From Lutibacter oricola (GTDB lineage: Bacteria; Bacteroidota; Bacteroidia; Flavobacteriales; Flavobacteriaceae): a DNA stretch of 64,000 nucleotides. Positions 1 to 64,000 of this stretch are shown piece after piece (positions within the stretch are counted from its first letter, which is position 1; every line of letters begins with the position of its first letter). The notes below the pieces were generated by a model. The model saw nothing but the letters and a program-made list of their open reading frames with translations. It did not search any database and was not told where the DNA came from. The DNA lies in NCBI RefSeq assembly GCF_900106565.1, contig NZ_FNNJ01000002.1, forward strand, positions 372,001 to 436,000, given 5' to 3'. The position numbers and the translations under genes are program-made.

Positions 1-1328
1 GCAATCTTTAAAACAAGATTGGCGCCTTCACTAACAATTAATGATGGAATTGGAGCAGTTATACAAGCACCAACTCCTGCACAAGCTGTTGATGAAGAAC
101 TTGCAGCTGTAACTTGAACAACTCCTTGTACTACTTCAAAACCAGCTATCGCTAAATCTGCACCTGCAAGAGCAGTGTTAACTGCTAATGAAGCAGTTTC
201 ATAATGAAAATTAGGATCTTCAAATAAATTTGTTAAAGATTTCCCTTCTATTCTTCCCCAACTTTTACCATTCTCATCCATAAATGTGATAAAATTATTT
301 GCATTACTAACTGCAATAGGATCTACATCTAAACCGAATGGTTCAGATTTAATTCCATTTACTTTAATTACAACTCCTTGTTGACTACCTTCTACTATTA
401 AGGGATAAGCATTTAAATCTGTATTAGCTCCAGTTGTATCAAAATTTATTTTTACTTGTCCGTTTAGAGCAGATTGGTTATTTATGGTAGTTATTCCATT
501 AATAGTTGTAGCTGCATTAATAGTTGTAGTGCTATCTATAGTAGTAATTCCTCTAATATATGCACTACCGTTTACTGATAAATTGGTGAATTCACTGTTA
601 CCTTTAAATGCAGTAGGTCCATTAAATAAGGCTGAACCTATTGGGCTATATGTACTATCACCAACAATAAGATCACCAGAAAGATATGTTTTAGTATGAT
701 TTTCAACGTTTAATGAATTATATAAATTAGTAATTCCATCAACATTAAGGTTACTTTTTAAACCTGTATTACCTTCAACATTTAGTAAACCAGATAAATT
801 TGTGTCGTTCTCGTTATTTACGCTTAATGAACTATTTAAATTGGTTGGACCTTCTACTAATAATTCGCTATTCAAGGTTGTAGCATCATCAACAATTAAA
901 GTTCCTGCAGCTGTTATATTTCTATGATAAGCATAGGGAACAAATGTTAATTCTTGTCTACTCATATCTACAAAATTACCTCCGGAACCACTAAAATCTA
1001 TTTCAACTTTTAAATCTTTTGGTTCTCCATTCCAACTTATTAAAGTAAAAGCATCTGGGTCAGCTTTCCCAATAATAAGATTTATTCTACCAGATACGTC
1101 GGTAGATGTAGTTTGTACTTCTTGATATTCTTGAGTATTGTTAGAGTTTATAATTGTAAACCTAATAGATATTTGAGTATTGGGTAAAATATTACCTACT
1201 GCATCAGCTCCAGGTAATTCTTGTGTATTTGGACCTAAAATAACGGCTTGGTAGCTAATTCCATCTGTTTGTGCAGTTAGTAGAAAACTTGAAAATATAA
1301 AAAACGCGAGAGTAATTATTTTTTTCAT
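1..1328 (-). CDS. Secreted repeat protein, tail-fibre-like (C-terminus beyond window)
   Basis: An open frame runs from the ATG at 1328 to the window edge without a stop, giving about 442 residues. It starts with a signal peptide (MKKIITLAFFIFSSFLLTAQ). It continues with a segment of the ISYQAV / ISIRFTI / VEIDFSGSGG kind, common at the start of Bacteroidota proteins annotated as tail fibre domain-containing. The middle (roughly residues 145-290) is a run of short imperfect repeats such as GPTNLNSSLSV, GNTGLKSNLNV and GITNLYNSLNV, which suggests a beta-solenoid or trimeric fibre. A later FITFMDENGKSWGRIEG segment is also typical of this group. It is the third gene of a minus-strand operon, 10 bases after the OmpA-family gene. 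Probably an exported surface or fibre protein; function unknown. Confidence 0.75.
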   Translation of the reverse strand, partial: MKKIITLAFFIFSSFLLTAQTDGISYQAVILGPNTQELPGADAVGNILPNTQISIRFTIINSNNTQEYQEVQTTSTDVSGRINLIIGKADPDAFTLISWNGEPKDLKVEIDFSGSGGNFVDMSRQELTFVPYAYHRNITAAGTLIVDDATTLNSELLVEGPTNLNSSLSVNNENDTNLSGLLNVEGNTGLKSNLNVDGITNLYNSLNVENHTKTYLSGDLIVGDSTYSPIGSALFNGPTAFKGNSEFTNLSVNGSAYIRGITTIDSTTTINAATTINGITTINNQSALNGQVKINFDTTGANTDLNAYPLIVEGSQQGVVIKVNGIKSEPFGLDVDPIAVSNANNFITFMDENGKSWGRIEGKSLTNLFEDPNFHYETASLAVNTALAGADLAIAGFEVVQGVVQVTAASSSSTACAGVGACITAPIPSLIVSEGANLVLKI

Positions 1329-1338
1329 AATTAGTATT

Positions 1339-2580
1339 TTAATGTTGTATTAGTTTAATTAGTTTGTCGACTTTTGGTATTAAAATAATTTCGATACGAC
1401 GATTATTTAATTGACCTTCTTTAGAAGAATTATCAGCAATTGGATTAAATTCTCCATTTCCACTTGCTATAATGTTTTTTGGGTTTATATTTTTATTAGT
1501 GCAAAGTTGTTTAACTATAGTTGTAGCTCTTTTTGTTGAAAGATCCCAGTTATTAATATCCTTTCCATTTTTTTTGTAAGATTCTGAATCTGTATGTCCA
1601 ACAATCATTACTTGAATATTTGGATTGGCAGCTAAAATTTCACCAAATTCATTTATAGTTTTATTGCCTAGCTCATCAATTTCCCAACTTCCAGATTTAA
1701 AAAGAAGCTTGTTTTCCATTTCAACATAAAATTTTCCATCTTTTTCTTCAATATTAAAGCCATTTTCTTTTAACGGATATAATGCATCTTTGATTGAGCT
1801 TTTTAATAGAGATATTTCTTTTTCTTTATCTAGAATATTTTTTTGTAAAAGTTTTGTTGCAATGGCATTTTGTTCTAGCTCTTTTATTTTTTTAGAATTT
1901 TTATCTAGCTCTTTTTTAAGCAAGTCAATTTTAGGATCTATTATTTCATTTATAGATGGCTTTTTTGAAATGTCTATCATAATTCCAACTCCAAAATGAT
2001 GTGCGTGAAATTTTAAGTTACCTTGTATATCTTTCATTGTTTCACTTCCGCTATACATATATTGCGTAAATACAGAAACATCTTCAGTAGCTTTATATAT
2101 AAAACCTAATCCACCTCTTAAATTTATAATTGCAGGGTCAAAATCATCTTCTTTAACCAAGTTATAAGTTTGATTATTTAATACTTGGGTACCTTGAATT
2201 AGAAATTCTGTATTTACTAACCCTTTAACGTAAAAGGAAAGTTTTTTAACTTTATAAATTTCGTAATCTAGTCCAACCCCAACACCTAAATAGTTTATAT
2301 CCCACTCAAAATAGTTGTTTAGCGCAATATCACTTCCAATTGCACCATAGCTATTGTAGCTCGCGTTTAAGTGTCCGTACAGGTTTTTAAAGAATATATT
2401 TTTTCTTATACCTAAATTAATAAAATTGAAATTTGAAGATTGAATATTTTGAAGAGTTTCACCTTGTGAATTTTCATAATTAAAAGTTGAATTAGTTTTA
2501 CCAGTTTCAAAATATATTTGTTGACTATAAATAAAAAACGTGTTTATTATTAGAAATAATAGAAGGATACTTTTTTTCAT
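1339..2580 (-). CDS. OmpA-family outer membrane protein
   Basis: A 413-residue protein with a signal peptide (cleavage near YSQQ). The N-terminal 200 residues are rich in alternating aromatic and polar residues with glycines, consistent with an outer membrane beta-barrel. A charged coiled-coil-like linker follows (about residues 215-265), then a C-terminal OmpA/MotB peptidoglycan-binding domain (about 285-405) with the GHTDSE motif and the NRRIEIILIPK end of that fold. Likely role: linking the outer membrane to peptidoglycan. It lies 2 bases after the upstream T9SS-sorted gene and 10 bases before the repeat protein, so the three are probably co-transcribed and may form one surface structure; that last point is inference. 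Confidence 0.9.
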   Translation of the reverse strand: MKKSILLLFLIINTFFIYSQQIYFETGKTNSTFNYENSQGETLQNIQSSNFNFINLGIRKNIFFKNLYGHLNASYNSYGAIGSDIALNNYFEWDINYLGVGVGLDYEIYKVKKLSFYVKGLVNTEFLIQGTQVLNNQTYNLVKEDDFDPAIINLRGGLGFIYKATEDVSVFTQYMYSGSETMKDIQGNLKFHAHHFGVGIMIDISKKPSINEIIDPKIDLLKKELDKNSKKIKELEQNAIATKLLQKNILDKEKEISLLKSSIKDALYPLKENGFNIEEKDGKFYVEMENKLLFKSGSWEIDELGNKTINEFGEILAANPNIQVMIVGHTDSESYKKNGKDINNWDLSTKRATTIVKQLCTNKNINPKNIIASGNGEFNPIADNSSKEGQLNNRRIEIILIPKVDKLIKLIQH

Positions 2581-2582
2581 GG

Positions 2583-3074
2583 TTAGTTTTTCAAAAGATT
2601 GGTAATAAGTTGTTTATTTTTTGTAGTAACTTTTAATATATATATACCACTACTTAGGTATTCTAAATGCAATTCAATTTTTTGTGATGCTTTATGCTTA
2701 ATAGATTTTAGAGTTCTACCAGACATATCAGTAATTGTTATATTTATAGAGTCCGTTATAGTGTCTGTAAACGATATATTAACAGAATGATTAAAGGGAT
2801 TAGGGTATACTGTAGCGTTTAAATTGAAATTATTTGAAGAACCAATATTATATTTTGGTTGTTGAAACCCTTGTCTAATTGTGTATCCGTTTTTAGTGAA
2901 AGTACCTATTACACTCGTCTGATCAATACTTTGACTAACATAATAACTCTCATTATTGGAATTAATAATTTTTGAAGTACCATTGCTTCCAATTGTAGAA
3001 CTTAAAATTGAACCTTGGCCTTGGCAAATTATGGTGCATGTAAAAACAAAAAATATGAAGAATAAATTTTTCAT
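2583..3074 (-). CDS. Small secreted protein with type A T9SS sorting domain
   Basis: A 163-residue protein with a signal peptide (about 1-20, ending CQGQ). The short N-terminal part has no recognised domain (SNGTSKIINSNNESYYVSQS; NGYTIRQGFQQP). The C-terminal 75 residues form a Por/T9SS type A sorting domain: NATVYPNPFNHSVNISF, then ITDMSGRTLKS, then LSSGIYILKVTT. The domain directs export across the outer membrane by the type IX system and is usually cleaved. The IRQGFQQP stretch just before the domain is common in short flavobacterial proteins of this kind. It is the first gene of the three-gene minus-strand operon. Confidence 0.85.
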   Translation of the reverse strand: MKNLFFIFFVFTCTIICQGQGSILSSTIGSNGTSKIINSNNESYYVSQSIDQTSVIGTFTKNGYTIRQGFQQPKYNIGSSNNFNLNATVYPNPFNHSVNISFTDTITDSINITITDMSGRTLKSIKHKASQKIELHLEYLSSGIYILKVTTKNKQLITNLLKN

Positions 3075-3569
3075 AACCTATACTATTTAGTTTAATTTTC
3101 AATTGGTTTTAAAATGAAATTTTCATTTTAAATCGTATTTTCAATATCTATTATAGATTACTAATGAAATAGTAGGGTTAATTTTAATAATAAAAAATAA
3201 TACACTCTTTTACATTCATAGACATGAATAAAATTAGATAAATAGTTTTTTTTAATAATGATGAGAATCAATTGATTTGATGATTATTGTCATTTAATCG
3301 GTTTGTTGTTAATGTTTTATGTGTTGTTGTGTTGATAATTGTGTTAGGCTAAACTATTAATTAATTTATCTATTGAAAGGCTTAATTTTTAGATTCAATT
3401 CTATGGCGAGAATTTATTAGTTAAAATTTAAATTATTTGCTAAAAAGATGGCGTGTGTAGTGTTTGTATAGTTGCTATATTGAACATAAGTTGTACTTTT
3501 TTGCTGAAAAATGACACAAAACTAAAGTGAGAGTTAATATTTTTGAATTAGAAAATAAAACTTGAACAA
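3075..3569. other. Intergenic region between divergent genes
   Basis: About 495 AT-rich bases separate the divergent T9SS-protein operon and the first sulfatase, so promoters for both must lie here. No open frame with protein-like composition was seen. There is a perfect 12-base palindrome AATCAATTGATT at 3266-3277 and a possible -7 element close to the sulfatase start. No convincing promoter was found for the minus-strand operon. Confidence 0.5.
3538..3545 (+). promoter_or_regulatory. Possible -7 element for sulfatase gene
   Basis: TATTTTTG fits the Bacteroidota -7 consensus TAnnTTTG, 24 bases before the ATG at 3570. No TTTG-type -33 element is present at the expected spacing, so this is a weak call in an AT-rich region. 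Confidence 0.3.
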
Positions 3570-5195
3570 ATGAAAATAAAATTCTTTTTTGTGGTAATTA
3601 TGTTAACTTCAATAATTACCAATGCACAGAAAAAACCTAATGTTGTAATATTTTTTGCAGATGATATTAGTGCACGTGAAATTCCAATTTATAATTCATC
3701 TGTATGGTCAGATCCTTGGCGTGAAAATACTTCTGATGAAAAATACAGAGCAAAAACACCTAATTTAAATAAGTTGGCAAACGATGGCGTTTGGATAACT
3801 ACAGCTTGGGCGGCTACTGTTTGTAATCCAAGTAGATCAATGATGTTAAGTGGACGTTATGCTTACCAAACAAAATGGTGGAATAATAAAGATAAGGGTT
3901 ATGGTCCTGATGAAAATGGAAAAATTAACACGTGGCCTGTATATATGAGTTCACCAATTTTATTAGGTCATGCAGCTCAAAAAATGGGATATGGAACCTT
4001 TTGGGCAGGAAAAACGCAAATGGCTGGAAGTTATGAAAAACACGGTTTTGATGAAGGTTGTTTTACACCGGGAGGTTTACAAGATAAAGATAACCCGTAT
4101 GCCGATTTTAAACATGTTTACAAAAAAGTAAACGGAAAGCGTGTTTTAATAAATGTAGATACTGGAAAACCGGCTGATACCTATATGCAACACAGTTGGT
4201 ATTGGTATCCACACGTTAAGTTAATGAATCATCCATCTTCACCAAATGATAATTATGCTTGGTGGCCAAATACAAAAGAATCAAAAAAGAACTTTGGTTT
4301 ACATACATACGGACCTGATGTTGAATTAGAATTTGTGTTCGATTTTATGGAACGTCAACAAAAAGCAGATAAACCATTCTTTATTTACCATACTACGCAT
4401 TTAGGGCATGATGGATTTAATTGGTTTAATCCAGATGATGAAAGTTCGTGGCCGGGAACTCCAAAAGTAACTTGGGATGGCAAAAAATATACACGTCAAG
4501 AGCCTAAAATTACAGGTGATAAAGGAGTGTACAATACTCATAATAGTATAACCGAATCTGGTATGCACAGCCACGTTAATTATATAGATTATCAAGTTTG
4601 GTTATATCAACAGAAGTTTAAAGAACTTGGTGTTGAAGACAATACAATTTTTATTTTTGCTGCCGATAACGGAACTGGTGGTTATGGGAAAAATAAAGGA
4701 ATTCAACAAAGAGGATGTCATATACCATTAATTATTTATGCTCCAGGAATGAAAAAACAAGGAGAGCAAGATATATTAGTTAGTATTGCAGATGTTTTAC
4801 CAACTTTTGCCGATATGATTGGTTTTGAATTTCCAAAAGATTACAAATTAGATGGAAAAAGTTTAAAACCTTACTTATTTGGAGATAAAACTGAACATAG
4901 AAAATGGTTATATACGTATCGAGGACCAGAACAATTAGTTAGGGGTACAAAAGTTTTAAAAGATGGTGCAGATAAATGGTGGGATTTAACAAATTTCCCT
5001 AAAGATTTAACTAGTTATGATACTATTAAATGGGGAGAAGCTTCAAAAGAATTTAAAGCTGAAAAGAAAGAATTAATAAAAGTTTTACCACAGTACGATT
5101 TTTATTACGATGCATACAATGCACCAGGAGTAGATAAAATGCCTAAAAAGCGACCAAGGTATGCTCGTAAAAGCAAAGAGGATAAAGTTTATTAG
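3570..5195 (+). CDS. S1-type sulfatase (arylsulfatase family)
   Basis: A 541-residue secreted protein with a signal peptide (1-19, ITNAQ). The alkaline-phosphatase-like sulfatase fold is shown by the metal-binding FADD (residues 29-32), the formylglycine motif C85-N-P-S-R-S and the later IFAADNGTGG metal-binding segment. It should hydrolyse sulfate esters from a polysaccharide in the periplasm or at the surface after Cys85 is oxidised to formylglycine. The second signature, usually GKxH, reads GKTQ here. A long aromatic-rich insert precedes the active site (VWSDPWRENTSDEKYR). It stands alone, followed by a terminator. Three further catabolic genes plus a beta-helix protein follow at 6861-13091 and probably act on the same glycan. 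Substrate not determinable from sequence. Confidence 0.9.
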   Translation: MKIKFFFVVIMLTSIITNAQKKPNVVIFFADDISAREIPIYNSSVWSDPWRENTSDEKYRAKTPNLNKLANDGVWITTAWAATVCNPSRSMMLSGRYAYQTKWWNNKDKGYGPDENGKINTWPVYMSSPILLGHAAQKMGYGTFWAGKTQMAGSYEKHGFDEGCFTPGGLQDKDNPYADFKHVYKKVNGKRVLINVDTGKPADTYMQHSWYWYPHVKLMNHPSSPNDNYAWWPNTKESKKNFGLHTYGPDVELEFVFDFMERQQKADKPFFIYHTTHLGHDGFNWFNPDDESSWPGTPKVTWDGKKYTRQEPKITGDKGVYNTHNSITESGMHSHVNYIDYQVWLYQQKFKELGVEDNTIFIFAADNGTGGYGKNKGIQQRGCHIPLIIYAPGMKKQGEQDILVSIADVLPTFADMIGFEFPKDYKLDGKSLKPYLFGDKTEHRKWLYTYRGPEQLVRGTKVLKDGADKWWDLTNFPKDLTSYDTIKWGEASKEFKAEKKELIKVLPQYDFYYDAYNAPGVDKMPKKRPRYARKSKEDKVY

Positions 5196-5211
5196 TAGTA
5201 TAATAAATAAT

Positions 5212-5244
5212 AAAAAAGCTCAAATGAAAATTTGAGCTTTTTTA
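5212..5244 (+). terminator. Rho-independent terminator after sulfatase
   Basis: An inverted repeat AAGCTCAAAT / ATTTGAGCTT with a GAAA loop, flanked by A and T runs, lies just after the stop of the sulfatase at 5195. The stem is perfect, and its A/T symmetry would let it work in both directions. Confidence 0.8.
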
Positions 5245-5384
5245 TTCAATAAAGTTTATATTATCTGTCGAAAGTTCCTTTTTCTATTATACGAAAGGTA
5301 AATTCTTCTGGAAATTTCAGCAACTTAAAAATAATTTATAGTATAGTTATCTATGTCAATGCTATCAATTTTTAAATTAGAAAC

Positions 5385-5696
5385 TTATTTATTTACCTCT
5401 CCTATAATATTTTCTACAGATTTAATTTTTTTAGATAAGCAATCACTTTTACCTTTTCTAATATCAAATTTAAGAGAAGAGTATACTCTATCACAATCTG
5501 GTTCAAGTACATTATAACATTGCTGTACAATTGCTAGAGCTTCAGGTAAAGTTTCAGTTTCAATAATAGTTCCCATTGCGGTAAGTTGGTATGTAGCACC
5601 ACTATCACGTATTTGTTTTATTATTTTACTTACATAAGGACTAATACTTTCTCCTTTATTGGTTGGAAACATTGCAAATTCTAGTAGTACTGACAT
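5385..5696 (-). CDS. MTH1187/UPF0045 family thiamine-binding-like protein
   Basis: A 103-residue cytosolic protein of the MTH1187/YkoF-like family (UPF0045). The start (SVLLEFAMFPTNKGESISPYVSKII), the GATYQLTAMGTIIETE segment and the VYSSLKFDIRKG segment are characteristic. Family members are ferredoxin-like, oligomeric and thought to bind thiamine or related molecules; the cellular role is not well defined. It follows the YchJ-like gene on the same strand with a 56-base gap that holds a good -7 element, so it probably has its own promoter. No link to the flanking sulfatases is evident. Confidence 0.85.
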   Translation of the reverse strand: MSVLLEFAMFPTNKGESISPYVSKIIKQIRDSGATYQLTAMGTIIETETLPEALAIVQQCYNVLEPDCDRVYSSLKFDIRKGKSDCLSKKIKSVENIIGEVNK

Positions 5697-5718
5697 TTAT
5701 TTAATTAATTTTTGGTTA

Positions 5719-5752
5719 CAAAGATAAAGAAAGTGTTGGATTAAAGCAGCAA
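5719..5752 (-). promoter_or_regulatory. Promoter of the UPF0045 gene
   Basis: Read on the minus strand, TATCTTTG (5719-5726) matches the TAnnTTTG -7 consensus. A TTG (5750-5752) lies 23 bases upstream as a possible -33 element. The start codon at 5696 would be about 16 bases past the expected transcription start. Confidence 0.5.
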
Positions 5753-6118
5753 TTAATTGGCTCCTAAATACACCCAATGTTCATTTTCTTTAACAAATTT
5801 TGAGTTTTCGTAAATTACGTTTACAGCTCCATTTTCTAGAAAGAAGGCTTTAAATTCAACAGTATCTTCGGTTGAATTTAGTACTTCAAGTTTTAACCAG
5901 TTTACGGATTTTGTCCAAGATTCTATTTCTCTTTTTTCTTTTTTAGAAGGTCTAGTAGAGGAGTGATGACTTTTTTGAAGGTATGGAATGTTAGCTAAAA
6001 CAAAAGCACTATACCTTGAACGCATTAATTGTTCGACTGTAGTTACTGAATTTATATCTAGATGTGCTTTTTTGCAGCATTCAATGTATGTTTTGTTTGG
6101 ATTACAAGGGCATTGCAT
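5753..6118 (-). CDS. YchJ-family (UPF0225) protein with SEC-C motif
   Basis: A 121-residue protein beginning CPCNPNKTYIECCKKAH, an N-terminal SEC-C zinc-binding motif. The conserved EQLMRSRYSAFVLANIPYL, SWTKSVNWLKLEVL and EFKAFFLENG segments of the YchJ/UPF0225 family follow. Related proteins have a cystatin/NTF2-like body and no settled function. It lies 5 bases after the hypothetical gene at 6124-6483 on the same strand, so the two are probably co-transcribed. Confidence 0.85.
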   Translation of the reverse strand: MQCPCNPNKTYIECCKKAHLDINSVTTVEQLMRSRYSAFVLANIPYLQKSHHSSTRPSKKEKREIESWTKSVNWLKLEVLNSTEDTVEFKAFFLENGAVNVIYENSKFVKENEHWVYLGAN

Positions 6119-6123
6119 AGCTA

Positions 6124-6483
6124 TTAGTTTAAAAGTTGGTTTTCGTCCTTTATTCTAAAACATTTTTCTTCACCTAAAAATTTAGGGTCTCCAAATTCTT
6201 CAGACCAAAAGCCTTCTAAAATATCAGGAGAAAGACATTTATAAACAACAACACCATAATAAGGTTCATTGTCTTCACCTTGATAACTAAAGTTAATTAC
6301 TAAAATATTTTCCTTAAAAAATCCGGATCCAATTTGCTCTTGACTGTTACTTATTAGCCAGGTTGCTTGTATTCTATTATTTAAATCCAATTTTAAGGTA
6401 AGTGTGCCTTTATAATTGTTACCTGATGCATCTTGGTTATTTCCAATAATATTAAAGGAACCTGTAATATCTTTTATATTCAT
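6124..6483 (-). CDS. Hypothetical protein, beta-rich
   Basis: A 119-residue protein with no signal peptide. I do not recognise the family. Alternating hydrophobic and polar residues (GTLTLKLDLNNRIQATWLIS; NILVINFSYQG; YYGVVVYKCLS) and several glycines suggest a small beta-barrel, perhaps lipocalin-like. The GFWSEEFGDPKFLGEEKC stretch near the end is distinctive. It heads a two-gene unit with the YchJ-like gene 5 bases downstream, and a good -7 element lies about 55 bases before its start. Function unknown. Confidence 0.65.
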   Translation of the reverse strand: MNIKDITGSFNIIGNNQDASGNNYKGTLTLKLDLNNRIQATWLISNSQEQIGSGFFKENILVINFSYQGEDNEPYYGVVVYKCLSPDILEGFWSEEFGDPKFLGEEKCFRIKDENQLLN

Positions 6484-6860
6484 TATTTAAATATGGATAA
6501 TTTTATTTTGTTGTTTTTTACCTGTAGTTTAAAGTGCCAAAAGTAGTTTATATTTTCTTTTTATTTATTTATGAAATAAAATTTAGAACAATTGTTGTTA
6601 AAAAGAACTATAAAAAACACTTTTAAAACTGTAAAAAAACCATCTGTGTTTATTAAACAAATATTTTTGAAGCACTTAAATCATTTTTAATTGTTTACCT
6701 GTTAAAATTCCATTTTGTCGCTGTTTAGTGATTGTATATATAAATATAGACTCAAAGAAACATTTTCATTACTTAAAGAGACTATTTTTTTCTATTCTAA
6801 GCCTAATTTAGCTATAAGTTAAATAACCTTTTAATAAATAGAGATACAGATAATAGTCTT
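6484..6860. other. Intergenic region, divergent promoters expected
   Basis: About 377 AT-rich bases separate the minus-strand hypothetical gene and the sulfatase operon. One -7 element for the minus gene is visible (6538-6545). No convincing plus-strand promoter, operator or small open frame was recognised for the sulfatase operon, which must nevertheless start here. Confidence 0.4.
6538..6545 (-). promoter_or_regulatory. -7 element upstream of hypothetical gene
   Basis: On the minus strand this reads TACTTTTG, a full match to TAnnTTTG, giving a leader of about 48 bases before the ATG at 6483. No clear -33 element was seen. Confidence 0.4.
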
Positions 6861-8390
6861 ATGAAATACATATCAATTTTAGCTTCACTAATTATAATAT
6901 TAAGTGTTACAGGCTGTAAATCAAAAGTTGTAACTAAAAAACCGAATGTTATATTAATTTATGCAGATGATTTAGGTAGAGGATTACTTGGTACTTATGG
7001 GCAAGAAATAATTAAAACACCACATATAGATAAATTGGCTAATGAAGGTATAAGTTTTAAAAATGCTTATGGCTGTCATTATTGCGCACCAGCAAGAGCA
7101 AGTCTTTTAACCGGTATGCACGATGTTCGTCCAGGACAATGGAATATTACCAAAGGAGGTATTTACGAAAACCTTGATAATGGTATGACATTTCAAGAAA
7201 TAAAAGATTCGATTCATAAAATAGCACAACCAGCAAAAAAAGATGAAATATTTTTGGCGCAAGTTGCTAAAAAAGCTGGTTACACAACTGCCGAATTTGG
7301 AAAACTAGAATGGGGTTTTGCAACAACACCAGAAAGACTTGAGCGTCACGGTTGGGATTATCATTTCGGTTATTATGATCATCAACGTTGTCACGGATTT
7401 TACCCACCATTTTTATTCGAAAATGGTGAAAAAATTGATATTCCTGGAAATACACATTCAAATTGTGGAAAAACAAATAATGTAGAATCTGAAGAAGGAT
7501 ATAAAGATAGATGGGATATGACAGGTAAATCTTTTTATTCAGAAGATATTATTATGGAAAAATTGTTGGGTTATATAGATAATTATAGCGTAACAAAAGA
7601 AGATAAGCCGTTTTTTATGTTTTTTCCATCTCAATTACCTCATGGCCCAATTGCAATTCCTGAAGTTCATAAAGATTTTAAATATGATGAACGCTTAACA
7701 GAATTTGAAAAAGAATATGCTTCAATGGTAAAAATGTTAGATACGGATGTAGGTAGAATTGTAGCAAAATTAGATTCTTTAAAACTATTAGAAAATACCA
7801 TTATTGTTTTTGCTTCAGATAATGGGCACGAGGTTTATACGCAGCAAGTAGATAGAACTAATAAAGATGTGGATTTAACTTCAAACAAAAAATACGACAA
7901 TATTAAAACAAGATTTTTAAGTAATTTAAGTAACGATGTTTTTGATGGAAACAACGGAATGTCTGGATTAAAGCGTTCGAATTGGGAAGGAGGAACACGA
8001 GTTCCGTTAATTTGGTATTGGAAAGGAAAAATACAAAAAGGAGTGGTTTCAGAACAGCGTGTAGCTAATTACGATTTTTTAAATACGTTGGCAGAAATTG
8101 TAGGAGAAGAAGAATTAAAAGAAAAAGATGGAATTTCTTATGCAAAAACGTTGTTTGGAGAAAAAAGCGATGTACAACCATATATTGTTACAAATTCAAA
8201 AATTGGACCAGCATTGGTTACACAAGATGGTTGGAAACTACGATATAACCTTAAAAAAGATGTATTTCAATTGTACTTTCTTCCAGATGATTATAAAGAA
8301 TTAAATGAATTATCTGTTGGTAATTTAGATAAAGTAAAAGATTTAAAAGCAAAATTATTAATGGAATCGGGAGGTTCTTGGCATAAATAA
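6861..8390 (+). CDS. Lipoprotein S1-type sulfatase
   Basis: A 509-residue sulfatase with a lipoprotein signal (lipobox VTGC, Cys19), so it is probably anchored to a membrane, unlike the soluble-type signal of its neighbours. Metal-binding YADD (34-37) and the formylglycine motif C75-A-P-A-R are present, as is the later VFASDNGHE metal-site segment. The Ser of the usual CxPSR is Ala here, still within the CxPxR consensus. The GKxH signature reads GKLEWG. It heads a catabolic operon: 10 bases before the propeller protein, then another sulfatase and a beta-helix protein. Expected role: removal of a sulfate ester from a polysaccharide or oligosaccharide. Confidence 0.9.
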   Translation: MKYISILASLIIILSVTGCKSKVVTKKPNVILIYADDLGRGLLGTYGQEIIKTPHIDKLANEGISFKNAYGCHYCAPARASLLTGMHDVRPGQWNITKGGIYENLDNGMTFQEIKDSIHKIAQPAKKDEIFLAQVAKKAGYTTAEFGKLEWGFATTPERLERHGWDYHFGYYDHQRCHGFYPPFLFENGEKIDIPGNTHSNCGKTNNVESEEGYKDRWDMTGKSFYSEDIIMEKLLGYIDNYSVTKEDKPFFMFFPSQLPHGPIAIPEVHKDFKYDERLTEFEKEYASMVKMLDTDVGRIVAKLDSLKLLENTIIVFASDNGHEVYTQQVDRTNKDVDLTSNKKYDNIKTRFLSNLSNDVFDGNNGMSGLKRSNWEGGTRVPLIWYWKGKIQKGVVSEQRVANYDFLNTLAEIVGEEELKEKDGISYAKTLFGEKSDVQPYIVTNSKIGPALVTQDGWKLRYNLKKDVFQLYFLPDDYKELNELSVGNLDKVKDLKAKLLMESGGSWHK

Positions 8391-8400
8391 AATAATAAAA

Positions 8401-10080
8401 ATGAAAAAAATAATAGCAGCAATAGCAATTGCCTTGTTTCTAACTACTGGTGTAAGTGCACAAATTCAATACCGACCACTTCCTGCAGAATGGGAGAATT
8501 TGATTCCTGGAGGGAATTTTATGGACAGAATTTTACCAATGCCAAATGGTAAATTATCAAAAAATGTTTGGGGAGATAAAGGTGTTATTCCTCGTTTTGT
8601 TGATAATGGAGTTGAAGATGATACAATTTCTTGGTGGGGAGGAAATATTATAAAAGAATCTGAAAATAAATATCATTTTTTCCTTTGTGGTTGGGACGAA
8701 GATAACCCTGGAGGTCATATGGGATATAAGGATTATTCTATGATGTATCACGCAGTAAGTGATAATTCAATAGGGCCTTTTAAAGTAATAAAAGGACTTG
8801 GAGGAGGGCATAATACTGAAATACTACAATTAAAAAATGGAAAGTATATAATTTATCACGTTACAGGTCATGAAGTTGAAAAACATTGTAATTATTTAAT
8901 TTCAGATAGTTTAAATGGTCCTTGGGAAAAGCACACTTTTACAATGGATAATAGAGATCGAGAGCTACGTTTAGGAGGTGGAAATTGGTTTCATAATTTA
9001 AGCTTTACAAAGCGTGAAGATGGTTCTGTATTAATGTTAAGTCGTCAAGGTTCAATTTGGGTAAGTAAAACAGGAACAAGTCCTTATGAATTAATAACTA
9101 CAAAATGTATTTATCCAATGGTCGCAGGAAAATATGAAGACCCTGTTATTTGGAAAGATCATATTCAATACAATGCAATTGTAAACGATTGGATTGGTAG
9201 AACAGCATTTTATTTACGCTCAAAAGATGGAATTAATTGGATAATAGAAGATGGTAGAGCTTATGCAACAGGTGTTGCCGTTCATAAAGATGGCACCAAA
9301 GAAGATTGGTATAAATACGAACGCATTAGAATTCTTCAAGATGGATATGGTAGAGCAATACAAGCCAACTTTGCTGTAATTGATGCGAACAAACATGAAG
9401 ATTTACCTAACGACAATCATAGTTCTAAAAATATTGGCTTACCATTAAATCCAGGTATGTTAATTACCATAGAAAATAAATTACCATTTAATGTAAAAAC
9501 AAAAGAAATTAAAGTAAGAATTAAAGGTGAAGAAAATTTTAATCCTATTACTGAAATTGATGTTGAAACTCTTCGTTTTGGAGCTTCTTCTGAAGTAAAT
9601 TATGGAAGAGGAGCAATAGTTAAAAAAGTTGTACCTGAAGGAAACGATCTTATTGTAATATTCGAAGCGAAAAATCATTGTATAGATGAAGATGAATTTG
9701 CTCCAAAAATGTTAGGTAAAAACAAAAAAGGAGAAATGATTTTTGGATATGCACGTTTACCTTGGGTTAATTTTATTGAACCAATCTTATCTGCAAGAAA
9801 ACCTTTATTTAAAAATGAACAGTTAACAGTTGTTGTTGAAAATCACGGGCAAATAGCATCTAAACAAACTTTTTTAACGGTGTATGGTTACGGAGAAAAT
9901 GGAGTAGAGGAAGCTTGGGGCGAAGTAAAAGTGCCAGCTTTAAAAGCTTATGGAAAAGAAGAATTAGAAATAAAGTTAGATAAAAATTTAGCGAAAGGTA
10001 AAGAATACCCAGTAGTAGTAAAAATAATGTCTAGAACTGTAAAGCCTATTTTATTTAATATCACAATTATTAAAAAATAA
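8401..10080 (+). CDS. Secreted beta-propeller glycoside-hydrolase-like protein
   Basis: A 559-residue protein with a signal peptide (1-20, GVSAQ). The first 360 residues show repeated strands and segments typical of five-bladed propeller glycosidases of the GH43/GH32/GH117 kind: DTISWWGGNIIKE, KYHFFLCGWDEDNPGG, SMMYHAVSDNSIGPFK, GGGHNTEILQLKNGKYIIYH and YEDPVIWKDHIQYNAIVNDW. The last 190 residues look like one or two beta-sandwich domains. The exact family is not recognised. Lying between two sulfatase genes (10 bases after the first, 11 before the next), it probably cleaves the same sulfated glycan after or together with desulfation. Hydrolase activity is inferred from fold and context only. 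Confidence 0.6.
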   Translation: MKKIIAAIAIALFLTTGVSAQIQYRPLPAEWENLIPGGNFMDRILPMPNGKLSKNVWGDKGVIPRFVDNGVEDDTISWWGGNIIKESENKYHFFLCGWDEDNPGGHMGYKDYSMMYHAVSDNSIGPFKVIKGLGGGHNTEILQLKNGKYIIYHVTGHEVEKHCNYLISDSLNGPWEKHTFTMDNRDRELRLGGGNWFHNLSFTKREDGSVLMLSRQGSIWVSKTGTSPYELITTKCIYPMVAGKYEDPVIWKDHIQYNAIVNDWIGRTAFYLRSKDGINWIIEDGRAYATGVAVHKDGTKEDWYKYERIRILQDGYGRAIQANFAVIDANKHEDLPNDNHSSKNIGLPLNPGMLITIENKLPFNVKTKEIKVRIKGEENFNPITEIDVETLRFGASSEVNYGRGAIVKKVVPEGNDLIVIFEAKNHCIDEDEFAPKMLGKNKKGEMIFGYARLPWVNFIEPILSARKPLFKNEQLTVVVENHGQIASKQTFLTVYGYGENGVEEAWGEVKVPALKAYGKEELEIKLDKNLAKGKEYPVVVKIMSRTVKPILFNITIIKK

Positions 10081-10091
10081 CAAAATTGAAT

Positions 10092-11624
10092 ATGATGAAA
10101 ATTAGTTTTAAAAATATAATTCTTTTTACAACAGTTTTAATATTTGGGTTTGCAGGTAATTCACAATCTTTAAAAAATTCTAAGCCAAATATTATTTTGG
10201 TTATGACAGATGATCAAGGTTTGGTGTTAGGTTCTTTAGGACATCCAGTTGTGAAAACTCCATTTTTAGATAAGTTTGCTGAGAAATCTGTACGTTTTAC
10301 AAACTTTTATATGAGTCCTAATTGTGCGCCTTCAAGAGCGGCTTTAATGAGTGGTGCTCATGAGTTTAGAGCTGCAGTTACAGCAACTCATAATGAGTGT
10401 GAACGAATGGCTTTAGATATTACAACGTTTCCAGAGTTATTGCAACAACAAGGCTATGAAACGGGATTATTTGGTAAATGGCATTTAGGAGATTTAAATG
10501 AATATTTACCGCAAAATAGAGGTTTTTCAGAAGTGCTAATGCACGGTGCAGGAGGAATTGGTCAAAGAGAAAAAGGAAAAAAAATAACAAGTTATGCCGA
10601 TTTTCCACCTAATCAAGGTGAGAAAAAAAATGCCAAATATTTTAACCCAGTTTTATTACACAATAATACAATTGTGCAAACTAAGGGATATTGTACAGAT
10701 ATATTTTTTAATGCTGGGTTGGCTTGGATAAAAGAGCAAAAGGAAAAGAAAAAACCATTTTTCGCCTACATTTCTACCAACGCGCCACATTCACCCTTAA
10801 TTGCTCCAAAAGAAAATTTGGATAGAATGTTAAAACGTGGAATGAAAAAAGCCGAACCAAGGTTAGCAATGATTGAAAATATTGATGACAATTTTGGTGT
10901 TATGATGGAAAAATTGGAAAGATGGGATATGTTAGATAATACCATAATAATTTTCACCTCAGATAATGGAGCGCCAGGTTCAGATCCTAATTTTATTCAA
11001 GGTCATAAAACTGGTAAAGGAACTCCGTTTGAGGGTGGTGTTCATGTGCCTGCATTTTGGTATTGGAAAGGTAAAATAAAAGAAAATGTAAGCGTAGATG
11101 TTCTAACAGCTCATATAGATTTGTATAAAACTTTTTGTGAATTAACTGGAGCAGATAATTCTAAAGTAAAACAAAAATTAGAAGGTAGAAGTTTATTACC
11201 ATTACTTGAAAATGCTAACTCAGAATGGAAACCAAGAATAATTCAAACTCAAAGAGGAAATATAGCTAAAAACCCAAAAGATTCGTCTAATAAAATGTGG
11301 TCGGTAAGAACTGATCGTTGGAGACTTGTTGGAAAAGAATTATATGATCTTAAAAATGATCCTTATGAGCAAAATGATGTAGCAAAAGAATACCCATTTG
11401 TAGTAAGTGAGTTAGCAAAGTCTCATTTTGAATGGTATGAAACTATGATTCCTTATATGATTAACCAAAATAATGTTTGGACAGATCCTTTGGCTCCATT
11501 AGAAAAATTATACTACGATCAAAAGGCTAAAAAAGGAATTCCAAATTGGCAACCAGCAAATACTGATGAGAAAGATATATTGAAAGATGGCCTTTCTGAT
11601 TGGAAAAGAAATACACTAGATTAA
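10092..11624 (+). CDS. S1-type sulfatase
   Basis: About 510 residues from the ATG at 10092; a TTG two codons earlier is less likely. A signal peptide ends near GNSQ. This is the most canonical of the three sulfatases: metal-binding MTDD, formylglycine motif C-A-P-S-R in NCAPSRAALMSG, second signature GKWHLGD, and the late FTSDNGAPG segment. A C-terminal subdomain follows with WSVRTDRWRLVGKELYDLKNDPYEQNDVA, the usual sulfatase tail. It is third in the operon, 11 bases after the propeller protein and 147 bases before the beta-helix gene. Exo- or endo-specificity and substrate cannot be read directly. Confidence 0.92.
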   Translation: MMKISFKNIILFTTVLIFGFAGNSQSLKNSKPNIILVMTDDQGLVLGSLGHPVVKTPFLDKFAEKSVRFTNFYMSPNCAPSRAALMSGAHEFRAAVTATHNECERMALDITTFPELLQQQGYETGLFGKWHLGDLNEYLPQNRGFSEVLMHGAGGIGQREKGKKITSYADFPPNQGEKKNAKYFNPVLLHNNTIVQTKGYCTDIFFNAGLAWIKEQKEKKKPFFAYISTNAPHSPLIAPKENLDRMLKRGMKKAEPRLAMIENIDDNFGVMMEKLERWDMLDNTIIIFTSDNGAPGSDPNFIQGHKTGKGTPFEGGVHVPAFWYWKGKIKENVSVDVLTAHIDLYKTFCELTGADNSKVKQKLEGRSLLPLLENANSEWKPRIIQTQRGNIAKNPKDSSNKMWSVRTDRWRLVGKELYDLKNDPYEQNDVAKEYPFVVSELAKSHFEWYETMIPYMINQNNVWTDPLAPLEKLYYDQKAKKGIPNWQPANTDEKDILKDGLSDWKRNTLD

Positions 11625-11771
11625 ATAAATGTATTTGTGTTTTAACTTAAAGAAACATGTAACATATTCATAAAGACAACGAAATGTTTAAGTATAAATA
11701 ATTTCAAAGCGTTATTATAGAACATCTTCTATTTAACAAAAAATGATAATTCAAATTAAAAAAAATAGATA

Positions 11772-13091
11772 ATGATTAGAAAATTATTTGGAATGTTGGT
11801 ATTGTGTTTAGCTTTTTCAACAGTAAATGCACAATATAAAGAAGTAATGAACCCTAAAGGGTTTACGGTAAACCTTAAAAAAGATTATGGCTTAAAAGAT
11901 GACAATGCTAAAAATAATCAAAGCTATAAATTAAGAAAAGCAATTGGTGAGGTTAATGCAAAAGGAGGAGGAAACATTGTAATTCCAAAAGGAGTTTATA
12001 GTTTGTCTTCAATTTATTTAAAATCTAATGTGCATATTTTAATTGAAGCAGGAACGGTTATTAAACCAATGTTAGGCGAAGGTGTGGTTTTCAATTTATC
12101 TACAGATAAAAAAGATGAAAAGAAAAACCCTAAATTGTTTGTTGAAAATGTGAGTGTTAGAGGAAAAGGTGGAGCTTTTATTATAGATTATCATACAAGA
12201 AAATATAAAGATAGACAAAGAGCTATTATTGGTAAAATGGTGAAAAATTTTCTGATTCAAGATATGATTGTAAAAGATAATTATTCGGTTTTTTGTGGAA
12301 TTACTTTAGCACCTTCAAACGAAAAAGTAAAAGATGTTTCAAATTGGGAAGTATCTCGTCCAACATTTGGAACTATTAAAAATATAACCCATTATAAAGC
12401 AAGTCCAGGTTATGGTTTGGTACAATGTCACGGAGCTCAAAATGTTCATTTCGAAAATTTATATGCTGAAGGTGGAGTTTCCTTTAGATTAGAAGTTGGT
12501 GCTAATAATAAAAATGTTGGAGTTTATGATTTAACAGCAAAAAACATTATTAATAAAAATGGTAGATGTGCAGTAATGTTAGGGCCACATTCAGCTAAAA
12601 ATGGAATTATTAAAGTGGATGGTGTTAAGTCAATTAGTTCAACATTTGCAGTTACAGTTGGAGATGGTGGCGTAAAAAAAGATGCACCAGATCAAACACC
12701 AGGTTATTTTCATAAGGATTCTTCAATAGATAATATTGTAGCGATTTATGGTAAATCGGCTCAAGTAAAAGGACCTACGTTCTTAGAGTATCCAAAAGTG
12801 TCGGATTATTTTGAACATTTAAAAGTGTTTTCTGATGGTAAGTTTTATGAAGGCCCAGCAGTAACAGCTGTTCATTATGGACCAACAACTTATAACATAA
12901 AAATAGGGAAGAATATTAAGATGGAAGGATTTCCTCATATGAATGATAAACCAATTGTAACCAGAGCAGATAAAAGAAAAGAAAGTTGGGGAGCAGAGAA
13001 AAAATTTTGGAAAAAAGCACATCCAGGTGATGAATTTGTTTTAGATAAAGGAGTTGTTGTAAAAGATTATGCTGTTAAAGCATATTTCTAA
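11772..13091 (+). CDS. Beta-helix protein resembling GH82 iota-carrageenase
   Basis: A 439-residue secreted protein (signal 1-20, TVNAQ) with a right-handed beta-helix pattern. Several blocks closely resemble GH82 iota-carrageenases as I remember the Alteromonas enzyme: LKSNVHILIEAGTVIKP (83-99), GYGLVQCHGAQNVHFENL (213-230), YAEGGVSFRLEVG (231-243) and AVMLGPHSAKNG (267-278). In GH82 the catalytic pair is Glu and Asp two residues apart in the third block. Here Glu241 is present, but the Asp position is Gly243. Gln218 and His273 match other active-site residues. Either activity is changed, another base is used, or it is a binding protein. It follows three sulfatases, consistent with sulfated galactan use. 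A decayed partial copy lies just downstream. Confidence 0.6.
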   Translation: MIRKLFGMLVLCLAFSTVNAQYKEVMNPKGFTVNLKKDYGLKDDNAKNNQSYKLRKAIGEVNAKGGGNIVIPKGVYSLSSIYLKSNVHILIEAGTVIKPMLGEGVVFNLSTDKKDEKKNPKLFVENVSVRGKGGAFIIDYHTRKYKDRQRAIIGKMVKNFLIQDMIVKDNYSVFCGITLAPSNEKVKDVSNWEVSRPTFGTIKNITHYKASPGYGLVQCHGAQNVHFENLYAEGGVSFRLEVGANNKNVGVYDLTAKNIINKNGRCAVMLGPHSAKNGIIKVDGVKSISSTFAVTVGDGGVKKDAPDQTPGYFHKDSSIDNIVAIYGKSAQVKGPTFLEYPKVSDYFEHLKVFSDGKFYEGPAVTAVHYGPTTYNIKIGKNIKMEGFPHMNDKPIVTRADKRKESWGAEKKFWKKAHPGDEFVLDKGVVVKDYAVKAYF

Positions 13092-13149
13092 AAATAATGA
13101 AGAATAACAATTATGAGGTTAATTCAAAATATGAATAAACGTGTTTTAA

Positions 13150-13345
13150 AGGTTGTTCAAAGAAATTGAGGGGCTTTTACGTTAGATTAACGTCAGAAGA
13201 TAATCAAGGTGCAATTATTGTGAAAATGTGTAAGATTCTTCTTGTTTAAGAAATGATAATGAAAGATAACTACTCTATTTTTATGGAATTACATTGCACC
13301 TTCAGATGAAAAAGTTGAAGATGAATTGATTTAGAAACCAATAAA
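13150..13345 (+). pseudogene. Remnant of a second GH82-like beta-helix gene
   Basis: This stretch aligns base by base with part of the preceding gene (about its residues 130-190). Examples: GAAAAAGT..AAGATG after GGAATTAC..TT.GCACCTTCA at 13285-13322, and GATAACTACTCTATTTTT against the parent's codons for DNYSVF. It is broken by indels and stops, such as the in-frame TAA and TGA around 13250-13330, and has lost both ends. It is a degraded tandem duplicate or recombination scar, and it has no intact open frame. A short match near 13345-13365 to the parent's PIVTRAD region is possible but weak. Confidence 0.7.
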
Positions 13346-13401
13346 TCAATTGTAAAAAAAAGCAGGGTTGTTATCTCTAATTAATTATTAAAAGAAATTT
13401 T

Positions 13402-14787
13402 CTATTTACCGATACAAAAATTAGAAAATATATTACCAAGTAGATCTTCGGTAGTAACTTCACCAGTAATTTCACCTAAATGAAATAGTGCTTGTCTAAT
13501 ATCAATTGCAAACAAATCTGTACTAACATTTAAGTCTATACTTTTTTGAACTTCGTTAATTGAGTTATATGCATTGTTTAAAGATTCGAAGTGACGAGAG
13601 TTGCTTACGATTGTTTCGTTATTACTCAAAGCTCCTTTATTCGCTAAAGCTGTTAGTTTATTTGTAAGTTCAGAAATTCCTATTTTTTGCTTAGCTGAAA
13701 GAAAAATAAGATTTGAGATTTGAGATTTGAGATTTGAGATTTGAGAATCATTCAGTAAATCTATTTTATTTATAATAGTTAAAATATTTTTTGAAGGATA
13801 CTTATCTTGTAATTCAGTAATATTGCTTTCAATATTTTTAATGTTTTTGCTATCAATTAAATGTAATACTAATTGTGCTTTTTCAATATTTTCATATGTT
13901 TTTTCAATACCAATATTTTCTACAAAATCTTTTGTATGTCTAATTCCTGCAGTGTCAATAAAACGGTAAGCAACACCGCTTATAATAATTTCATCTTCAA
14001 TGGCATCTCTTGTAGTTCCTGCAATATGACTAACAATAGCTTTGTCTTCGTTTAATAATGTATTTAACAAAGTAGATTTGCCAACATTTGGTTCTCCAAC
14101 AATGGCAATAGGAATTCCGTTTTTTAGCACATTACCCAATGCGAAAGAATCTATTAAACGTTTTAAAACTGCCTTAATTTTCGAAACTAAGTTGTTGAAT
14201 TCAGTTCTATCTGCAAACTCTACATCTTCTTCGCTAAAATCTAACTCTAATTCAATTAAACTAGCAAAATTTAATAATTGCAAGCGTAGGTTTTCAATTT
14301 CATTACTAAAACCACCACGCATTTGTTGTAATGCCACTTGATGAGAAGCTGCAGAATTTGAAGCAATTAAATCGGCAACAGCTTCAGCCTGACTTAAATC
14401 CATTTTTCCATTTAAAAAAGCACGCAGTGTAAATTCTCCAGCATCGGCATTTCTAGCACCATTTTTTAAGAAAAGTTGTATAATTTCTTGTTGAATATAA
14501 ACAGAACCATGACAATTAATTTCAACCACATTTTCTCCTGTATATGAATTCGGATTTTTAAAAACAGACACTAAAACTTCATCTATAATACGATCATTTT
14601 CAACAATGTTACCTAAATGAATAGTGTGAGATTTTACAGTTGTTAAATCTTTATTTCCAAATTTAGAGTTGAAATGAGTGTTTACAATGTCAATAGATTT
14701 TTCACCTGAAAGTCTTATAACTGCAATTGCACCAACGCCGGCAGAAGTGGCTAAAGCAATAATAGTATCATTTTTAATTGAATTCAT
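13402..14787 (-). CDS. mnmE: tRNA modification GTPase MnmE
   Basis: A 461-residue protein, normal family length. It works with MnmG to install carboxymethylaminomethyl groups at the wobble uridine of certain tRNAs. Present are the N-terminal folate-binding domain (IIALATSAGVGAIAVIRLSG; EFTLRAFLNGKMDLSQAEAV), a G domain with GEPNVGKST (231-239), DTAG (278-281), NKID (340-343) and SAK, and the C-terminal CIGK motif. Between NKID and SAK the coding sequence contains a 7-base tandem repeat, giving SQISNLKSQISNL (residues 348-360). It is a single-gene unit; the -7 element sits so close to the ATG that the transcript may be nearly leaderless. Confidence 0.97.
   Translation of the reverse strand: MNSIKNDTIIALATSAGVGAIAVIRLSGEKSIDIVNTHFNSKFGNKDLTTVKSHTIHLGNIVENDRIIDEVLVSVFKNPNSYTGENVVEINCHGSVYIQQEIIQLFLKNGARNADAGEFTLRAFLNGKMDLSQAEAVADLIASNSAASHQVALQQMRGGFSNEIENLRLQLLNFASLIELELDFSEEDVEFADRTEFNNLVSKIKAVLKRLIDSFALGNVLKNGIPIAIVGEPNVGKSTLLNTLLNEDKAIVSHIAGTTRDAIEDEIIISGVAYRFIDTAGIRHTKDFVENIGIEKTYENIEKAQLVLHLIDSKNIKNIESNITELQDKYPSKNILTIINKIDLLNDSQISNLKSQISNLIFLSAKQKIGISELTNKLTALANKGALSNNETIVSNSRHFESLNNAYNSINEVQKSIDLNVSTDLFAIDIRQALFHLGEITGEVTTEDLLGNIFSNFCIGK
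13710..13746. repeat. Heptamer tandem repeat inside mnmE
   Basis: About 5.3 copies of the 7-base unit GATTTGA lie inside the mnmE coding region, within the G domain between the NKxD and SAK motifs. Because the unit is 7 bases, gain or loss of one or two copies would shift the frame; only changes of three units keep it. The present copy number leaves the frame open. Confidence 0.9.
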
Positions 14788-14791
14788 TGTG

Positions 14792-14799
14792 CAAAAGTA
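14792..14799 (-). promoter_or_regulatory. -7 element of mnmE, near-leaderless start
   Basis: On the minus strand this reads TACTTTTG followed by CACA and the ATG at 14787. A match to TAnnTTTG so close to the start codon implies a very short or absent leader, a pattern seen before housekeeping genes in flavobacteria. The -33 element is unclear. Confidence 0.5.
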
Positions 14800-14818
14800 G
14801 TAAGAAATAATGTATTAT

Positions 14819-14953
14819 ACGTCATTCCGTATTTGATACGAAATCTGTGGATTGGAAGTGTAGATTCCCATCTTCACGTGAATGACACCCCTATACGTCA
14901 TTGCGAACCTTTCGACTATCGCTCAAGATAGGCTAAAGTGAAGCAATCTTTAA
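14819..14953. repeat. Dispersed intergenic repeat, copy 1
   Basis: A composite of short modules: GTCATTCCGTATTTGATACG, a GTGAATGACACCCCTA stretch, and GTCATTGCGAACCTTTCGAC ending GTGAAGCAATCTT. The last part is nearly identical to 16372-16437. Similar modules recur at 17619, 39837, 40739 and 41124. No open frame of interest. The rest of the gap between mnmE and the HU-like gene (to 15518) holds the duplicate described at 15138 and AT-rich DNA without recognised features. Confidence 0.75.
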
Positions 14954-15137
14954 AGTCGAATAATTGAAAATAGCAGTATAATTTGTAGAGACATAGCATA
15001 TTAGTTAATAACTATTGTCACTGTGTATGCAAGAACCCATTATCTGGTAGCTTTAACTAAATATTATGAATTCACATTAAATTTTATGAACAGTTAATTT
15101 AAATATTGTAAGTTTTAGTATATTTGACCATCGTTTA

Positions 15138-15196
15138 GCTGGAACTAATCGAGGTTTTTAGAAAACCATAACTCAATAATTACAGGGTGCTAGCCA
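15138..15196. repeat. Duplicate of the 3' end of the HU-like gene
   Basis: About 60 bases (GCTGGAAC.., CGAGGTTTTTAGAAAAC, TCAATAATTACAGGGTGCTAG) match 15478-15535, which covers the last codons, stop and terminator region of the HU-like gene. This may be a remnant of a former tandem HU gene or a conserved downstream element. A T-rich tail follows at 15204-15217. Confidence 0.7.
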
Positions 15197-15466
15197 AGTT
15201 TTATTGAGTTTTTTTATGCTATTCTTTCTGTTTTGCAAATTATTTGTTGTTAAGTGAGTTAAAATAGTATATATGATGTGTGGTTTTAAAAGGGTACTTA
15301 GCTATCAATTAAGCATTTAATAGATTTTTTAATCTATGATATTGAGAATTTTTAAAAGACTAAAGAAATAGTAGAAAACTAATAAGGGAATTTGTTAAAC
15401 TGCTAAGCAAATTTTAAAAACTCCTTAGAAGTTTTGATGATTTGCTATTATGAATATTGAATAAAA

Positions 15467-15500
15467 AAACCTCAGTCGCTGGAACAACCGAGGTTTTTAG
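15467..15500 (-). terminator. Terminator of HU-like gene
   Basis: An inverted repeat AACCTC..GAGGTT with flanking A and T runs lies about 20-50 bases past the HU-like stop on the minus strand. The loop holds AGTCGCTGGAACAACC. Its 3' arm is part of the repeat shared with 15138-15196. Confidence 0.6.
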
Positions 15501-15518
15501 AAAACTTAAAATCAATAA

Positions 15519-15911
15519 TTACAGGGTGCTAGTCGAAATTAATTTATAGTCTAAATTTTTAAGCATCTTTCTTAAACGCTTAGCAGGTCTAAAGTTTACG
15601 TGTGCAGAAGTAACTGTATTTGCAGAAACCTCTTCTTCTAAAGTTTGACCTTCTGAGCGTACACCAATTTGAAAATTTCCTAAATCTCCAAACTGAACTA
15701 CTTTACCTTGTTCTAGTTCGTCCATCATATTAAACTCTAATGCACGTAATACAGCTAGACAATCTGGTACTCTAACAGTACATTGGTTAGATACTAAATA
15801 CGCCAAACGTTCAAAGTCTACAATTCCCTGTGAAATTGCATGTGCGTAAAATTTGGAGGCCACAGTCCCGTCTTGTGGATTTTTTCTCGGGATAGCTTTA
15901 ATTGAAAGCAT
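15519..15911 (-). CDS. HU-family DNA-binding protein (HU-HIG type)
   Basis: A 130-residue basic protein of the HU/IHF-like group common in Bacteroidota. Features: KAIPRKNPQDGTVASKFYAHAISQGIVDFERLA at the start, DCLAVLRALEFNMMDELEQGKVVQFGDLGNFQIGV as the HU core, and NFRPAKRLRKMLKNLDYKL near the end. These proteins bind DNA without strong sequence specificity and probably act in nucleoid organisation. It is a single gene flanked on both sides by repeat-rich intergenic DNA, with a hairpin terminator downstream and a second copy of its 3' end at 15138-15196. Confidence 0.85.
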   Translation of the reverse strand: MLSIKAIPRKNPQDGTVASKFYAHAISQGIVDFERLAYLVSNQCTVRVPDCLAVLRALEFNMMDELEQGKVVQFGDLGNFQIGVRSEGQTLEEEVSANTVTSAHVNFRPAKRLRKMLKNLDYKLISTSTL

Positions 15912-16261
15912 AAAATATAAATTTAACCTGTTTCTTCATTGAAACATTAATGCTAATTTAGAGATAATTGTTAGTTTTTATAAATCAACTTTTTAACATT
16001 AATTGTGAGAAATAAATTTCATTTTCCTATTGCTTTTCTAATTAAAAATACAAGTAACGTTTTTTTATGAGAAAATAAATTTTTTAATTTATTTTGATGT
16101 TGATTGTGAGTGATTTACTTTTTTAAAAATGTTAATAACTTTGTGTTTTTTGATACAAACATTTTATCAACATAGTTTTGTTAAAAAATAATTTTAGAAG
16201 CAAATAATGTAACATTTTGGCATCTAAATTTATGTGAAGAATCTGAGTTAAAAATGATGAT

Positions 16262-16440
16262 GCGATGCTGAAACAAGTTCAGCATGACGAAGCTTGATAT
16301 TTATTTCCTTCATTCGATACTTGATTTGATTCTTTTAAGGAAGATACAGATTTCCGTTTTCTCGTGAATGACACTCCTAATACGTCATTGCGAACCTTTC
16401 GACTGTTGCTAAAGACAGGCTAAAGTGAAGCAATCTTATG
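16262..16440. repeat. Dispersed intergenic repeat, copy 2
   Basis: Contains the hairpin module GATGCTGAAACAAGTTCAGC (16264-16283), a CAGATTTCCGTTTTCTCGTG stretch and GTCATTGCGAACCTTTCGAC to GTGAAGCAATCTTA. The latter half nearly repeats 14860-14952. The rest of the gap between the HU-like gene and the ABC permease (15912-16690) is AT-rich with no protein-like frame; a 65-codon minus-strand frame over 16436-16633 looks spurious. Confidence 0.75.
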
Positions 16441-16638
16441 GTCTAGAAACAGGTTTCTTCGTTGCTATCGCTTCCCGTAATGCCAAGAGAAATATTATTT
16501 TTTTTAAATTAATAATTAAAACAACTACTAAATGTTTTATATAAAAGCATAAGAGATTAATTCCAAAAGGTAAAGATGTAAGCATAAAAGCATATATAGT
16601 TCTTTTGAAAAACATTTTTATTATTGTTTTCAATAAGG

Positions 16639-16646
16639 TATATTTG
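16639..16646 (+). promoter_or_regulatory. -7 element upstream of polysaccharide locus
   Basis: TATATTTG matches TAnnTTTG and lies 44 bases before the ATG of the ABC permease gene, the first gene of the surface-polysaccharide locus. No -33 element at ideal spacing was found. Confidence 0.4.
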
Positions 16647-16690
16647 CTTTAATTAACCCTAAGAAGCTAAACCCTACCAGGCTTTTGAAT

Positions 16691-17566
16691 ATGAATATGG
16701 AAGAAAATTCTACAGCAAAAGAGCGTTGGTTGTTTGAAATTACCCCAAAAAACAAACTAATTAGCTTAAATTTAAAAGAAGTATGGCAATATAAAGATTT
16801 GCTTATGCTTTTTGTAAAACGTGATGTAATTACGGTTTATAAGCAAACTATATTAGGTCCACTTTGGTATTTAATTCAGCCACTGTTTACTTCAATAATT
16901 TTTACCATTATTTTTAACAATGTTGCAGGAATAAAAACAGGAGGAATTCCTCCATTTTTATTCAATTTAGCAGGAGTTACAAGTTGGAATTATTTTAGAG
17001 AATGTTTAACTGCAACATCTGATACCTTTAAGAAAAATGCAGGTTTGTTTGGAAAAGTATATTTTCCTCGTATCATTATGCCTATGAGTATTGTAGTTTC
17101 AAACTTGTTAAAATTTGGAATTCAATTGGCTGTTTTTATAGGGTTTTATGTGTTTTTTATTTTCAATGGAAATGAAATAAGCCCTAGTCCTTATGTGTTT
17201 TTATATCCTTTGTTAATTGTAATTATGGCTATGTTCAGTTTAGGACTAGGTATGATTATTTCATCAATGGTTACAAAATATAGAGATTTAACTTTTTTAG
17301 TAAGTTTTGGTGTACAGTTATTGATGTATGTATCAGCAGTAATGTATCCAATGTCTTTAGTTAAAGAAAAATTATCAACGTACTCTTGGATAGTCGATTA
17401 TAACCCAATGGCACATATAATTGAAACCTCGAGATATTTATTGTTAAATGATGGTATTCTAAATATGAACGGGATCATATATTCAGTTGTAATTACGATA
17501 GTAATATTTTTAACAGGATTGATTATCTTTAACAAAACTGAAAAAAGTTTTATTGATACGGTTTAA
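16691..17566 (+). CDS. wzm: ABC-2 polysaccharide export permease (Wzm type)
   Basis: About 291 residues from the ATG at 16691; a TTG two codons earlier is possible. About six membrane segments occupy residues 60-285 after a cytoplasmic N-terminus. TVYKQTILGPLWYLIQPL and YNPMAHIIETSRYLLL are conserved in O-antigen/teichoic-type ABC-2 permeases. It should form a dimeric channel with the ATPase at 18131 to move a lipid-linked polysaccharide across the inner membrane. The pair is separated by 564 bases containing a repeat and a four-helix-bundle gene, whereas wzm and wzt are usually adjacent. Confidence 0.9.
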   Translation: MNMEENSTAKERWLFEITPKNKLISLNLKEVWQYKDLLMLFVKRDVITVYKQTILGPLWYLIQPLFTSIIFTIIFNNVAGIKTGGIPPFLFNLAGVTSWNYFRECLTATSDTFKKNAGLFGKVYFPRIIMPMSIVVSNLLKFGIQLAVFIGFYVFFIFNGNEISPSPYVFLYPLLIVIMAMFSLGLGMIISSMVTKYRDLTFLVSFGVQLLMYVSAVMYPMSLVKEKLSTYSWIVDYNPMAHIIETSRYLLLNDGILNMNGIIYSVVITIVIFLTGLIIFNKTEKSFIDTV

Positions 17567-17581
17567 ACAATTGATAATTGA

Positions 17582-17614
17582 CAATGAATAATTAATAATG
17601 AATAATTAATAATG
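17582..17614. repeat. Short tandem repeat after permease gene
   Basis: Two or more imperfect copies of AATGAATAATTAAT lie directly downstream of the permease stop and just before a dispersed GTCATTGCGAGG repeat. Such AT-rich tandem repeats may mark an insertion boundary of the following four-helix-bundle gene. Confidence 0.6.
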
Positions 17615-17618
17615 AAAA

Positions 17619-17653
17619 CTGTCATTGCGAGGAGTTTGCGACGTAGCAATCTG
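17619..17653. repeat. Dispersed repeat, GTCATTGCGAGG type
   Basis: GTCATTGCGAGGAGTTTGCG followed by ACGTAGCAATCTG is a short copy of the GTCATTGCGA to GCAATCT element that also occurs at about 14896 and 16384. It lies 57 bases before the four-helix-bundle gene. Confidence 0.7.
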
Positions 17654-17709
17654 TAGGTTAATTATTCGTTAGAAGTTAGAAGATAAAAACTGAAAAAGAA
17701 AAATAAGCT

Positions 17710-18063
17710 ATGAATCATAAAGAGTTAGATGTTTGGAAGAAAAGTATGGATTTGGTTGAAATAATTTATGTTTTAACTAAAAGTTTTCCAGATGATGAAA
17801 AATTTGGATTGATATCTCAAATGAGAAGATGTGTAGTTTCCATACCATCAAATATTGCTGAAGGAGCAGGTAGAAAAGGTAATAAAGAATTTATACAGTT
17901 TCTACACATTGCTTTAGGTTCATTAGCAGAATTAGAAACACAGTATTTGATTGCTGATAGATTAAAATATATTAAAATGAATGAAGAGGTAATTACTAAA
18001 TTGAATGATGTTAAAAGGTTATTGTTAGGATTTAGAAATTATTTGATGAAAAGTGAAAAGTGA
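17710..18063 (+). CDS. Four-helix-bundle protein (23S rRNA intervening-sequence type)
   Basis: A 117-residue protein of the S23/TIGR02436 four-helix-bundle family. The characteristic blocks are LDVWKKSMDLVEIIYVLTKSFP, DDEKFGLISQMRRCVVSIPSNIAEGAGR, EFIQFLHIALGSLAELETQ and a final helix LNDVKRLLLGFRNYL. Relatives include proteins encoded in 23S rRNA intervening sequences and the Avd accessory proteins of diversity-generating retroelements. Free-standing copies are frequent in Bacteroidota and have no settled role. No reverse transcriptase is nearby. It sits between wzm and wzt next to dispersed repeats and short direct repeats (AGTTAGAAGA near 17671 and 18072), which suggests insertion into an older wzm-wzt pair. 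Confidence 0.85.
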   Translation: MNHKELDVWKKSMDLVEIIYVLTKSFPDDEKFGLISQMRRCVVSIPSNIAEGAGRKGNKEFIQFLHIALGSLAELETQYLIADRLKYIKMNEEVITKLNDVKRLLLGFRNYLMKSEK

Positions 18064-18130
18064 GAGGTTAAAAGTTAGAAGACGTTTCACGTCTCACTAA
18101 AACACGTCTCACTAATAACAAGAGAATGAA

Positions 18131-19420
18131 ATGAGCGAAGTAATATTAAAAATAGAAAACCTAAGTAAACAATACCGCCTTGGTACAGTTGGTACCGGAA
18201 CTATAAGTCACGATTTAAATAGGTGGTGGCATAAAGTTCGAGGTAAAGAAGATCCGTATTTAAAAATTGGAGAAACCAATGATAGGTCTACTAAAGGTTC
18301 GTCAGATTACGTTTGGGCTTTAAAAGATATCAATCTTGAGGTAAAAAAGGGGGAGGTTTTAGGGATTATTGGAAAAAATGGAGCAGGTAAATCAACGTTA
18401 CTAAAAATATTATCTAAAGTAACAGGACCAACTACTGGAAGTATAAAATCTAAAGGAAGAATTGCTTCTTTATTAGAAGTTGGTACAGGTTTTCACCCCG
18501 AATTGACTGGTAGAGAAAATATCTTTTTAAACGGAGCTATTTTAGGAATGACTAAAAAAGAAATAACTTCTAAAATAGATGAAATTATAGGTTTTGCTGG
18601 TGTTGAACGCTATATTGATACGCCTACTAAACGTTATTCAAGTGGTATGACAGTTCGCCTTGCTTTTGCTGTTGCAGCACATTTAGAACCAGAAATTTTA
18701 GTTGTTGATGAAGTATTGGCAGTTGGAGATGCAGAGTTTCAGAAAAAAGCTATTGGTAAAATGCAAGATATTTCTAAAGGTGAAGGAAGAACGGTGTTAT
18801 TTGTGAGTCATAATATGGCGGCTGTACAAAGTTTATGTAGTAGAGTTGTGGTTTTAGATAACGGAAAACTAGTTTATGAAGGAGAAGTTGCAGAAAGTGT
18901 AGAGTATTATAGTGCGATATGTAGAGAGAGATTGAAAAAGGAATATGTGATTCATAATAATGTTTTAGGTAAAGTGAAATTGAGCAATTTAAAAGTTTTA
19001 AACACTGATAATTCTCTTCTTAAAAATGGTGAATCATTGATGTTAGGAGATACTTTTAAGATTGAATTTAATGTGAAAATATTTGAAGATATCAAAGACC
19101 TTTCTTTTGCACTTGATATTTTTAATGATAAGCAAGAATTAATATCACATTTAATAAATGAAGATAGTGGTTTGTATATTCCAACAGCTATTAATAATTC
19201 AGTATTAAAAATTTCAATTGAATCAAAAGAGTTGTTGTTTATACCTGGTGTTTACAATATTAATTTGTGGGTAGGTCAATCTCAAACAGAAGCACTTTAT
19301 ACTATTAAAAATTGTTTCACTTTTAGTTTAGAACAAGGAGGTTATACTAAGCGTACAAAGCGTTTACCTAAGCATTCTAAAGTTTATTTACATTCAGTAT
19401 GGGAATCAAAGGTTGTTTAA
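18131..19420 (+). CDS. wzt: ABC polysaccharide export ATPase with C-terminal binding domain (Wzt type)
   Basis: A 429-residue protein. The ATPase domain has Walker A GKNGAGKST (81-89), a signature read as YSSGM (169-173) and Walker B ILVVDE (189-194) followed by VLAVGDAEF. A long N-terminal insert before Walker A (LNRWWHKVRGKEDPYLK) is typical of O-antigen exporters. Residues 250-429 form a beta-rich C-terminal domain like the Wzt carbohydrate-binding domain that recognises the modified end of the polymer. With the permease at 16691 it would export the finished glycan. The next gene starts inside its last codons (22-base overlap), so translation is probably coupled. Confidence 0.92.
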   Translation: MSEVILKIENLSKQYRLGTVGTGTISHDLNRWWHKVRGKEDPYLKIGETNDRSTKGSSDYVWALKDINLEVKKGEVLGIIGKNGAGKSTLLKILSKVTGPTTGSIKSKGRIASLLEVGTGFHPELTGRENIFLNGAILGMTKKEITSKIDEIIGFAGVERYIDTPTKRYSSGMTVRLAFAVAAHLEPEILVVDEVLAVGDAEFQKKAIGKMQDISKGEGRTVLFVSHNMAAVQSLCSRVVVLDNGKLVYEGEVAESVEYYSAICRERLKKEYVIHNNVLGKVKLSNLKVLNTDNSLLKNGESLMLGDTFKIEFNVKIFEDIKDLSFALDIFNDKQELISHLINEDSGLYIPTAINNSVLKISIESKELLFIPGVYNINLWVGQSQTEALYTIKNCFTFSLEQGGYTKRTKRLPKHSKVYLHSVWESKVV

Positions 19421-20268
19421 TAAAAACATTAGATATATTTATTTCATATTTATATAAAGTATTTAAGACTATTTTTAGAAAGAATATTAGAGAAGATATC
19501 TTAAATTTAAGTACAATTCGTATAATTAATACTTCTCAAACTCTTGATGTTATTGAAAATAGTATAGTTAATAAGCAAAAAGGGGTGTATATGAGATTTG
19601 GTGATGGAGATGTGCTTTTGATGAATCTGAAAAGTGATGCTCGTCAAGCCTCAAATATATTTTTAGCAGAAGAAATGAAAGAGGCTTTTGAATGTAAGGG
19701 GGGAAATGTACATAAATGTTTAGCAATACACTCTGAAAAATATGGATATGAGGAAGGAATGTGCATCGGAAACCATTTGGTAACAGATAAAGATGCTCAA
19801 GATTTATTAATGAGTACATTTCAGTTTTTTATAGGAGAAAATATTTTTAGTCCAATCGCTTTACACTTTAAAGCATCACATGATATAATTAGAGCTAAAA
19901 GTTTTCTGAAAGTATTAAAAAATAATACTAGGATATTTATTGGGAATGAACTTTTTAAAGAGGAAGTTTCAAATAGATTATTTGGAGAAATTAAGCATAT
20001 TAAAACTCCAGAAAAGAATGCTTATAATGAAATTGAAAGAATATATTCTGAAGCAAAAAACGAATTATTGAAAATAGATTCTTTTTGTGTTGTTGTTGTT
20101 GCAATGGGGTGTTCTGGAAGACCTTTAATGAAAAGATTGTACAATGAAAATTATAATGTTTATTTATTTGATTTTGGAAGTTTATTAGATGGATTTAATA
20201 ATAGTATGACTAGGACTTGGTTAAAAATTAACAAAATAAACTATAAATATTTATTAAAAGATTTATAA
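19399..20268 (+). CDS. GT-D fold glycosyltransferase-like protein (DUF1792)
   Basis: A 289-residue protein. The RFGDGD motif (66-71) in GVYMRFGDGDVLLMN and the later VVVVAMGCSGRPLMKRLY and YLFDFGSLLDGF segments match the DUF1792/GT-D family, whose founding member is a streptococcal glucosyltransferase with RFGDGE. It probably transfers a sugar during assembly of the surface glycan; donor and acceptor unknown. It overlaps the end of the wzt-like gene by 22 bases and lies 15 bases before the next transferase. Confidence 0.7.
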   Translation: MGIKGCLIKTLDIFISYLYKVFKTIFRKNIREDILNLSTIRIINTSQTLDVIENSIVNKQKGVYMRFGDGDVLLMNLKSDARQASNIFLAEEMKEAFECKGGNVHKCLAIHSEKYGYEEGMCIGNHLVTDKDAQDLLMSTFQFFIGENIFSPIALHFKASHDIIRAKSFLKVLKNNTRIFIGNELFKEEVSNRLFGEIKHIKTPEKNAYNEIERIYSEAKNELLKIDSFCVVVVAMGCSGRPLMKRLYNENYNVYLFDFGSLLDGFNNSMTRTWLKINKINYKYLLKDL

Positions 20269-20283
20269 ATTAGGAAAGTAGAG

Positions 20284-21123
20284 ATGTGTTTCAAACATAT
20301 AATAATTACACGATTTAATTTAACAGGAGCTTGGTTAAATGATAAAAATGGAAAGAAAGTTTTAGGTTTAGATTGGTTGGAAGATAGATACGAATTGTTT
20401 TTAGATTATTGTTTTCCATCAATAAAAAATCAATCTTGTCAAAATTTTGAATGGTGGGTTTATTTTGATGAAAATACACCAAAAAAATATAAAAGGATAA
20501 ATTGTGAACTTTCGAATCAATATGAAAATTTTAAACCCAAATATGAAGCCTCATATGAAAGCTTTCAAATGAATATGCCTATTGAGATTACAGAATTATT
20601 AAGAACTTTAGACGAAGATATATTAGTGACTACTAGGATTGATAATGATGATATGTTTACAGATAATACAATAGAATTAATTCAAAGAAATGTGAATTTA
20701 ACAAATTGTGGTAGTATAATAGAGTTCCCTTTTGGCTATATTCTTGAAAAGGGTAAAATATGTAGTTTTAGAAAAATTAATAGCGAATTGAATGCATTTA
20801 TTAGTTATATAGAAAAAATAAAACCAAATAAAAATGTAGATACTATATATTATATGGAACATAAAAGGTGGAGAGATAAAAATAGAATAAAAATTGCCCA
20901 AAAGGAGCAATGGATTCAAATTGTACATAACTCAAATGTTTTAAATAGAGCAACCGGACAGTTTGTATCATTTAAAGAAGTTAATAAATTTACTTCTGTT
21001 TTATTTGATAATTTAAAATTTGAGAATGATGTAATTCTTTTTTTTAAGAAAATTAAATATGGTTTGGGGGTGAAAAAGTATAGAGTACTTAAGAAAATTA
21101 GAATGTTGAGAGCTGCTAAATGA
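20284..21123 (+). CDS. Putative rhamnosyltransferase-like glycosyltransferase
   Basis: A 279-residue cytosolic protein. The start (KHIIITRFNLTGAW), the WLEDRYELFLDYCFPSIKNQ segment, FEWWVYFDENTP and the acidic metal-binding motif TRIDNDD (117-123) match the putative rhamnosyltransferase family (Rhamno_transf), a GT-A type group related to GT2. The sugar cannot be assigned with certainty, because no dTDP-rhamnose genes are in the window. The gene lies between the GT-D protein and a GT2 transferase in the same direction. Confidence 0.7.
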   Translation: MCFKHIIITRFNLTGAWLNDKNGKKVLGLDWLEDRYELFLDYCFPSIKNQSCQNFEWWVYFDENTPKKYKRINCELSNQYENFKPKYEASYESFQMNMPIEITELLRTLDEDILVTTRIDNDDMFTDNTIELIQRNVNLTNCGSIIEFPFGYILEKGKICSFRKINSELNAFISYIEKIKPNKNVDTIYYMEHKRWRDKNRIKIAQKEQWIQIVHNSNVLNRATGQFVSFKEVNKFTSVLFDNLKFENDVILFFKKIKYGLGVKKYRVLKKIRMLRAAK

Positions 21124-21142
21124 GATATTAAAATATTTTTAT

Positions 21143-22063
21143 ATGAATATTAATAGTAATGTTTTTATCGTAATAGCGACATATAATAGCATTCAGTGGA
21201 TAGAGCAATGTTTAAATTCTATTCCAAAAGATTGTAATACAGTTATAATTGATAATAATTCATCCGATAATACAGTTTCATTTATTAAAGAAAAATTTCC
21301 AAAAAGCTACTTGATTGAAGAGAAGGAAAACTTAGGTTTTGGAAAAGCAAATAATATTGGAATTAGCTATGCTTTAAATCGAGGAGCAGAATATATATTC
21401 TTATTAAATCAAGATGCTTATTTAGAACAAGATACCATTTCAAAATTAATTCAAGCATCTAAAGAAAATCCAAATTATGGCATTTTAAGTCCAATTCATT
21501 TAAACGGTAACGGGTCTAAATTAGATTCAAATTTTGCTGTTTATATTCAGCAAAATCGAGAGCTTCAATTTGATTCATTAAAAGGTAATATTGAGAATAA
21601 GCCTTATAATGTATCTTTTGTAAATGCTGCTAGTTGGTTTATACCAAAAAACACATTCGAAAAAATTGGTGGATTTGATCCTATTTTTTATCACTATGGA
21701 GAAGATAATAACTTTTGTCAAAGAGTCATCTATCATAAGTTAAAGGTTGGTGTAGTGCCAGATGTATATATAAAGCACGACAGAGAAGACAGAGTAGCTA
21801 AAAAAGAACAATCATTTAAAGAAAAATTAGTTTTAAAAGAACGTTTTTATAAAAGTAAATGGGCGAACATAAATGTAAACTTAAAACCAAATAAAATAAA
21901 AAAGAAAAAACTAAAACAAATTATTAAAGATTTAATGTTGTTAAGAATTAAAAGTGCTTATAGTCAATTTAAAGAATACAGGATGACTCTTAGAATTTTG
22001 CCTGCAATTTATAAAAGTAGAAATTTAAATAAAATGAAAGGAAAGCATTATTTAAAATACTGA
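21143..22063 (+). CDS. GT2 family glycosyltransferase
   Basis: A 306-residue transferase of the rhamnosyl/N-acetylglucosaminyl GT2 type. The nucleotide-binding start is VFIVIATYNSIQWIEQCLNSI, followed by DNNSSDNT and the metal site LLNQDAYLE. GGFDPIFYHYGEDNNFCQRV is the acceptor-side ED motif. The C-terminal 80 residues are very lysine-rich and probably helical, perhaps contacting the membrane. It ends the first block of the locus: a 400-base gap with an apparent insertion-sequence remnant follows. Confidence 0.85.
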   Translation: MNINSNVFIVIATYNSIQWIEQCLNSIPKDCNTVIIDNNSSDNTVSFIKEKFPKSYLIEEKENLGFGKANNIGISYALNRGAEYIFLLNQDAYLEQDTISKLIQASKENPNYGILSPIHLNGNGSKLDSNFAVYIQQNRELQFDSLKGNIENKPYNVSFVNAASWFIPKNTFEKIGGFDPIFYHYGEDNNFCQRVIYHKLKVGVVPDVYIKHDREDRVAKKEQSFKEKLVLKERFYKSKWANINVNLKPNKIKKKKLKQIIKDLMLLRIKSAYSQFKEYRMTLRILPAIYKSRNLNKMKGKHYLKY

Positions 22064-22096
22064 AGACTAAATTTATAAAAGTGTATACTTTTTTTT

Positions 22097-22114
22097 AAGG
22101 GTGTACCCCTTTTT
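22097..22114 (+). terminator. Possible weak terminator
   Basis: A short inverted repeat AAGGG / CCCTT with a five-base loop, followed by T residues, lies 34 bases after the GT2 stop. The stem is short. It could instead be part of the end of the insertion-sequence remnant that follows. Confidence 0.35.
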
Positions 22115-22124
22115 AAATAGTAAA

Positions 22125-22262
22125 TATTTAAAGGTAGTATCACACAAAGTTTGTAAATATTACAATATCGGGGGTTGAAATTCTTGTTTTTTTTCTGATT
22201 AATTTTATATTTTAGGAAAAAGAAGATCTATTAAATGACGAATTCTTAAAACAAACAATTCA
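22125..22262 (+). mobile_element. Possible remnant of an IS256-type insertion sequence
   Basis: The gap 22064-22473 has no complete gene. Bases from 22216 translate as EKEDLLNDEFLKQ, which resembles the N-terminus of IS256-family transposases of Bacteroidota as I remember them. The frame then ends within a few codons. The preceding stretch with CACACAAAGTTTGTAAA looks like the leader of such elements. If right, only the left end survives. The remaining gap sequence to 22473 shows nothing else recognisable. Assigned from memory, so tentative. Confidence 0.4.
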
Positions 22263-22473
22263 TATCTAACCCTGTTAACTGCAACTTAATAAACTTTCAT
22301 AACCATTGTGACTTACTAAAAAAAATAAAAGAGTTTTTATAAATTACATAGTTTAATTAAAGGTTTTTTTAGTATATAAAAGTAAACAATTTTTTTGTGC
22401 TTTTAGAATAGATTTTTATTTTTAATTTCACTTAGAAACCTTTATTTTTACAGTAAACCTCAATATGATTTTT

Positions 22474-23421
22474 ATGGAACAACCTTTAGTATCCATTATA
22501 ATACCTTCCTATAATAGAGTACATTTAATTTCAGAAACCTTAGATTCTGTAATCTCACAAATCTATACCAATTGGGAGTGTATAGTTGTTGACGATGGTT
22601 CTACCGATAACACAGAAGCTTTGTTAAAAGAATATACTGCTAAAGATAATCGAATTCAGTTCTATATTCGTCCAAGTGATAGACCTAAAGGAGCCAATGC
22701 TTGTAGAAATTATGGGTTTGAATTAAGTAAAGGGAAATATGTGAATTGGTTAGATAGTGATGATATTTTTGACAATCATCATTTGAATTTTCATATATTA
22801 GAACATTTGGAAAAAAGTAATGTTGATATGAGTATTTCTAAATCTGGATTATTTAATAAAAAAATAGGAGATCTCAATGGATATTGGGCTAATATTAATC
22901 CAGAAGTAAATGATATTGATGAAATGATTTCAGGAAAAATTAGTTGGAGCACGTTAAGTGTTATGTGGAAAAGAAAAAGCTTACCGAATAGACCCTTTGT
23001 AGAATGTTTGCAATGTGCACAAGAATGGACATTTAACCTATCTATGTTAATAAATAAATTGAATTATGAGATTATTGATAATAAAACTGTTTATGTTAGA
23101 AGACATGAACAAAGAGTAGGGAAATCACAGAATCCTGAAAAGTTTTTTTCTGAAGTTAAATCTAGAGTTATCATTTTTGATAAACTAATTTCAGAAGGAA
23201 TACTGACTAATGAAAATGAATATTTTTTAATAAAAAAAATATTCCAGGGAGTAAAGAAGACTGTTAGGAGTAAAGAAAAGAAGATTGTATTAAAAGAAAT
23301 GAGAATTTTATTTAGTCTTTTTATGATCTCCAATTTTAAATTTGAAATATTAAGAATTTTATTTGTAGGTATTCCAATTTATTTATTCATTGGTAGAGGG
23401 GAATCCATATTTAAAATTTAG
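22474..23421 (+). CDS. GT2 family glycosyltransferase
   Basis: About 315 residues from the ATG at 22474; an ATG three codons upstream (22465) is the alternative. The classic GT2 GT-A domain shows VSIIIPSYNRVHLISETLDSVISQ, VVDDGSTDNT and the metal-binding WLDSDDIFD. The region around residues 160-195 (KISWSTLSVMWKRKSL and CAQEWTF) is the acceptor part. It is the first gene of the second block of the locus, 27 bases before wecB. Donor sugar unknown. Confidence 0.85.
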   Translation: MEQPLVSIIIPSYNRVHLISETLDSVISQIYTNWECIVVDDGSTDNTEALLKEYTAKDNRIQFYIRPSDRPKGANACRNYGFELSKGKYVNWLDSDDIFDNHHLNFHILEHLEKSNVDMSISKSGLFNKKIGDLNGYWANINPEVNDIDEMISGKISWSTLSVMWKRKSLPNRPFVECLQCAQEWTFNLSMLINKLNYEIIDNKTVYVRRHEQRVGKSQNPEKFFSEVKSRVIIFDKLISEGILTNENEYFLIKKIFQGVKKTVRSKEKKIVLKEMRILFSLFMISNFKFEILRILFVGIPIYLFIGRGESIFKI

Positions 23422-23448
23422 ATTTATTAATTTTTTATTTAAACATCA

Positions 23449-24540
23449 ATGAAATTAACAATTGTAGCAGGTGCAAGACCAAACTTTATTAAAATAGCAC
23501 CAATAATTAAGGCAATAAAACTATCTAATAGGTTAGATTATAGATTAATACATACTGGGCAACATTATGATGATAAAATGAGTAAAATCTTTTTTGAACA
23601 ATTGGAAATCCCTACTCCAGATTGTAATTTGAAAGTGGGTAGTGGAAGTCAGGCAGAACAGACTGCAAAAATAATGATTAGCTTTGAAAATGAATTGTTG
23701 AATTATAAAACGGATATAGTAATTGTTGTCGGAGATGTTAATTCAACTATGGCCTGTGCTATTGTCGCGAAAAAAATGAATATTAAAGTGGCTCATGTTG
23801 AAGGCGGAATAAGGTCTAATGATAGTACAATGCCAGAAGAAATTAATAGAATTGTTACAGATAGTATTACAGATTATTTTTTTACAACCAGTAAAACTGC
23901 TAATAGAAATCTAATAGTTTCAGGAGTAAAAAAATCTTCAATATTCTTTGTTGGCAATACTATGATAGACACATTGTTAGAATTTAAAGATAAATTTATA
24001 AAACCTATTTTTTGGGATGATTTAAAATTAAAAAAACAAAGTTATATCTTATTAACACTCCATAGACCAGCAAATGTAGATGAAGAATATAAATTAAAGA
24101 ATTTTATTAGTGAAATAATAAAGAATTCTAGAAATTGTAAAATCATTTTTCCTGTACATCCTAGAACAAAAAAAATAATAGAGAGTTTAGATGTAAATGA
24201 TAGTAATTTAGTTCAATTAGAACCATTGAGCTATTTAGAATTTAATTATTTGACAAAAAATGCAAAAATAGTAATTACAGATTCAGGAGGAATAACTGAA
24301 GAAACAACAGTAATGGGAATTCCTTGTATTACTTTAAGAGATAACACAGAGCGACCAGAAACTGTAACTTTAGGAACAAATGAATTGATAGGAACTAATC
24401 CAAAATCAATTAAACAAGCATTAGATAAACTGTTTAATAATAAATGGAAAAAAGGTAGTATACCTGAGCTATGGGATGGATTAACTTCAAAAAGAATTAT
24501 TGATGTTTTATTAAAATTGGAAAAAGATATATGCCTATAA
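23449..24540 (+). CDS. wecB: UDP-N-acetylglucosamine 2-epimerase, non-hydrolysing
   Basis: A 363-residue enzyme converting UDP-GlcNAc to UDP-ManNAc in the cytoplasm, supplying the glycan locus. Features: start GARPNFIKIAPI, HTGQHYDDKMS, VVGDVNSTMACAIVAKKM, AHVEGGIRSND.TMPEEINR, LTLHRPANVD, and the C-terminal UDP-binding ITDSGGITEETTVMGIPCITLRDNTERPET. No UDP-ManNAc dehydrogenase (wecC) is visible, so ManNAc may be used as such or the dehydrogenase lies elsewhere. The next gene starts 10 bases before its stop. Confidence 0.93.
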   Translation: MKLTIVAGARPNFIKIAPIIKAIKLSNRLDYRLIHTGQHYDDKMSKIFFEQLEIPTPDCNLKVGSGSQAEQTAKIMISFENELLNYKTDIVIVVGDVNSTMACAIVAKKMNIKVAHVEGGIRSNDSTMPEEINRIVTDSITDYFFTTSKTANRNLIVSGVKKSSIFFVGNTMIDTLLEFKDKFIKPIFWDDLKLKKQSYILLTLHRPANVDEEYKLKNFISEIIKNSRNCKIIFPVHPRTKKIIESLDVNDSNLVQLEPLSYLEFNYLTKNAKIVITDSGGITEETTVMGIPCITLRDNTERPETVTLGTNELIGTNPKSIKQALDKLFNNKWKKGSIPELWDGLTSKRIIDVLLKLEKDICL

Positions 24541-25775
24541 AAAATATACTTATCGTTATAGAATCTCTTGATCCAAATCATAGTAGTGGAATTAAAGGAC
24601 GTCTTGCTTTAATAAAAAACTTATCTGAAATAGGTTATAAATTAAAAATTTACCATTATTCTCAAAAAGAAATTTTATTACCTAATATTGAGTGTATAGC
24701 TATAAAAGAGCAAAAGATAAGTGTATATTACCTGTTAAGTAGATTACAAAGAGTTTTTACACGAGTAACAAAAATAAATATAAATCCTTTTATAGAAAGC
24801 ATATTTGGTTTTTCATTTACTTTTTTTAATGATGTTAAAAGCCTTAAAAAGACTTTAAAAAAAGAACGAGACTTTAATCCAGATTGGGTTTTAACTTTAA
24901 GTTATGCTTCTAGCTTTAGACCTCATAAAGCATTATTAGGAATTCCTAATTGGCATTCAAAATGGTTAGCCTATGTACACGACCCATATCCAATGCATAG
25001 TTATCCACGACCATACGATTGGGTAGAACCAGGACATAAATTTAAGAGGAATTTATTTTTGAAAATAGTAGATAGAGCAAAGTATATAATTTATCCAAGT
25101 CAATTATTAGCTGAATGGATGAGAAGTTATTATCCTAATCAAAATAGAAAAGAAGTTATTATTCCTCACCAAATTTCTTCAGTTCAATCTAATAACTCAA
25201 TAAAATTGCCTACGTTTTTTGATGAAAAAAAGTTTAATATTCTACATGCAGGTAGTATGATGTCTGCTCGTAAACCATATGGGTTAATTGAAGGTTTTGA
25301 AAAATTTATAAAAAAAAATCCTGTAGCAAAAGAAGATGCTAGATTGTTATTTATAGGAAAAATATCTTGTTTTGATGATTATATAAAGAATAAACAAAAA
25401 GAGTTAAAACAATTAATTACCAATGATTATTTACCTTTTAGTCAAGTTAAAAAAATGCAAGAAAAAACATCTGTTAATATTGTTTTAGAAGCAAAAGGTG
25501 CGTTTAGTCCCTTTTTACCTGGTAAAATTCCTCATATAATAGAAGCTAATAAACCTATATTGTTACTAGGTCCATTATACAGTGAGTCCAAAAGAATTTT
25601 AGGAGAAAGTTTTAATAATTGGGCAGAAATAGATGATGTTAAAAGTGTTGAAAGAATTATAACAGAAATGTATTTTAATTGGAAAAATAAAATTGAAAAT
25701 AATAATTATTCTAAAGTTAAATATTATTTGTCAAAAGATTATTTAAAGGAGCAATTTAACAATTTAAAAGAATGA
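24531..25775 (+). CDS. Glycosyltransferase, GT-B fold (GT4-like)
   Basis: A 414-residue protein with a GT-B layout. The N-terminal Rossmann half starts with NILIVIESLDPNHSSGIKGRLALIKNL; the C-terminal half has FNILHAGSMMSARKPYGLIEGFEKFI and LEAKGAFSPFLPGKIPHIIEANKPILLLG. The usual GT4 EX7E motif is not clean, so this is a divergent member. Start and stop overlap the neighbours by 10 and 4 bases, indicating tight translational coupling with wecB and the next transferase. Confidence 0.75.
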   Translation: MPIKNILIVIESLDPNHSSGIKGRLALIKNLSEIGYKLKIYHYSQKEILLPNIECIAIKEQKISVYYLLSRLQRVFTRVTKININPFIESIFGFSFTFFNDVKSLKKTLKKERDFNPDWVLTLSYASSFRPHKALLGIPNWHSKWLAYVHDPYPMHSYPRPYDWVEPGHKFKRNLFLKIVDRAKYIIYPSQLLAEWMRSYYPNQNRKEVIIPHQISSVQSNNSIKLPTFFDEKKFNILHAGSMMSARKPYGLIEGFEKFIKKNPVAKEDARLLFIGKISCFDDYIKNKQKELKQLITNDYLPFSQVKKMQEKTSVNIVLEAKGAFSPFLPGKIPHIIEANKPILLLGPLYSESKRILGESFNNWAEIDDVKSVERIITEMYFNWKNKIENNNYSKVKYYLSKDYLKEQFNNLKE

Positions 25776-26827
25776 TAACCATTACACTAACATACCGCAA
25801 TAGAGAGCTAGCGATAGTGAAACGCTGTTTAACCTCATTAAGTCAACAAACTGTAAATAAGTTTGCGGTACTGTTAGTTAATTATGGTAGTTCAAAAGAG
25901 CTTTCTTTAGCATTACAAAAGTTAGTAGCTAATTTTTCCTTTGTTAAACTGTTGACTGTTCCAGTATCTAAGCAATTATGGAATAAAAGTAAAGCCATTA
26001 ATAGTGCTTTAATGCAATGTAAAACACCTTACTTTTTTGTAGGAGATATTGATATGATGTATCGAAATGATTTTGTAGAAAAGTTACAGCAATTAAAAAA
26101 TAAAAATAGCATTGTTTATTTTCAAGTGGGTTTTTTAAGTAAAGAAGAATCGTTAAAAAATAAAGCATTTAAAGACTATCACCTAAAACATATTTCAGGA
26201 AAAGAGGCAACAGGAATGACTTTATATCCTACAGCATTGTTAAAAGAAATAAATGGATATGAAGAGTTTTACCATGGTTGGGGCGCCGAAGATTCCGATG
26301 TACATAGAAGAATAGAAAATTTAGGGAAAGAAGTTCATTTTTATACAGAGGAAGTTTTAATGCTACATCAATGGCATCTACGAAACTATAGAACAAAAGA
26401 TAGTAAGGAACCTTTTCATACGACATTAGAAAAAATAAATCACGCCTATTATAAAAAAGTAATTGAAAATCATAAAGTACAAGCAAATATTGGTTTCGAA
26501 TGGGGAATGATTCAAGAGGCTTGTGATTTTGATACTTCAGAGAAGATTTGTATAAAGAATGAAAAAAATGAAGTTGAAGCATTTTTAAAAGGCATCCTTC
26601 AGGAAAAGAAGAATAGACTAAATATATACATTACCAAGCATCCAGCGTATAAGAATAAAAAAAATGTATTAAAAAGAGTCCTTAAAAAGAAATTTAAGGA
26701 ATTTTATTCATTGCAAGAAATCAATAATTTATTATTATTAGAAATTATCTCCAACTATAGAAATTCATATTACGAATATGAATGGGATAAGGAGAAAGAA
26801 ACTATAAATCTAAAAATTCAATTATGA
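25772..26827 (+). CDS. GT2 / galactosyltransferase-like glycosyltransferase
   Basis: A 351-residue protein. The GT-A domain begins ITITLTYRNRELAIVKRCLTSLSQQ, has the metal-binding GDIDMMY and the GWGAEDSDVHRRIENLG block. That block resembles the C-terminal galactosyltransferase (Glyco_transf_7C) region also found in bacterial chondroitin-type polymerases. A helical lysine-rich tail of about 100 residues follows. It overlaps both neighbours by 4 bases. Probably adds Gal or an N-acetylhexosamine; specificity is inferred from this block only. Confidence 0.8.
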   Translation: MITITLTYRNRELAIVKRCLTSLSQQTVNKFAVLLVNYGSSKELSLALQKLVANFSFVKLLTVPVSKQLWNKSKAINSALMQCKTPYFFVGDIDMMYRNDFVEKLQQLKNKNSIVYFQVGFLSKEESLKNKAFKDYHLKHISGKEATGMTLYPTALLKEINGYEEFYHGWGAEDSDVHRRIENLGKEVHFYTEEVLMLHQWHLRNYRTKDSKEPFHTTLEKINHAYYKKVIENHKVQANIGFEWGMIQEACDFDTSEKICIKNEKNEVEAFLKGILQEKKNRLNIYITKHPAYKNKKNVLKRVLKKKFKEFYSLQEINNLLLLEIISNYRNSYYEYEWDKEKETINLKIQL

Positions 26828-27972
26828 AAAAAAAGATTTTAATGGTTTCTATGCCTTCCATTCATTTTTTTAGATGGACAGAACAATTAAAAAACTCCGA
26901 TTTTGAAGTCTATTGGTTTGATATTACAGGAGGAGCAACATTCAATAAAAATTTAGATTGGGTGACTCAATTTACAGGATGGAAAAATAAGTGGAATTAT
27001 CCTGGCCGTATTTTTATCAAATCGAAGTATCCTAAAATATATCAATGGATTCAAAAATTAAATGAAAAAGATACCAATAAAGAATTTGAAAAAGTATTAC
27101 AACTAATAAAACCAGAAGTAGTTCATAGTTTTGCACTACAAATATCATGTTTACCAATTTTGGATGTCATGAATAGATATAAATCATTAAAATGGATTTA
27201 TTCATCTTGGGGAAGTGATATTTTTTATTATAAAAATTTGGGTGTAATTGAGGTTGATGTGTTAAATACTTTAAGACGAGTTAATTTTTTAATAACAGAT
27301 TGTAAAAGAGATTATTATATATGTAACAAACATAAATTCAATAATAAATTTTTGGGTGTTTTTCCGGGGAATGGAGGAGTTGATTTTGTAGAGAATGTAA
27401 AAGCACTAAATCAAAGAGATAAAATTTTAATAAAAGGCAACACAAATGATATTGGTAAGGGGTTAGAAATAGTAAAATCATTAACCAATAGTACAATGGA
27501 GTTTTTAAATAATTATGAAATAATAATTTTTAGTGGTAATGAAGAAATTTTAAGGTACATAAACTCAAAAAAATATTTTAAAAATTATAATATTAAGGTA
27601 ATAAATGAGTCCATTACAAATGATAAATTGTTAGAACTAATGGGGGATTCAATACTTTATATTGGAAATAGTTTATCAGATGGTATACCGAATACTTTAA
27701 TAGAATCTATGGGAATGGGATGTTTTCCTATTCAATCAAATCCAGGAAACGTAACTGAAGAATTAATAATAAATGGGTTTAATGGTTTTTTAATTTCAGA
27801 CTCTAAGAATATAAATGAAATAAAAAATCATATTTTAAAAAGTATTAATAATTTTGAATTACTTGAAAAGGCTTTTGGTTATAATGTAAGTGAAATAAGA
27901 AAAAAGTATTCTCGTATTATTTTGAAAGAAAAAATCAATGAAATTTATATACAAGTTTTTAAAAAAAATTAA
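26824..27972 (+). CDS. GT4 family glycosyltransferase
   Basis: A 382-residue GT-B transferase. N-terminal half: KILMVSMPSIHFFRWTEQL, then VHSFALQISCLPILDVM and YSSWGSDIFYYKNLGV. C-terminal half: YIGNSLSDGIPNTLIESMGMGCFPIQSNPGNVTEELI, the GT4 donor-binding region with its two spaced Glu residues, then NGFNGFLI. It retains the anomeric configuration if it follows the family. The following methyltransferase-like gene starts 35 bases before its stop. Confidence 0.85.
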   Translation: MKKKILMVSMPSIHFFRWTEQLKNSDFEVYWFDITGGATFNKNLDWVTQFTGWKNKWNYPGRIFIKSKYPKIYQWIQKLNEKDTNKEFEKVLQLIKPEVVHSFALQISCLPILDVMNRYKSLKWIYSSWGSDIFYYKNLGVIEVDVLNTLRRVNFLITDCKRDYYICNKHKFNNKFLGVFPGNGGVDFVENVKALNQRDKILIKGNTNDIGKGLEIVKSLTNSTMEFLNNYEIIIFSGNEEILRYINSKKYFKNYNIKVINESITNDKLLELMGDSILYIGNSLSDGIPNTLIESMGMGCFPIQSNPGNVTEELIINGFNGFLISDSKNINEIKNHILKSINNFELLEKAFGYNVSEIRKKYSRIILKEKINEIYIQVFKKN

Positions 27973-28543
27973 TAGTAATTTAGGCAAGGGATATTCGTTG
28001 TCAAAAAAAACAAAAGAAATTATTAAAAGAAAAGAATCAGATTACGACAGATGGTCAAATAATTTATCGTTGCACAAAAACTGGAATGAAAGAACAGAAT
28101 TGATAAGTAAATTATTACCTGATCAATGCAATATTATAGAATTTGGTGCTGGAAATATGTATTTAAAAAAAGTTTTAAAATCAAAGCAGGCATATACACC
28201 ATCTGACTTAGTGAAAAGATTTTCTGAAACTGTTGTTTGCGATTTAAATAAAAAACTTGAACTGGATTTAGGTAAATATGATGTTATTGTATTCAGTGGA
28301 GTATTAGAATATGTTTATGATATTGAAAAATTGTTTGTACAGTTTCCTGAAAATATTAAGTATATAATTTTATCATTTGCTGATTCAATTAACAATCCCA
28401 AGCGATTAGAAAATGGATGGTTAAATAATTATTCTAAAAGAGACTTATTAAGTGTAATTTCCAATTTAAGATACGAAGTAGTTAAAGAATTAGATTGGAA
28501 TAATCAAGTTATATTAAAACTAAGGAGATTAAATGAACTTTAA
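27938..28543 (+). CDS. Class I methyltransferase-like protein
   Basis: A 201-residue protein. The segment NIIEFGAGNMYLKKVLKSK resembles SAM-binding motif I, and GKYDVIVFSGVLEYVYDIEKLF resembles motif IV of class I methyltransferases. It may methylate a sugar of the glycan, which would suit an ABC exporter whose ATPase recognises a modified chain end; that link is inference. The chosen ATG overlaps the upstream gene by 35 bases. The 3' end overlaps the convergent pyruvyl transferase gene by 15 bases. Confidence 0.65.
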   Translation: MKFIYKFLKKINSNLGKGYSLSKKTKEIIKRKESDYDRWSNNLSLHKNWNERTELISKLLPDQCNIIEFGAGNMYLKKVLKSKQAYTPSDLVKRFSETVVCDLNKKLELDLGKYDVIVFSGVLEYVYDIEKLFVQFPENIKYIILSFADSINNPKRLENGWLNNYSKRDLLSVISNLRYEVVKELDWNNQVILKLRRLNEL

Positions 28544-29350
28544 AGTCAGAAGAGCTATTTGTAAACCGTTACAGATTTCATCTATTTTAGAAGTATCACA
28601 TGTATTAAACTCATAGGAAAGTAACCCTAAAGTTGTATTCATTTTTTTTAACGAATAACATTTAACATTAAAAATATTTACAGATTCAAAATAATCATAA
28701 TATTTAATATCATCTCCAAAAATATTTTCAGAGAATTTTACCCAACAAGAGGGAATATGATAAGCATGTGAAACAATAATTCCATGTAACGATGAAGATA
28801 CGGTTTTCTCACAAGATACAATTTGTTCAATTATAGCTTCAATATCATCGTTTAAAAGGTTAATAACTAAAATATCTTTTTCATTTTTATACCAGTTATG
28901 GACGACATCATAATCTACATAGTGAGGTATAATCCCAATTTTATATTTTTTTCTAGTTTTTGGTTGGTAAAATTGAGGTAATAAAATAGCTGGGTCTCCA
29001 TATACTTCAGGAACAGTACAACCCTGTTTTAATAAGTGTTTTCTAGTTAAAGGTCCTCTTACCGCTAAAAAAGTTGCTTTAGGCACTTTAGTATCCTTAA
29101 TAATCAATCCACTACCCCAAACAATACAGTTTTTATCAATTTGTCCTAAAATACTTCCGGCAGTAACCAAAACTTTAGAAATTTTTTGATTCCATTTTCT
29201 TTTTTTAGGATGAATAAATCGAACATTTTTTCCTGTTATCTTTTTTATAAGGTAAGGACCAACAGCATCACCAAAGTTTTCTTGAGATTTGTTTTCAAAA
29301 TGTTTTGAAGACCACCAAAAAAGATTAATTATATTTGTTTTTCTAATCAT
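28529..29350 (-). CDS. Polysaccharide pyruvyl transferase family protein
   Basis: A 273-residue protein of the polysaccharide pyruvyl transferase family (CsaB-like GT-B fold). Features: NFGDAVGPYLIKKITGK at the start, VWGSGLIIKD and FLAVRGPLTRKHLLKQGC in the middle, VYGDPAILLP, and the SSLHGIIVSHAYHIPSCWVKFS block with its conserved Ser and His. It would add a ketal-linked pyruvate, or another group, to a sugar. It is the only gene of the 32-kb locus on the minus strand, convergent with the methyltransferase-like gene and 40 bases from the divergent neuB start. Confidence 0.85.
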   Translation of the reverse strand: MIRKTNIINLFWWSSKHFENKSQENFGDAVGPYLIKKITGKNVRFIHPKKRKWNQKISKVLVTAGSILGQIDKNCIVWGSGLIIKDTKVPKATFLAVRGPLTRKHLLKQGCTVPEVYGDPAILLPQFYQPKTRKKYKIGIIPHYVDYDVVHNWYKNEKDILVINLLNDDIEAIIEQIVSCEKTVSSSLHGIIVSHAYHIPSCWVKFSENIFGDDIKYYDYFESVNIFNVKCYSLKKMNTTLGLLSYEFNTCDTSKIDEICNGLQIALLTLKFI

Positions 29351-29390
29351 AAAGTTGATTCAAAAATAACGATTAAAATAGAAAAACAAA

Positions 29391-30389
29391 ATGTTTATCA
29401 TAGCAGAAATAGGTCAAGCACATAATGGAAGTTTAGGTCAAGTACATGCATATATTGATGCTGTATCCAAAACAGGTTGTAATGCTATTAAGTTTCAAAC
29501 ACATATAGCGGAAGCTGAAAGTAGTGTTTATGAGCCATTTAGAGTTCAATTTTCAACTCAAGATAAAACTCGTTTTGACTATTGGAAACGTATGGAGTTT
29601 TCATTAGATCAATGGAAAGAAATAAAACAACATTGCGATGAGGTTGGATTAGAGTTTATGAGTTCTCCTTTTAGCAATGCTGCTGTAGCTATTTTAGAAG
29701 AAGTAGGTATTCAACGCTATAAGATAGGTTCTGGGGAGGTTACCAATAAGTTATTGTTGCAAAAAATTTCAGAAACAGGAAAGCCAGTCATACTTTCTAG
29801 CGGCATGAGTTCATTTAGTGAATTAGATGCAGGAATTCAATTTTTAAAAGAGAAAAATATTGAAGTTTCTCTAGTTCAATGTACCACAGCCTATCCAACA
29901 CAACCAGAACAGTATGGATTAAATGTAATTCAAAAGTTAAAAGATAGATATCATGTGCCAGTTGGTTTTTCAGATCATTCAGGAAGAATTGAAACTTGTA
30001 TTGCGGCAACTACTTTAGGTGCTGAATTACTAGAATTTCACGTTGTTTTTGATAAAGCCATGTTTGGTCCAGATGTTTCTTCATCCTTAACTTTTTCAGA
30101 AGTTGAACAATTGGTTAATGCAGTGAAGAACATTCAAAAAGCATTATATCATCCAATAAACAAAGATAAAATTGAACAGTTTCAAGAAGTAAAACAGATT
30201 TTTGAAAAATCATTAGCTGTAAATAAAAACTTATCAAAAGGACATATATTAAAATTTGAAGATCTAGAGGCTAAAAAACCAAAAGGTTATGGTGTGGATG
30301 CAAGTTTGTTTGAAACAGTTATAGGAAAAAAGCTTACTGAAGATTTAAAGAAATGGGATTTTTTAAAGGATGATGTAATTAATTTATAA
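29391..30389 (+). CDS. neuB: N-acetylneuraminate synthase family protein
   Basis: A 332-residue enzyme condensing phosphoenolpyruvate with an N-acetylhexosamine (ManNAc for Neu5Ac). A TIM barrel of residues 1-260 has AEIGQAHNGSLGQVHAYIDAV, AIKFQTH, KIGSGEVTN, LSSGMSS, VGFSDHSG and LEFHVVFDKAMFGPD; the two His of FSDH and EFH are the expected metal ligands. A C-terminal SAF/antifreeze-like domain covers about 270-330 (SLAVNKNLSKGHILKFEDL). It heads the neuB-neuC-neuA cassette. Legionaminic or related synthases cannot be excluded, but no genes for bacillosamine-type precursors are present. Confidence 0.9.
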   Translation: MFIIAEIGQAHNGSLGQVHAYIDAVSKTGCNAIKFQTHIAEAESSVYEPFRVQFSTQDKTRFDYWKRMEFSLDQWKEIKQHCDEVGLEFMSSPFSNAAVAILEEVGIQRYKIGSGEVTNKLLLQKISETGKPVILSSGMSSFSELDAGIQFLKEKNIEVSLVQCTTAYPTQPEQYGLNVIQKLKDRYHVPVGFSDHSGRIETCIAATTLGAELLEFHVVFDKAMFGPDVSSSLTFSEVEQLVNAVKNIQKALYHPINKDKIEQFQEVKQIFEKSLAVNKNLSKGHILKFEDLEAKKPKGYGVDASLFETVIGKKLTEDLKKWDFLKDDVINL

Positions 30390-30477
30390 CCTTAGATAGA
30401 ATTGTTAATTTAATTTAGGTGACATCTTTTATAAGGATTAAAAAATACTTATTTTTAAAAAATTAAAATAAAACTGA

Positions 30478-31635
30478 ATGACCCAAAGAAAGATTTGTGT
30501 AGTTGTTACAGCTAGACCTTCTTATAGTAGAATAAAAACGGCATTAAAAGCTATTGATGAACATCCAGCTTTAGATTTACAGTTGGTAATCGCAGGTCCT
30601 GCATTATTAACACGTTATGGTAATGCTGTAGATTATATAGAAAAGGATGGATTTAGGATTGCAGAAAAAGTGTTTATGGTTTTGGAAGGAGAAAATCCAA
30701 CTTCTATGGCAAAAACTACAGGCTTAGGAGTTATGGAGTTAGCAGGGGTTTTTCATAAATTACAACCTGATGCAGTAATTACTATTGCAGATAGATTTGA
30801 AACCATTGCAACATCTATTGCAGCTTCTTATCAAAATATACCTTTGGTCCATATTCAAGGAGGAGAAGTAACAGGAAATATTGATGAAAAAGTTCGTCAT
30901 GCCAATACAAAACTAGCAGATATTCATTTGGTAGCATCAGAAGATGCAAAAGAACGTGTTTTAAAATTGGGGGAGCAGCCAGATACGGTATTTAATACAG
31001 GTTGTCCTTCAATTGATATTGCAAAAGAAGTTTTAGATCAACCAACATTAGATTTTGATCCAATTGAAAAATATGGTGGAGTTGGAGCTGATATTGATTG
31101 GGGAAAAGGATATTTGGTAGTGATGCAACACCCAGTTACTACTGAATATGAATCTGCCAGAAAAGATGTTGAAACAACATTGCATGCAATTAACGAATTG
31201 GATATACCTACGTTTTGGTTTTGGCCTAATGTAGATGCAGGCTCAGATGGAACATCGGGAGGGATTCGTTCATTCAGGGAAATATATAAGCCTCAAAACA
31301 TTCGTTTTTTTAAGAATATGGAACCTGAGGATTTTTTACGCTTGTTGATTAATGCGAAGTGTTTAATAGGAAATTCAAGTGTGGGTATTCGAGAGTGTAG
31401 TTATTTAAAAGTTCCTGTAGTGAATATAGGTACACGACAACATAATAGACAACGAGGACTGAATGTAAAGGATGTTTCGTATCATAAAGAATTGATTAAA
31501 GAAGCAATTAAAGACAGGATAAGTTTTAAGCAATTAGAAGATGAATATATCTATGGAAATGGAACTGCAGGAAGTGAAATTGCTAAGATATTAGCAACTA
31601 TTCCATTAAACTATCACAAAACTATTTCGTATTAA
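30478..31635 (+). CDS. neuC: UDP-N-acetylglucosamine 2-epimerase, hydrolysing
   Basis: A 385-residue enzyme that makes free ManNAc and UDP from UDP-GlcNAc for sialic acid synthesis. Features: KICVVVTARPSYSRIKTAL, ADRFETIATSIAASYQNIPLVHIQGGEVTGNIDEKVRHA, NTGCPSIDIAKEV and the C-terminal LIGNSSVGIRECSYLKVPVVNIGTRQ..RQRG. Its pairing with neuB and neuA distinguishes it from the non-hydrolysing wecB-type paralogue at 23449. Its stop overlaps the neuA start by one base. Confidence 0.9.
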   Translation: MTQRKICVVVTARPSYSRIKTALKAIDEHPALDLQLVIAGPALLTRYGNAVDYIEKDGFRIAEKVFMVLEGENPTSMAKTTGLGVMELAGVFHKLQPDAVITIADRFETIATSIAASYQNIPLVHIQGGEVTGNIDEKVRHANTKLADIHLVASEDAKERVLKLGEQPDTVFNTGCPSIDIAKEVLDQPTLDFDPIEKYGGVGADIDWGKGYLVVMQHPVTTEYESARKDVETTLHAINELDIPTFWFWPNVDAGSDGTSGGIRSFREIYKPQNIRFFKNMEPEDFLRLLINAKCLIGNSSVGIRECSYLKVPVVNIGTRQHNRQRGLNVKDVSYHKELIKEAIKDRISFKQLEDEYIYGNGTAGSEIAKILATIPLNYHKTISY

Positions 31636-32324
31636 TGAAAATACTAGGTATTATACCAGCAAGAGGAGGTTCTAAAGGAATTCCAAATAAAAATATAAAA
31701 TTATTAAATGGAAAACCTTTATTACAATACACTTCAGAAAAAGCATTAAAATCAAGATTGTTAGATAAGGTGATTTTAAGTAGTGACTGTGATGAAATAC
31801 TTAAAGTTGGTAAAATTGTAGGAATTGAAGTCCCTTTTAAAAGACCTCAAGAATTGGCTACTGATGAAAGTCCAACCATTGATACAATTATTCATGCATT
31901 GGAATTTTTCCAAAATAAAAAGGTGTTTTTTGATGCTGTTTGTTTGTTACAAACCACGTATCCTTTTAGAACGGAAGGTTTTATTGATGCGGCAATTGAA
32001 AAGTTTATTAAAGAAAAATCAGATTCATTAATATCAGTATTAAAAGTTCCTCATGAATACAACCCCCATTGGGTTTTTGAAGAAGACAAAGAAGGTGGAT
32101 TGAAAATTGCTACTGGCGAGGATACAATAATAAGTAGGAGGCAAGATTTACCAAATTCATTTTTTAGAGATGGTGCAATCTACATTACGAAGGCAGACGT
32201 TATATTAAAGCAAAAGTCGTTGTACGGAAATTCAATTAGTTTTTTGGAGTCATATATTGAGAAGTATGTAAATTTAGATACTATTGCAGATTGGAAGAAA
32301 GCTGAAAGAGTGCTAAAAGATTAG
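31635..32324 (+). CDS. neuA: CMP-sialic acid synthetase (acylneuraminate cytidylyltransferase)
   Basis: A 229-residue nucleotidyltransferase. The IIPARGGSKGIPNKNIKLLNGKPLLQYT start is the hallmark CTP-binding block. LLQTTYPFRTEGFIDAA and RRQDLPNSFFRDGAIYITK complete the family pattern. It activates the nonulosonic acid made by NeuB to its CMP form, the donor for a sialyltransferase. It overlaps neuC by one base (TAATG) and lies 3 bases before the asparagine synthase-like gene. Confidence 0.93.
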   Translation: MKILGIIPARGGSKGIPNKNIKLLNGKPLLQYTSEKALKSRLLDKVILSSDCDEILKVGKIVGIEVPFKRPQELATDESPTIDTIIHALEFFQNKKVFFDAVCLLQTTYPFRTEGFIDAAIEKFIKEKSDSLISVLKVPHEYNPHWVFEEDKEGGLKIATGEDTIISRRQDLPNSFFRDGAIYITKADVILKQKSLYGNSISFLESYIEKYVNLDTIADWKKAERVLKD

Positions 32325-32327
32325 TTT

Positions 32328-34028
32328 ATGTGTGGAATAGCAGGAGTAATTGGGAGCAAAGCATCGGAGGAAATAATCAGTAAAATGTTAGCGGTTCAAA
32401 ATCATAGAGGACCTGATTATACTGGGTCTTATTGTGAAAACAATATGTCATTAGGCCATAATAGATTATCTATTATTGATTTAACTTCAAATGCCAATCA
32501 ACCCTTTATCTCAAATAATAAAAGATATGTATTGGTTTTTAATGGTGAAATTTATAATTACTTGGAATTAAAAAAAGATTTAGAAAAAGAGTATCAATTT
32601 AAAACAACTTCAGATACTGAAGTTTTATTAGCTGCATATATAAAGTGGGGAAAAGATTGTTTGCATAAATTAAATGGAATGTTTTCTTTTGCTATTTGGG
32701 ACGTTTTTGAAGAAAAATTATTTGCAGCAAGAGATCGTTTTGGTGTTAAACCTTTTTATTATTCAAATCAAGATAATACATTTTACTTTGCTTCAGAAAT
32801 TAAAACATTGTTTAATGCAGGTATAGAAAAGAATTATGAAGAAAGAGTCTGGTCTAATTATTTAGTTTATGGAAGTTATGGTCAACCTAATGAAACTTTT
32901 TGGAAAGGAATAGAACAATTACCAGCGGGTCATTATTTAGAATTCAATAATGAAGAAATAATATTAAATAAATGGTATTGTTTTGAAAAGGAGGTACAAA
33001 AGCAAGTAATACATACATCAATAGAAAAACTTAAGGAAGAATATGAAGCATTGTTAATAGATAGTGTAAAACTCAGGTTTAGAGCTGATGTACCTGTTGG
33101 ATTTAATTTGAGTGGAGGGGTAGATAGTTCTACGTTATTAGCCTATGTAAATAATTTGTTTGGGAAGGAGAATATTGAAGCTTTTACGTTCTATTGTAAT
33201 GATAAAAATTATGATGAATTGCCTTGGGTAGAAGAAATGGTTTGTAAAGTAAATAATCCTTTAACCAAAGTGCTGTTAGATGTTAATAAAATTGAGAATT
33301 TGGTTTCAGAAATGAGTTATTGTCAAGATGAACCTTATGGAGGAATACCAACCATTGCTTACGGAGAGCTTTTTAAAAATGCAAGAAGTAAAGGAATTAA
33401 AGTATTGTTAGATGGACAAGGAATGGATGAACAATGGGCAGGTTATGATTACTATTTGAAAAGTAACGCCGTTGAAATTCAAGGAGTAAAAAAGTCACCA
33501 TTAAGACCTAATGTACTTACTGAAGAATTTAAACAATATGCAACCAAAGTAAACTATCCTAAACCATTTAAAGATCATCTGTTAAATTTACAATATAGAG
33601 ATTTGTTTTACACAAAAATACCAAGAGCATTACGATTTAATGATCGCTTATCTATGAAATACAGTACTGAGTTAAGAGAACCTTTTTTAGATTATAGATT
33701 GGTTGAACTGGCATTTGCACAATCCAAACATTTTAAAATTAAAGGTGATTTGCAGAAATATGTATTAAGAGATTTAGTAAAAAATAAATTATCTGATTCT
33801 ATTAGCTATGCACCTAAAAGACCTTTGCAAACACCACAGCGAGAATGGTTAAGAACTGAGATGAAAGAATTTGTAAATGAAAGAATACACTATCTTATGA
33901 ATTCAACTATTGGAGCTTGGTTTGACAAGAAGACATTATTAAACGAATGGGAATTGTATAGAAAGGAAGAATTAGATTCAAGTTTCCATATTTGGCAATG
34001 GTTAAATGTTAGCTTGCTTATAAATTAA
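32328..34028 (+). CDS. asnB: Asparagine synthase (glutamine-hydrolysing) family amidotransferase
   Basis: A 566-residue protein. The class II glutaminase domain has the nucleophile Cys2 (MCGIAGVIG) with NHRGPDYTG and LGHNRLSIIDL. The synthetase domain has the PP-loop LSGGVDSSTLLAYV, LLDGQGMDEQWAGYDYYL and the late ELREPFLDYRLVELAF. In surface-glycan loci such proteins are thought to amidate sugar acids rather than make free asparagine. Its place 3 bases after neuA and in front of transferases supports that, but ordinary asparagine synthesis is not excluded. Confidence 0.88.
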   Translation: MCGIAGVIGSKASEEIISKMLAVQNHRGPDYTGSYCENNMSLGHNRLSIIDLTSNANQPFISNNKRYVLVFNGEIYNYLELKKDLEKEYQFKTTSDTEVLLAAYIKWGKDCLHKLNGMFSFAIWDVFEEKLFAARDRFGVKPFYYSNQDNTFYFASEIKTLFNAGIEKNYEERVWSNYLVYGSYGQPNETFWKGIEQLPAGHYLEFNNEEIILNKWYCFEKEVQKQVIHTSIEKLKEEYEALLIDSVKLRFRADVPVGFNLSGGVDSSTLLAYVNNLFGKENIEAFTFYCNDKNYDELPWVEEMVCKVNNPLTKVLLDVNKIENLVSEMSYCQDEPYGGIPTIAYGELFKNARSKGIKVLLDGQGMDEQWAGYDYYLKSNAVEIQGVKKSPLRPNVLTEEFKQYATKVNYPKPFKDHLLNLQYRDLFYTKIPRALRFNDRLSMKYSTELREPFLDYRLVELAFAQSKHFKIKGDLQKYVLRDLVKNKLSDSISYAPKRPLQTPQREWLRTEMKEFVNERIHYLMNSTIGAWFDKKTLLNEWELYRKEELDSSFHIWQWLNVSLLIN

Positions 34029-34039
34029 AATTATTCAAG

Positions 34040-35413
34040 ATGAAAAAAGTGTTTGTTTTTTTACCTGATGGAGTTGGTTTACGAAATTTTGTATTTGGAG
34101 ATTTTTATGAGATTGGAAAACAAAAGAATATAGATATTATTTATTGGAATAATACAGATTTTCCTATACATGAGAATTATATTCGAGTTAAACAGGGTAA
34201 ATCAAATTGGTTAGCAGATTTATTTAAAAGGTCACGCTCTAAAATTGAATTAAAACAGTCGTATAAGAAATTTAAGGACGAAGCATATTTGTCGTATAGT
34301 TTTACTCAGAGTTTTAAAACAATAAAAACTGCAATTAAAAGTAGTTTAGTATCAATGTTTTCAATGTTATTTAATTCTGAATTAGGTTTAAAAAAAGTTA
34401 GAAGTTATATTGAAAAATTTGAAAGAAATTCAGAATATTATTTTAATGTAAAAAAACAATTACAAAACGAAGCACCAAATTTTGTTTTTTCTACCAATCA
34501 ACGACCATTAAAAGCTATTGCTCCAATTTTAGCAGCCAAAGACTTAGGTATTCCGACAGCAACCTTTATTTTTTCATGGGATAACTTACCAAAAGGGATG
34601 TTGGTGTTGGAAACTGATTACTATTATGTGTGGAGTACCTATATGAAAAAAGAATTACTAAAATATTATCCTTTTATACTAGAAGAACAAATTAAAATAA
34701 CAGGAACTCCTCAATTTGAACCACATTTTAACAAAAAATTAATAATTGATAAAAATGTTTTTTTTAAAAAGAACAATTTAGATTTAAATAAAAAATATAT
34801 TTGTTTTTCTGGTGATGATATTACAACATCTCCAAATGATCAATTATATTTAGAAGATGTTGTAAAAGCAATTAAAAGTTTAAACTCTAAAGGTTTTAAT
34901 TTAGGACTGATTTACAGAAAGTGTCCTGTAGATTTTTCCAATAGACATATGAGTATTTATAATGAGTATAAAGATATTATGGTTTTAGTAGATCCATTGT
35001 GGGAGAACTTAGGGAATGGTTGGAACCGAGTTATGCCAACTGAAAATGATACTTCATTGCTAGTGAATACTATTAAAAATACCGAAATGGTTATTAATGT
35101 CGGTTCTTCAATGGTTTTTGATTATGTATGTCATAATAAACCGTGTGCTTTTTTAAATTACAATACCGATAAATCAGTTGATAAAAATTGGAATATTGAA
35201 AAGATTTATAAGTATATCCATTTTAAATCTATGCCCTCTAAAGATGCAGTACTTTGGATAAACTCTAAGAATAAAATTGAGGAAGTTATATTAAAAGGAT
35301 TAGAAATGAAGAATCTTTCAAGTACAAAAGAATGGTTTAAAACTATTGCAGGAGAAGAACCAACAAAAGCATCTAATCGTATTTGGGAATCAATAGCTAA
35401 AGTTGTGAATTAG
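34040..35413 (+). CDS. Uncharacterised GT-B-like protein of the polysaccharide locus
   Basis: A 457-residue protein I cannot place in a named family. It starts KKVFVFLPDGVGLRNFVFGDFYEIG. It has the GT-B-like segments FVFSTNQRPLKAIAPILAAKDLGIPTATFIFSWDN, YYYVWSTYMKKELLKYYP, ITGTPQFEPHF and a C-terminal VINVGSSMVFDYVCHNKPCAFLNYNTD that resembles the donor-binding end of capsule or glycerophosphotransferase-type enzymes. It follows the neu/asnB genes by 11 bases, so it is a candidate for the missing sialyltransferase or another transferase. That role is inferred from position only. Confidence 0.55.
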   Translation: MKKVFVFLPDGVGLRNFVFGDFYEIGKQKNIDIIYWNNTDFPIHENYIRVKQGKSNWLADLFKRSRSKIELKQSYKKFKDEAYLSYSFTQSFKTIKTAIKSSLVSMFSMLFNSELGLKKVRSYIEKFERNSEYYFNVKKQLQNEAPNFVFSTNQRPLKAIAPILAAKDLGIPTATFIFSWDNLPKGMLVLETDYYYVWSTYMKKELLKYYPFILEEQIKITGTPQFEPHFNKKLIIDKNVFFKKNNLDLNKKYICFSGDDITTSPNDQLYLEDVVKAIKSLNSKGFNLGLIYRKCPVDFSNRHMSIYNEYKDIMVLVDPLWENLGNGWNRVMPTENDTSLLVNTIKNTEMVINVGSSMVFDYVCHNKPCAFLNYNTDKSVDKNWNIEKIYKYIHFKSMPSKDAVLWINSKNKIEEVILKGLEMKNLSSTKEWFKTIAGEEPTKASNRIWESIAKVVN

Positions 35414-35414
35414 T

Positions 35415-36551
35415 ATGCATATTGCTTTCTTAACACCAGAATATCCAAACCCCAAAATCTTGCATTCCGCAGGGATAGGAACTTCTATCTATAATTTAGC
35501 TACGGAGTTAGTGAAACAAGAGCATCAGGTAACTGTTTTTGTATATAGTCAAAATGTAGATGAGGTGTTTCATGCTAATGGTGTAACTATTCAAAAAATA
35601 GCACATAAAAAATACAAGTTCTTAGGTTGGTATTTGTATAGAAAGCATCTGCAAAATACGATTAATAAAATTGTTATTGAAAAAGGTATTCAATTTATAG
35701 AATCTCCTGATTGGACAGGTATTACAGCTTTTATGAGATTAAAGTGTCCAATTGTTATTAGAATTCATGGCTCTGATACTTATTTTTGTCATTTAGAACA
35801 GCGAAAACAAAAGTGGAAAAATAAATGGTTTGAGTTCATGGCTTTAAAACGAGCTACTAGAATTATTGCGGTAAGTGAGTTTTCTGGAACGTTAACAAAG
35901 AAATTATTTAGATTGCCAGTTGAAATTCAAACTATTTATAATGGAATTGATGTGGAGCAATTTAAACCAGTTAATAATGGAAAAGAAGATATACTTCTTT
36001 ATTTTGGAAGTATTATTAGAAAAAAGGGAGTTCTAGAATTGGCAGAAATTTATAATAAAGTAATTGAACAAAGACCAAATACAATATTGCAATTGGTTGG
36101 TAAAGATGTTGTTGATATCTTAGAGCAAAAATCGACAAAAGAATTATTTTTAGAATTACTTTCAGATCAAGCGAAGAAAAATATTCAGTTTGTAGAACAA
36201 GTTCCATACCTTCTTATTCAGCAGTATTTGGCAAATGCATCTGTAGTAGTACTACCAAGTTTTGCAGAAGCTTTTCCTATGACTTGGTTGGAAGCTATGG
36301 CAATGAAAAAAGCCTTGGTTACATCAAATATCGGTTGGGCAAATGAACTTATGATTGATAATGAAACAGGATTTATAGTCAACCCAAAAGATTATCAGGT
36401 GTATGCCGATAGAATTATTCAATTATTAGATTCGGCAGTATTAAGAACTGAATTTGGAGAGAACGCCAGAAACAGCATCATTTCAAATTTTTCAAAAGAA
36501 AAGATTGTTAAAAAAAATATAGAATTTTATAAATCAGTGATTGACGCTTAA
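35415..36551 (+). CDS. GT4 family glycosyltransferase
   Basis: A 378-residue GT-B transferase with a textbook pattern. N-terminal HIAFLTPEYPNPKILHSAGIGTSIYNLATELVKQEHQVTVF is the acceptor half with a Gly-rich loop. PIVIRIHGSDTYFC and RIIAVSEFSGTLTKKLF follow, then LLYFGSIIRKKGVLELAEIY. The EX7E-type donor block is PSFAEAFPMTWLEAMAMKKALVTSNIGWANELM. Start and stop are 1-2 bases from the neighbours, indicating a single operon. Sugar specificity unknown. Confidence 0.9.
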   Translation: MHIAFLTPEYPNPKILHSAGIGTSIYNLATELVKQEHQVTVFVYSQNVDEVFHANGVTIQKIAHKKYKFLGWYLYRKHLQNTINKIVIEKGIQFIESPDWTGITAFMRLKCPIVIRIHGSDTYFCHLEQRKQKWKNKWFEFMALKRATRIIAVSEFSGTLTKKLFRLPVEIQTIYNGIDVEQFKPVNNGKEDILLYFGSIIRKKGVLELAEIYNKVIEQRPNTILQLVGKDVVDILEQKSTKELFLELLSDQAKKNIQFVEQVPYLLIQQYLANASVVVLPSFAEAFPMTWLEAMAMKKALVTSNIGWANELMIDNETGFIVNPKDYQVYADRIIQLLDSAVLRTEFGENARNSIISNFSKEKIVKKNIEFYKSVIDA

Positions 36552-38077
36552 TGATAGCACTAGTCCATAATAACAAACAAGTTGTAAATGTATTTGATGC
36601 AACTACTGAAGAAGTAATTGGTGTACAAGGTACTATTGTAGAAGTATTTTTTAAACTGGCTGAAAAGTTCCCAAACGAGAAGATAGTTTGGTGTCATAAA
36701 AAATTAGTTCCTCATCTAAGTATAGATGCATTAGGTGAAGTAATGGATATACCTTTTAAAATGTGTTCTTTTGAGACATCTAATGAATATTTTATGAATA
36801 CTTCTATTGGTTTTGTAGAACAAACACTTTTTATAAATGTTTCTAAAGAAGTAACTTATCCAACTTGGTTGATGTCTTCAGATGTTGGGGTTATTACTGC
36901 TGATGTTTTAGTGAATTTCAAAGGCTTATTAAAATATAAATTGTCATTTGAGGAACTCTTAAATTATATAGCTAAAAAGGGAATAAATAACGGGCTGTTA
37001 TGTTATTCAATACCATTATTGTTAAAAGATGGGTTTCCTATAATTTCAAAGAAAAGAATTAGCAATTCTCAATTGTTTCGTTTTGTAAAATCGAATTATA
37101 AATATCGTTGGGTATGGTTGTATTTGTTAAATAAGCTAGTTTACAATAAAAAGTTATTGTTGTTATCCTTTTTAAATTCAATATTTAAAAGTAAGATTGA
37201 TATTAATATTTCTATTGAGCAGTTAAAGTCGGTTGGAAGTATTGATAAGTATCCTACTATTGATGTTTTAATTCCAACCTTGGGAAGAGAAAACTATTTA
37301 AAAGATGTGTTATTAGATCTATCTAAACAGACTATACTTCCTACAAGAATTATCATAGTTGAACAACAACCAATTGAAAATTCATCCTCAACACTCGATT
37401 TTTTAAATGAGAAATGGCCATTTGAAATAGATCATACCTTAATTTATCAATTAGGAGCTTGTAATGCTCGAAATATAGGGTTAACAAAAGTGCAAAGTGA
37501 ATGGACATTTTTTGCAGATGATGATATTAGAATGGAAACTGGTTTTCTGGAACAATCATTTAAATACATACAGTACTACAAAGCAAGAGGAGTTACTCTG
37601 AGTTGTTTAAGAGAAGGGGAAGTTGAAAAATTAGATAAAATTATACAATGGAATAGTTTTGGTTCAGGTTGCAGCATAGTGAAAAGTGAATATTTAAAAG
37701 AGCTTCAATTTGATATGGCATTAGAGTTTGGTTATGGTGAGGATTTTGATTTTGGAATGCAATTACGCAAGAGGGGAGTTGATATTTTATACATACCGTT
37801 TGTTAAAATGTTGCACTTAAAAGCTCCTATTGGTGGTTTCAGAAAAAAGATTGAAAAAGAGTGGGAACAAGAGCAATTGTTACCTAAGCCATCACCAACG
37901 GTTATGGTGGTAAAATTAAAACATAGTTTAATAGAACAAATTCAAGGATATAAAACCAATTTGTTTCTAAAGTTTTATAGGAGTCAAGCAATTAAGAATC
38001 CTTTTAAATATTATAGTTATTTTAAAAAGGCTTGGAATAAGAGTGTATATTGGACAAATGAATTAATGAAGAATTAA
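36551..38077 (+). CDS. GT2 glycosyltransferase with extra N-terminal domain
   Basis: A 508-residue two-part protein. Residues 1-230 form a domain I do not recognise (IALVHNNKQVVNVFDATTEEVIG; KIVWCHKKLVPHLS; YPTWLMSSDVGVITADVL). Residues 235-430 are a GT2 domain with IDVLIPTLGRENYLKDVLLDLSKQ, the ACNARNIGL segment, FADDDIRME as metal site and LEFGYGEDFDFGMQLRKRG. The C-terminal part is basic. The start overlaps the preceding stop by one base (TAATG). The N-terminal domain may bind acceptor or partner proteins; that is conjecture. Confidence 0.8.
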   Translation: MIALVHNNKQVVNVFDATTEEVIGVQGTIVEVFFKLAEKFPNEKIVWCHKKLVPHLSIDALGEVMDIPFKMCSFETSNEYFMNTSIGFVEQTLFINVSKEVTYPTWLMSSDVGVITADVLVNFKGLLKYKLSFEELLNYIAKKGINNGLLCYSIPLLLKDGFPIISKKRISNSQLFRFVKSNYKYRWVWLYLLNKLVYNKKLLLLSFLNSIFKSKIDINISIEQLKSVGSIDKYPTIDVLIPTLGRENYLKDVLLDLSKQTILPTRIIIVEQQPIENSSSTLDFLNEKWPFEIDHTLIYQLGACNARNIGLTKVQSEWTFFADDDIRMETGFLEQSFKYIQYYKARGVTLSCLREGEVEKLDKIIQWNSFGSGCSIVKSEYLKELQFDMALEFGYGEDFDFGMQLRKRGVDILYIPFVKMLHLKAPIGGFRKKIEKEWEQEQLLPKPSPTVMVVKLKHSLIEQIQGYKTNLFLKFYRSQAIKNPFKYYSYFKKAWNKSVYWTNELMKN

Positions 38078-38093
38078 AAGTGAATAATAAACA

Positions 38094-39095
38094 ATGCAAT
38101 TTAGTTTAATCATTTGTACATACCAGCGCCCAAAGGCTTTATTGAATTTATTGAATTCTATTCAAGATCAAAAAATGTATCCAAATGAAATTATTATTGT
38201 TGATGGTTCTAGAGATAATAAAACAAAAGATTTAGTTCAAGAATATAAATTTGAAAACCTATATTATTTTAAAGTAGAAGATAAAGATAGAGGTCTTACC
38301 AGACAAAGAAATTATGGTATTTCAAAGGTTACTCAAGATTCTGAAGTTGTTTGTTTTTTAGATGATGATACATATTTAAAAAAAGATTATTTTAAAAATT
38401 TAATAGAAGTATTTAAAAGGAATCAAGAAATTTTTGGAGTTGGAGGAGTAGCCATCAATGAAAATAGATGGATAAAAAAAGATTATGAAAAATCTTATTC
38501 TAATAAAAAATATTTTGAATTTGAAAATTATGTAGTGGAAAGAGGAAGCAGGCATATTTTAAGAAATCATTTAGGGTTAGGATCAAATAAACTACCAGGT
38601 AATATGCCTGAATTTTCACATGGAACATCATACAGTTATCCACTAAATGGTAAGTTTTATGAAGTAGATTTGTTAATAGGTATGTCTATGTCTTTTCGAA
38701 AACAAGTTACAGATTCTATAAAATTTTCAACTTATTTTGAAGGCTATGGTTTGTATGAAGATGCAGATTATTCTTTAAGAGCTATAGAATTTGGAAAAAA
38801 TGTGATAGCTACAAATGTTTGTTTAAGGCATTTTCATGAAGCTACAGGACGTCCAAATAAGTATAACTATGGGAAAATGGTAGTGCGTAATGGATGGTAT
38901 GTTTGGCGTATAAAATATCCAAAGCCTAAATTGGAAGCACGTTTAAAATGGAATGTAATAATTTGGTTGTTAATTTTTATAAGATTGGGTAATGTAATTA
39001 CTACAAAAAAAAAGAAAGGAGCATTTACTGAAGCATTAGGAAGAATTGTTGGTTGGTTTTCATTATTTTTGAATAAACCTAAAGTAGAAAGGTAA
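38094..39095 (+). CDS. GT2 family glycosyltransferase
   Basis: A 333-residue transferase with a GT-A domain: QFSLIICTYQRPKALLNLLNSIQDQ, IIIVDGSRDNKT, KDRGLTRQRNYGI, the metal-binding FLDDDTYLKKDYF and the acceptor-side FEGYGLYEDADYSLRAIEFG. A conserved HFHEATGRPNKYNYGKMVVRN segment and a short hydrophobic stretch (LKWNVIIWLLIFIRLGNVI) near the end suggest membrane association. It lies between a GT2 gene and the repeat-invaded GT gene. Confidence 0.85.
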   Translation: MQFSLIICTYQRPKALLNLLNSIQDQKMYPNEIIIVDGSRDNKTKDLVQEYKFENLYYFKVEDKDRGLTRQRNYGISKVTQDSEVVCFLDDDTYLKKDYFKNLIEVFKRNQEIFGVGGVAINENRWIKKDYEKSYSNKKYFEFENYVVERGSRHILRNHLGLGSNKLPGNMPEFSHGTSYSYPLNGKFYEVDLLIGMSMSFRKQVTDSIKFSTYFEGYGLYEDADYSLRAIEFGKNVIATNVCLRHFHEATGRPNKYNYGKMVVRNGWYVWRIKYPKPKLEARLKWNVIIWLLIFIRLGNVITTKKKKGAFTEALGRIVGWFSLFLNKPKVER

Positions 39096-39101
39096 CTCTC
39101 T

Positions 39102-40715
39102 ATGAAGTTTACAATTATTACACATGCCGAACATAAATTAAAGCAAGATTATATCTATGCGTACGAGCCGTATGTAAAAGAAATGAACTTATGGTTAAAG
39201 TTTGTGGATGAGGTTGAGATTGTAGCTCCAGTTTCAACTAAAGAAATTTCAAAAATAGATACGCGATATAAATGCCATTCTGAACGCAGTGAAGGATCTG
39301 TAACTAAGAAAGCTGAGATGCTGAATCAAGTTAAGCATGACGGAATGGTAGTTGCATTACCTTGTAATGACGAAATCAAATGTCATTCTGAATGCAATGA
39401 AGAATCTGTAAATAGAAATATTAGATGTAAATCAATTAATTTAAATAAAATCCCATCATTCAATATAACTTCAACAAAAAATAGTCTAAATGCACTATTT
39501 AAAATCCCTTCTATTCTATGGGAAATCTATAAAGCAATGCAAGGAGCAGATCATATTCATTTGCGTTGTCCTGGTAATATAGGTTTGTTAGGCTGTTTGG
39601 TGCAAGTTTTATTCCCCTCAAAACCAAAAACAGTAAAGTATGCCGGTAACTGGGACCCAAAAAGTAAACAGCCATTAAGTTACAAATTTCAAAAATGGAT
39701 AGTATCTAATACTTTTTTAAGTAAAAATTGTAAAGTGTTGGTGTATGGAAATTGGCCAAATCAGTCTAAAAACATTATCCCTTTTTTTACAGCAAGTTAT
39801 TCTGAAAAGGAAATAGAGGAGGTTGAAATCAAAACTTTACGTCATTGCGGATCGAACTGTCATTCCGTGCTTGACACGGAATCTTTAGAAAGTGAACAAC
39901 AGATTTCCAATCGAGTTGGAAATGACGAGTTTGGACGTCATTCCGTACTTAACACGGTATCTTTAGGAAGTGATGATGAGATGCTGAAACAAGTTCAGCA
40001 TGACGAATCGGAACGTTATACTCAGCTCGACAAAACAGCACGGCATCCTCGGCTAGACTTGGGATCTCATGAGTTAGAACAAAAGAAACAGATTTCCAAT
40101 CGAGTTGGAAATGACGAAAAGAAGAATCTGGATAAATCGGTCACTGAGCGAAGTCGAAGTGAAATATATGGAACACTAAACCCAATCAAATTTTTATTTG
40201 TGGGCGGATTTACAAAAGGAAAACAACCATTACTCTCCGTAAAAGTGGTACATGAACTTTTCAAAAAAAGCTATAAAGTAACATTAGAAATGTATGGAGA
40301 TGGTCTAGAAAAGAATTACGTAGAAAACTATATAAAAGAACATAATTTAGAAAAGATTATAAAACTTCATGGGAATCAACCAAAAGGTATTGTAAAAGAA
40401 GCATATCAACAAGCTCATTTTTTAGTTTTTATATCAAAGTCTGAAGGCTGGCCTAAAGTAGTTGCAGAAGCTATGTTTTGGGGATGTGTTCCTATTTCGA
40501 GTAATGTTTCTTGTGTTTCAAGTATGTTGGGAGATGGAGAAAGAGGGAGTATCGTAAATCCAGCTATTGAAGAAATAGTAGAGGAGATAACATCTTATTT
40601 TAAAAGCCCAACAGTATATCAACAAAAAGCTAAAAAAGCAATGGATTGGTCTAGAACTTATACCTTAGAAAAATTTGAACGTGAGATTGGGAAGTTACTT
40701 AAGTCATTCCCTTGA
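39102..40715 (+). CDS. GT-B glycosyltransferase with in-frame dispersed-repeat insertions
   Basis: A 537-residue open frame. The flanking parts are an ordinary GT4-like enzyme: start KFTIITHAEHKLKQDYIYAYEPY, ADHIHLRCPGNIGLLG, VKYAGNWDPKSKQPLSYKFQKW, then IKFLFVGGFTKGKQPLLSVKVV and the donor-binding SKSEGWPKVVAEAMFWGCVPISSNVSC. Two stretches, about residues 57-106 and 246-355, are encoded by the same palindromic repeats found between genes (CHSERSEGSV, EMLNQVKHD, CHSVLDTESLE, ISNRVGNDE, MLKQVQHDE, SVTERSRSE). Without them the protein is about 380 residues, the usual GT4 length. The frame stays open through both. The second insertion is where the two Rossmann domains would be linked, so the enzyme might still fold. 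Confidence 0.85.
   Translation: MKFTIITHAEHKLKQDYIYAYEPYVKEMNLWLKFVDEVEIVAPVSTKEISKIDTRYKCHSERSEGSVTKKAEMLNQVKHDGMVVALPCNDEIKCHSECNEESVNRNIRCKSINLNKIPSFNITSTKNSLNALFKIPSILWEIYKAMQGADHIHLRCPGNIGLLGCLVQVLFPSKPKTVKYAGNWDPKSKQPLSYKFQKWIVSNTFLSKNCKVLVYGNWPNQSKNIIPFFTASYSEKEIEEVEIKTLRHCGSNCHSVLDTESLESEQQISNRVGNDEFGRHSVLNTVSLGSDDEMLKQVQHDESERYTQLDKTARHPRLDLGSHELEQKKQISNRVGNDEKKNLDKSVTERSRSEIYGTLNPIKFLFVGGFTKGKQPLLSVKVVHELFKKSYKVTLEMYGDGLEKNYVENYIKEHNLEKIIKLHGNQPKGIVKEAYQQAHFLVFISKSEGWPKVVAEAMFWGCVPISSNVSCVSSMLGDGERGSIVNPAIEEIVEEITSYFKSPTVYQQKAKKAMDWSRTYTLEKFEREIGKLLKSFP
39270..39417. repeat. Dispersed repeats inserted in a glycosyltransferase gene, site 1
   Basis: Contains TGCCATTCTGAACGCAGTGA..GGATCTGT, the module GATGCTGAATCAAGTTAAGC (a variant of the GCTGAAACAAGTTCAGC hairpin) and TGTCATTCTGAATGCAATGA..GAATCTGT. 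The first and last modules are alike and bracket the middle one. The insert falls in the N-terminal half of the glycosyltransferase and keeps the frame. Confidence 0.8.
39837..40166. repeat. Dispersed repeats inserted in a glycosyltransferase gene, site 2
   Basis: About 330 bases holding at least seven modules: GTCATTGCGGATCG; GTCATTCCGTGCTTGACACG; CAGATTTCCAATCGAGTTGG (twice, near 39900 and 40090); GTCATTCCGTACTTAACACG; GATGCTGAAACAAGTTCAGC; GGCATCCTCGGCTAGACTTG; and GTCACTGAGCGAAGTCGAAG. Most are imperfect hairpins. Modules 39976-40018 match 41258-41300 almost exactly in the same order. The reading frame is uninterrupted. Confidence 0.85.
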
Positions 40716-40738
40716 AAAAGAGAATTTTTAGATAAAGA

Positions 40739-40815
40739 GTTACAGATTTCCAATCAAGTTGGAAATGACGAATTAGACCGTCATTCCCAGCTCGACTGGG
40801 AATCTTTCCCTTCGA
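40739..40815. repeat. Dispersed repeats upstream of GIY-YIG gene
   Basis: CAGATTTCCAATCAAGTTGG then GTCATTCCCAGCTCGACTGG with GAATCTTT. Both are hairpin modules (TTCCAA/TTGGAA and ATTCCC/GGGAAT) of the family also present inside the preceding glycosyltransferase gene. They end about 20 bases before the GIY-YIG start. Confidence 0.8.
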
Positions 40816-40833
40816 AGTTTAAATTAAATTTAA

Positions 40834-41124
40834 ATGAAAGAAAGTTATATTTACATATTAAGTAATAAAAATCATACTGTTTTATATATTGGAGTCACAT
40901 CAAATTTAAAAGATAGAATCCAACAGCATAAAAATGGAACGGGTTCAATTTTCACTAAAAAGTATAATATAGTTATGTTAATGTATTTTGAAACTTTTAC
41001 AAATATTAACGAAGCGATTAAAAGAGAAAAACAACTGAAGAAATGGAATAAGAAATGGAAATGGGAATTGATCCAAAGTATTAATCCACAATTAAAAGAT
41101 TTGTATCAAGATTTAATACACTAA
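40834..41124 (+). CDS. GIY-YIG nuclease family protein
   Basis: A 96-residue single-domain GIY-YIG protein of the small COG2827 (UPF0213-like) group. SYIYILSNKNHTVLYIG (residues 4-20) carries the two Tyr-Ile motifs. Arg28 in TSNLKDRIQQH and Glu65 in AIKREKQLKKW are the expected catalytic positions. The C-terminal WELIQSINPQLKDLY is also typical. The family includes DNA nucleases, but free-standing members have no established role. It sits between glycosyltransferase genes and is bracketed at 40739-40815 and 41124-41410 by the dispersed repeats, which suggests it entered the locus with them. Confidence 0.88.
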   Translation: MKESYIYILSNKNHTVLYIGVTSNLKDRIQQHKNGTGSIFTKKYNIVMLMYFETFTNINEAIKREKQLKKWNKKWKWELIQSINPQLKDLYQDLIH

Positions 41125-41410
41125 CGTCATTGCCTTGAAATAGGGCATCTTTATATAAAGAGTTACAGGTTTCCAATCAAGTTGGAAATGAAGAAAAGAA
41201 GATTCAGTAAAATTTGGTCACTGAGTGGAGTCGAAGTGATACTATGAAAATGAAGATGAGATACTGAAACAAGTTCAGCATGACGAATCGGAGAGTTATC
41301 CTCTGTTTGGCCGGGCATCTTTAGAAAAAGAGTTACAGATTTCCAATCAAATTGGAAATGACGGAATATACAGATTAACGTCATCCCCTTGAAAAAGGGA
41401 ATCTTTTTGA
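41124..41410. repeat. Dispersed repeat cluster downstream of GIY-YIG gene
   Basis: Seven modules in about 290 bases: GTCATTGCCTTGAAATAGGG; CAGGTTTCCAATCAAGTTGG; GTCACTGAGTGGAGTCGAAG; GATACTGAAACAAGTTCAGC with the following bases as at 39976; GGGCATCTTTAG; CAGATTTCCAATCAAATTGG; GTCATCCCCTTGAAAAAGGG. All have relatives inside the glycosyltransferase gene at 39102. The gap to the next gene (41411-41527) shows nothing else recognisable. The cluster has no convincing open frame. Confidence 0.85.
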
Positions 41411-41527
41411 GATGAAGTTATGATTTTTAAACATGTTGAAAATGATGATTAAAAGATATTGAGAAATATAAAATAGTTTGGTTTTTTATGAGTAGCCATT
41501 ATATCTTTTTCATTAAATTTGAATCGA

Positions 41528-42622
41528 ATGAAAGAGCAGTTAAAAGTAATACAAATAATAGATTCTTTAACTCCAGGAGGAGCAGAAATGATGGCGGTAA
41601 ACATTGCCAATGGGCTTTCAAGAAAAGGAGTTGATTCCTATTTATGTTCTACTAGAAAAGAAGGACTTTTAAAAAGTAAAATTTCAGGAAATGTTAAATA
41701 TTTGTTTTTAAAAAAGAAGCAGACGCTAGGCATATATTCATTTAGAAGATTATATAGATTTATTAAAAAAGAAAAAATTAATATTATTCACGCACATTCT
41801 TCTTCTATTTTTATAGGTTTTTTAATGAAGTTATGGAATCCTAAATTGACGTTAATTTGGCACGACCATTATGGAAAAAGTGAAACCTTAGAAAATAGAA
41901 AATCAGATATATTAAAAGTTTTAGCTAAAAAAATAAATTTTGTTATTGTTGTAAATGATTTATTGTATCAATGGAACAAAAAAGCATTAAGAGTTAAAAA
42001 TGTTGTAAACCTCTCCAATTTTGCAAGCATAAATAAACAAACAAAAGAAGTAATTAAGCTTAAAGGAGAGGAAGGAAAGCGTATAGTTTGCTTGGCAAAT
42101 TTTAGACCACAAAAAGATCATATAAATTTATTAAAGGCATTTAAAATTATTCATCAAGATTTTAACGATTGGACATTACATTTAGTAGGTCTAGATTTAA
42201 ATGATGAATATTCAGATAGTATAAAAGGTTTTATAAAAACGAATAAATTGACAGCGGCCATTTTTAGTTATGGAAGTGTTGAAAATACCTTTGAAGTTCT
42301 AGAACAAGCAACTATTGGCGTTTTAGCTTCAAAATCAGAAGGTTTACCAGTTAGTTTATTGGAGTATGGTTTAGCTAAATTACCTGTTGTAGTTACCAAT
42401 GTAGGAGATTGTAACAAACTAATTTCTAATAATGATACAGGGTTGTTAGTGCCTCCAAATAATAAACTAGCATTAGGGGAAGCATTGAAAGAGCTAATTA
42501 TAAATTCTACTAGAAGAAAACTATTTGCCGAAAATCTAAATTCATTAATAGTTAAAAAATATTCAGAAGACAGTTATTTAGATAAGTTGATAGCTGTATA
42601 TTTGAAAACTAATGACGAATAA
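41528..42622 (+). CDS. GT4 family glycosyltransferase
   Basis: About 364 residues from the ATG at 41528; a TTG three codons earlier is less likely. GT-B pattern: VIQIIDSLTPGGAEMMAVNIANGLSRKGV (acceptor loop), INIIHAHSSSIFIGFLM, LANFRPQKDHINLLKAFKII, and the donor block LASKSEGLPVSLLEYGLAKLPVVVTNVGDCNKLI. It resumes the locus after the repeat-GIY-YIG interruption and overlaps the O-antigen polymerase/ligase gene by 11 bases. Confidence 0.9.
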   Translation: MKEQLKVIQIIDSLTPGGAEMMAVNIANGLSRKGVDSYLCSTRKEGLLKSKISGNVKYLFLKKKQTLGIYSFRRLYRFIKKEKINIIHAHSSSIFIGFLMKLWNPKLTLIWHDHYGKSETLENRKSDILKVLAKKINFVIVVNDLLYQWNKKALRVKNVVNLSNFASINKQTKEVIKLKGEEGKRIVCLANFRPQKDHINLLKAFKIIHQDFNDWTLHLVGLDLNDEYSDSIKGFIKTNKLTAAIFSYGSVENTFEVLEQATIGVLASKSEGLPVSLLEYGLAKLPVVVTNVGDCNKLISNNDTGLLVPPNNKLALGEALKELIINSTRRKLFAENLNSLIVKKYSEDSYLDKLIAVYLKTNDE

Positions 42623-43946
42623 AAGAAGATTCATATTATCAGTACTCCATTTAGGTTTAGGAGTTGTATTACTCTCAGGAGTAGTAAGTAAAATATTTTC
42701 TTTATTAATACTCTTTTTCGGAATATATTTTATAATTAAAAATAGGAATGAGAATAATGAGGCTGCTTTTTTTAGTGCTTATATAGTAGGGGGTGAAGTG
42801 TTGTTTAGAATGTCTGGAGGACTTTTTTTATATGAGTTACCCAAATATTCAATTTTATTTTTTTTAATTATTGGATTATATATAGAAGATAAAAGACATC
42901 ATATTTCAGTAAGTTATTTAGTCTATATTTTATTATTGTTGGTTGGAATCTCATTTACAAACATTCCTTTTAATGAATCTATACGGAAAGCTATTGCTTT
43001 TAATTTAAGTGGTCCCATTTTATTGGGAGTGTCTGCGATTTATTTTTATAAGAGAGTTTTTAAATTAGATGAGATACTAAACTTATTGTTTTTTATGGCA
43101 TTACCAATATTTTCTATGCTAAGTTTGTTGTTTTTTAAAACTCCTGAATTGGCGAAAATAGGATTTGGTAGTTCTGCAAATTTTGCAGCTTCTGGAGGTT
43201 ATGGACCTAATCAAGTTTCAACTATTTTAGGGCTTGGAATTTTTATAATTACAGTCCATTTATACTTCAAACAGCGAATTTTCATTATTTTTCTGTTAGA
43301 TGTAGTTGTTTTTATGTATTTAATTTTTAGAGGATTGATTACTTTTTCTAGGGGAGGTATGCTAACAGCGTTTATATGTATAGCTTTATTTTTATTTTTT
43401 TATGTGCTGGCTACTCGTGAAAAATTAAAAAGCATAATGAAATATGGCGGTTTAATTCTGTTTTTTGGAATTTCTTTAGGGGTTTACACATCAAATGTAA
43501 CCGGTGGGATGCTAGAAAATAGGTATATGAATAAAAATGCTGCAGGAATAGCTAAAAAAGACATAACTACCGGAAGAGCAAGTTTATTTAAATCTGAATT
43601 AGAGTTTTTTATTAATAATCCTTTTTTTGGAATTGGAGTTGGTAGTGGAAAGTATGCAAGAAGAGAGTTGCATAATATAGAAGCTGCTTCACATAATGAA
43701 ATAAGTAGATTATTGGGAGAGCATGGAGTAATAGGGTTATTAATTTTACTATTGTTAATATATATACCTTTAAAACACCTGTATTACTCACCCTATTTGG
43801 CAAGAGCTTTTTTAAGTGCTTTTTTCTTGTTTTGGTTTTTAACAATTAATCATTCAGCTATGCGTATTGCTTTTCCAGCCTTTATTTATGGGTTGAGTGT
43901 TTGTACCATTTATTTTGATGAAAATGAAGATAGTTTACATAGGTAA
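42612..43946 (+). CDS. O-antigen polymerase/ligase family membrane protein
   Basis: A 444-residue protein with about 11-12 membrane segments. It has the Wzy_C/WaaL signature: a periplasmic loop with FKSELEFFINNPFFGIGVGSGKYARRELHNIEAASHNEISRLLGEHGVIG, whose ASHNE..EHG..G pattern is conserved. It could be a Wzy polymerase or a WaaL-type ligase. The locus has an ABC exporter and no visible Wzx flippase, so a ligase role joining exported chains to the lipid A core is at least as likely. It overlaps both neighbours. Confidence 0.85.
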   Translation: MTNKRRFILSVLHLGLGVVLLSGVVSKIFSLLILFFGIYFIIKNRNENNEAAFFSAYIVGGEVLFRMSGGLFLYELPKYSILFFLIIGLYIEDKRHHISVSYLVYILLLLVGISFTNIPFNESIRKAIAFNLSGPILLGVSAIYFYKRVFKLDEILNLLFFMALPIFSMLSLLFFKTPELAKIGFGSSANFAASGGYGPNQVSTILGLGIFIITVHLYFKQRIFIIFLLDVVVFMYLIFRGLITFSRGGMLTAFICIALFLFFYVLATREKLKSIMKYGGLILFFGISLGVYTSNVTGGMLENRYMNKNAAGIAKKDITTGRASLFKSELEFFINNPFFGIGVGSGKYARRELHNIEAASHNEISRLLGEHGVIGLLILLLLIYIPLKHLYYSPYLARAFLSAFFLFWFLTINHSAMRIAFPAFIYGLSVCTIYFDENEDSLHR

Positions 43947-44928
43947 TAATTTAAAAAGGGGCAACCCAACAACTTTACAAAATTTAAGTGCTCTGTTGAG
44001 TACAGTTGGTTATAGAATAAAGGTGTATGGGACTTCAAAAAACAAGTTTTTGCGTATATTAGAGATGGTTTTTGGAGTATGCAAAAATTATAAAGCTACT
44101 TATGTTTTAATAGATACCTATAGCACTACAAATTTTTATTACGCGCTGATAATTTCTCAATTGTGTAGGTGTTTGGGAGTGTCTTACATACCAATTTTAC
44201 ATGGTGGAAATTTACCTGTTAGATTAAAAAAGAACCCGTTGCTATCTAAATTAATTTTTAAAAATTCTTATAATAATAGTACACCATCATTGTATTTAGA
44301 AACAGAGTTTAATAATCAAGGTTATGAGACAGTTTATATACCTAATCCAATGCAATTAGAGAGTTATAAGTTTAAAAAACGTTCTCATATTTCCCTTAAA
44401 TTGTTATGGGTAAGAGCTTTTGATGAAATTTACAATCCTAATATGGCTATTGAAGTAGTTTCTGAATTAAAGAAAAGAGGAATAACAGCTTATTTATCTA
44501 TGGTTGGTCCAGATAAAGATGGAAGTTTTGCAGATTGTAAAGAATTAGCAATTAAATTAGGTGTTGAGAATAAAATTGAATTTACAGGGTATTTATCCAA
44601 AGAAAAATGGGTTCAAAAAGCAGCAAATTACGATATTTTTATAAATACTACTACAGTAGATAATATTCCAGTAAGTGTATTAGAAGCTATGACTTTGGGA
44701 TTGCCTGTAATTTCAACCAATGTAGGTGGCATTCCGTATCTTATTAAAGATAAGTTTAATGGATTTTTAGTTGAGAATAACAATGTGGATGAAATGGTAG
44801 CAAGTGTGCTAGATTTAACAAAAATGAATTCTTCAGATATCAATATTCTTATCGATAATGCTAGAGTAACAGCTGAAAATTGTGATGAAGGAAAGGTGCT
44901 TAAAAAGTGGCAAGAAATTTTAAAATAA
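43918..44928 (+). CDS. GT4 family glycosyltransferase
   Basis: About 336 residues from the ATG at 43918, which fits the family start KMKIVYIGNNLKRGNPTTLQNLSALLSTVGY better than the ATG seven codons upstream. Later segments: SYIPILHGGNLPVRLKKNPLLSKLIF, LKLLWVRAFDEIYNPNMAIEVVSEL, and the donor block TTVDNIPVSVLEAMTLGLPVISTNVGGIPYLI. The start lies within the end of the membrane protein gene (29-base overlap), and the stop shares a base with the next ATG. Confidence 0.88.
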   Translation: MKMKIVYIGNNLKRGNPTTLQNLSALLSTVGYRIKVYGTSKNKFLRILEMVFGVCKNYKATYVLIDTYSTTNFYYALIISQLCRCLGVSYIPILHGGNLPVRLKKNPLLSKLIFKNSYNNSTPSLYLETEFNNQGYETVYIPNPMQLESYKFKKRSHISLKLLWVRAFDEIYNPNMAIEVVSELKKRGITAYLSMVGPDKDGSFADCKELAIKLGVENKIEFTGYLSKEKWVQKAANYDIFINTTTVDNIPVSVLEAMTLGLPVISTNVGGIPYLIKDKFNGFLVENNNVDEMVASVLDLTKMNSSDINILIDNARVTAENCDEGKVLKKWQEILK

Positions 44929-46199
44929 TGTTTAAACTACTATTTAATATAGGGCAACAATTACGAAATCCAAGTTTAATTAAACACTTGGAGTTTTTAA
45001 AGGTTTCAGAAAAATGGTCTTTGAAGGAGTTGGAAGCCTATCAACTAGAGAAGTTGAAGGAACTAGTTTGTGTTGCTAAAGAGAATAGTCCGTATTTTAA
45101 GCGTTTATTAAATCAGAAAGGGATTGTTAAAATAGAATCTTTAGATGATTTAAAGAAAATTCCAATAACTTCAAAAAAAGAATTGTTAGCATTTAATAAG
45201 GATATACATACCAATTTAGAGTTGAATAAATTTTTTACAGCAAATACTTCAGGAACTTCTGGAGAGGCATTAAAATTTAAAAGAGAAGAACGTGCAGATT
45301 CTTTTAATAGAGCTTCCATTTTTAGAGGTTATAGTTGGTATAACGTAAAACCTTGGTACAAGAATGGTTATTTTTGGGGTTTCAACTTTACGTCCTCAGA
45401 AAAAATAAAAACGAAGGTGCTAGATCTGTTTCAACATAGATTTAGAATGTTTAGTTATAAAAATAATGAACTAGATTTATTTGTAACTAAATTACAAAAA
45501 GCAAGTTATTTACATGGGTATTCATCTATGATATATCGTGTAGCCAAATATATAAATGAACATCAGTTACCAAAACCAATACATTTAAAAATGGTGAAAG
45601 GAACTTCAGAAAAAATAATGGATAGTTATCAAGCTGAAGTTCAAAAAGCATTTGGATTAAAAATGATTAATGAGTATGGAGCTGCAGAAACAGGCATTAT
45701 TGCTTTTGAATGCCCGTTTGGCAATATGCACATAAATATGGAAGGTGTTATTGTTGAAGAAATTGAAAATGAAATAATAGTCACAAATTTACAAATGCAT
45801 TCATTTCCTATCATACGTTATAAATTGGGTGATTATATAAAATTATCTAAAACAACGGATTGTAAATGTGGAATGAAGCACACTATTATTGAAGAAATTA
45901 CAGGTAGAGTAGGGAATATAGTGTATGGTAAAGCACATGAATATCCAAGTTTATATTTTTATTATGTGTTTAAGAATTTGGCTAAAATCAATAAATTGTA
46001 TTTAAATTATCAAATAAGTCAAGATAAAAAAGGTGAGTTAAACATTGCCGTTGAACAGTGTTTAACAAATGTAGAGTTAAATTTATTGCAAAATGAATTA
46101 GAGAAATACTTTAAGAACGATATGGAATGTGTTATTTTGCATTCTAAAAATATACAAACAAACTCTAAAAAACATAAAAGTTTTATTTCTACTATCTAA
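44928..46199 (+). CDS. PaaK/CapK-like adenylate-forming family protein
   Basis: About 423 residues starting at the ATG that overlaps the previous stop (TAATG); a GTG seven codons earlier is the alternative. It belongs to the phenylacetate-CoA ligase-like ANL superfamily: TANTSGTSGEALKFKREE is the P-loop-like AMP-binding motif, NEYGAAETGIIAFEC the second core motif, and FPIIRYKLGDYIKL the third. CapK-type members are common in capsule and exopolysaccharide loci. They may activate an acyl group for attachment to a sugar, but no substrate is known. Confidence 0.85.
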   Translation: MFKLLFNIGQQLRNPSLIKHLEFLKVSEKWSLKELEAYQLEKLKELVCVAKENSPYFKRLLNQKGIVKIESLDDLKKIPITSKKELLAFNKDIHTNLELNKFFTANTSGTSGEALKFKREERADSFNRASIFRGYSWYNVKPWYKNGYFWGFNFTSSEKIKTKVLDLFQHRFRMFSYKNNELDLFVTKLQKASYLHGYSSMIYRVAKYINEHQLPKPIHLKMVKGTSEKIMDSYQAEVQKAFGLKMINEYGAAETGIIAFECPFGNMHINMEGVIVEEIENEIIVTNLQMHSFPIIRYKLGDYIKLSKTTDCKCGMKHTIIEEITGRVGNIVYGKAHEYPSLYFYYVFKNLAKINKLYLNYQISQDKKGELNIAVEQCLTNVELNLLQNELEKYFKNDMECVILHSKNIQTNSKKHKSFISTI

Positions 46200-46942
46200 T
46201 GAATCCTTTAGTTTCTATAATTACACCAAATTTTAATGCTGAAAAATATATTTCACAAACAATTGAAAGTGTTTTAAATCAAACCTATACTAACTGGGAG
46301 TTAATTATAGTTGATGATTGTTCTACTGATAACTCTGTAAAAATAATTCATCAATTTTTAGGGAGTGAAGCTAAAATTAAACTCATAAAGTTAGAATTAA
46401 ATAGCGGTGCAGCAGTTGCAAGAAATAAAGGAATTGAAATAGCTAATGGGGATTATATATCATTTTTAGATAGTGATGATATTTGGTTGCCACATAAGTT
46501 GGAAATGCAATTAGATTTTATGATGGTGAATAAGTATGTACTTACTTTTTCATCATACATCTCTAAGGAAGAAGGACAAGAAAAAGAAGTTATAGTAGAA
46601 GCTAAAAAACGTGTTGGATATAAAGATTTGTTGAGAAATAATTATATAGGTTGCTTAACAGCAATGTATTCTGTAAATAAATTGGGAAAAGTATTTTTTC
46701 CTTTGATAAAAAAAAGACAAGATTGGGCTTTATGGCTTAAAATAACAAAAAAAGGATACAAAGCTTATAGCATAAAAAAACCGTTGGCTATTTATAATAA
46801 TCGTTCAAATTCTATTTCAAGTAATAAATTAGATTTGTTAAAATACAATTGGAAAGTTTATAAAGAAATTGAAAAATTTAATAGTATAACAGCTCTATTT
46901 TACATGGTGCAATTAATTTTTATAAAAATTCTAAAACAATAA
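46199..46942 (+). CDS. GT2 family glycosyltransferase
   Basis: A 247-residue GT2 transferase: PLVSIITPNFNAEKYISQTIESVLNQTYTNWELIIVDD, CSTDNSVKII, GAAVARNKGIEIA, and the metal-binding FLDSDDIWLPHKLEMQL. The RQDWALWLKITKKG and LAIYNNRSNSIS segments match the WcaA/TuaG-like capsule transferases. Its ATG overlaps the preceding stop by one base. It is the last transferase before the initiating enzyme, with a 127-base gap after it. Confidence 0.9.
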   Translation: MNPLVSIITPNFNAEKYISQTIESVLNQTYTNWELIIVDDCSTDNSVKIIHQFLGSEAKIKLIKLELNSGAAVARNKGIEIANGDYISFLDSDDIWLPHKLEMQLDFMMVNKYVLTFSSYISKEEGQEKEVIVEAKKRVGYKDLLRNNYIGCLTAMYSVNKLGKVFFPLIKKRQDWALWLKITKKGYKAYSIKKPLAIYNNRSNSISSNKLDLLKYNWKVYKEIEKFNSITALFYMVQLIFIKILKQ

Positions 46943-47038
46943 ATCAAAGTTATACGCATTTTATACCTAAAAATATGCAATCTGTTAATTGATAGGGATA
47001 AATGCATATGTAGATTTAGTTTATAAACTCAAATCATG

Positions 47039-47046
47039 TATCTTCG
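47039..47046 (+). promoter_or_regulatory. Possible -7 element before the WcaJ-like gene
   Basis: TATCTTCG differs by one base from TAnnTTTG and lies 23 bases before the ATG at 47070, in the only gap of more than 100 bases in this part of the locus. No clear -33 element. Confidence 0.25.
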
Positions 47047-47069
47047 AATTTAAAATATAGAATACTATA

Positions 47070-48455
47070 ATGCCCCATAAAAATCTACATTTTTCTATTT
47101 CTGAACGTAAAATATATCTACGCTTTTTTGATGTAGTTTTCATAGTCTTAGGCTTATTTGGTTTGAGTTATGTATTCGATTTTGAATATTTTAATTTTAA
47201 TCATTTAAATATTTATACTTGGCTACTAGTGCTAATTATATATTATTACTTTTTTGGTCAAATTTTCGAATTATTTAATTTAAAAATAGCTAGTGACTAC
47301 TATTCAACATTTAAAAGTGTTGCTTTAACCGTATTATTTACTGCTATATTTTATGTTTTTACTCCAAAAGTATCCCCAATATTACCAGAACAACGACTTG
47401 AAATTGGCTATTTTGCATTTACAATTTTGATATCAGTTTTATTAAATAGGTTCTTATACATTGCACTTATATTTTCACCAAGATTTCTAAAAAACATACT
47501 GGTAATTGGTAGTATAGCAACCATTGAATCACTTTTACAAAAAAATGAAAGAAGTAAAAGTAATAGAATAACAACTTATATTTCAAATAAACAATTGAGA
47601 TTTGAAAACAGTTTGGTTTTTAGCGATATAGAAAATGTTGATATTGCTTCATTAATTAATAAGCAGTATATAAAAGAAATATTGGTATGCTCTAATTCAG
47701 AAGAATTGATAGGCGATAAGGTAAACAATCAATTGATTAATTTATTCGAAAAAGGGTTGAGTATTAGAAGTATAGATAGTTTTTTAGAGTCGGAAACATT
47801 TAAAATATCAGAAAGCCAATTAACATCTAATTTTTACAACTATTTTTCATTTAGTAAAAGTCACGAAAACAATTTATACCTTGCTTTTAGGAGGTTATTT
47901 GATATTTTGTTTTCAGCTGTTGGAATTTTATATATGCTAATTTTAATTCCAATAATTTATATTATCAATTTTTTTGGGAATAAAGGCAAATTGTTTTACA
48001 TACAAGAGAGAGTAGGTGAAAAAGGGAAATGTTTTCGCATTGTAAAGTTTAGAACTATGGTTTCTAATGCTGAACAAAATGGAGTACAATGGGCGCAAAA
48101 AGGAGATAGTAGAATAACGTCTTTTGGAAGGATTTTAAGAAAAACAAGAATAGACGAAGTTCCACAATTTATTAATGTTTTAAAAGGTGAAATGAGTTTA
48201 ATAGGTCCTCGACCAGAGCGTCCAGAATTTGTAAAACAATTGGAACAACAATTACCGTATTACGCATTAAGACACGTAATAAAACCCGGTTTAACAGGTT
48301 GGGCACAAGTAATGCATCCTTATGCTAGTTCAGTAAAAGATCAACGAGAAAAGTTAATGTACGACTTGTATTATATTAAAGAAAGAGATTTAATTTTAGA
48401 TTTAAAAATTGTAATTAAAACAATTAGTACAGTATTGTTTTTTAGGGGTACATAA
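47070..48455 (+). CDS. Undecaprenyl-phosphate sugar phosphotransferase (WcaJ/WbaP type)
   Basis: A 461-residue membrane enzyme. It has four or five N-terminal membrane segments, a central CoA-binding-like/flavodoxin-like region (LVIGSIATIESLLQKN..) and a C-terminal bacterial sugar transferase domain. That domain begins with a membrane hairpin (LAFRRLFDILFSAVGILYMLI) and holds ERVGEKGKCFRIVKFRTM, RKTRIDEVPQFINVLKGEMSLIGPRPERPEF and PGLTGWAQV. It starts glycan synthesis by transferring a sugar-1-phosphate to the lipid carrier. Which hexose it uses is not evident. It is the last clear gene of the locus. Confidence 0.93.
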   Translation: MPHKNLHFSISERKIYLRFFDVVFIVLGLFGLSYVFDFEYFNFNHLNIYTWLLVLIIYYYFFGQIFELFNLKIASDYYSTFKSVALTVLFTAIFYVFTPKVSPILPEQRLEIGYFAFTILISVLLNRFLYIALIFSPRFLKNILVIGSIATIESLLQKNERSKSNRITTYISNKQLRFENSLVFSDIENVDIASLINKQYIKEILVCSNSEELIGDKVNNQLINLFEKGLSIRSIDSFLESETFKISESQLTSNFYNYFSFSKSHENNLYLAFRRLFDILFSAVGILYMLILIPIIYIINFFGNKGKLFYIQERVGEKGKCFRIVKFRTMVSNAEQNGVQWAQKGDSRITSFGRILRKTRIDEVPQFINVLKGEMSLIGPRPERPEFVKQLEQQLPYYALRHVIKPGLTGWAQVMHPYASSVKDQREKLMYDLYYIKERDLILDLKIVIKTISTVLFFRGT

Positions 48456-49073
48456 TTGAATATAGAAGTTCTCATATCATTTATTAGCGCATCTATTTTA
48501 CTTACATTAATGCCGGGGCCAGATATTATTTATGTGCTGGTACAAAGTATTTCAAATGGAAAAAAATATGGTATTGTAACAGCTTTAGGTTTAGTATCTG
48601 GAATATTATTGCACACTACACTGGTCGCTTTTGGAGTTTCAGCTATTATAAACCAATCTCAATATCTATTTTTAGGCTTAAAAATTATTGGCGCAATTTA
48701 TTTAGTGTATTTAGCATATACAACTTTTCTTAATTCAGAAGAAATTAAAATAGGTGAAGCCTCTCCGAAAAAGGGTGTTTTTAAATTATTTAAGCAGGGT
48801 TTTATAATGAATGTTATTAACCCCAAGGTTTCCATTTTCTTTTTAGCATTTTTTCCAGGTTTTTTATACAGTACTACCCAAAATACTATAACTCAGTTTT
48901 TTGTGTTAGGAGGTATATTTATGGTACAAGCATTTATAATTTTTTCTATGGTAGCAATATTATCCGGTTACTTTTCTAACTATATTAAAACACACCCTAA
49001 ATTTAATTCAACTATAAAATGGTTTAAAATTGTTGTTTTTCTCGGTATTGCATTGTTTATATTATTTTCATAA
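48456..49073 (+). CDS. LysE family exporter
   Basis: A 205-residue inner membrane protein with about six hydrophobic segments and LysE/RhtB motifs: LLTLMPGPDIIYVLVQSISNGKKYGIVTALGLVSGILLH and GFIMNVINPKVSIFFLAFFPGF. These export amino acids or similar small molecules; substrate unknown. The start is a TTG directly after the previous stop. The next ATG is at codon 19, after the first membrane segment has begun, so the TTG is preferred. It is probably co-transcribed with the WcaJ-like gene but has no evident link to glycan synthesis. Confidence 0.85.
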   Translation: MNIEVLISFISASILLTLMPGPDIIYVLVQSISNGKKYGIVTALGLVSGILLHTTLVAFGVSAIINQSQYLFLGLKIIGAIYLVYLAYTTFLNSEEIKIGEASPKKGVFKLFKQGFIMNVINPKVSIFFLAFFPGFLYSTTQNTITQFFVLGGIFMVQAFIIFSMVAILSGYFSNYIKTHPKFNSTIKWFKIVVFLGIALFILFS

Positions 49074-49084
49074 TTGTATATTTG
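49053..49084 (+). promoter_or_regulatory. Promoter of HMG-CoA lyase gene
   Basis: TTG (49053-49055), 21 bases, then TATATTTG (49077-49084), a match to the Bacteroidota TTG / TAnnTTTG pattern. The start codon at 49092 would be at or just after the expected transcription start, giving an almost leaderless message. Confidence 0.45.
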
Positions 49085-49091
49085 ATTTTGA

Positions 49092-49952
49092 ATGACAAAA
49101 GTTAAATTAATAGAATGTCCACGAGATGCTATGCAGGGAATAAAATCTCATTTTATTCCTACCAAAGCTAAAGCGCAGTATATAAATTCGCTATTGCGTG
49201 TAGGCTTTGATACTATAGATTTTGGAAGCTTTGTTTCTCCTAAAGCAATACCGCAAATGCGCGATACTGCTGAAGTATTAAGTTTATTAGATTTAAGCAG
49301 AACAGAAAGTAAACTACTTGCAATTGTAGCAAATATTCGTGGTGCAAATGATGCTTCACAATTTGAAGAAATTAATTATTTAGGATATCCTTTTTCTATT
49401 TCAGAAATTTTTCAAATGCGTAACACAGGTAAAACTATTGAGCAGTCATTAGGTATTTTAGATGAAATTTTAAATATTTCAATAAAAACGAATAAAGAAG
49501 TAGTAACTTATTTATCTATGGGCTTTGGTAATCCTTATGGAGATCCTTGGAGTGCTGATTTAGTTGGTGAATGGACAGAAAAATTAGTTTCTATGGGAGT
49601 TAATATTCTTTCTTTGTCTGATACTATTGGAAGTTCAACTTCACAAAATATTTCTTATTTATTTGAGCATTTAATTAAACAATACCCAAAAGTTGAATTT
49701 GGAGCTCATTTGCACACAACTCCTAATACTTGGTTCGAAAAAGTTGATGCTGCTTATAAATCAGGCTGTTATAGGTTCGATGGTGCAATTAAAGGATATG
49801 GGGGTTGCCCTATGGCTAAGGATGATTTAACTGGTAATATGCCGACTGAAAAACTTGTTTCATATTTTACCAAAGAAAAAGCCAATACTAGTATCCAAGC
49901 AATGTGTTTTGAAAGTGCTTATAATGAGGCTTTAAAACTATTCAATCCTTAA
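49092..49952 (+). CDS. Hydroxymethylglutaryl-CoA lyase
   Basis: A 286-residue TIM-barrel enzyme of the DRE-TIM metallolyase superfamily that splits HMG-CoA to acetoacetate and acetyl-CoA, the last step of leucine breakdown. Features: VKLIECPRDAMQGIKSHFIPT at the start (an ECPRD version of the usual metal-site DxPRDG), VGFDTIDFGSFVSPKAIPQMRD, YLSMGFGNPYGDPW, LSLSDTIG, GAHLHTTPNTW with two metal-binding His, and the family signature YRFDGAIKGYGGCPMAKDDLTGNMPTE containing the active-site Cys. It lies alone between the polysaccharide locus and the porin operon. Confidence 0.92.
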   Translation: MTKVKLIECPRDAMQGIKSHFIPTKAKAQYINSLLRVGFDTIDFGSFVSPKAIPQMRDTAEVLSLLDLSRTESKLLAIVANIRGANDASQFEEINYLGYPFSISEIFQMRNTGKTIEQSLGILDEILNISIKTNKEVVTYLSMGFGNPYGDPWSADLVGEWTEKLVSMGVNILSLSDTIGSSTSQNISYLFEHLIKQYPKVEFGAHLHTTPNTWFEKVDAAYKSGCYRFDGAIKGYGGCPMAKDDLTGNMPTEKLVSYFTKEKANTSIQAMCFESAYNEALKLFNP

Positions 49953-50023
49953 TTTATCATATATTTTATTGTTATATAAACACTCTATATACTAGAGCTA
50001 TATATTTAATGACAATTATCATC

Positions 50024-50046
50024 TTATTTAGAAATATTCTAAATAA
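50024..50046. promoter_or_regulatory. Operator-like dyad 1 upstream of porin operon
   Basis: TTATTTA, nine bases, TAAATAA. The core is a near-perfect palindrome, TATTTAGAA - ATA - TTCTAAATA. It ends three bases before the presumed -33 element. The same outer half-sites with the same 9-base spacing recur at 50085-50107. Confidence 0.7.
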
Positions 50047-50049
50047 AGC

Positions 50050-50080
50050 TTTGTTATGTTACATGAGTTACATATTTTTG
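50050..50080 (+). promoter_or_regulatory. Promoter of porin operon
   Basis: TTTG (50050-50053), 19 bases, TATTTTTG (50073-50080), a full match to the Bacteroidota consensus TTTG-N19-TAnnTTTG. It is framed by two matching dyads, one directly upstream and one over the expected transcription start. Confidence 0.7.
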
Positions 50081-50084
50081 CTTC

Positions 50085-50107
50085 TTATTTAAAACAAGTC
50101 TAAATAA
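50085..50107. promoter_or_regulatory. Operator-like dyad 2 over the transcription start
   Basis: TTATTTA, nine bases (AAACAAGTC), TAAATAA: the same outer half-sites as dyad 1 with 61 bases centre to centre. It begins 4 bases after the -7 element, covers the likely transcription start and ends 17 bases before the ATG. This is the expected place for a repressor. Confidence 0.7.
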
Positions 50108-50124
50108 ACATAAGTAAAATAAAA

Positions 50125-51258
50125 ATGAAACATTTTAAATTAGTTTTCGCATTAATTGTATTAACAAGTTTAACAACAATAGCACAAAATACTTTACAAC
50201 AAAATTCAAGTCAAAGAATATTATCTGTCGATAAAAAGGGGATTACTTTGGGTGGATATGCACAAATAGATTATAATGAATATGATGGTTCCAAAGCAGG
50301 TAAATTAGATGTTCATAGAATGGTATTGCTATTTGGGTATAAGTTTAATGATAAAGTAAGCTTTTTAACAGAAGTTGAATTAGAACATGTAAAAGAGGTA
50401 TATGTAGAACAGGCATTTTTAAAGTATCAAGCAAGAGAAAATTTTAATGTTTTAGCAGGTTTAATGCTAGTACCAATGGGTATTATTAATGAATACCATG
50501 AGCCAACAACTTATTATGGTGTAGAAAGACCAAACGTAGATAAATATATAGTACCTACAACTTGGAGAGAGTTAGGTATTGGTGTTTCAGGAACTGTGAA
50601 CTCAGCATCGCTAAAATACCAAGCATATATTTTTAATGGTTTTAAATCGTATGCAGATGGAGAAGGAGTTTTAAGAGGTAGCGATGGTTTACGTAAAGGA
50701 AGACAAAAAGGAGCTGAGTCTGTAATAAGCAATGCAAATTTATCTGCAAAATTAGATTATTACGGTATTCCAGGTTTGCGTTTAGGTGTTTCTGGTTATT
50801 TTGGAAAAACTCAAACAGATGAAACTGAATTAGTAGGTTCTCAAGTAGGAGTAGCTATGTTAGGTTTTGATGCGAGGTATAGATTAAAAAACTTTCAATT
50901 TAGAGGTCAATATATTTCAACAACTTTAAATGATACTGAAGAATATAATACCTTAACGGGTAAAGATTTAGGTTCTAAAATGGACGGTTTGTATGCTGAA
51001 GTAGCTTATGATTTTCCTTTAAAAGGTGTAGAAGTTTTAACTCCTTTTATTAGGTATGAAAACTATAATACACATTCAGAAACTGATGGTACATTAGTTC
51101 AAAATAGTTCTTATGATAGAGATGAAATTATTTTTGGTTTAAATTGGAAAGTTGCTAATGGAGCAGCATTTAAAGCAGATTACCAAATTGCAAATAATGC
51201 TGTATCAGGTAGCGATGCTACTAAAACATTTAATGCAGGTGTAGCTGTTTGGTTTTAA
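50125..51258 (+). CDS. Outer membrane porin (phosphate-selective O/P-like)
   Basis: A 377-residue protein with a signal peptide (1-20, TTIAQ) and a beta-barrel pattern throughout: KGITLGGYAQIDYNEYDGS, HRMVLLFGYKFNDKVSFLTEVELEHV, AGLMLVPMGIINEYHEPTTYYGVERP, YLKYQAYIFNG-type strands, and a terminal aromatic (VAVWF) as needed for barrel assembly. It resembles phosphate-selective porin O/P-like proteins, although the natural solute is unknown. It is the first gene of an operon with an FMN-binding protein and a membrane protein. The promoter is framed by two operator-like dyads. A strong hairpin after the gene probably lowers downstream expression. Confidence 0.85.
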   Translation: MKHFKLVFALIVLTSLTTIAQNTLQQNSSQRILSVDKKGITLGGYAQIDYNEYDGSKAGKLDVHRMVLLFGYKFNDKVSFLTEVELEHVKEVYVEQAFLKYQARENFNVLAGLMLVPMGIINEYHEPTTYYGVERPNVDKYIVPTTWRELGIGVSGTVNSASLKYQAYIFNGFKSYADGEGVLRGSDGLRKGRQKGAESVISNANLSAKLDYYGIPGLRLGVSGYFGKTQTDETELVGSQVGVAMLGFDARYRLKNFQFRGQYISTTLNDTEEYNTLTGKDLGSKMDGLYAEVAYDFPLKGVEVLTPFIRYENYNTHSETDGTLVQNSSYDRDEIIFGLNWKVANGAAFKADYQIANNAVSGSDATKTFNAGVAVWF

Positions 51259-51280
51259 TAAATAAGTTCTCAATATAATA

Positions 51281-51314
51281 TGAGGTTATTACTTTTAGGG
51301 TAGTAACCTCATTC
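51281..51314 (+). terminator. Hairpin between porin and FMN-binding gene
   Basis: A 12-base stem TGAGGTTATTAC / GTAGTAACCTCA (one G-U pair) with a 7-base loop, followed by a short T-rich stretch. It is either a terminator or a partial attenuator giving higher porin than downstream expression. Confidence 0.65.
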
Positions 51315-51327
51315 TTAAATTTTTAAT

Positions 51328-51852
51328 ATGAAGAAAATAGTTGTTTTTGTAGCGGGATTTTTATTAATTTCAAGCTTTACGGTTACTAATAGAGTAGAGA
51401 AATTGATTCAAAAAGAAATTAAATCAGTTTTTAGTATTGAAACTTATACAAAAGAAACTATTTCTGTTTCAAAAGAAATAAACGAGACATTGCCAATTAA
51501 AATTTCTGAAGAAAACTTTTTTAAAATTGTTAGTAACAAAGAATTAAAAGGTTACTACTTTATAAGTAAAGGTTTTGGTAAAACTGATTATTTCGATTTT
51601 ATTGTAATTTTTAATAAAGATTTAATTGTTACAAAAATTAAAGTGTTGGTTTATAGAGAGGATCACGGTGGTGAAATAGGAAGTAGAAGGTGGTTAAAAC
51701 AATTTATAGGTTTGAAGACCGATAAAAAAATTAATTACCAAGATGATATAACGGCTATATCAGGAGCTACATTATCGGCAAAATCTATTACAAACCAAGT
51801 AAATAAAATATTAAAAACAGTGCATATATTGCACCAACAAAAACAGCTTTAA
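51328..51852 (+). CDS. Secreted FMN-binding domain protein
   Basis: A 174-residue protein with an N-terminal signal or membrane anchor (KIVVFVAGFLLISSF). The FMN-binding domain ends in TAISGATLSAKSIT (residues 142-155). Thr148 in SGAT would be the site of covalent FMN attachment by an ApbE-type transferase. The domain occurs in RnfG/NqrC and in extracellular electron-transfer proteins, so a periplasmic redox role is likely. The Asp common just before the SGAT is Thr142 here. The following membrane-protein gene starts directly after the stop codon. Confidence 0.8.
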   Translation: MKKIVVFVAGFLLISSFTVTNRVEKLIQKEIKSVFSIETYTKETISVSKEINETLPIKISEENFFKIVSNKELKGYYFISKGFGKTDYFDFIVIFNKDLIVTKIKVLVYREDHGGEIGSRRWLKQFIGLKTDKKINYQDDITAISGATLSAKSITNQVNKILKTVHILHQQKQL

Positions 51853-52347
51853 ATGCAAATTAGCGGTAGTATACATTCTTTTCCAAAAGAATTAAAAGTT
51901 TCTATAGTTTTCTTTATTCTTACTTTAAGTGTTGGTTTTTATGGAGGTTTAAGTTTTGTAAATAATACAACTTCAATGAGCTCTAAAGGTATAGAAACTC
52001 ATTATTTAGGAAATGAAAGTGATGAGGATGCTGAAATAATGAAATTTAAAAAAAGTAAACGAGAAATGTTAACCGTGGTTCATAATCATATACTTTCTTT
52101 ATCAGTCATATTTTTTCTGTTATCTATACTATTATCTACAACATCATTAAATAAAAAATTAAAATATATACTTATGGTTGAGCCATTTGTGTCTTTATTT
52201 TTAACTTTTGGAGGACTTTATTTGTTATGGAATGGTGTTATTTGGTTTAAATATATAGTCATAATTTCGGGTACACTAATGACTTTGAGTTTTGTTATAA
52301 GTACTATTTTAATACTTCATCAATTATATTTAAAAAAAGCACAATAA
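51853..52347 (+). CDS. Four-helix membrane protein, possible electron-transfer partner
   Basis: A 164-residue protein with four predicted membrane helices (about 15-36, 78-98, 106-128 and 132-157) and a polar, acidic loop of about 40 residues after the first. The second helix starts with VVHNHILSLS (His77 and His79), and His156 lies in the fourth, so a haem or metal site is conceivable. I do not recognise a named family. It abuts the FMN-binding gene with no gap and completes the porin operon. Its role as a membrane redox partner is inferred from context. Confidence 0.6.
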   Translation: MQISGSIHSFPKELKVSIVFFILTLSVGFYGGLSFVNNTTSMSSKGIETHYLGNESDEDAEIMKFKKSKREMLTVVHNHILSLSVIFFLLSILLSTTSLNKKLKYILMVEPFVSLFLTFGGLYLLWNGVIWFKYIVIISGTLMTLSFVISTILILHQLYLKKAQ

Positions 52348-52401
52348 TTTAACTTTATAATTGCTTTAAAACTTGTAATTTTAGTGTTTAAATTCGCTAA
52401 A

Positions 52402-53907
52402 ATGAGAAATTTATTAATTTTACTACTAAGTATTGGCTTGTTAGGTGCTTGCTCAACAAAAGATAATACTATTAATTTTACGTTTATTCAGTTAAATGAT
52501 GTCTATGAAATTGCTCCATTAGAAGGAGGAAAAGTAGGAGGAATGGCTAGGGTAGAACAACTACACAAAGATTTATTAAAAGAGAATCCAAATACATATC
52601 TATTTTTGGCAGGAGACTATTTAAACCCTTCACTTTTAGGTACTTTAAAGTATAAAGGAGAGCGAATTAAAGGGAAACAAATGGTTGAAGTTATGAATGC
52701 TATGAATTTTGATTTAGTAGCATTAGGTAATCACGAATTCGATTTAAAAGAAAATGAATTGCAGCAACGATTAAACGAATCTAAATTTCAAATTATTGCA
52801 ACAAACCCAATGCATAAAACTGCGGAAGGTATTCAACGTTTTACTTCAGAAAAAAATGGTGTTAAAACAGAATTACCTAAAACAGTAAATTTTGATGTTA
52901 AGAACGCAGAAGGAACTTCAATAAAAATAGGTTTTTTTAGCGCTTGTTTAAATTCTAACCCTAAAAGTTATGTGCATTATGAAGATTTTTATGAGTCTGC
53001 AAAATTTGCAAATAACAAGTTGGAAAAAGAATGTGATGTAGTTTTTGGTTTAACACATTTAACTATAGATCAAGATAAAATGATTGCTAATATGTTTCCA
53101 AATGTTCCTTTAATAATGGGAGGCCATGAACATGTAAATATGTCGGTTCCAGTTGGTAAAAGTAAAATAACAAAAGCTGATGCCAATGCAAAAACGGTAT
53201 ATGTTCATAGAATTTCATTCAACAAAAAAACTAAAGAAACTACAATAAATTCTGAATTAGTTTCAATTACTCCAGAAACTGGTAGCGATAAAAATGTGGC
53301 TAGTATTGTAAGTAAATGGAATGTACTTTTAGATGAAAAAATTAAAGAAATTTTACCAAATCCTGATGAAGTTATATTTACTGCAACAGAGCCATTAGAC
53401 GGTAGAGATACACCAATTAGAAGTACACAAACAAATTTAGGTTTATTGGTTACTACGGCAATGGCACATAGTTTTGACACTAAAATAGATTGTGCGTTGG
53501 TAAATGGAGGTTCAATTCGTATTGATGACCAATTGCAAGGTGATATTACAGGTATAGATATTTTTAGAGTTTTACCTTTTGGCGGTGAAATTTTAAAAGT
53601 TGAAATTAAAGGAGATTTATTGCGTAAAGTTTTAAACTACGGAAGATTAAAAGCGGGTAAAGGAGCCTATTTGCAGCGCTATAATGCCGCATATAATAAA
53701 GAAACTAAAATTTGGACTGTAAATAATTCAAAAATAATAGACACTAAAGTTTATACAGTTGCTTTTAGCGATTATTTATTAAAAGGTTATGATATTCCGT
53801 TTTTAACCCCAAATAATAAGGGTGTAATTAAAGTGCACAAAAATAAAGAAACTGCTAAGGCTCACGATATTAGAAAGGCAATAATAGTACATTTACAAAA
53901 CTTATAA
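52402..53907 (+). CDS. Lipoprotein metallophosphatase / 5'-nucleotidase
   Basis: About 501 residues from the ATG at 52402, which starts a clean lipoprotein signal (lipobox LGAC); a GTG six codons upstream is the alternative. An N-terminal calcineurin-like phosphoesterase domain shows FIQLNDVYEIAP, FLAGDYLNPS, LGNHEFD, THLTIDQD and MGGHEH. A C-terminal 5'-nucleotidase domain shows TNLGLLVTTAMA, CALVNGGSIRIDDQLQGDIT and FRVLPFGGEILKVEIKG. The first motif is NDVYEI rather than the usual NDxH. It probably hydrolyses nucleotides at the outer side of a membrane for phosphate or nucleoside salvage. Confidence 0.88.
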   Translation: MRNLLILLLSIGLLGACSTKDNTINFTFIQLNDVYEIAPLEGGKVGGMARVEQLHKDLLKENPNTYLFLAGDYLNPSLLGTLKYKGERIKGKQMVEVMNAMNFDLVALGNHEFDLKENELQQRLNESKFQIIATNPMHKTAEGIQRFTSEKNGVKTELPKTVNFDVKNAEGTSIKIGFFSACLNSNPKSYVHYEDFYESAKFANNKLEKECDVVFGLTHLTIDQDKMIANMFPNVPLIMGGHEHVNMSVPVGKSKITKADANAKTVYVHRISFNKKTKETTINSELVSITPETGSDKNVASIVSKWNVLLDEKIKEILPNPDEVIFTATEPLDGRDTPIRSTQTNLGLLVTTAMAHSFDTKIDCALVNGGSIRIDDQLQGDITGIDIFRVLPFGGEILKVEIKGDLLRKVLNYGRLKAGKGAYLQRYNAAYNKETKIWTVNNSKIIDTKVYTVAFSDYLLKGYDIPFLTPNNKGVIKVHKNKETAKAHDIRKAIIVHLQNL

Positions 53908-53937
53908 AAAATAAATAGGTATTTCATTTAAATAGTT

Positions 53938-53945
53938 TAAATTTG
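53938..53945 (+). promoter_or_regulatory. -7 element of guaB
   Basis: TAAATTTG followed by CACGC, a match to TAnnTTTG with the GCA-type context common at flavobacterial promoters, 30 bases before the guaB ATG. The -33 element is not obvious. Confidence 0.5.
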
Positions 53946-53963
53946 CACGCAATTAATTTCTAA

Positions 53964-55445
<1,482 letters not shown>

Positions 55446-55466
55446 TTTATAAATAGTTATATATAG

Positions 55467-55497
55467 AAAAAGCCGAAACACTTGTTTCGGCTTTTTT
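55467..55497 (+). terminator. Rho-independent terminator of guaB
   Basis: A perfect stem AAGCCGAAAC / GTTTCGGCTT with an ACTT loop, followed by a T run, about 20 bases after the guaB stop. The flanking A run may also serve the convergent gene ending at 55558. Confidence 0.9.
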
Positions 55498-55512
55498 GTA
55501 TGAGTATACTTG

Positions 55513-55533
55513 ATTACTGAGCGGAGTCGAAGT
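55513..55533. repeat. Single dispersed repeat module
   Basis: ATTACTGAGCGGAGTCGAAG belongs to the same family as GTCACTGAGCGAAGTCGAAG (about 40139) and GTCACTGAGTGGAGTCGAAG (about 41218). It lies alone between the convergent guaB and TIGR02757 genes. Confidence 0.65.
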
Positions 55534-55557
55534 ATTTTTTAGTTTAAAACGTATCAA

Positions 55558-56322
55558 TTAAAATTTCTCAAAAACTCCTAAGCCAAATAAGGCGAAATCG
55601 TATTTTACCGGATCTTTTTTATCCATTTTTCTAAGACTTGTATCTAATTCAGCAAGCGCTTTGGCATCATTTTGTTTTCTTTTAAGCAAACCTAATTTAC
55701 GAGCAACATTACCTGAGTGCACATCTAACGGACAAGATAATTGACTAGGAGAGAGGTTTTGCCATATTCCAAAATCCACACCTGCATTGTCATTTCTAAC
55801 CATCCAACGTAAAAACATATTTATGCGTTTTGCTGCTGAACCTTTTAAAGGATTGGATATATGTTTTTGTGTGCGTTGTAAATGAGGGATTTCAAAAAAA
55901 ATGTTTTTAAATACAGAAATTGCTTGTTGTGTAGAGTCTATTGAAGCATTATTAGCAAATACAGTCTCTAAGCCATTATAATTCTTATAGATATGTTGTA
56001 TCGCTTTTATAAAATATTGTAAATCTAAACTATTAAAAGTTCTATGTACAAACCCATCAAAACTGTTTAAATGATGATCTTGGTGATTCATAACAAAATC
56101 GAAAGGTGAATTACCCATTAATTCTATCATTTTTTGAGAATTTTTAATAATCATTTTTCTATTTCCCCAAGCAATAGTTGCAGTTAAAAAAGCAGTAATT
56201 TCTATGTCTTCTTTTAATTTGAATTGATGAGGAATTTGAATAGGATCAGATTCAATAAATTTTGGATTATTGAATTCGATTACTTTTTCGTCTAAAAATT
56301 CTTTAAGTTCGGTTTTATTCAC
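55558..56322 (-). CDS. TIGR02757 (DUF2400) family protein
   Basis: A 254-residue protein. The block FLTATIAWGNRKMIIKNSQKMIELMGNSPFDFV, the central KGSAAKRINMFLRWMVRNDNAGVDFGIW and LSCPLDVHSGNVARKLGLL mark the TIGR02757 family, probably an all-helical HhH-like fold related to DNA glycosylases. The central RINMFLRWMVR with the following Asp is its best-conserved part. Function not established. It is the last gene of the minus-strand operon and overlaps miaA by 8 bases. Confidence 0.88.
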   Translation of the reverse strand: MNKTELKEFLDEKVIEFNNPKFIESDPIQIPHQFKLKEDIEITAFLTATIAWGNRKMIIKNSQKMIELMGNSPFDFVMNHQDHHLNSFDGFVHRTFNSLDLQYFIKAIQHIYKNYNGLETVFANNASIDSTQQAISVFKNIFFEIPHLQRTQKHISNPLKGSAAKRINMFLRWMVRNDNAGVDFGIWQNLSPSQLSCPLDVHSGNVARKLGLLKRKQNDAKALAELDTSLRKMDKKDPVKYDFALFGLGVFEKF

Positions 56323-57226
56323 AAGTAATTTTGCTTTCTATTAAACGTGTTACATCTTTAATGGTAGGATTGAAATTAAACCAACAAATATCTTTATCTC
56401 TTTTGTTCCAAGTTACTTGTCTTTTAGCAAATCGGCGTGTGTTTTTCTTAATTTCTTCAATAGCAAATTCTAGAGTTATTTCATTATTAAAAAATTTAAA
56501 CAACTCTCTATAACCAACAGTTTGCAGCGCATTTAAGTTTTTATGTTCCACTAGTTCTTTAGCTTCATTTAATAGGCCATTATTAATCATAATATCCACA
56601 CGTTTGTTAATTCTTTCATACATTAACTCTCGTTCAGCTTGTAAGCCAATTTTTATAGTTTTAAAATTTCTGGGTGCTTTAGGTTTGTTTTTAAATGAAG
56701 AATAAGTTTCTCCACTACCAATACAAATTTCTAAAGCTCTAATAAGTCTATGTGGATTATCAATTTCTATAGAGTTATATGATTCTATATCTAAATTTTT
56801 TAATTGATTTTGTAGGTTTTCTATTCCTTTTTCTTTCAGTTGTTTATTTAAATTTTCACGAACAGCAGCAGGAATTTCAGGAAAATAATCTAGCCCATCA
56901 ATTACTGCATTTGCATATAAACCACTACCACCTACCATTATAACAATATTATGTTGTTTAAATAATTGGTTAAGTTTTTCTAAAGCATCTTTTTCGAATT
57001 GACCTACATTATAATCTTCAAAAATACTTCTATTTTGAATAAAATGGTGTTTTACAGCAGCTAATTCTTCAGGATAAGGTACTGCAGTTCCAATACTCAT
57101 TTCTTTATAAAATTGACGAGAATCACACGAAATAATTTCAGTATTAAAATGTTTTGCAAGCTCTATGCTTAGTGCAGTTTTACCAATTGCAGTAGCACCT
57201 ACAATTGATATTAAATAGTTACTCAT
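56315..57226 (-). CDS. miaA: tRNA dimethylallyltransferase
   Basis: A 303-residue enzyme that adds the dimethylallyl group to A37 of tRNAs reading codons starting with U. Features: P-loop GATAIGKTALS, IISCDSRQFYKEMSIGTAVP, HHFIQNRSIFEDYNVGQFEKDA, VGGSGLYANAVIDGLD, the NPHRLIRALEI motif and NALQTVGYRELFKF. The KNTRRFAKRQVTWNKRDKDI end is the tRNA-recognition part. Normal length. It overlaps both operon neighbours by 8 bases. Confidence 0.97.
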   Translation of the reverse strand: MSNYLISIVGATAIGKTALSIELAKHFNTEIISCDSRQFYKEMSIGTAVPYPEELAAVKHHFIQNRSIFEDYNVGQFEKDALEKLNQLFKQHNIVIMVGGSGLYANAVIDGLDYFPEIPAAVRENLNKQLKEKGIENLQNQLKNLDIESYNSIEIDNPHRLIRALEICIGSGETYSSFKNKPKAPRNFKTIKIGLQAERELMYERINKRVDIMINNGLLNEAKELVEHKNLNALQTVGYRELFKFFNNEITLEFAIEEIKKNTRRFAKRQVTWNKRDKDICWFNFNPTIKDVTRLIESKITCE

Positions 57227-58049
57227 TGTTTAATTTATTTCCGCAGTTATGACAATATTTAGCTTTATCCGAGTGTTTATCTTCATTGCAATGTGAGCAG
57301 TGTTGTGTATTATTATGGTGGTGCTCTAATTCTGATTTAGTAATTTCGGAAGTTACAATACCCGTTGGTACAGCAATTATTCCATAACCTAAAATCATAA
57401 CAACACTGGCAATAAATTGACCAAGTGGTGTATGAGGAGAAATATCTCCATAACCAACAGTGGTAAGTGTTACAATTGCCCAATACATACTTTGTGGTAT
57501 GCTTGTAAATCCGTTTTCTGGACCTTCAACTAAATACATAATAGTACCTAAAATAATGGTTAATACTATTACGCTAAACAAAAAAACGGCTATTTTAATT
57601 CTACTGGCTTTTAAAGCTTGCATTAGTTTTGTTGAAGCACCTAAATAACGCGCAAGTTTTAAAATTCGAAAAACTCTTAATAAACGCAATGCTCTTAAAG
57701 CTACTAATGCGTGTGTACCAACAAAGAATAATGATAAGTATTTTGGTATAGTTGCCATTAAGTCTATTATACCATAAAAGCTAAAAATATATTTTGAAGG
57801 TTTTTTTATTGAAATAATTCTAGCAATGTATTCAATGGTAAAAAGTATTGTAATAATCCATTCAGAAATATTTAAAAAGTTATGATATTTTTTATCAAAA
57901 CTTTCAACACTTTCTAACATAACTAAAATAATACTAGCCAAAATAGCGAGTATTAATATTATATCAAACCATTTTCCGTGGTGAGTATCTGCTTCATATA
58001 TTGTTTCGTGAAGCTTATTCTTCCAGTTCGGATCTTTTTTTTGTTTCAA
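57219..58049 (-). CDS. Voltage-gated potassium channel-like ion transporter with zinc ribbon
   Basis: A 276-residue six-helix channel. The voltage sensor S4 is ALRALRLLRVFRILKLARYL (about 117-136) with Arg at regular spacing. The selectivity filter TVGYGD (197-202) identifies K+ conduction. S6 is GQFIASVVMILGYGIIAVPTGIV. The cytoplasmic tail is His-rich and ends in a zinc ribbon with Cys251, 254, 266 and 269 (HCSHC..YCHNCG), a common but poorly understood addition in bacterial channels. It overlaps miaA by 8 bases and lies 3 bases after the caspase-family gene. Confidence 0.9.
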   Translation of the reverse strand: MKQKKDPNWKNKLHETIYEADTHHGKWFDIILILAILASIILVMLESVESFDKKYHNFLNISEWIITILFTIEYIARIISIKKPSKYIFSFYGIIDLMATIPKYLSLFFVGTHALVALRALRLLRVFRILKLARYLGASTKLMQALKASRIKIAVFLFSVIVLTIILGTIMYLVEGPENGFTSIPQSMYWAIVTLTTVGYGDISPHTPLGQFIASVVMILGYGIIAVPTGIVTSEITKSELEHHHNNTQHCSHCNEDKHSDKAKYCHNCGNKLNNE

Positions 58050-58052
58050 TTT

Positions 58053-61000
58053 TTACTTTTTAATAAATATAAAATCACCTCCTTCGTCACCAATACCGTG
58101 GATTACACCGTATTGTGGTACGTTAGGACTGTTGTTTGCAACAGGAGTTTTAATATTACTAAATAATTCTAACGCAGACATATATTTTGAGGTATTATTT
58201 GTTAACCGATTTATTAAATATTTATAAAATACACTTTTGTTAGGTACTGTTTTTAGAGTTCCACTAGTAATTGCTTTTTTACTAGGTAGTTCGTACAGTT
58301 TTTGATAAGCTTTTGGAGCCTCTTTTGTAAGCGATCTTGTTTTAAATATACTACCACTAAAACAAGCATCAGAAATTAATAAAGTATGTTTTGCTTTAAT
58401 TCTTTTAATAGTTGAAACAATTACAGAGTTTTGAATCCAATTTGCTGTAAATTCTTTGTCAGCATCAGCCGGTAACCAATAACCAACTTCCGCATCATCT
58501 TCATAAACACCGTGACCAGCATAAAATATTAATAAATTATCCTTTTCTGTAATTTTTTTTCTGAAAGTATCAAAAGCATTTAATATATCTGAACGAGTAG
58601 CATTTATTAATACTTTTACATTTTCTGGTTTAAAATTATATTTAGATGTTAAAATATTTCCTAAGCCAGTTGCATCTTTAGAAGGTAAACCTTCTAGATC
58701 TACTATTTTTGAATCTCCATAATCGCTAACTCCAATTAAAAGAGCGTAATAATTTCCAGTAGTTGTATTTACAACATCTACATTTGGGTTTACATCTACA
58801 ATAACAGTAGGTTCTGGTGATTCTCGTTTAATAAAAAACTTTTTGGTAGTAGATTTTCCTTTAATATCTGAAGCTTTTACAATCAATTCATTATCTCCAA
58901 TTCTTAGAGGAACTTCTGCTCTAAAATTACCATTTGCTTCAACATAGGCATCAGTACCATTAATGGTTACTTCATAAATACCATCTTTGTCTGTTGCTTT
59001 ACCAATTACCTTTATTTTTTTAGATTTTACAATTTTAAATCCTCTTGAAACAACAACAGGTTCAGTAATATCTATTTCTGGTGGATAGTTAATATCACTA
59101 TTTAAATATTTAATTTTAAAATTATCTATGTTAATTTTAGTTCTTTCATACAAGGTATAACCAAAATTATAACCAGGTACGTTGTACATTTCTATTTTAT
59201 TTAAATATTGATTATTTATATATAACTTAAGTGAAGAACCAATTTTTGCAATTTTTACAATATTAGGAGCGTAGCCCGTTGCAATAGCAGAACTTTCAGT
59301 CCAATTAATTAGTATCGTTTTTTTGCTATCAACAAATTTTCGAAGTAAATAACTACCGTTTTTAGAAATAAATAGTTCGTGTTTATTATTCTCATCTTTT
59401 CTAAAAAAAACAAAAGCAACACTTCCATTATCTGTGCTATACTTTCTCTCAATAGTAGTTTCAACTTCAAAGTCTCTGTTTTTATCTAATTCTTTATATT
59501 TTCCAAAATACCATCCTCCAGAGTTTCTTTTATGCTCAATACCATATCTTCCACCAGAAATTGTTGTAGTATACTCTTCTTTAGATTCTACTGTCCAATT
59601 ATTAGTATTATCGTTAAAATCTTCATAAAAATGATATTTACTTCGGTCAATATTATCAGTTACAACGGGATCAACTAGTATTATGTCTTTCTTTTTTTGA
59701 TCTAAATATTTAATATTTATATAGTTAACTCCAACTTTTTGAATTCCAAAAACAACAAAACCAGTACTATTACCAAACTTTTTATAGGGAATATAATTTA
59801 GGTAATTATCATTAACATAAAATTTATATTTACCTTCTTCTTTTTTAATTTTTAAAATATTGCTATTTCCATCACCCTTAATAACATGGTCCGTTTTAGT
59901 CCAGGTAACTAAATTCTCATATTTACCATCATCATATTTCGATATTCTATAATGTCCATTGGCTGTTATATTAAATAAATATTGATTATTCACATCACTA
60001 CGACCAAAAATTAAACCATAACCTGTGTTTTGTACACCTGTTAATTTTTTAATTTCAGTTTCTATTTGGAAATCTCTAGTAGTATCAATAGAAGGTATTT
60101 TATAAAAATAACTACCTTTCTCTTCTTCTTTTTTATTTATATAATATTTATTGTCGTAATTATAAGTACTTACCTCACTTGTAGAAGTACTTTTCCAAGA
60201 GTTCAAACTATTATTAAATTGGTCGTTTAATACATAACTCTCTGTATTTGATGTGGTTGTTGTGTTTTTGTTTAAGTATGTAATTTTTAAATTGTCTATC
60301 GAAATTTTTTGCTTGCTACTAACAGACCAGCCTAATCTATTACCCATAAAGCGTCTAAAATAGGTTGAATGTACTAGATAATCATTCAAATAAAATTTTA
60401 ATTTACTGCCTATTTTTGTAACTGTAAATTTGTTGTTAGCATAGTTACTTTTGTTAACATATGACGAATTTTTCCAATCTACAAGTTTAGTTTCTTTACC
60501 TTCTTTTTCGTAATATATTTTATACGATCCATTACCTGTAACTAAAAATACAAATTCATTATCATTATCTTTTCTTCCAAAAATAATTCCATAGCCATTA
60601 TCTTGTACACCTGATATTTTTTGAATGTTAGATTCTATTTTAAAATCTCTAGAAGTATCAATTGAAATACCTTTATGTGTGTTCCAACTACCATCTTTAC
60701 GTTTGTGTTCAAAATAATATTTACCATTTTTTAATTGATATTCTCGATCTTTACTAGAACCAATTAACCAATCGTTATCATTATTCGAAAAATTTTCTTC
60801 GTAAAAAACAGTTGAATTATTGGCAAATAAATTATGGTCTTTATTTAAATAATAGGCCTTTATATAATCTACACCAATTTTTTGCTTGTTGTTTACTACA
60901 AAACCAACTCTTTTTCCAAATAATTTTGAAAAAGGCATTGAATGTACAAAGCTTCCGTTTATGTAAAACTTATATTTATTATTAGATTTTTCAACAGTTA

Positions 61001-61451
61001 AATTATTAATTGCCCCATTTCCTTCTTTTATAAATGAAGACGTAGTCCATTTTTTAATATCGGTTTTATCTCCATTTTCATATTTTAAAATTCTGTAGTA
61101 ACCATTTCCAGAAATTTGAAACCAATATTCATTATCATTATCTAATCTTCCAAAAGTTAGTCCAAAACCATAATCTTGAACCCCACTTACTTTTTTAATT
61201 TTAGTTTCAATTTTAAAATCTTTACTGGAGTCAATATCCATTGCTTGGTGTGCTAACCAACTATTTTTATCTCTCTTATGGCTAAAATAGTAGTAGCCAT
61301 CTTGTACAAAAAATGATCGTTTTTCATCACTTCCTTCAGACCAATCTTTAATATTTGAATAAAAGTTATCTTCAAAAATTGTATTGGAATTTGTTTGTGC
61401 AAAAAGTGAGCTGTAAATTAATACAACAATTAGTAGTAGTTTTGATTTCAT
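58053..61451 (-). CDS. Large secreted caspase-family protein with four tandem domains
   Basis: A 1132-residue protein with a signal peptide (1-19, SLFAQ). Four repeats of about 200 residues each carry a D.W..GS start, a DFKIETKIKKVSGVQDYGFGLTFGR core, a GNGYYRI segment and a YKFYINGSFVHS end; the pattern suggests concanavalin/LamG-like beta-sandwiches. An Ig-like domain (about 845-905, KVIGKATDKDGIYEVTING) follows. The C-terminal 220 residues are a caspase-like C14 domain, starting YYALLIGVSDYG, with catalytic His980 in YAGHG and Cys1030 in SDACFSGS. Probably a secreted or surface protease. It lies 9 bases after the papain-family gene. Confidence 0.88.
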   Translation of the reverse strand: MKSKLLLIVVLIYSSLFAQTNSNTIFEDNFYSNIKDWSEGSDEKRSFFVQDGYYYFSHKRDKNSWLAHQAMDIDSSKDFKIETKIKKVSGVQDYGFGLTFGRLDNDNEYWFQISGNGYYRILKYENGDKTDIKKWTTSSFIKEGNGAINNLTVEKSNNKYKFYINGSFVHSMPFSKLFGKRVGFVVNNKQKIGVDYIKAYYLNKDHNLFANNSTVFYEENFSNNDNDWLIGSSKDREYQLKNGKYYFEHKRKDGSWNTHKGISIDTSRDFKIESNIQKISGVQDNGYGIIFGRKDNDNEFVFLVTGNGSYKIYYEKEGKETKLVDWKNSSYVNKSNYANNKFTVTKIGSKLKFYLNDYLVHSTYFRRFMGNRLGWSVSSKQKISIDNLKITYLNKNTTTTSNTESYVLNDQFNNSLNSWKSTSTSEVSTYNYDNKYYINKKEEEKGSYFYKIPSIDTTRDFQIETEIKKLTGVQNTGYGLIFGRSDVNNQYLFNITANGHYRISKYDDGKYENLVTWTKTDHVIKGDGNSNILKIKKEEGKYKFYVNDNYLNYIPYKKFGNSTGFVVFGIQKVGVNYINIKYLDQKKKDIILVDPVVTDNIDRSKYHFYEDFNDNTNNWTVESKEEYTTTISGGRYGIEHKRNSGGWYFGKYKELDKNRDFEVETTIERKYSTDNGSVAFVFFRKDENNKHELFISKNGSYLLRKFVDSKKTILINWTESSAIATGYAPNIVKIAKIGSSLKLYINNQYLNKIEMYNVPGYNFGYTLYERTKINIDNFKIKYLNSDINYPPEIDITEPVVVSRGFKIVKSKKIKVIGKATDKDGIYEVTINGTDAYVEANGNFRAEVPLRIGDNELIVKASDIKGKSTTKKFFIKRESPEPTVIVDVNPNVDVVNTTTGNYYALLIGVSDYGDSKIVDLEGLPSKDATGLGNILTSKYNFKPENVKVLINATRSDILNAFDTFRKKITEKDNLLIFYAGHGVYEDDAEVGYWLPADADKEFTANWIQNSVIVSTIKRIKAKHTLLISDACFSGSIFKTRSLTKEAPKAYQKLYELPSKKAITSGTLKTVPNKSVFYKYLINRLTNNTSKYMSALELFSNIKTPVANNSPNVPQYGVIHGIGDEGGDFIFIKK

Positions 61452-61460
61452 AAGGGCTAG

Positions 61461-62885
61461 TTATTTGTGATTTACTTCAATAAATAAAGGTACAATAGCA
61501 GCATTACTATTGGTAGATTTTGCTGTAAAGGCAATTAAATTGTTTTCAAAAGTAATGTCTTTTCCTTCATAAATATAAGGTTTAAGTATTGTTTTTACTT
61601 TTGTGGTAAAGTCGCCATTTGTTTGTTTTAACTTAGAAACTACAGCATTAATGTCAATTTTTTTTGTGCTATATAAAATACACAAAATATCTCTACCTGG
61701 ATTTTGATCCATTTCAATAAAATAATCTTCACTAGGTATTGCAACTTCACTTTTAGTATATCCAAAATAGGCACTATAATTGTCGAAAGGATATATAGGA
61801 GATATAGATTTATCACTACTTCCATAACCAATTAAATATACATAAGCTGCCTTTGCACTGTTAAAAAATAAGCGAAATTGTGTTCCAGATGAATATGAGT
61901 TAGTTAATTTATATGTACTTTTTGTTGCAGCTACAATACTAAAATTTCTTGTTGCATCTGGAGATAAAGTGGCAGGCATTGTAGTTCCATTACTTAACTG
62001 AAAACGCATTGAACCTTTAAGAGCAATAGTTTTAGGTTCTGGTTTTTCAATTTTATCTACCATAACATATGCAGTTTTGGTATATTTTTCAAAATCATTG
62101 TATTTTACCCAAATATATCCGTTATTTCCCCATTTGGTTCCCCAAGAATTTAAAATTTCAAAAGCACCACCATCTTTATAATCATCATAACCAACAACCA
62201 CCATTGCGTGGCCACCAATTGATCCAGATTGCAATCCACTCCAAGTTCCTTTTGCCTTATAAAATGTACTCGAAATTCTCATACCAATAACTACAGGGTT
62301 ATTGTTAGAAATTGCTTTTTTAACTTTTAAGGCTAGGTTAGAAGGATTATCCCACCTTGCAAGTCTTATGTAAGATTCGATTTTGTTTTTACTCGCAATT
62401 TTTAAAAGAGATTCAGATGGTTTTGCTCCACAACTTGTTTGAGTATATTGAAAATCGCTTAATTTTAAAATTCCAGAATTTTTTATAAGCTGCATCGCAT
62501 CTCCAACATACGATCCTTGTTTGCAAGCATAATCTGTTTTTCCCTTAATCATATTGTAAACAAATGCAGGTGAAAATGTATTCTGGTTTATTTTATAAAT
62601 ATTGTTTTTCCATTTATTTTTTATAGCGAATGAAATTGTTCTTGCTCCATAGCCACTTGCCCAGCCAACACACGAAGGTTGACGCCCTTGGCTTTTAGGT
62701 GTAGGAGCATAGGCTTTTAAACTGTAATTTGATGGTAAATTATCTAAACTACGCGTAGTTAATGGAGCTGTAAGCTCTATGGATTCATATTTATTTTGAT
62801 CCATAAGCATACCTAAGGTATACTCATTTTCTTGTGCCGTAAATTGCAGTGAAAAAAATAAAATTAAGAGTGTTAATTTTTTCAT
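61461..62885 (-). CDS. Secreted papain-family (C1) cysteine protease with DUF4384-like domain
   Basis: A 474-residue protein with a signal peptide (1-17, QFTAQ). The papain-like domain spans about 45-275: oxyanion Gln66 and nucleophile Cys72 in SQGRQPSCVGWASGYG, His226 in GGHAMVVVGYDDY, and Asn246 in ILNSWGTKWGNNGY. Residues 285-400 resemble the DUF4384 domain (MRFQLSNGTTMPATL; RLFFNSAKAAYVYLIGYGS; EDYFIEMDQNPGRDILCILYS), common next to caspase-like proteins. A full triad implies activity. It is the first gene of the five-gene minus-strand operon and is likely to work with the caspase-family protein. Confidence 0.88.
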   Translation of the reverse strand: MKKLTLLILFFSLQFTAQENEYTLGMLMDQNKYESIELTAPLTTRSLDNLPSNYSLKAYAPTPKSQGRQPSCVGWASGYGARTISFAIKNKWKNNIYKINQNTFSPAFVYNMIKGKTDYACKQGSYVGDAMQLIKNSGILKLSDFQYTQTSCGAKPSESLLKIASKNKIESYIRLARWDNPSNLALKVKKAISNNNPVVIGMRISSTFYKAKGTWSGLQSGSIGGHAMVVVGYDDYKDGGAFEILNSWGTKWGNNGYIWVKYNDFEKYTKTAYVMVDKIEKPEPKTIALKGSMRFQLSNGTTMPATLSPDATRNFSIVAATKSTYKLTNSYSSGTQFRLFFNSAKAAYVYLIGYGSSDKSISPIYPFDNYSAYFGYTKSEVAIPSEDYFIEMDQNPGRDILCILYSTKKIDINAVVSKLKQTNGDFTTKVKTILKPYIYEGKDITFENNLIAFTAKSTNSNAAIVPLFIEVNHK

Positions 62886-63022
62886 TTGAGGGAAGTTTTA
62901 GTTTGTAGTTATAAGTAATATATGATAAATATAAACTTTAACATAATTTTTACAAACATTAAAACTAAAAATACTCAATAAAATACTCAATATGTCGTAT
63001 TTTTTATCAAATAGGCAATTAT

Positions 63023-64000
63023 TTATAGCTTCTTTTTAATAATTAACATCGATTTTTGATTTTTAATAACTTGATTAAAAATCTCTTTTAACCCACTATA
63101 TTCAAAGTTATAATAAAGAGGTTTGTTTAACGTAAAATTGCTTTTTAAGGTATAGCGATAATCATTTAATTTACGACTAACTACTTGAAATTTACCACCA
63201 TTTTCAACTAAACTAAACGAACAGTTTTTTGGATTAGAATCGAGTGTGTAATTTTCTGGTAACTCTATTGAAAAGTTAACGGAATAATTTCGATTATAAC
63301 CAAAATCTACAGGGTATAATCTATTTTTTTGTTGAAATGGATTTTGAGAAAATTTCTCATCAAAAAACGGGCTTAGCATTATGTTTGTGTCTTCTGTAAA
63401 ATCAATTTCAATTTCAAACATTTCAATTAAACCTTTTTCTTTATTTTCTTTATTTGAAATTTCATAATTAATAACTTCTAAATTATCAAAGCCATTTTCG
63501 AATTCAGCAATTAAATCGTCTTCTGTTTTTGAACTAATTTCACCTCTTCTTTCTAATGCTCTATAACCAGAGTAATATTTTCTTATTTTTCCAACAATAA
63601 TTCCATCTTCTTTTAATTCTAAGGCTACAGTTAAACTATTTCTATTGTTTTTCGATGGTTTAATATCAATCCAATAACTACTATTTTCAAAATCCATAAC
63701 TCTACCATCTCCGTTTAAACATCTGTACGGTAACATGTTAAAAGGCAATTGTTTATCTGTAGCATCTAATAAATAAATATTATCACCGATATTTAATTTT
63801 GCAATTACATAATTAAAATCTGTTATTACAGGATATTTTTTTGTAGTAAAACCATTTGCTCGTGTGGATAGCATTACTAATTCAGTATCAAAACCTGCAG
63901 CTTTTAGCGAGTTAATTAATGAAATATTAATTTCTGAAATATTTCCCGTTTTTTCTTCAAAGGCACTTTTTACTCTAATATCATTAAAAAGTCTATATTT
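63023..64000 (-). CDS. DUF3857/transglutaminase-like protein, N-terminus beyond window
   Basis: The frame continues to the window edge without a stop and gives 325 residues. The ATG at 63874 is internal, since the 42 upstream codons read AFEEKTGNISEINISLINSLKAAGFDTELVMLSTR, the transglutaminase-core segment typical of Bacteroidota DUF3857 proteins. The Cys expected of an active transglutaminase in that segment appears to be Asn (GNISEIN). DFNYVIAKLNIGDNIYLLDATDKQLPFNMLPYRCLNG continues the core with a conserved Asp. The rest (about 190 residues) is the beta-rich C-terminal domain ending YNFEYSGLKEIFNQVIKNQ. Probably a secreted protein without peptidase activity; function unknown. Confidence 0.8.
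   Translation of the reverse strand, partial: KYRLFNDIRVKSAFEEKTGNISEINISLINSLKAAGFDTELVMLSTRANGFTTKKYPVITDFNYVIAKLNIGDNIYLLDATDKQLPFNMLPYRCLNGDGRVMDFENSSYWIDIKPSKNNRNSLTVALELKEDGIIVGKIRKYYSGYRALERRGEISSKTEDDLIAEFENGFDNLEVINYEISNKENKEKGLIEMFEIEIDFTEDTNIMLSPFFDEKFSQNPFQQKNRLYPVDFGYNRNYSVNFSIELPENYTLDSNPKNCSFSLVENGGKFQVVSRKLNDYRYTLKSNFTLNKPLYYNFEYSGLKEIFNQVIKNQKSMLIIKKKL

Follow-up and report, generated by a model that had tools for sequence, protein, structure and literature searches.

Two loops of a Lutibacter glycosyltransferase as likely long-standing landing sites for in-frame CGTC palindromes

The DNA analyzed here (the window) is a stretch of 64,000 nucleotides from Lutibacter oricola, taken from a 4.12-Mb genome whose closest relatives are Lutibacter, in the family Flavobacteriaceae. 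An initial annotation had described a glycosyltransferase gene within the window that stays open throughout while containing two blocks of palindromic repeats, of about 150 and 330 bases. Both observations held, as the gene, here called GTx, is uninterrupted over its 537 codons and the blocks measured 153 and 336 nt. GTx lies downstream of a GT2 gene and is followed by a small GIY-YIG nuclease gene and a GT4 gene (Table 1). The polysaccharide region that holds GTx also contains a gene for a four-helix bundle protein of the TIGR02436 family (17710-18063). Elsewhere in the window, a cluster of sulfatase-like genes read from the open reading frames (3570-13091) is probably a sulfated-polysaccharide utilization locus.

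Table 1. Features of the GTx locus, in window coordinates
Feature	Position	Strand	Evidence or remark
GT2 gene adjoining GTx 5′, uninvaded	38094..39095	+	Syntenic in orthologous loci
GTx, GT4/GT-B glycosyltransferase gene, 537 aa, two in-frame palindrome-derived inserts	39102..40715	+	ORF, Pfam, AF2, VIA-align, synteny
Site 1 insert, ~residues 58-108, ~51 aa (153 nt) above 16-aa family loop	39273..39425	+	Loop-length alignment, modules, pLDDT
CGTC palindrome, MLNQVKHD frame	39318..39341	-	Strict detector, phase analysis
Site 2 insert, ~residues 246-358, ~112 aa (336 nt) above 22-aa family loop	39837..40175	+	Loop-length alignment, pLDDT
Opposed CGTC dimer (+39859, -39903; start-to-start 44 nt), read HSVLDTE ... 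ISNRVGND	39859..39926	.	Detector
Second dimer (degenerate +39937, -39981; 44 nt), read HSVLNTV ... MLKQVQHD	39937..40004	.	Detector
CGTC palindrome, ISNRVGND	40092..40115	-	Detector
Palindrome GTCACTGAGCGAAGTCGAAGTGA, read VTERSRSE	40140..40162	.	~12 copies in genome
E448...E456, invariant; the GT4 E-x7-E motif	40443..40469	+	Invariant columns; 3′ of both inserts, in frame
CGTC palindromes in the gap from GTx to GIY-YIG gene; dimer spaced 43 nt, phase-incompatible	40703..40803	.	Intergenic
Small GIY-YIG nuclease gene, 96 aa, CGTC palindromes on both flanks	40834..41124	+	PF01541 (E 5.5e-17), flank survey, tree
CGTC palindrome cluster 3′ of GIY-YIG gene	41120..41402	.	Intergenic, related modules
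Downstream GT4 gene, uninvaded	41519..42622	+	Syntenic

Pfam placed the GT4 C-domain of GTx at residues 360-512 (PF00534, E 8.9e-24; PF13692 also matched). The AF2 model had a GT-B fold with pLDDT mostly 85-98, and VIA-align superimposed it on the GT4 structure 6eji over 336 residues (Z 27.9, rmsd 4.0). With two Rossmann domains in a GT-B fold and a Glycos_transf_1 C-domain carrying E-x7-E, GTx is a member of the GT4/GT-B group. The outer parts of the gene had been expected to encode a normal transferase of about 380 residues, and subtraction of the inserts in the orthologue loop alignment left 374, the usual family size being ~370-375. The model also agreed with the proposed positions of the inserts, as site 1 sits in a loop of the N-domain and site 2 in the linker joining the N- and C-domains. 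Values of pLDDT below 50 occurred only within the inserts (residues 63-80, 89-104, and 253-358), predicted disordered segments that leave the GT-B fold itself intact. We conclude that GTx is, judged by its sequence, a functional enzyme of a polysaccharide operon.

Palindromic modules occupy 39276-39407 at site 1 and 39859-40163 at site 2. A strict detector of CGTC palindromes, which demanded a GTC tag, an 8-bp stem beginning with AT, and a loop of usually 5 nt, found 14 elements in the window versus 1.5 expected from shuffled sequence, and 11 of the 14 fell at 39.3-41.4 kb. The stems of these elements are 8 bp and the loops 5 nt in 11 of 14 and 4 nt in the remainder; the GTC tag is common to all detected elements by design of the detector, and the base preceding it is C in most (for example at 39937 and 40780, and at 39903, 39981, and 40092 on the reverse strand). 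The site 1 insert comprises modules read as CHSERSEGS, MLNQVKHD, and CHSECNEES, and the two dimers at site 2 together form a 78-nt (26-codon) direct repeat that is 72% identical. Consistent with the report that hairpin modules of the same kind lie between nearby genes, related ones were found at 40703-40803 and 41122-41402. No Rfam family matched in the window. The module read as MLKQVQHD has ~40 copies across the genome, nearly all of them intergenic. All five near-exact copies of the ISNRVGND(E) module, by comparison, are in the GTx locus rather than genome-wide, and this confinement speaks for local spread.

A census of the genome covered matches similar to the site 2 insert. Among the 55 repeat matches checked, in-frame internal copies were present in GTx (~10 units), in trpF (1 or 2), and in an mvaD-like gene (1), and the remainder were intergenic or in spurious frames. 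GTx is by far the most loaded gene of its genome; that it is the sole invaded gene is ruled out by the units in the other two. The in-frame, palindrome-derived segment of trpF is SLSGVEVTYNENINNVISTPLNRQ, possibly joined by SFLRRQESN near the end (L028 1199-1912; G000:C54:70314), and the trp region holds several more repeat copies. The gene that we take from its sequence to be mvaD-like carries its one unit as KERNSKLVSESHPSDF (L170 1276-2415; G000:C51:1103165). Across three operons, 28 palindromes lay within GTx and none of that type in the adjacent operon genes. Moreover, when 299 genomes of the family (236 genera) were queried with some of the modules and frames, the module peptide gave a long open frame in GTx alone, the remaining matches being short frames, many with stops.

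Relatives of GTx were collected by drawing on 198 genomes together with GTDB contigs. The gene order GT2-GTx-GT4-Wzy-GT4 is common to Lutibacter and other genera, which indicates that the relatives are orthologues. Loop lengths were constant in 49 insert-free orthologues, at 14-16 aa for site 1 and 21-24 aa for site 2, and all of these came from other genera with the sole exception of one Lutibacter member, G028. The corresponding loops of GTx in the window are 67 and 134 aa. Among 14 other Lutibacter orthologues, site 2 measured 37-225 aa and site 1 measured 16-286 aa, exceeding the family length in eight (19-286 aa); the value for G019, in which GTx is split over two contigs, is a minimum for site 1. 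Insert-bearing Lutibacter proteins thus range from ~400 to over 900 aa. The initial annotation had asked whether the inserts are absent from all relatives and had named close homologues with related sequence at the sites as contrary evidence. Orthologues from other genera lack the inserts, but such homologues do exist within Lutibacter, where arrays of this class, differing in content, are found in the 14 other orthologues. In every affected orthologue the inserts occupy the identical two loops, and repeat units vary by species while the core is conserved.

An insert at site 2 is present in 15 of 16 Lutibacter orthologues. In a tree of the core, carriers of a site 1 insert are nested inside carriers of a site 2 insert, such that all insert-bearing Lutibacter orthologues, as one clade, share the site 2 insert and a subclade of them shares that at site 1, a pattern that fits one founding event per site. 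The insert-free G028 clusters with other genera in the same tree and may therefore never have lost an insert. The units found in tandem measured 39, 78, 84, and 240 bp, each a multiple of 3. The 240-bp unit was seen in GTx of Lutibacter sp. HS1-25, where ~6 tandem repeats lie to either side of a break between contigs (L100 5318-6743, L032).

All 58 palindromes detected in Lutibacter GTx genes, which are partly non-independent through tandem duplication and amount to an effective ~10 lineage/site combinations, used a single codon phase per orientation that was hydrophilic and free of stops. Elements on the plus strand are read as HPELVSG, HSAPDAE, or HPQLDWG, and those on the minus strand as MLKQVQHD or IPNQVGND. 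A second stop-free frame of the plus elements, which is hydrophobic and of the VILNLFQN type, was never the one used; the GRAVY of the two plus frames is -1.0 (used) versus +1.1 (unused). The inserts have a GRAVY of -0.6 to -1.7, and the core ~-0.1 to -0.3. Stops are absent from the coding frame of the inserts and nearly always present in the alternative frames. Moreover, dimer spacing was 2 mod 3 in 13 of 13 cases within GTx and mixed outside the gene. When G020 was left out, as its spacing is 50 almost throughout, spacing was 2 mod 3 in 8 of 8 intragenic dimers versus 3 of 14 outside (Fisher p = 5e-4). An open frame alone is weak coding evidence, because G020 has an intergenic array 3′ of GTx that likewise runs open through 239 codons (L063 6997-7713). 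In G032, G009, and G021, the inserts are still in frame and no palindromes were detected in them. We conclude that the phase constraint points to translation of the inserts, which by this evidence are probably both translated and tolerated.

In seven Lutibacter genomes, GTx and GT4 have the GIY-YIG gene between them. Three affected species (L. maritimus, L. agarilyticus, and G032) are without an adjacent copy, which indicates that the site does not at present require one. In L. agarilyticus, a different small nuclease-like reading frame, presumably resembling DUF559, takes the GIY-YIG position and is flanked by the palindrome CCCCTCTCAAGAGGGG (L062 7190-8298). In a survey of 40 small-GIY-YIG loci taken irrespective of repeats, CGTC palindromes occurred at 1.5/kb within 200 bp of the gene versus 0.07/kb at 3-8 kb. 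Within Lutibacter, 17 of 65 small GIY-YIG genes were flanked on both sides; these belonged mainly to two clades with one palindrome type each, and other clades had almost none. In a wider sample of the family from other genomes, 14 of 29 loci had palindromes on either flank, frequently at a distance of 11-30 bp from the match. Opposed CGTC palindromes were seen to bracket the GIY-YIG genes of L209, L219, L222, L223, L228, L237, L239, L240, and L255. A Y1/RAYT transposase was ruled out as the mobilizer, as the genome that contains the window has no PF01797 match. We conclude that the GIY-YIG gene of the window is a probable partner of the CGTC repeats and, with its bracketed counterparts, a candidate for their dedicated nuclease, which may mobilize them. 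A 2025 paper in Nature Communications reportedly describes the Ssn family, GIY-YIG site-specific nucleases of single-stranded DNA with the NTS repeat of Neisseria as their target, a repeat that we take to be a CGTC-type palindrome. The window gene is a candidate counterpart, sharing with Ssn a small GIY-YIG protein tied to a CGTC-type palindromic repeat.

We consider it likely that GTx offers two long-standing safe landing pads for CGTC palindromes within a functional Lutibacter glycosyltransferase. One founding insertion per site would have entered a tolerant loop, after which further insertions and tandem duplications there would be nearly neutral, and arrays would snowball. Purifying selection would purge frameshifts, stops, and hydrophobic frames. 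A local repeat/nuclease pair was probably the supplier of the repeats, as the GIY-YIG gene is directly 3′ in seven species and its clade is bracketed by cognate palindromes throughout Flavobacteriaceae.

That 15 of 16 Lutibacter orthologues retain a site 2 insert despite their deep divergence could mean that the insert is useful and not just tolerated. One such explanation is adaptive variation, in which variable disordered loops alter acceptor choice, partner binding, or polysaccharide structure and the palindromes are the source of diversity. Consistent with adaptation, GTx alone is loaded among the genes of its operon, the site 2 insert has been kept despite sequence turnover, and the phase is strictly hydrophilic. 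Plain tolerance, however, equally predicts inserts that are hydrophilic, disordered, and frame preserving; moreover, the inserts have no conserved motif, and G008 has far shorter loops (19 and 50 aa) with a normal core. We regard adaptive variation as unlikely. A stronger version, that CGTC palindromes and the GIY-YIG nuclease are a mobile pair recruited in Lutibacter to diversify the two GTx loops by in-frame insertion, we hold to be decidedly unlikely. If true, it would amount to a repeat-driven diversity generator for a surface-polysaccharide glycosyltransferase and to an analogue of REP/RAYT built on another kind of nuclease.

Alternatively, the hairpins could be kept as RNA or DNA, for mRNA processing, attenuation, or nuclease binding, with translation a side effect or with the hairpins skipped in decoding. 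The transcript would hold local hairpins and a cognate nuclease gene adjoins, but the insert RNA was not found to be more stable than shuffled sequence (z -0.36), the palindromes have decayed in the three genomes whose inserts are nonetheless in frame, and the phase constraint favors translation. A nucleic acid function is thus a very improbable account of the inserts. The large size of the inserts and their origin in mobile repeats might instead suggest a decaying pseudogene that is still open by chance. Pairwise omega across the core is 0.09-0.25 among insert-bearing orthologues, indicating purifying selection, which rules out a pseudogene. Furthermore, the catalytic E-x7-E of the C-domain is intact 3′ of both inserts, and the gene is in frame and open in 15 Lutibacter species within a conserved operon. 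Decay is scarcely tenable and, by the sequence data, already refuted, barring a very recent end of selection in the window strain. An artifact in which assembly or annotation collapsed or misjoined repeats into GTx has a negligible chance of being right, for although a 240-bp tandem array in GTx of G019 marks the point where the gene is broken across two contigs, 14 other assemblies have the identical architecture, which speaks against a frame error, and both flanks of each insert encode the same protein in frame.

The favored reading, two landing pads in a functional enzyme, draws on phenomena that are in part already known, namely palindromes inserted in frame and repeats of the CGTC class. 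Most descriptions of the former concern scattered events in Rickettsia-like genomes. New, judged against the literature that could be searched, is a hotspot that recurs throughout a genus at two sites of a single enzyme, strict in phase and subject to turnover, beside a repeat-paired GIY-YIG gene; a search found no literature on these module peptides or on Lutibacter repeats. GTx provides ~15 natural replicates in one gene and one genus with insert-free orthologues as controls, such that the rules of tolerance (loop, phase, and residues) are directly measurable, and it constitutes a natural experiment in selfish DNA turning into protein.

The CGTC-tagged REP superfamily takes in the Rickettsia palindromic elements (RPEs) and repeats of Bacteroidetes (Di Nocera 2013, PMC3733652). 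Its members have a CGTC or TGTC tag, an 8-bp stem starting with AT, and a 5-nt loop, form opposed dimers, and are mostly intergenic and in some cases intragenic; clusters were called rare, the larger repeat-encoded segments were 43-82 aa, and a dedicated transposase was not found (PMC3733652). The class is marked by an unpaired tag at one end (CGTC, TGTC, or CCTC), an 8- to 9-bp stem with A-T first pairs, and a 4- to 5-nt loop, and the window elements belong to it. Opposed dimers, which predominate in the class, are present, but the large clusters at the GTx locus and in G020 depart from the description as rare. The arrays lengthen GTx of the window by ~51 and 112 aa, with larger additions in relatives, and a clade of GIY-YIG genes is tightly paired with the palindromes. 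That clade-specific pairing bears on what mobilizes CGTC repeats, a question posed in the same work (PMC3733652).

The resemblance to RPEs drawn in the initial annotation stood as to CGTC class and in-frame insertion, but not as a fresh invasion by elements known from Rickettsia. In the case of gmk, a gene with a coding palindrome of this type gives a product that is translated and active (PMC2229807). Like RPEs and other coding palindromes (Wolbachia, Methanocaldococcus jannaschii), those of GTx are short mobile palindromes in frame at tolerated, unstructured sites of conserved genes. The Lutibacter elements share the CGTC class with RPEs and not the family, as RPEs are 105-146 bp and lie in frame in many genes of Rickettsia, whereas here one heavily and two lightly loaded genes were found in 55 matches. 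RPEs are single elements spread over many genes; Lutibacter, which belongs to a different phylum (Bacteroidota), has multiunit arrays at two fixed sites of one gene, GTx, and these arrays turn over from species to species and add as many as several hundred residues. REP/RAYT (TnpA-REP) systems similarly combine a small nuclease gene bracketed by palindromes with many nonautonomous copies, but their nuclease is of the HUH tyrosine type and the one here is GIY-YIG. Finally, PARCEL repeats are palindromic, protein coding, and expandable, with 75-nt units encoding amphipathic 25-aa domains that are expressed in lipoproteins (PMC2996958). By description, the GTx repeats are likewise palindromic, coding, and expandable, and differ from PARCEL in being inserts in the loops of an enzyme.
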